IMG/VR virus record: IMGVR_UViG_3300030406_006644 | Location: 1-28,456 of that record | DNA length: 28,456 nt | Source: a virus | Reading direction: 5' to 3' (one strand) | Part shown: positions 1-28,456 of the stretch, piece after piece | Layout: every line of letters starts with the position of its first letter | Numbering within the stretch: position 1 is the stretch's first letter | Position numbers and translations under genes: made by a program | Notes under the pieces: generated by a model | Seen by the model: only the letters and a program-made list of their open reading frames with translations | Databases searched by the model: none | What the model was told of the DNA's origin: nothing

Positions 1-7395: not shown

Positions 7396-7424
7396 AATTC
7401 TCCTCGTGAATATACGTATTTATT
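7396..7424 (-). promoter_or_regulatory. Late promoter (AATAAATA) with leader and Shine-Dalgarno
   Basis: AATAAATA at 7424-7417, 21 bases before the ATG at 7395, with GAGGAGA (7405-7399) in the leader. It overlaps the 3' end of the nuclease gene. The 16 bases AATAAATACGTATATT are identical to the late promoter at 8990-8975. Confidence 0.68.
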
Positions 7425-7854
7425 CAATATCTCCTTGCACAGTTCCTGCTTTAATTAATTTTCTTCTGTTAGCCATGTGTTTGGCCTTAAGTTTTGCTTT
7501 GTTTCCACCAAAGTAAGGAACTGCAAAACCTTCTCTACACATAATTTTTGATACTGGCTTGCCCTTATACAAAAAATCTCCCAGTACTCTGCCAAACTTG
7601 CCTTTCATGTCTACACCTTTTTTATTAATAGTAGTTTTCAAAACAGTATCTTTGCCCAGTATTCTTTTTAGCATTGCCTTACTAGCCAATCCAAACTTCT
7701 TCTCAATTTTGTCTCTTGTTCTAGATTCTGGAGTATCAATACCCATTATTCTAACACGTTCGTTTTTTTGCCATATTCCAAATCCCAAATCAATATCAAC
7801 GTCTACAGTATCACCATCTACAACTTTGATAACTTTTGCTCTATATGTCCACAT
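7420..7854 (-). CDS. Staphylococcal-nuclease-like (thermonuclease) protein
   Basis: A 144-residue OB-fold nuclease of the SNase family, which cleaves DNA or RNA with Ca2+. The residues line up with S. aureus nuclease: VVDGDTVDVDIDLGF (11-25), RIMGIDTPE with Arg35, Asp40, Thr41 and Glu43, and GKFGRVLGDF with Arg89 for the second catalytic arginine. There is no signal peptide, so it should act in the cytoplasm, perhaps in host DNA breakdown or nucleotide recycling. Its ATG shares a base with the ACP stop (TAATG). Confidence 0.88.
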   Translation of the reverse strand: MWTYRAKVIKVVDGDTVDVDIDLGFGIWQKNERVRIMGIDTPESRTRDKIEKKFGLASKAMLKRILGKDTVLKTTINKKGVDMKGKFGRVLGDFLYKGKPVSKIMCREGFAVPYFGGNKAKLKAKHMANRRKLIKAGTVQGDIE

Positions 7855-8072
7855 TATTTTTTCTCCACTAAGTTGATTAAATCTTGTACTGTTTGGACTT
7901 TGTCACCGTCGTCCTCTGATATGTTAACACCTGTTGCTATTTCCGTCTGAATTACTAGTTCTATTTTGTCAAATGAATCCGCACCTAGATCATCAACTAG
8001 ATGTGCTTCTGGAGTTACTTTGCTTTCCGCAACATCTAGGTGTTCTGCTATCACTTTAATTACTGTCTGCAT
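7854..8072 (-). CDS. acpP: Acyl carrier protein
   Basis: A 72-residue acidic carrier protein. The phosphopantetheine attachment motif is DLGADSFDKIEL, with Ser33 as the modified residue; Phe replaces the usual Leu of the DSL motif. Helix I and the acidic recognition helix look intact (LGADSFDKIELVIQ), so host holo-ACP synthase could plausibly modify it. The ATG at 8072 is chosen over the upstream 8087 because GGAGAAG precedes it. It overlaps the spanin-like gene upstream by 17 bases and is coupled to the nuclease downstream. Why a phage needs an ACP is unknown; it could feed lipid synthesis or act as a decoy or adaptor for host enzymes. Confidence 0.9.
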   Translation of the reverse strand: MQTVIKVIAEHLDVAESKVTPEAHLVDDLGADSFDKIELVIQTEIATGVNISEDDGDKVQTVQDLINLVEKK

Positions 8073-8517
8073 TGTCTTCTCCCTCATAATACTTTTTGTA
8101 TTCTTCTAGTAAATTATTTGTTTCTTGTAATTTTTGTCTTATCTGAGCAAAGTTTTTTGCTATCATTTCAAAATCCTTATCAGTCAATCCAAACAATACA
8201 GGATCAATTCCTTCTGCCTCTAGTTTGGCAAAAACTTCGTCAGCATTTTTTGATGTAATTATTATCCATCTAACCTTCTCTAAATCAAGTGATTCAGGTT
8301 TAGGAAGATTAAGTTTTTGTCTTGGTTCTTCAATTGAAAATATTTTAAGACGTTTCTCGCCAACACTACATCCTGTAAGCATACAGATTACTATCACTAT
8401 CAAAACACCTTTAATAAATGATATCCAATACATTCCGTGATACGATAGTTTCATTCTCTGTCTAAATTTTTCACAGTAGTTTTTATGCCATTCAATAATT
8501 TTATTCATATGGTACAT
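8056..8517 (-). CDS. Membrane protein, possible outer-membrane spanin (o-spanin-like)
   Basis: Up to 153 residues with a hydrophobic stretch (FIKGVLIVIVICML) that ends in LTGC, a fair lipobox. What follows is a mostly soluble region (PRQKLNLPKPESLDLEKVRW, VLFGLTDKDFEMIAKN) and a C-terminal coiled-coil-like helix (LQETNNLLEEYKKYYE). It sits just after an i-spanin-like gene and overlaps it, the usual order of spanin pairs. The start is uncertain: 8517, 8508 or an internal ATG nearer the hydrophobic segment (about 8454 or 8433), and a lipoprotein signal would fit the later starts better. I recall similar tails in other phages but cannot place the family. Confidence 0.5.
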   Translation of the reverse strand: MYHMNKIIEWHKNYCEKFRQRMKLSYHGMYWISFIKGVLIVIVICMLTGCSVGEKRLKIFSIEEPRQKLNLPKPESLDLEKVRWIIITSKNADEVFAKLEAEGIDPVLFGLTDKDFEMIAKNFAQIRQKLQETNNLLEEYKKYYEGEDNADSN

Positions 8518-8974
8518 AACTTGGATTTGCCAACGCAGGACATTCTGGATTTATTTGTGATCTTTTTGTTGCTTTAAGTTCTTCTTCAGTATGTTCAGCA
8601 CCTGATGCCAACTCAACACATCTTAAGGCATTATCTGCGCCTTTGTTAATCACACGTTCCACCGACTTGGAACGTTCAATTGCAAGTTTGCCAACATCTC
8701 TTTTTTTCTTGTTGAACCTTTTATCTAATTCATCTAAGTCTTTTTTGAAAGTGACTATCAATTTGTTTAATTTTTTATTGCTTTCCATTATGGCTGAGAA
8801 GTCTTTTTTCTGTTGTTCTAGCACTTTATTTTGTGCTTCAATTCCTTTTTCTAATTCAATTTGATTTGCTTTCAATGTGGCATTATCCGCTCTTAGTTTC
8901 ATCACGTACATACCACCACCAGCGATACCGCTGATCAATAGCACTGCAAATATCATTTTAATACTAGAAAACAT
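8501..8974 (-). CDS. Rz-like inner-membrane spanin, putative
   Basis: A 157-residue protein with an N-terminal membrane anchor (IFAVLLISGIAGGGMYVM), a long periplasmic helix rich in Lys, Glu and Gln (about 28-105, coiled-coil-like), then GADNALRCVELASGAEHTEE and a C-terminal NPECPALANPSY with conserved-looking Cys and Pro. This is the Rz-type layout, in which the protein links to an outer-membrane partner to fuse membranes at lysis. The downstream overlapping gene, with a lipobox-like LTGC, is the likely partner. A late promoter ends eight bases before the ATG. Confidence 0.7.
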   Translation of the reverse strand: MFSSIKMIFAVLLISGIAGGGMYVMKLRADNATLKANQIELEKGIEAQNKVLEQQKKDFSAIMESNKKLNKLIVTFKKDLDELDKRFNKKKRDVGKLAIERSKSVERVINKGADNALRCVELASGAEHTEEELKATKRSQINPECPALANPSYVPYE

Positions 8975-8990
8975 AATATACGTATTTATT
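8975..8990 (-). promoter_or_regulatory. Late promoter (AATAAATA), near-leaderless
   Basis: AATAAATA at 8990-8983, eight bases from the ATG at 8974; predicted leader about three bases and no Shine-Dalgarno. The 16 bases AATAAATACGTATATT match the promoter at 7424-7409, where an SD-containing leader follows instead. Confidence 0.68.
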
Positions 8991-8991
8991 G

Positions 8992-9906
8992 CTATGATCT
9001 CTCTACATCACAAGTTACACAATGAAAACCACCACCTAATGTTCTTGATTGGCGCATGGGTAACGCTATTACTTTATATTTAGATTGTTTCAGTTGCTCA
9101 ATCAAATCAACCTGTATTTCATCTACAACAATTGTTTCTGGATCTATTGACAGCATGTTCATTCCAATCCACTTTGAAGCGTATGGAAATTTATGAAAAT
9201 CTCTTGGCACACAATCATTAACCCATATCTTTTTATAGTCCTTCATAAAAGTTGGCAAAGTGTCATTGGTCAAACGATTGGCATTTGCAACTATAGTATT
9301 ATGATCGCAAGTCAATAATGTGGAATCAATATGTGTAATTTGATGTTTGACCGCTTGCCATGTAATTACTTCAAATTCAGATCCAACCTGTTCCTGTAAC
9401 CATACTGCTCCTGCACTGTTGGCAGAATGTGATAATGAATACAGAAGTTTATCATTTACCTTTAAAACATTGGCCGCGTCAAACATTGGATCTTCGTTGC
9501 TGTTTGGCCTCGGTGCTCGTATTATGTCACAACTTGCGGTTTTCAATTCTGGATAGAGATCTAATTCTTTTGCTCTACTGTTGAAAGGAGTAGGGCACTC
9601 AATAACTTTGTTACCAACAATTAAAATTATGTCTCTGGCAGAATAGGCCCAAGAGGGTTTTGAGATTTTAGGTCTTACTACTTTTACCCCATTACTTTCT
9701 AACATGTCCGTTAGTTGTTGTAAATCTTCATTGGCCTCTTTTAATACTATGTCTGCCACAGGACCTTGGTCCATTTTTTTTTCATAAGTTGATTTGGCCA
9801 CACTTGCATTGAATTCTTTGTCATCAACTGGCCAAGCAAAATTATCCACACTGCCCATCAAAACAGATCGTAATTCTCCGTACTCATTTTTTGTGGATAC
9901 TATCAT
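8992..9906 (-). CDS. Amidinotransferase (AGAT/StrB-like)
   Basis: A 304-residue enzyme of the guanidino-group-modifying superfamily. The three catalytic residues of glycine amidinotransferase have counterparts: Asp143 in DPMFDAANV, His192 in THIDSTL and Cys296 in GGGFHCVTCDVER. The N-terminal STKNEYGELRSVLMGSVD matches the family's opening strand. Such enzymes move an amidino group from arginine to glycine or another amine, giving ornithine plus guanidinoacetate or a related guanidino compound; the acceptor cannot be read from sequence. At 304 residues it is shorter than human AGAT (423) and StrB (about 347). A late promoter lies seven bases before the ATG, so it is expressed with virion genes, an odd time for a metabolic enzyme. 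Confidence 0.88.
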   Translation of the reverse strand: MIVSTKNEYGELRSVLMGSVDNFAWPVDDKEFNASVAKSTYEKKMDQGPVADIVLKEANEDLQQLTDMLESNGVKVVRPKISKPSWAYSARDIILIVGNKVIECPTPFNSRAKELDLYPELKTASCDIIRAPRPNSNEDPMFDAANVLKVNDKLLYSLSHSANSAGAVWLQEQVGSEFEVITWQAVKHQITHIDSTLLTCDHNTIVANANRLTNDTLPTFMKDYKKIWVNDCVPRDFHKFPYASKWIGMNMLSIDPETIVVDEIQVDLIEQLKQSKYKVIALPMRQSRTLGGGFHCVTCDVERS

Positions 9907-9921
9907 GTAGGAGTATTTACT
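9907..9921 (-). promoter_or_regulatory. Late promoter (AGTAAATA), near-leaderless
   Basis: AGTAAATA at 9921-9914, seven bases before the amidinotransferase ATG at 9906. It overlaps the stop codon of the upstream M15 peptidase gene. First octamer bases differ from the consensus, so confidence is a little lower. Confidence 0.58.
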
Positions 9922-10381
9922 GGATCAATCCAGGCTTGTAAACAGTTTTTCCGTTTTCTTTCATAGCAGTGAGAATAGATTTTCTATTGCCTTCTGCTTT
10001 GTATGAAACATGTACCCAACCAGAATCAGGTATGCCTGGAGTGTAAAATTCTAATATCAGTTGATCAAAATCTAGGTTGTCTTGAATATACTTGGCCACA
10101 TCATAGTTTGGAGTGCCTGGACATTCAATGTCTACTGCTTCGCCTTTGCAGTGTTGTGAACGTGAACTGCCGCCAACTGCTTCGTTCAATTTTGGTCCTC
10201 TGTAACCAGAATTGATTACAGTTACACCAAACTTGTCTCGGACAGGTTGTACTACTTTTTCAAATAGAGCCTTGGCATTTGATAGGTGCTCATCGCCTGG
10301 CGTATTATCTATACCGTGTCTTAGGGCAGTTTGACTTTTGGTAAATTCTTGTAGTGTAAAGTTCTTGGATAATCTTGTCAT
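9917..10381 (-). CDS. M15-family peptidase, likely endolysin or virion peptidoglycan hydrolase
   Basis: From the ATG at 10381 the protein is 154 residues and matches the M15A/Peptidase_M15_3 pattern: NFTLQEFTKSQTA at the start, VINSGYRGPKLN, SQHCKGEAVDI and WVHVSY. The expected zinc ligands are His77, Asp84 and His124. Such enzymes cut D-Ala-D-Ala or L-Ala-D-Glu bonds in peptidoglycan. There is no signal peptide, so release at lysis needs a holin. The longer frame to 10474 lies inside the preceding gene; the ATG at 10381 is two bases past that gene's stop. It ends at a late promoter for the amidinotransferase. Confidence 0.85.
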   Translation of the reverse strand: MTRLSKNFTLQEFTKSQTALRHGIDNTPGDEHLSNAKALFEKVVQPVRDKFGVTVINSGYRGPKLNEAVGGSSRSQHCKGEAVDIECPGTPNYDVAKYIQDNLDFDQLILEFYTPGIPDSGWVHVSYKAEGNRKSILTAMKENGKTVYKPGLIQ

Positions 10382-10382
10382 T

Positions 10383-11120
10383 CTACCATTGATGCTTACT
10401 GACAAGTGCGGATTGCCCGTCCTTGCTGAAAATAAATTTATTCTCATAAGTTTTTGTAATGTCATATGTGCCAAAATATTTTGTAAGCCACATACATTCG
10501 CTCATTGCTGATTCATCAATTTTAAATGCTTTTGTTTCTTTGATTACACTTTTAGTATCTCCAAACGCATGTAATTCAAATTTCAACGCACCAGCACCTT
10601 GTTTCTTTACTTCTATGATGTTGCTATGCATTTTAACTTCCATCATATTGAATTTGTCAAAGAAGTTCTTTGCTTCACCTATTTTAATTTCGTTGACTCT
10701 TTGCTCATATGCATCTGGTGTACTTGGAACAACTTCTTGCAGTGATCCACTCGAAACCATTGTAGGGTTCTGCCCTTTGTGATATGTGTATTCAAATTCT
10801 TCAATGTTTGTTAATTTTTTAAGATCTTCCAAAAAACTGATAATGTTGTTGATGACACCTTCTTGCCGGGCAAATTCAACAAACACTCTGTGTTTTCCAT
10901 CTTTCATTGTGCCTGGTGTGGCGTCTGCATCTAAAATAAATTTGTATCCTGTTTCAGCAAATCGTTCTAGATCTTTGGCTGGTGCAAGACTGTCGGCTTC
11001 AAATGCCAAAACCAAAATATTTTTGTCATCTCCCATTTTGGATTTGTATTGATCAATTGAAAAGCGATTTGAAATGACTCCTTCTAAATCACCTGCTTTA
11101 AGTCCTTCATTAAATTGCAT
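10383..11120 (-). CDS. Conserved T4-like phage protein, function unknown
   Basis: A 245-residue soluble protein. The N-terminal part (FSIDQYKSKMGDDKNILVLAF, then GYKFILDADATPG) resembles, from memory, a protein conserved across marine T4-like phages whose role is not established. The second half (from about residue 130) is mixed alpha/beta. I considered a sliding clamp (gp45) and saw no convincing match. It overlaps the gene upstream by 11 bases and the M15 peptidase start lies immediately after its stop, so the three form one late transcript from about 11603. Confidence 0.65.
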   Translation of the reverse strand: MQFNEGLKAGDLEGVISNRFSIDQYKSKMGDDKNILVLAFEADSLAPAKDLERFAETGYKFILDADATPGTMKDGKHRVFVEFARQEGVINNIISFLEDLKKLTNIEEFEYTYHKGQNPTMVSSGSLQEVVPSTPDAYEQRVNEIKIGEAKNFFDKFNMMEVKMHSNIIEVKKQGAGALKFELHAFGDTKSVIKETKAFKIDESAMSECMWLTKYFGTYDITKTYENKFIFSKDGQSALVSKHQW

Positions 11121-11586
11121 CTAGTCCTGCTTCCTGTGTTGAAGTGTCAGTTTCGTCTTGACTGTCAATTTTGTCTTTGCCGTATTTGAAATTGCCAATT
11201 AATTCTTTTGGCATACGTATTTCTACTATCCATATTGGATGGGCATCAATTTTGCCTTTGGTTGTGCCAGGTCTATAATCGCCTGGTGATTTTATTTGTC
11301 TTGGCTTCAATAATTCGTCTTTTTTGAAAGTGACTTTACAACCTCTGTCTAGTAATCTTTTACCTCCAACAGGATCTGGCATTTGATCAAGTGGCCACAT
11401 AAAACTACAAGTCACAAAATGTCTCGAGTCCTTAGGCCCTTCGAGTAATTCTCCGTCTTGCCAATTGTCAAATACATACACATCTAATTCATCTAAAACT
11501 CTTTCAAAGTCTTTTAAAATACCCAGGGTTGGTCCAACCGCGTATAATGATTGTGTATTGCGGATTATATCTAGAACATCATGCAT
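11110..11586 (-). CDS. Conserved T4-like phage protein, function unknown
   Basis: A 158-residue protein with LKDFERVLDELDVYVFDNW, EGPKDSRHFVTCSFMWPLDQ and DPVGGKRLLDRGCKV; I recall close relatives in marine and rhizobial T4-like phages, always unassigned. There is no membrane segment or enzyme motif I can name. The late promoter nine bases before the ATG and the partner gene downstream (11 base overlap) suggest a virion or assembly role, but this is inference. Confidence 0.65.
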   Translation of the reverse strand: MHDVLDIIRNTQSLYAVGPTLGILKDFERVLDELDVYVFDNWQDGELLEGPKDSRHFVTCSFMWPLDQMPDPVGGKRLLDRGCKVTFKKDELLKPRQIKSPGDYRPGTTKGKIDAHPIWIVEIRMPKELIGNFKYGKDKIDSQDETDTSTQEAGLDAI

Positions 11587-11603
11587 AGTAAATCTTATTT
11601 ATC
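11587..11603 (-). promoter_or_regulatory. Late promoter (GATAAATA), near-leaderless
   Basis: GATAAATA at 11603-11596, nine bases before the ATG at 11586; predicted leader about four bases. It is one half of a divergent promoter region, the other half being at 11652-11659 on the plus strand. Confidence 0.65.
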
Positions 11604-11651
11604 AGTAAAATCTGGTTTGTAAAATATGCATACTTAATTTGGAAATACTAA

Positions 11652-11666
11652 TGTAAATATTTGTAC
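11652..11666 (+). promoter_or_regulatory. Late promoter (TGTAAATA) on the plus strand
   Basis: TGTAAATA at 11652-11659, seven bases before an ATG at 11667, the same spacing as the minus-strand near-leaderless late promoters. It supports the only plus-strand genes of the window. Confidence 0.5.
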
Positions 11667-11837
11667 ATGAGTCGTAAACAAAAACGAATCAAAAAACAAT
11701 CAAACACAATCAACGAGGTATCTTATGCTATTATTCAACCCCCTACAAATGCGGCCTTTATTTCAGCGCAAATTATGGAAACAAATGAGGAAAAAGAAAG
11801 TGTACGACAAACGTGTACGATTGTATATGCTAAATGA
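11667..11837 (+). CDS. Small plus-strand protein, function unknown
   Basis: A 56-codon ORF beginning MSRKQKRIKKQSNTINEVSY and ending TIVYAK, with a basic N-terminus and a neutral to acidic rest. The ATG lies seven bases after a late-promoter octamer, which is the main support for it being real. There is no recognisable family. It overlaps a second plus-strand ORF in another frame from 11725. No plausible minus-strand gene covers this stretch. Confidence 0.5.
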   Translation: MSRKQKRIKKQSNTINEVSYAIIQPPTNAAFISAQIMETNEEKESVRQTCTIVYAK

Positions 11838-11952
11838 AAATTGGTTGAAAATACGCAAACAGAAGGATAGAAGACGCAGGCGTGTAATTATGAAACTATG
11901 GAAAGCAAGACAAAATGCCATGCTTCAAAGACGCTATGCGGATGTGGTTTAA
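11725..11952 (+). CDS. Very basic small protein, function unknown
   Basis: A 75-residue ORF with about 25 Lys/Arg and only four acidic residues, including a run DRRRRR and several Trp and Met. A Shine-Dalgarno (GAGG at 11715-11718) stands six bases before the ATG, inside the preceding small ORF. It ends at 11952, exactly abutting the stop of the convergent minus-strand gene. Composition suggests binding to nucleic acid or to a negatively charged surface, but this is only inference. The alternative is that it is a chance frame and only the 56-codon ORF is used. Confidence 0.5.
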   Translation: MLLFNPLQMRPLFQRKLWKQMRKKKVYDKRVRLYMLNENWLKIRKQKDRRRRRVIMKLWKARQNAMLQRRYADVV

Positions 11953-12216
11953 TTAGTTTTTGATAAAATTATCTATTGCATCAGCATAGTGCTGACGATA
12001 GTGTTGATATAATCTGTCATAGGACACTTCGGTGAGTCCTGGCATATGTGCTCTTACAACTTCTTCGTTTATGAGGTCAAGCACAATATTATAGTCTAAG
12101 ACTCTGGTTGGACCAATCTTTTTTTTGGACAATGTAACTAATTCATCAAATTTTTTATCTGGCTTCATTGTGTACTTCACACAGAAGAATCTTTTTTTAG
12201 CGTGTTTTTTACCCAT
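11953..12216 (-). CDS. Small basic protein downstream of gp44, function unknown
   Basis: An 87-residue protein starting MGKKHAKKRFFCVKYTMKP and ending with an Asp/Tyr/His-rich helix (DRLYQHYRQHYADAIDNF). It overlaps the end of gp44 by eight bases. In T4 the gene after 44 is 62, the small clamp loader subunit (187 residues), but I see no gp62 similarity and the length is half. It could be a lineage-specific replication protein. It converges with the plus-strand gene ending at 11952. Confidence 0.65.
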   Translation of the reverse strand: MGKKHAKKRFFCVKYTMKPDKKFDELVTLSKKKIGPTRVLDYNIVLDLINEEVVRAHMPGLTEVSYDRLYQHYRQHYADAIDNFIKN

Positions 12217-13135
12217 TCTGTAACCTGGCCAGTTTGATCATGACAGATGCAAGATTAATTTCTGGATCAGCAACAAACGAATGATCTACTAACCCTTGTT
12301 TGATTATCAGCACTGCTTTGTCCTGAGCATCCTCGTCTTTTGATATGATCTCAAGATTATCATACAGCCAACGATAAATTTCTTCACATTCTTCTGGACG
12401 TGCTTGGCTACAAACAAGTTTTCTTGCTTCATTAATTTTGCCTTGTTTGAACAATTCTACCATTTCTAATCTATAATCTTGTTGTCCGCTGTCGCCACTA
12501 GCAGGCGGCATAAGTTTGCCATCTCTGCAATTCTGTTGCACCATGTTGATGCATTTTCTCAGATCAGGATATGTCGCTTTTACATAAGTGTCCAGCGTGT
12601 CTATGTCCTGTTCCATTTGCTCTGCAATCAATATCTCTGCCACTCTTGCTGTGAATTCTGTTTTGTCAATTGTTTCCATATGAAAGCCTTGGCACCTTGA
12701 ATGCAGTGCAGGTATCACTCTATTGGGATAGTTGCATGTCAATATGAATCTTGCAGAAGTGTGAAACGCCTCCATCACACCACGCAGTGCCGCTTGTCCG
12801 TTTGGACTCATGTAGTCTGCCTCGTCCAACAACACATATTTGTATGCACCAAAAGGCATAATCTGTACAAAGTTATTGATCTTTTCTCTAACAGTATCAA
12901 CTGAATTTTCTCGTGAAGCATTTATTTCTAAGATGTCATAGCCACTGACATCCAGTTCATGGAAAAGCATTTTGGCTAAAGTAGTTTTACCCACGCCAGG
13001 AGCACCTGATAAAAGCAGATGTGGTATGCTTTTTTCCTTTATCCAAGATTCAATTTGTTTACGTTGTGCCTCATCTCGCACCACATACTCTTTCAATGTT
13101 TTTGGCCTATATTTTTCTACCCAAAGTTCTTTCAT
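12209..13135 (-). CDS. 44: Clamp loader large subunit, T4 gp44-like (AAA+/RFC family)
   Basis: A 308-residue AAA+ ATPase that loads the sliding clamp for phage DNA replication; T4 gp44 has 319. It begins ELWVEKYRPKTLKEYV, the RFC-type opening, followed by Walker A GAPGVGKT (44-51), Walker B VLLDEAD (101-107), the sensor-1 region ILTCNYP and the SRC motif (146-148) of the arginine finger. The C-terminal half is the helical collar. The ATG at 13135 overlaps the TGA of a 35-codon membrane protein gene by four bases, so translation is coupled. No gp45 clamp, gp62 or gp43 polymerase lies in the window. Confidence 0.93.
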   Translation of the reverse strand: MKELWVEKYRPKTLKEYVVRDEAQRKQIESWIKEKSIPHLLLSGAPGVGKTTLAKMLFHELDVSGYDILEINASRENSVDTVREKINNFVQIMPFGAYKYVLLDEADYMSPNGQAALRGVMEAFHTSARFILTCNYPNRVIPALHSRCQGFHMETIDKTEFTARVAEILIAEQMEQDIDTLDTYVKATYPDLRKCINMVQQNCRDGKLMPPASGDSGQQDYRLEMVELFKQGKINEARKLVCSQARPEECEEIYRWLYDNLEIISKDEDAQDKAVLIIKQGLVDHSFVADPEINLASVMIKLARLQNG

Positions 13136-13239
13136 AATACTAATGTTAATAATAACAGAATTGCACCTACTAATGCAAGAAAATATGCCGGGGCATGTAA
13201 TAAAGAAATATGTTCAATAAAGTGAAACAATTTCTTCAT
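13132..13239 (-). CDS. 35-residue single-TM membrane protein
   Basis: A very short gene with ATGA overlaps at both ends, with the 54-codon gene upstream and with gp44 downstream. The product begins MKKLFHFIEHISLLHA and continues with an uninterrupted hydrophobic stretch (YFLALVGAILLLLTLVL), so it is an inner-membrane peptide. I do not recognise it. The exact overlaps on both sides support it as a real gene, and its presence explains how gp44 without a Shine-Dalgarno could be translated. Confidence 0.65.
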   Translation of the reverse strand: MKKLFHFIEHISLLHAPAYFLALVGAILLLLTLVL

Positions 13240-13400
13240 TTACGAAACCATTTTCTTGCCGCGGCAATTGGATTCTTAAGTCCCTCGTATGTGCTGTCAA
13301 TAAATTTAATATGTTTATAAAGTGATTCTGATAACTTGTCTACTGTGTTTTGCAATCGATCAATTTTATCATTTAACTTTTTATATTCTTCTTTTGTCAT
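13236..13400 (-). CDS. 54-residue coiled-coil-like protein
   Basis: Begins MTKEEYKKLNDKIDRLQ and ends AAARKWFRK. The first 30 residues have a heptad-like pattern of Leu and Ile, so a short coiled coil is likely; the C-terminus is basic and aromatic. Its TGA overlaps the ATG of the membrane peptide by four bases. No Shine-Dalgarno is obvious, and upstream is a hairpin after the formate dehydrogenase gene. Family unknown. Confidence 0.65.
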   Translation of the reverse strand: MTKEEYKKLNDKIDRLQNTVDKLSESLYKHIKFIDSTYEGLKNPIAAARKWFRK

Positions 13401-13411
13401 AATTTAGTGTG

Positions 13412-13433
13412 GTACCCAGCATACACCGGGTAC
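13412..13433 (-). repeat. Inverted repeat/hairpin after the formate dehydrogenase gene
   Basis: GTACCC and GGGTAC (13433-13428 and 13417-13412) flank a ten-base loop, eight bases past the stop. There is no U-tract, so it is not a canonical intrinsic terminator; mRNA stabilisation, processing or a protein-binding site are alternatives. Confidence 0.5.
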
Positions 13434-13440
13434 AACTTTT

Positions 13441-14637
13441 TTATTTTTTATATTTTGCCGCTTCTTCTGAGCCACCTGTTGCAGTACCTTTACTGTAACT
13501 GTGAGCACCCATGCCAGCAAGTTCACCGTTCTGCACGATTAGGTATTGATTTCTGATCGGTGTGCCGTCAAAGAAACACTCTAGTATCTCTCTGACACCG
13601 TCAGCATATCTTGTCTGTGCTGATAGTGATGTTCCTGATGTGTGTGGTGTCATACCATGGTTTGGCATTGATCTCCAAACGTGATCATTTGGTGCCGGTT
13701 GTGGGAACCAAACGTCTCCTGCATAGCCAGACAGTTGTCCACTCTTTAATGCGTCAGCGATGGCTTCTCTGTTACAGATCTTGCCTCTCGCAGTGTTTAC
13801 AATGTAGGCACCTTTTTTCATCTTGCCTATCATTTCTGCATCAAATAAGTTTTCTGTCTCTGGGTGTAGTGGACAATTGATTGTCACAACGTCACACACT
13901 TTGACCATTGACTCAACTGATTCATGGAAAGTAAGATTTAACTCTTTCTCCACTGCTTCAGGTAATCTGTGTCTGTCAAAGTAATGTAGATGTACATCAA
14001 ATGGTTTCATTTTTCTCAAAGCATCAAGTCCTATTCTACCTGCGGCAACTGTACCGATGTGCATTCCTTCCACATCATAACTTCTCTGTACTGCGTCAGC
14101 AATGTTCCAACCACCTTCATTTACTATTCTGTGTTGGTTGTGATAGTCTCTGACCATTGAAACGATCATCATGACAATGTGTTCTGCAACTGATCTTGAA
14201 TTACAGTAGGTCACTTCCACAACATCAATCTTGTGGTCCATAGCCGCTTGTAAATCCACGTGATCAGATCCAATACCTGCCGTGATAGCCATTTTAAGGT
14301 TTTTTGCTTTTTCTATTTTTTCCCTTGTGAGATAGTAAGGAAAGAAAGGTTGTGATATAACAACGTCAGCGTCAACAATGTGTTTGTCGGCTTCGCAGTC
14401 GTCACCATCTTTACTAGAAGTCACAACTAATTCATGTCCTGCATCTTCTAAGAACTTTCTAAGTCCTAGTTCGCCCGACACACAACCTAGCAATTCACCT
14501 GCATTGAAATCTCTGCCTTTTGGTGATGGTAGCGTCATGCCATCTGGATACTTCTCTAACTTAGGGAGATCCGTAAGTGGATAACTCTCAGGCATTCCGC
14601 CTTTAGGGTCGTCATACAATACGCATAGTATTTTCAT
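13441..14637 (-). CDS. fdh: NAD-dependent formate dehydrogenase
   Basis: A 398-residue enzyme that oxidises formate to CO2 with NAD+. It aligns end to end, from memory, with the Pseudomonas sp. 101 enzyme (about 400 residues), even in numbering: Pro97 and Phe98 (SQPFFP), Ile122, Asn146 (YCNSRSV), NAD-binding VAAGRIG (197-203), Asp221 (YFDRHRLP), catalytic Arg284 (NTARGK), Gln313 (PQPAPNDH) and His332 (PHTSGT). The C-terminal lid (AGMGAHSYSKG, then GGSEEAAKYKK) is also kept. It is therefore FDH and not a phosphoglycerate dehydrogenase. Start at 14637 is supported by AGGAG and by the shared N-terminus. It lies between uvsE and the gp44 cluster, and looks intact and functional. Such a gene is striking in a phage. 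Confidence 0.97.
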   Translation of the reverse strand: MKILCVLYDDPKGGMPESYPLTDLPKLEKYPDGMTLPSPKGRDFNAGELLGCVSGELGLRKFLEDAGHELVVTSSKDGDDCEADKHIVDADVVISQPFFPYYLTREKIEKAKNLKMAITAGIGSDHVDLQAAMDHKIDVVEVTYCNSRSVAEHIVMMIVSMVRDYHNQHRIVNEGGWNIADAVQRSYDVEGMHIGTVAAGRIGLDALRKMKPFDVHLHYFDRHRLPEAVEKELNLTFHESVESMVKVCDVVTINCPLHPETENLFDAEMIGKMKKGAYIVNTARGKICNREAIADALKSGQLSGYAGDVWFPQPAPNDHVWRSMPNHGMTPHTSGTSLSAQTRYADGVREILECFFDGTPIRNQYLIVQNGELAGMGAHSYSKGTATGGSEEAAKYKK

Positions 14638-14657
14638 ATATTCTCCTGTTAAGTTTA

Positions 14658-15695
14658 CTATATTATAGTATTTTCAACCCATTGTCTATATAATTGTTCG
14701 GCGGCCATGTTTTTTCCTTTGGCCTCTGTCTGAATATCAAAATTTTCTCTGAAACTCAGTGCCCAATCATTTACTTTTCTGTTTGGTAATAGATCTGAAT
14801 GTGCCCTCAGTTTTTGTTTCTTACAGCCACGTTCCAACAACATCTTAATATCATGCATCTCTGTGTGTGTCTTGTCACCTAAATTTGCCACTGCCAAGTG
14901 CTCATCTCGGGAATAAGAATAGTGCATAGTAGGACGTTGTCCACGCCACGAGTCTATCACACGTTTGACTCTGTCATCATTAGCATCAATATATTCTTCA
15001 TCTCTTATCCAGTGATGATGTATGTCCATTACCAGTGCCAAGTGTTTTTCCAATTCTAAACTGGCATCCAGTCCCCAACCCATTTCGTCATTTTCGATTG
15101 TGATCAAATTTCTTGCCTCAGGCGACAGTTTTGGAAGTGCATCTATAATGCCTTGCGGTCCACGTCTGCCTGAAATATGCACATTAATTTTGCAACCATC
15201 TTGGAATGTTTTGCCAAATCCCATCCAACGAGCCATATCTGCGTGATATTCAAATTCATCTATGCTACGATGTCTAATAAGTTCTGTTTCACTGCTCAAC
15301 ACACAGAATTGTCCAGGGTGGAAACTTATTTTCACATCTAACTTACGTGCCATATCACCAACAGGTTGGAAAATTCTTTCTAGATGTCTTTGTATGTGAG
15401 GCTGTTGCCACCAATTGATCCAGCCTGGTTCAGTGTATCCTTGTAGCATTTCACTACCAAGGCGCACCATTCTACGTTGCGGTGGCAGTGTACCAACACG
15501 TTCGATCAGCCTACGTGCCGCTGTTGCATTATGATTCATAATGTCCCATTGTCTTTGTTCAGCGTCTTCTGGATGTTCTCTCAGCCAACGCATTGTGGTT
15601 GATCGACCGTTCAATTCTCTGTCCTTGGCATTAACTTTCATTCCTCCAAATTCAGATCGATCGTTAAGCCATTTACAACAAAAACCTATACGCAT
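14658..15695 (-). CDS. uvsE: UV damage endonuclease UvsE
   Basis: A 345-residue TIM-barrel nuclease that nicks DNA 5' to UV photoproducts, a repair route independent of nucleotide excision. Family motifs are clear: MRIGFCCKW at the start, SFHPGQFCVLS, NVHISGRRG, ITIENDEMGWG, DIHHHWIRDEE and HYSYSRDEH, with the metal-binding His, Glu and Asp residues in place. The frame opens at 15713, but the ATG at 15695 matches the family N-terminus and stands six bases after a consensus -10. It precedes fdh by 20 bases. Sunlit-ocean phages commonly carry repair genes of this kind. Confidence 0.93.
   Translation of the reverse strand: MRIGFCCKWLNDRSEFGGMKVNAKDRELNGRSTTMRWLREHPEDAEQRQWDIMNHNATAARRLIERVGTLPPQRRMVRLGSEMLQGYTEPGWINWWQQPHIQRHLERIFQPVGDMARKLDVKISFHPGQFCVLSSETELIRHRSIDEFEYHADMARWMGFGKTFQDGCKINVHISGRRGPQGIIDALPKLSPEARNLITIENDEMGWGLDASLELEKHLALVMDIHHHWIRDEEYIDANDDRVKRVIDSWRGQRPTMHYSYSRDEHLAVANLGDKTHTEMHDIKMLLERGCKKQKLRAHSDLLPNRKVNDWALSFRENFDIQTEAKGKNMAAEQLYRQWVENTII
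14662..14688 (-). promoter_or_regulatory. Weak candidate promoter before formate dehydrogenase
   Basis: TATAAT (14667-14662) lies inside the last codons of uvsE, with TAGACA (14688-14683) 15 bases upstream. It would give a leader of roughly 18 bases containing the AGGAG Shine-Dalgarno. The spacer is short and the overlap with coding sequence constrains it, so this may be chance; fdh could be transcribed from the uvsE promoter alone. Confidence 0.35.
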
Positions 15696-15729
15696 ATGAA
15701 AATTATAACACAAATTAATAGATTGTCAA
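15696..15729 (-). promoter_or_regulatory. Consensus sigma70 promoter of uvsE, leaderless
   Basis: TTGACA (15729-15724), 16 bases, TATAAT (15707-15702), then six bases to the ATG at 15695, so +1 should be the A of ATG. Both hexamers are perfect. It shares ATTTGTGTTATAAT with the promoter at 208-241. Confidence 0.78.
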
Positions 15730-16154
15730 TCTTCACTTTGATCAGTGTCGAGGTCAAAAACTGTGTAGTCTGCTGGATGATTTGTGGCCCATAATCCAAT
15801 GAGATCGCTACATTCTAGTTTGTATCCATATTCTTTGTCTATGTCACGCAGTATTTTGTTTGCTTTTGCCATACTTAATCCTACGTCTGCCGGAATAACC
15901 AGCGCATCAAGGGAACGCTCTTTCTTTTTCTTGGCGGCTTGTACTCTGTGCCAACCGTCTGTCAATAGGTAGTAACCGGAATCTTTAATACGTGTTACAA
16001 GTATAGGATCAAAAGGTAGATCATCTTTGACCAGTTTATTGATCCAACCTCTTTTTTCTTTGTTTAGAGGACGTTCTGCGCCTAGGCCAAGTTCTGCCAT
16101 AGTGACCAACTTATCAACATTTACACTTACTCTTTCAATTTTAGTCTGTTTCAT
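15726..16154 (-). CDS. ParB/sulfiredoxin-like domain protein
   Basis: A 142-residue protein with the ParB N-terminal fold: PFDPILVTRIKDSGYYLLTD followed by GWHRVQAAKKK, where DGWHR (66-70) corresponds to the DGxHR box. Proteins with this domain act in plasmid partitioning, as nucleases or as DNA-modifying or CTP-binding factors; which applies here cannot be told. The C-terminal half (from about residue 85) is family-unknown, ending in an acidic DLDTDQSED. It overlaps the Cys-rich gene upstream by 14 bases. Its end lies inside the uvsE promoter. Confidence 0.78.
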   Translation of the reverse strand: MKQTKIERVSVNVDKLVTMAELGLGAERPLNKEKRGWINKLVKDDLPFDPILVTRIKDSGYYLLTDGWHRVQAAKKKKERSLDALVIPADVGLSMAKANKILRDIDKEYGYKLECSDLIGLWATNHPADYTVFDLDTDQSED

Positions 16155-16392
16155 ATTCTACATAATCAATATCTTGTATCACTTGCCATTGATCACCACG
16201 TGGCCACGGTTTGGGTCTTGGTGGTAGTTTGTTGACATCTGTTGTGTCTCTGTATTTGTTAGCACACACATAACCGCAAAATGGTCTTATTATCCTTTTG
16301 TCACCGGCGTCGTCATGTATGTTGTCATACCAATACACAGCATTAAAAAACTTTGCACTGCAAACATAACAAGTGTGTTCTTTACCGTTCAT
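16141..16392 (-). CDS. Small Cys-rich, probably zinc-binding protein
   Basis: An 83-residue protein with CYVC (Cys8, Cys11) and CGYVC (Cys39, Cys43), a likely four-cysteine zinc site, followed by a Pro-rich segment (LPPRPKPWPRGDQW) and an acidic tail. No known family is recognised. It overlaps the SGNH-like gene by 11 bases and the ParB-like gene by 14, so it is part of the same run. DNA, RNA or protein binding are all possible. Confidence 0.65.
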   Translation of the reverse strand: MNGKEHTCYVCSAKFFNAVYWYDNIHDDAGDKRIIRPFCGYVCANKYRDTTDVNKLPPRPKPWPRGDQWQVIQDIDYVEYETD

Positions 16393-17080
16393 AATTTATT
16401 TGATCTTTTATAGATATCACCCAATCCTTATATACACTGTTTAGGAAATGGCATCCGTCCTGCTGTAACCCGTTGTGTTGAGCACAATATGAATGCGGGT
16501 CTTTATCTATCCAATTTGTTTTGTCCAATAGAGTAGGAAAGACTTCAACCTTGCCATCATATAATTCTTGATCTGAAGTAGCAGGATTAGTGATGTCATA
16601 AAAAAATGTCCAATTGTGTGGCACGTTTTGTTGTTTTAAAAACCATAATGTGCTGGCCACTGCTTGAATACTTTCTTTTGCCACGTGTTCATATTCTTGA
16701 TCATTAAAGTAGCAAGGCATAAAAATTTCATTTGTTCTATCATTGCCAGTCCAACTGCCTGTTTTGCCACCTGAACACAAATATCTTCGTTTGTAAGTTT
16801 TTATGCAGTAATCATAATCTGGAATAGCATAATTGTCATTAGCAGGTATATCAAATCTTGCCAATCCTGTAAATTGTGCATATACATAATCGATTTTGTT
16901 ATCTGTGACAAAGTCTACACAATTCCCAAATATAAATTGATTGCCCACACCCCACCAAGACAAATTCACAATGTCTGTGTCTTGTCCAAAAACAACATCT
17001 TTCCAGATTTGTTCTTTGTTTGGTTTTTGATTATCGTCTGCTAGATTGCTACAACCTAAAAATAGTATTTTTTTAGTCAT
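16382..17080 (-). CDS. SGNH/GDSL-hydrolase-like protein, putative
   Basis: A 232-residue protein that resembles small phage SGNH proteins: block I ILFLGCSNLA with Ser11 (GCS in place of GDS), a Gly/Asn block WWGVGNQF (42-49) and, near the C-terminus, DGCHFLNSVYKDW with Asp208 and His211 as the catalytic pair. Such hydrolases act on esters of lipids or sugars, including polysaccharide acetyl groups. Catalytic residues are placed correctly, but similarity is low and a non-enzymatic role is possible. It overlaps the co-chaperonin gene by eight bases. Confidence 0.6.
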   Translation of the reverse strand: MTKKILFLGCSNLADDNQKPNKEQIWKDVVFGQDTDIVNLSWWGVGNQFIFGNCVDFVTDNKIDYVYAQFTGLARFDIPANDNYAIPDYDYCIKTYKRRYLCSGGKTGSWTGNDRTNEIFMPCYFNDQEYEHVAKESIQAVASTLWFLKQQNVPHNWTFFYDITNPATSDQELYDGKVEVFPTLLDKTNWIDKDPHSYCAQHNGLQQDGCHFLNSVYKDWVISIKDQINYER

Positions 17081-17516
17081 TACCTGGCAGTGCCGTCATC
17101 TGTTTCATTCCGCCAGTGTTGATGTAACCTGCTTGTTTTCTGTTGTGTGCAGGCTCTTCTTCGGAGGTTAGTAAGATGTCATTTTCGTCAATCATTCTAA
17201 CTTCTAGTTCTACACCACCTTTGGCCACCTTGAATGCTCTGGACCATCTACCGTGTGCGACCATAATCCATTCGCCTACTTTCACATCTTCTTGTTGTTT
17301 ACCTACAGCATAAACTTTGGCCCAACGCGGATGTACACCTTGTGATGTCCCGTCATCATCAGGGATAATCAAACCACCTGCTGTTTTGGTTTCTCCAAAA
17401 TGCATGTGTGATACCAACACTCTTTTTTTCAACGGTGTGATATCGTAATCAATAACGGTTTGTTTACCACCGTGTGTTCCAAAACCTTTTTCTTGTAAGT
17501 CTTCTATTTGTCCCAT
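17073..17516 (-). CDS. GroES-like co-chaperonin (T4 gp31 role)
   Basis: A 147-residue protein with a GroES fold in its middle: ITPLKKRVLVSHMHF, a mobile-loop region GETKTAGGLIIPDD (41-54) that should contact GroEL, then WAKVYAVGKQ, VKVGEWIMVAHG and MIDENDILL. In T4 the equivalent gp31 replaces GroES to fold the capsid protein, and marine T4-like phages often carry such a GroES relative. N- and C-terminal extensions of about 25 and 30 residues go beyond bacterial GroES. A sigma70-like promoter precedes it with an eight-base gap to the ATG. Confidence 0.82.
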   Translation of the reverse strand: MGQIEDLQEKGFGTHGGKQTVIDYDITPLKKRVLVSHMHFGETKTAGGLIIPDDDGTSQGVHPRWAKVYAVGKQQEDVKVGEWIMVAHGRWSRAFKVAKGGVELEVRMIDENDILLTSEEEPAHNRKQAGYINTGGMKQMTALPGND

Positions 17517-17553
17517 ATAGAAGTATTATAGCGAATTTATTCTACTTCGTCAA
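17517..17553 (-). promoter_or_regulatory. Sigma70-like promoter of the co-chaperonin gene
   Basis: TTGACG (17553-17548), 17 bases, TATAAT (17530-17525), eight bases to the ATG at 17516; predicted leader two bases. It overlaps the 3' end of the lipoprotein gene. Confidence 0.65.
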
Positions 17554-17734
17554 GAGCCGCACATTGTTCTTTTGTGGCTGGCAGGCCCTTTTGTTTGTCA
17601 TAGAACCAAACATATGAATATGTAATTTTGTTGTCGTTGACTTCACATTTTTTTCCAAATGACAGTCTTGGATCTTTGATTGAACAAGCAGATGCAAATA
17701 ATAAAATTGTTAGTGCTAGTATTGTGTTTTTCAT
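17537..17734 (-). CDS. Small lipoprotein, function unknown
   Basis: A 65-residue protein with a typical lipoprotein signal: MKNTILALTILLFASAC, lipobox ASAC with Cys17 as the lipidation site. The mature part is about 49 residues with two more Cys, rich in Lys, Tyr and Trp. Possible roles include an o-spanin, superinfection exclusion or envelope change, none supported by sequence. It follows the 129-residue gene by five bases. No family is recognised. Confidence 0.7.
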   Translation of the reverse strand: MKNTILALTILLFASACSIKDPRLSFGKKCEVNDNKITYSYVWFYDKQKGLPATKEQCAALDEVE

Positions 17735-17739
17735 GTGTG

Positions 17740-18129
17740 TTACTCTATTCCGTCCAATGCCGCATCAATGCCTTTTTTGGCAGTCTGTTTTGGCTTGACT
17801 TGTTTAGTTGCTCTCGGTGTTGGAGCAGGTTTGGTTTCAACTGCTTTTGCCTGTGGAGTAGGTGCTGGTGGAGTTTTACTCGGTGCAGGTGCTCTGTTTC
17901 TAGTTGGTGTGTCGTCAACTTTACCACGAGGTGCCTCATAGTATTTCTTCATTACTTCTGCTTTTGGTTGAACAATTTGTCCTTTGATACCTAGTTCGTC
18001 GCCTCTTGCATTAACATTCATATTACCAATTGCTCTTGTGTCCTCATTGGCCGCTCTTAATTTTTCAATGTCAATCATCTTGCCTTGCATTGTTCTATAC
18101 ATTTTTTTTCTGGGTGCTCTTGCTACCAT
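17740..18129 (-). CDS. Phage protein with low-complexity C-terminus
   Basis: A 129-residue protein. The N-terminal half (KKMYRTMQGKMIDIEKLRAA, NMNVNARGDELG) resembles a protein I recall from marine T4-like phages, of unknown function; the C-terminal half is Pro/Ala/Thr/Lys-rich (about residues 70-115) and probably disordered. AGGAG stands seven bases before the ATG at 18129. It follows the DNA polymerase III-like gene by about 27 bases. A virion-associated or assembly role is possible; I am not sure. Confidence 0.65.
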   Translation of the reverse strand: MVARAPRKKMYRTMQGKMIDIEKLRAANEDTRAIGNMNVNARGDELGIKGQIVQPKAEVMKKYYEAPRGKVDDTPTRNRAPAPSKTPPAPTPQAKAVETKPAPTPRATKQVKPKQTAKKGIDAALDGIE

Positions 18130-18156
18130 AATATACTCCTATTACTCATTTACTTA

Positions 18157-18678
18157 TCATCGCAGAAATTCACGGTGATCCAAATTGTACAACAACGGAT
18201 TTATCTTGTGTACTCCTATCAAAAAAAGACAGAAACTGGCCACACTTGATCCTCTGCCCACACCCCATACAACATTGTTGGCTCTCAGTGTGTCAACAAA
18301 GTATATCAAAAATTGCAACACTTTGATAAAACTTTTTTGCTCAAACAGATCATACTCGTGCTGTACTCTTAGTTTCTCTTCGTCATTTTGGCACTTGTCC
18401 AACAACCATTGCAGAACATTTATTTTGTAGTATTTTTCTGGCATGTGCCAACTGTTAATGTTCTTAGTATCAAATTCAGTCAGTGACTCTCTGTGTGGCA
18501 CTGTATTAATATTTGGTAAATCAATGCCTAAGTCTTTAATACTTGTTTTATACTGTTCAGTGTCCGCAAAAAACAATTTAGAAATATCAAACTCAGGATC
18601 TGTGTAAAGTAAATCTATTGCGTCTTGCTCAGTGAATATAACATCACCATAATCATTTGTTTTTATCTTTGCCGCCAT
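18157..18678 (-). CDS. DNA polymerase III alpha (C-family) fragment-like protein
   Basis: A 173-residue protein whose last 60 residues match the start of the palm of bacterial replicative polymerase DnaE: LQFLIYFVDTLRANNVVWG, then GRGSSVASF (141-149) and IGVHKINPLLYNLDHREF. In DnaE this GS motif contacts the dNTP triphosphate, and the catalytic aspartates follow just downstream. Here the protein stops at REFLR, so the catalytic DxD and the rest of the polymerase are missing. The following bases do not continue it in any frame. I recall similar short proteins in T4-like phages, so it is probably a stable family, not debris. It could bind nucleotides or interfere with host replication; function unknown. 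Confidence 0.75.
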   Translation of the reverse strand: MAAKIKTNDYGDVIFTEQDAIDLLYTDPEFDISKLFFADTEQYKTSIKDLGIDLPNINTVPHRESLTEFDTKNINSWHMPEKYYKINVLQWLLDKCQNDEEKLRVQHEYDLFEQKSFIKVLQFLIYFVDTLRANNVVWGVGRGSSVASFCLFLIGVHKINPLLYNLDHREFLR

Positions 18679-19288
18679 CTAAAACCTTTGGGTTGAATTC
18701 AAATATTTTAGCATGGTCTTCGTGGCGTTTGTCAACTGGTATTTTGTTTTTGGTCCAACTGAAGTGTCCTGTGTAGATGCCTTTGTCCAATTCTTGATCA
18801 TATGTTGCTGTGTCTGGTCTTAACCACCAAGGATCAAAGTTTGCAAACTTTTCTGAGAACCAATTGGCAGTGTCTAATAATAACAGTTCTTTACTGTCTT
18901 TGTCAACCGAATAGGTAATACCGTCGCCTTGCCAACTGCTCAATTCCAATTTGTTTATCAATATTTTTCCATCCATTATGGTATTTGCTTTGCAAAAATT
19001 CACTGCGGCCATAATTTGATCATAGGGAGGTTTTGGTAATTCAATAAATCTATTTGACGATGACTCTTTTAAAAGATGATAGAGTGGTTCCTGCCTCCAT
19101 GTTGTAATTGTATTTGCAAAAATTTGTTCAAATAAATTTTTTAATCTGTCAAAATATTTTGTTTGCTCTTGTAGATCTGCTGTGTAAGGAGTAAGATAAA
19201 GTTTTACACTGTACTCGTTTTGAAATAATTCTCCGTCAACAATTATAATTGATTTGTATTTGGTACGCCACGTGAATGTATTTGCCAT
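18653..19288 (-). CDS. Unknown phage protein
   Basis: A 211-residue protein I cannot place (SIIIVDGELFQNEYSVKLYL, DGKILINKLELSSWQGDG, DPWWLRPDTATYDQ). It looks soluble and Trp/Tyr-rich. The frame also has a GTG at 19291, but the ATG at 19288 is likelier. Its 3' end overlaps the start of the polymerase-like gene by 26 bases. Confidence 0.6.
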   Translation of the reverse strand: MANTFTWRTKYKSIIIVDGELFQNEYSVKLYLTPYTADLQEQTKYFDRLKNLFEQIFANTITTWRQEPLYHLLKESSSNRFIELPKPPYDQIMAAVNFCKANTIMDGKILINKLELSSWQGDGITYSVDKDSKELLLLDTANWFSEKFANFDPWWLRPDTATYDQELDKGIYTGHFSWTKNKIPVDKRHEDHAKIFEFNPKVLDGGKDKNK

Positions 19289-19300
19289 CACAAATACTTA

Positions 19301-19552
19301 CTACTCTATGTTGATCAAATCGCCAAGATCTGGTTCGTTACGTAATTTTTTTCTGTTTTCGTGCCAACTTTCAATTCTGCGTTGGCGTATAGCATCTTGA
19401 TATGTCAGTAAGGCCTGTTGTAGATTTGCCAGCAGTTCTGGATTACGTCCACGTCTGGCTATGGCAACTTTTCGAGACAACTCTTTGATACGTTTTGAAA
19501 TGTCTTCGTCTGACATGTTGCCTATTTCTTCTTGTAATGGATGAAAGTACAT
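19301..19552 (-). CDS. Small helical protein, function unknown
   Basis: An 83-residue, mostly helical protein (DEDISKRIKELSRKVAIARR, LLANLQQALLTYQDAIRQRR), probably a coiled coil. A strong Shine-Dalgarno AGGAGG precedes the ATG at 19552. No family recognised. It stands between the tail block and the 211-residue unknown. Confidence 0.65.
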   Translation of the reverse strand: MYFHPLQEEIGNMSDEDISKRIKELSRKVAIARRGRNPELLANLQQALLTYQDAIRQRRIESWHENRKKLRNEPDLGDLINIE

Positions 19553-19564
19553 TACTACCTCCTA

Positions 19565-20128
19565 TTAGATGTAGTTGTTTCCTAACTGGTGCATTAAAAT
19601 TGTTGTGCCATTATCAGGCGACATAAACTCATATAGATATCTACCCGAAGTTGGTGCAGTAATTGTGTCTGAACTGCCATCACCACCGCTTACATTACCA
19701 GATACTATTACACTAGATGGTATGGTAAGTGTGTCTGCTACTGCGTTATATGTTATATCTAAAATAATTCTGCCTAGTTCTCCACTAGTTGGAAAATTTA
19801 TAAACCCGAGAGAGATTGCCCCACTAGTGGTCATGGTTTGGTAATGACCGTTTTCATGATTCAAATTTACTATGCCTGAAACTGTGCCATGAGCAAAGAC
19901 AGTTGCAGATGTGTCTTTAAGAACTGCTCTTTTTATAATATTGTCGGTAAAATCAGATTCAGCATTTAAATTGGCTTTGTTTGTTTGCAAATCTTCAATT
20001 TCAGTTTTGGCTTCTGTAAATGCAGTTTTAATAGCAGTGAAATTATCACGCATTCCTTGACTACTGTTGTCTTGTCCTGCTACAGGATATGTTCCATCAA
20101 TATTGTTTGTTTCAATTTTACTAGCCAT
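19565..20128 (-). CDS. Fibre-like structural protein
   Basis: A 187-residue protein with an N-terminal module (IETNNIDGTYPVAGQDNSSQ, then RDNFTAIKTAF) that resembles the N-terminal motif of the larger fibre paralogs, a short helical linker (about 35-55) and a beta-rich, Ser/Thr/Gly-rich rest. The ATG shares a base with the stop of the 847-residue gene (TAATG). A late octamer 30 bases upstream and AAAGGAA give an SD-dependent late start. It could be a short tail fibre or fibre tip. Confidence 0.65.
   Translation of the reverse strand: MASKIETNNIDGTYPVAGQDNSSQGMRDNFTAIKTAFTEAKTEIEDLQTNKANLNAESDFTDNIIKRAVLKDTSATVFAHGTVSGIVNLNHENGHYQTMTTSGAISLGFINFPTSGELGRIILDITYNAVADTLTIPSSVIVSGNVSGGDGSSDTITAPTSGRYLYEFMSPDNGTTILMHQLGNNYI

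Positions 20129-28456: not shown

What the first reader, a model, noticed from the sequence alone, without database searches (positions are those of the whole stretch)
18157..18678. Stand-alone start of a DnaE palm, ending before the catalytic aspartates
Seen: the GRGSS nucleotide-contact motif and flanking helices of C-family polymerases, then a stop at REFLR, with no continuation downstream. It uses normal codons and an SD, and overlaps its upstream gene. Inferred: a domesticated domain that binds nucleotides or replisome parts, perhaps displacing or inhibiting host DnaE. Phage replication here is of the T4 type, so a polymerase III piece has no evident own-replication role.
Basis: partly seen in the sequence, partly recalled or inferred. 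Interest (0 to 1): 0.62.

Follow-up and report, generated by a model that had tools for sequence, protein, structure and literature searches.

The report
Half of a split phage polymerase
This small marine-phage gene is the front half of a stripped-down bacterial-type DNA polymerase whose catalytic half is a separate gene elsewhere in related phage genomes; this two-gene enzyme was described in 2021 in giant phages but, as far as I found, has never been tested.

Summary
ORF 18157-18678 (- strand, 173 aa) is a real gene: DnaE-like over residues 77-173, GRGSS present, stop at REFLR, no continuation. The early stop is conserved: EFL[RK] within 0-4 residues of the end in essentially all of 140 relatives, GRGSS in all 140, dN/dS about 0.08.

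The stand-alone-inhibitor reading is not supported. Related phages carry the missing half as a second gene (PHROG 11778, ~195 aa) beside gp61/gp41/UvsW. It usually begins within a few residues of the catalytic motif (M-P-D-V-D-I-D-F) and keeps all three catalytic aspartates and the lysine. Predicted structures tile E. coli alpha: N piece 278-393, C piece 400-794. The PHP domain and the region C-terminal to residue ~794 are absent, and the thumb region appears deleted. Of 60 isolate records with the C piece, 59 also have the N piece; the exception is a short, probably incomplete record.

This is the "minimal, split Pol III alpha" of group 2.2 jumbo phages (Iyer et al. 2021, PMC7824862). The window is a new, uncultivated marine member. 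Most likely the halves assemble into one nucleotidyltransferase active site serving phage replication beside gp43. The C piece is not shown in the window's own clade, because its contigs (up to 172 kb) lack the helicase-primase block.

The parts
18157..18678 (-). N-terminal subunit of a split minimal Pol III alpha (PHROG 11127), 173 aa
18244..18258 (-). GRGSS motif (residues 141-145), equivalent of E. coli alpha 361-365, nucleotide-contact motif; conserved in 140 of 140 relatives
18157..18171 (-). conserved end EFLR plus TGA stop; aligns with E. coli alpha residues up to N393, 7 residues before D401
18653..18678 (-). 26-nt overlap with the upstream gene
18653..19291 (-). upstream gene, 212 aa, no family match; weak relatives in the corresponding position in Phosso (28.7%) and PA5oct-type phages (24%)
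17740..18129 (-). downstream gene, PHROG 14844 (E 2e-8); same family follows the N piece in phage 121Q
17073..17516 (-). GroES-like co-chaperonin, part of the conserved neighbourhood (also in 121Q and Phosso)
12209..13135 (-). clamp loader large subunit (T4 gp44 type), 53% to PA5oct-group phages, which carry both halves

Best explanation
The gene encodes the N-terminal subunit of a two-gene, minimal C-family (Pol III alpha) nucleotidyltransferase. Shown: the N piece corresponds to alpha 278-393 (palm helices and the GRGS motif); a separate gene in related phages (C piece, PHROG 11778) corresponds to alpha 400-794 (catalytic D401, D403, K553, D555 equivalents and the proximal fingers with RP and KSH motifs); only about six residues are missing at the split. 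Inferred: the two proteins fold together in trans into one active site, N contacting the dNTP phosphates and C holding the two metal ions and template/dNTP, and act as an accessory polymerase in the phage replisome beside the family B polymerase gp43, for example in primer extension, lagging-strand or gap-filling synthesis. Lacking PHP, beta-binding, OB and tau-binding domains, and probably the thumb, it would need phage partners for DNA binding and processivity.
For: Complementary split: most C pieces start 0-6 residues before the D-x-D-I-D motif, typically M-P-D-V-D-I-D-F matching alpha M399-F406, and N pieces stop at the alpha-393 equivalent. Catalytic set complete across the pair: GRGSS in 140/140 N pieces; D[VI]DID and K-x-D in 222/222 C ORFs selected by motif; D, D, K and D are also invariant in A1 and A6. 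Structural tiling: N Z 7.7-12.6 on C-family polymerases over alpha ~278-393; C Z 6.3-9.9 over alpha 400-794. Co-occurrence: 59 of 60 listed isolate records with C also have N; 10 of 10 isolate genomes searched by profile; same-contig pairs in 10 further large viral contigs. Neighbourhoods: N near clamp loader gp44 and GroES, C beside gp61, gp41, UvsW. Strong purifying selection on N. Published independently for group 2.2 jumbo phages (PMC7824862).
Against: No C piece found on any contig of the window's own clade: 23 contigs, then G049-G053 and others, then G091 (137 kb) and G092 (172 kb). The contigs checked also lack gp41, gp61 and UvsW, so absence is uninformative, not evidence of presence. 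The complex was not modelled; trans assembly is inferred. Activity is unknown, and deletion of the thumb region would weaken duplex binding.
Confidence: 0.72

Rival explanations
1. Solo effector: the N piece alone binds host DnaE, clamp or tau and blocks or redirects the host replisome.
For: In the window's clade no C piece has been found on contigs up to 172 kb. The fragment is well folded on its own in prediction and has a private N-terminal part (residues 1-74) without a match in the alignment to PDB chains.
Against: In sequenced relatives the complementary half co-occurs almost always and keeps its catalytic residues. The most conserved part is the active-site half, dN/dS 0.047. GRGSS and the end of the protein are equally conserved in clades with and without a located C piece.
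Confidence: 0.12
2. The pair assembles but is not a DNA polymerase: a thumbless two-chain nucleotidyltransferase used for another reaction, such as end labelling, primer making or nucleotide sensing.
For: The C profile has ~71 positions between the alpha-420 and alpha-594 equivalents against 174 in alpha, spanning the thumb, and ~23 against 111 before the KSH motif. The phages already have a family B polymerase. All catalytic residues are kept.
Against: Finger motifs RP and KSH and the link to primase, helicase and clamp-loader genes fit template-directed synthesis.
Confidence: 0.13
3. Truncated remnant of a once complete polymerase, a decaying gene.
For: It lacks catalytic residues.
Against: Conserved stop and length in 140 relatives, strong purifying selection, SD-like site, found in deeply diverged phages.
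Confidence: 0.01
4. The pieces are joined by protein splicing (split intein) or trans-spliced RNA into one chain.
For: Split DnaE joined by an intein exists in cyanobacteria (established knowledge), and the gap here is only about six residues.
Against: N pieces end 0-4 residues after EFL[RK] and C pieces start within a few residues of the motif, leaving no room for intein halves. Genes lie 11-224 kb apart on the isolate records checked. RNA trans-splicing was not tested.
Confidence: 0.02

Closest known systems
Split minimal DNA polymerase III alpha of group 2.2 jumbo phages (Iyer et al. 2021, PMC7824862); PHROG 11127 (N) and PHROG 11778 (C)
   Same: Same family of N subunit, same length, same end point, T4-type phage with a family B polymerase; partner gene distant in the genome in relatives.
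   Different: Window is from an uncultivated marine lineage, 35-46% identical to isolate N pieces; its C piece is not yet located. The family is not confined to jumbo genomes: Alishewanella phage Slicko01 (141 kb, described as complete) has both halves.
Bacterial DnaE / E. coli Pol III alpha (PDB 2HNH, 5FKV) and PolC (3F2B)
   Same: Palm fold over residues 77-173, GRGS motif.
   Different: No PHP, no catalytic aspartates in this chain, no fingers, beta-binding, OB or tau-binding parts; about 20% identity.
CBB_328 of Pectobacterium phage vB_PcaM_CBB (PMC5259590)
   Same: 172-aa truncated Pol III alpha relative reported in 2017.
   Different: Reported only as truncated; the partner gene is not mentioned in the passages read.
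Compact unsplit C-family polymerases of phages (PHROG 405/11165 type, ~560 aa)
   Same: Same palm motifs and similarly reduced architecture.
   Different: Single chain with complete PF07733 and a finger domain; found on some contigs together with a C piece.

Membership tests
Phage split minimal Pol III alpha, N subunit | C-family palm segment with GRGSS, ending before the catalytic aspartates | tested here: met
Phage split minimal Pol III alpha, N subunit | Early stop conserved across relatives, about 170 aa | tested here: met
Phage split minimal Pol III alpha, N subunit | Separate C subunit gene with catalytic aspartates in related phages | tested here: met
Phage split minimal Pol III alpha, N subunit | C subunit gene present in the window's own genome or clade | tested here: inconclusive
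   Not on contigs up to 172 kb, which also lack the gp41/gp61/UvsW block
Phage split minimal Pol III alpha, N subunit | T4-type replication genes with a family B polymerase | tested here: met
   gp44 in the window; PolB about 30 kb downstream of N on clade contigs G049, G091, G092
Phage split minimal Pol III alpha, N subunit | Physical assembly with the C subunit and catalytic activity | not testable with these tools
   needs purified proteins; no complex model could be run
Full-length C-family DNA polymerase (DnaE/PolC) | Catalytic aspartates D401/D403/D555, fingers and PHP domain in one chain | tested here: not met
Split-intein DnaE | Intein halves fused to the two fragments | tested here: not met
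   N pieces end 0-4 residues after EFL[RK]; C pieces start within a few residues of the motif
Host polymerase inhibitor | Binds and inhibits host DnaE, clamp or tau | not testable with these tools
   no interaction data

The most novel reading that the evidence does not exclude
A thumbless two-chain C-family enzyme that works as a dedicated primer-extension or gap-filling polymerase, handing short products to the phage's own family B polymerase: a phage division of labour resembling Pol alpha / Pol delta.
Probability: 0.2. Interest if true: 0.72.

Novelty: new member of a known kind. Interest (0 to 1): 0.45.

Why it matters
Splitting the polymerase palm next to its catalytic aspartates, with the halves in separate gene clusters, is unusual, and I found no experimental paper on it in the library searched. 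The family is large: hundreds of marine and freshwater viral contigs plus isolates on E. coli, Klebsiella, Salmonella and Pseudomonas. It is therefore directly testable in laboratory phages such as 121Q or Paride, and could show why T4-type phages keep a second, bacterial-type polymerase core. Iyer et al. also propose it as a model of ancestral Pol III. A marine survey (PMC9123017) listed PF07733 as the only group-specific gene found in at least half (51.9%) of its PGC_A phages; this short N piece is a plausible, untested source of that signal.

Tried and rejected
(1) Chance or pseudogene: rejected by the conserved stop, selection and family matches. (2) Continuation downstream in another frame: none in 80 loci. 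(3) A second PF07733 gene in complete relatives: none in four genomes; the weak PF17657 hits below cut-off turned out to be the C piece. (4) Linking the C piece to the window's own clade by contig overlap and walking: failed. One apparent link (L309/G051) was a shared sugar-gene cassette; a 485-aa match taken for helicase gp41 looked by sequence like a carbamoyltransferase; thyX homologues sit in different neighbourhoods in N and C contigs. Ten N-clade contigs are colinear but contain none of gp41, gp61, UvsW or C. (5) Sample overlap of N and C clades is suggestive only. (6) Split intein: rejected. (7) Literature searches for experimental work found none. (8) In an early notebook entry I called the gene at 10383-11120 gp45-like; PHROG matches it to a virion structural family, so I withdraw that.

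Full report
OBSERVATION. The ORF exists exactly as described, on the minus strand: 18678 down to 18157, ATG to TGA, 173 aa. It has an SD-like AAAGG six bases before the start and overlaps its upstream gene by 26 nt. Pfam PF07733 matches residues 94-172 at 8.4e-11, and PHROG 11127, a 171-aa family labelled DNA polymerase, matches residues 8-173 to the end of its profile at 5e-46. GRGSS is at residues 141-145. In E. coli alpha the equivalent motif is at 361, the aligned end is FERFLN 388-393, and the first catalytic aspartate is D401.

CONSERVATION. In the 80 loci first examined the stop is conserved and no reading continues (one locus is cut by its contig end). Over 140 relatives, many of them only 35 to 65% identical, GRGSS is present in all 140 and the protein ends at EFL[RK] or a close variant plus 0-4 residues. 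Median dN/dS in the close clade is 0.078, and 0.047 in the DnaE-like part. This is a maintained gene, not a truncation.

THE OTHER HALF. Isolate genomes carry the N piece: Salicola phage SCTP-2, Sinorhizobium phage Phosso, Agrobacterium phage Atu_ph07, Pseudomonas phages of the PA5oct/Paride group, and E. coli, Klebsiella and Salmonella phages of the 121Q/RaK2/Munch type. None of four searched has a second PF07733 gene, but two gave sub-threshold PF17657 (finger) hits in ~200-aa genes near primase and helicase. These belong to PHROG 11778 and are 43% identical to each other. They begin with the DnaE catalytic motif (TDIDIDF) and continue with K-x-D, the RP motif and an F-K-K-x-H motif. Across 222 ORFs chosen by motif, D[VI]DID and K-x-D are always present, and most start 0-6 residues before the motif. 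The same residues are invariant in alignment A1 (13 sequences, fetched by homology) and in A6 (62 sequences). In the commonest form, M-P-D-V-D-I-D-F, the start methionine aligns with alpha M399. The two genes therefore break the polymerase between alpha residues 393 and about 399.

CO-OCCURRENCE. All 10 isolate genomes tested by profile have both halves. By tblastn, 59 of the 60 listed isolate records with a C piece also have the N piece; the exception is a 109-kb Klebsiella record, much shorter than its ~345-kb relatives. N and C also share single contigs of 364, 223, 181 and 66 kb and six others. Where checked on isolates they lie on the same strand, 11 to 224 kb apart. The N piece sits with GroES and clamp loader gp44, the C piece with gp61, gp41 and UvsW.

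STRUCTURE. AlphaFold models are confident (mean pLDDT 90.5 for the window's N piece, 89.3 for a marine C piece). Foldseek's best PDB matches for both are all C-family polymerases. VIA-align 2 places N residues 77-173 on alpha 278-393 (best Z 12.6, rmsd 2.1, 93 aligned) and C residues 1-196 on alpha 400-794 (best Z 9.9, rmsd 3.5, 195 aligned). By profile alignment the C piece is about 100 residues shorter than alpha between 420 and 594, which spans the thumb (433-510 by the published domain borders, from memory), and about 88 shorter between 641 and 752. N residues 1-74 have no match in that alignment.

THE WINDOW'S OWN CLADE. The gp44 of the window is closest to the PA5oct group (53%), which carries both halves. 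Contigs of the window's clade are colinear around N over about 100 kb and carry a family B polymerase about 30 kb downstream. None of those examined, up to 172 kb, carries the C piece, but the ten compared and the two largest also lack gp41, gp61 and UvsW. The C contigs used as a positive control have helicase and primase beside it. The C locus is therefore probably outside the assembled part, but this is inference.

INTERPRETATION. The pair holds every residue of a C-family active site, divided between two chains; conservation of both parts argues for assembly in trans into one nucleotidyltransferase. Its job is inferred: an accessory polymerase beside gp43, needing phage partners for DNA binding.

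KNOWN OR NEW. Iyer et al. [quoted passage not shown] The CBB genome paper (PMC5259590) noticed the truncated N piece in 2017, and a marine survey (PMC9123017) noted PF07733 in its largest jumbo phages. The window adds an uncultivated marine lineage, and this report adds residue-level tiling, conservation counts, selection data and a 141-kb phage with both halves. The kind is known; the function is untested as far as the searched library shows.

Noticed in passing
L245:16013-17701 and L247:15248-16927 (contigs G042, G077): Some marine contigs with a C piece also carry, about 5 kb downstream, an unsplit compact C-family polymerase (~560 aa, complete PF07733 plus finger domain, no PHP).
   Followed up: partly
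window 19565-28101: Four tail-like proteins on the minus strand begin with the same motif (N-D-G-T-G-D type), probably paralogues.
   Followed up: no
window 2439-6444 and 17073-17516: Protein-quality genes cluster here: Clp-type protease/ATPase (2439-4781), peptide deformylase-like (4953-5486), DnaJ-like (5602-6444), GroES-like (17073-17516).
   Followed up: partly
window 13441-14637 and 14658-15713: A probable NAD-dependent formate dehydrogenase (by sequence reading) next to a UV-damage endonuclease-like gene (PHROG 8420). A 398-aa gene in the same position is near-identical between contigs G003 and G004 and missing from the other colinear relatives.
   Followed up: partly
G049:87615-94016 and G050:37431-43826 (L489, L492-L493): An array of consecutive paralogous radical-SAM-like genes conserved between two marine contigs of the window's clade.
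   Followed up: no
L309:14685-20035 and G051:28526-33968: A cassette of sugar or nucleotide-sugar genes shared by two phages, inserted beside gp41 in one and beside the N piece in the other.
   Followed up: partly
PHROG 13169 (463 aa) and PHROG 7513 (461 aa): Two other phage families match this gene near their own C-terminal ends, so other phages may also split or truncate DnaE near this point.
   Followed up: no
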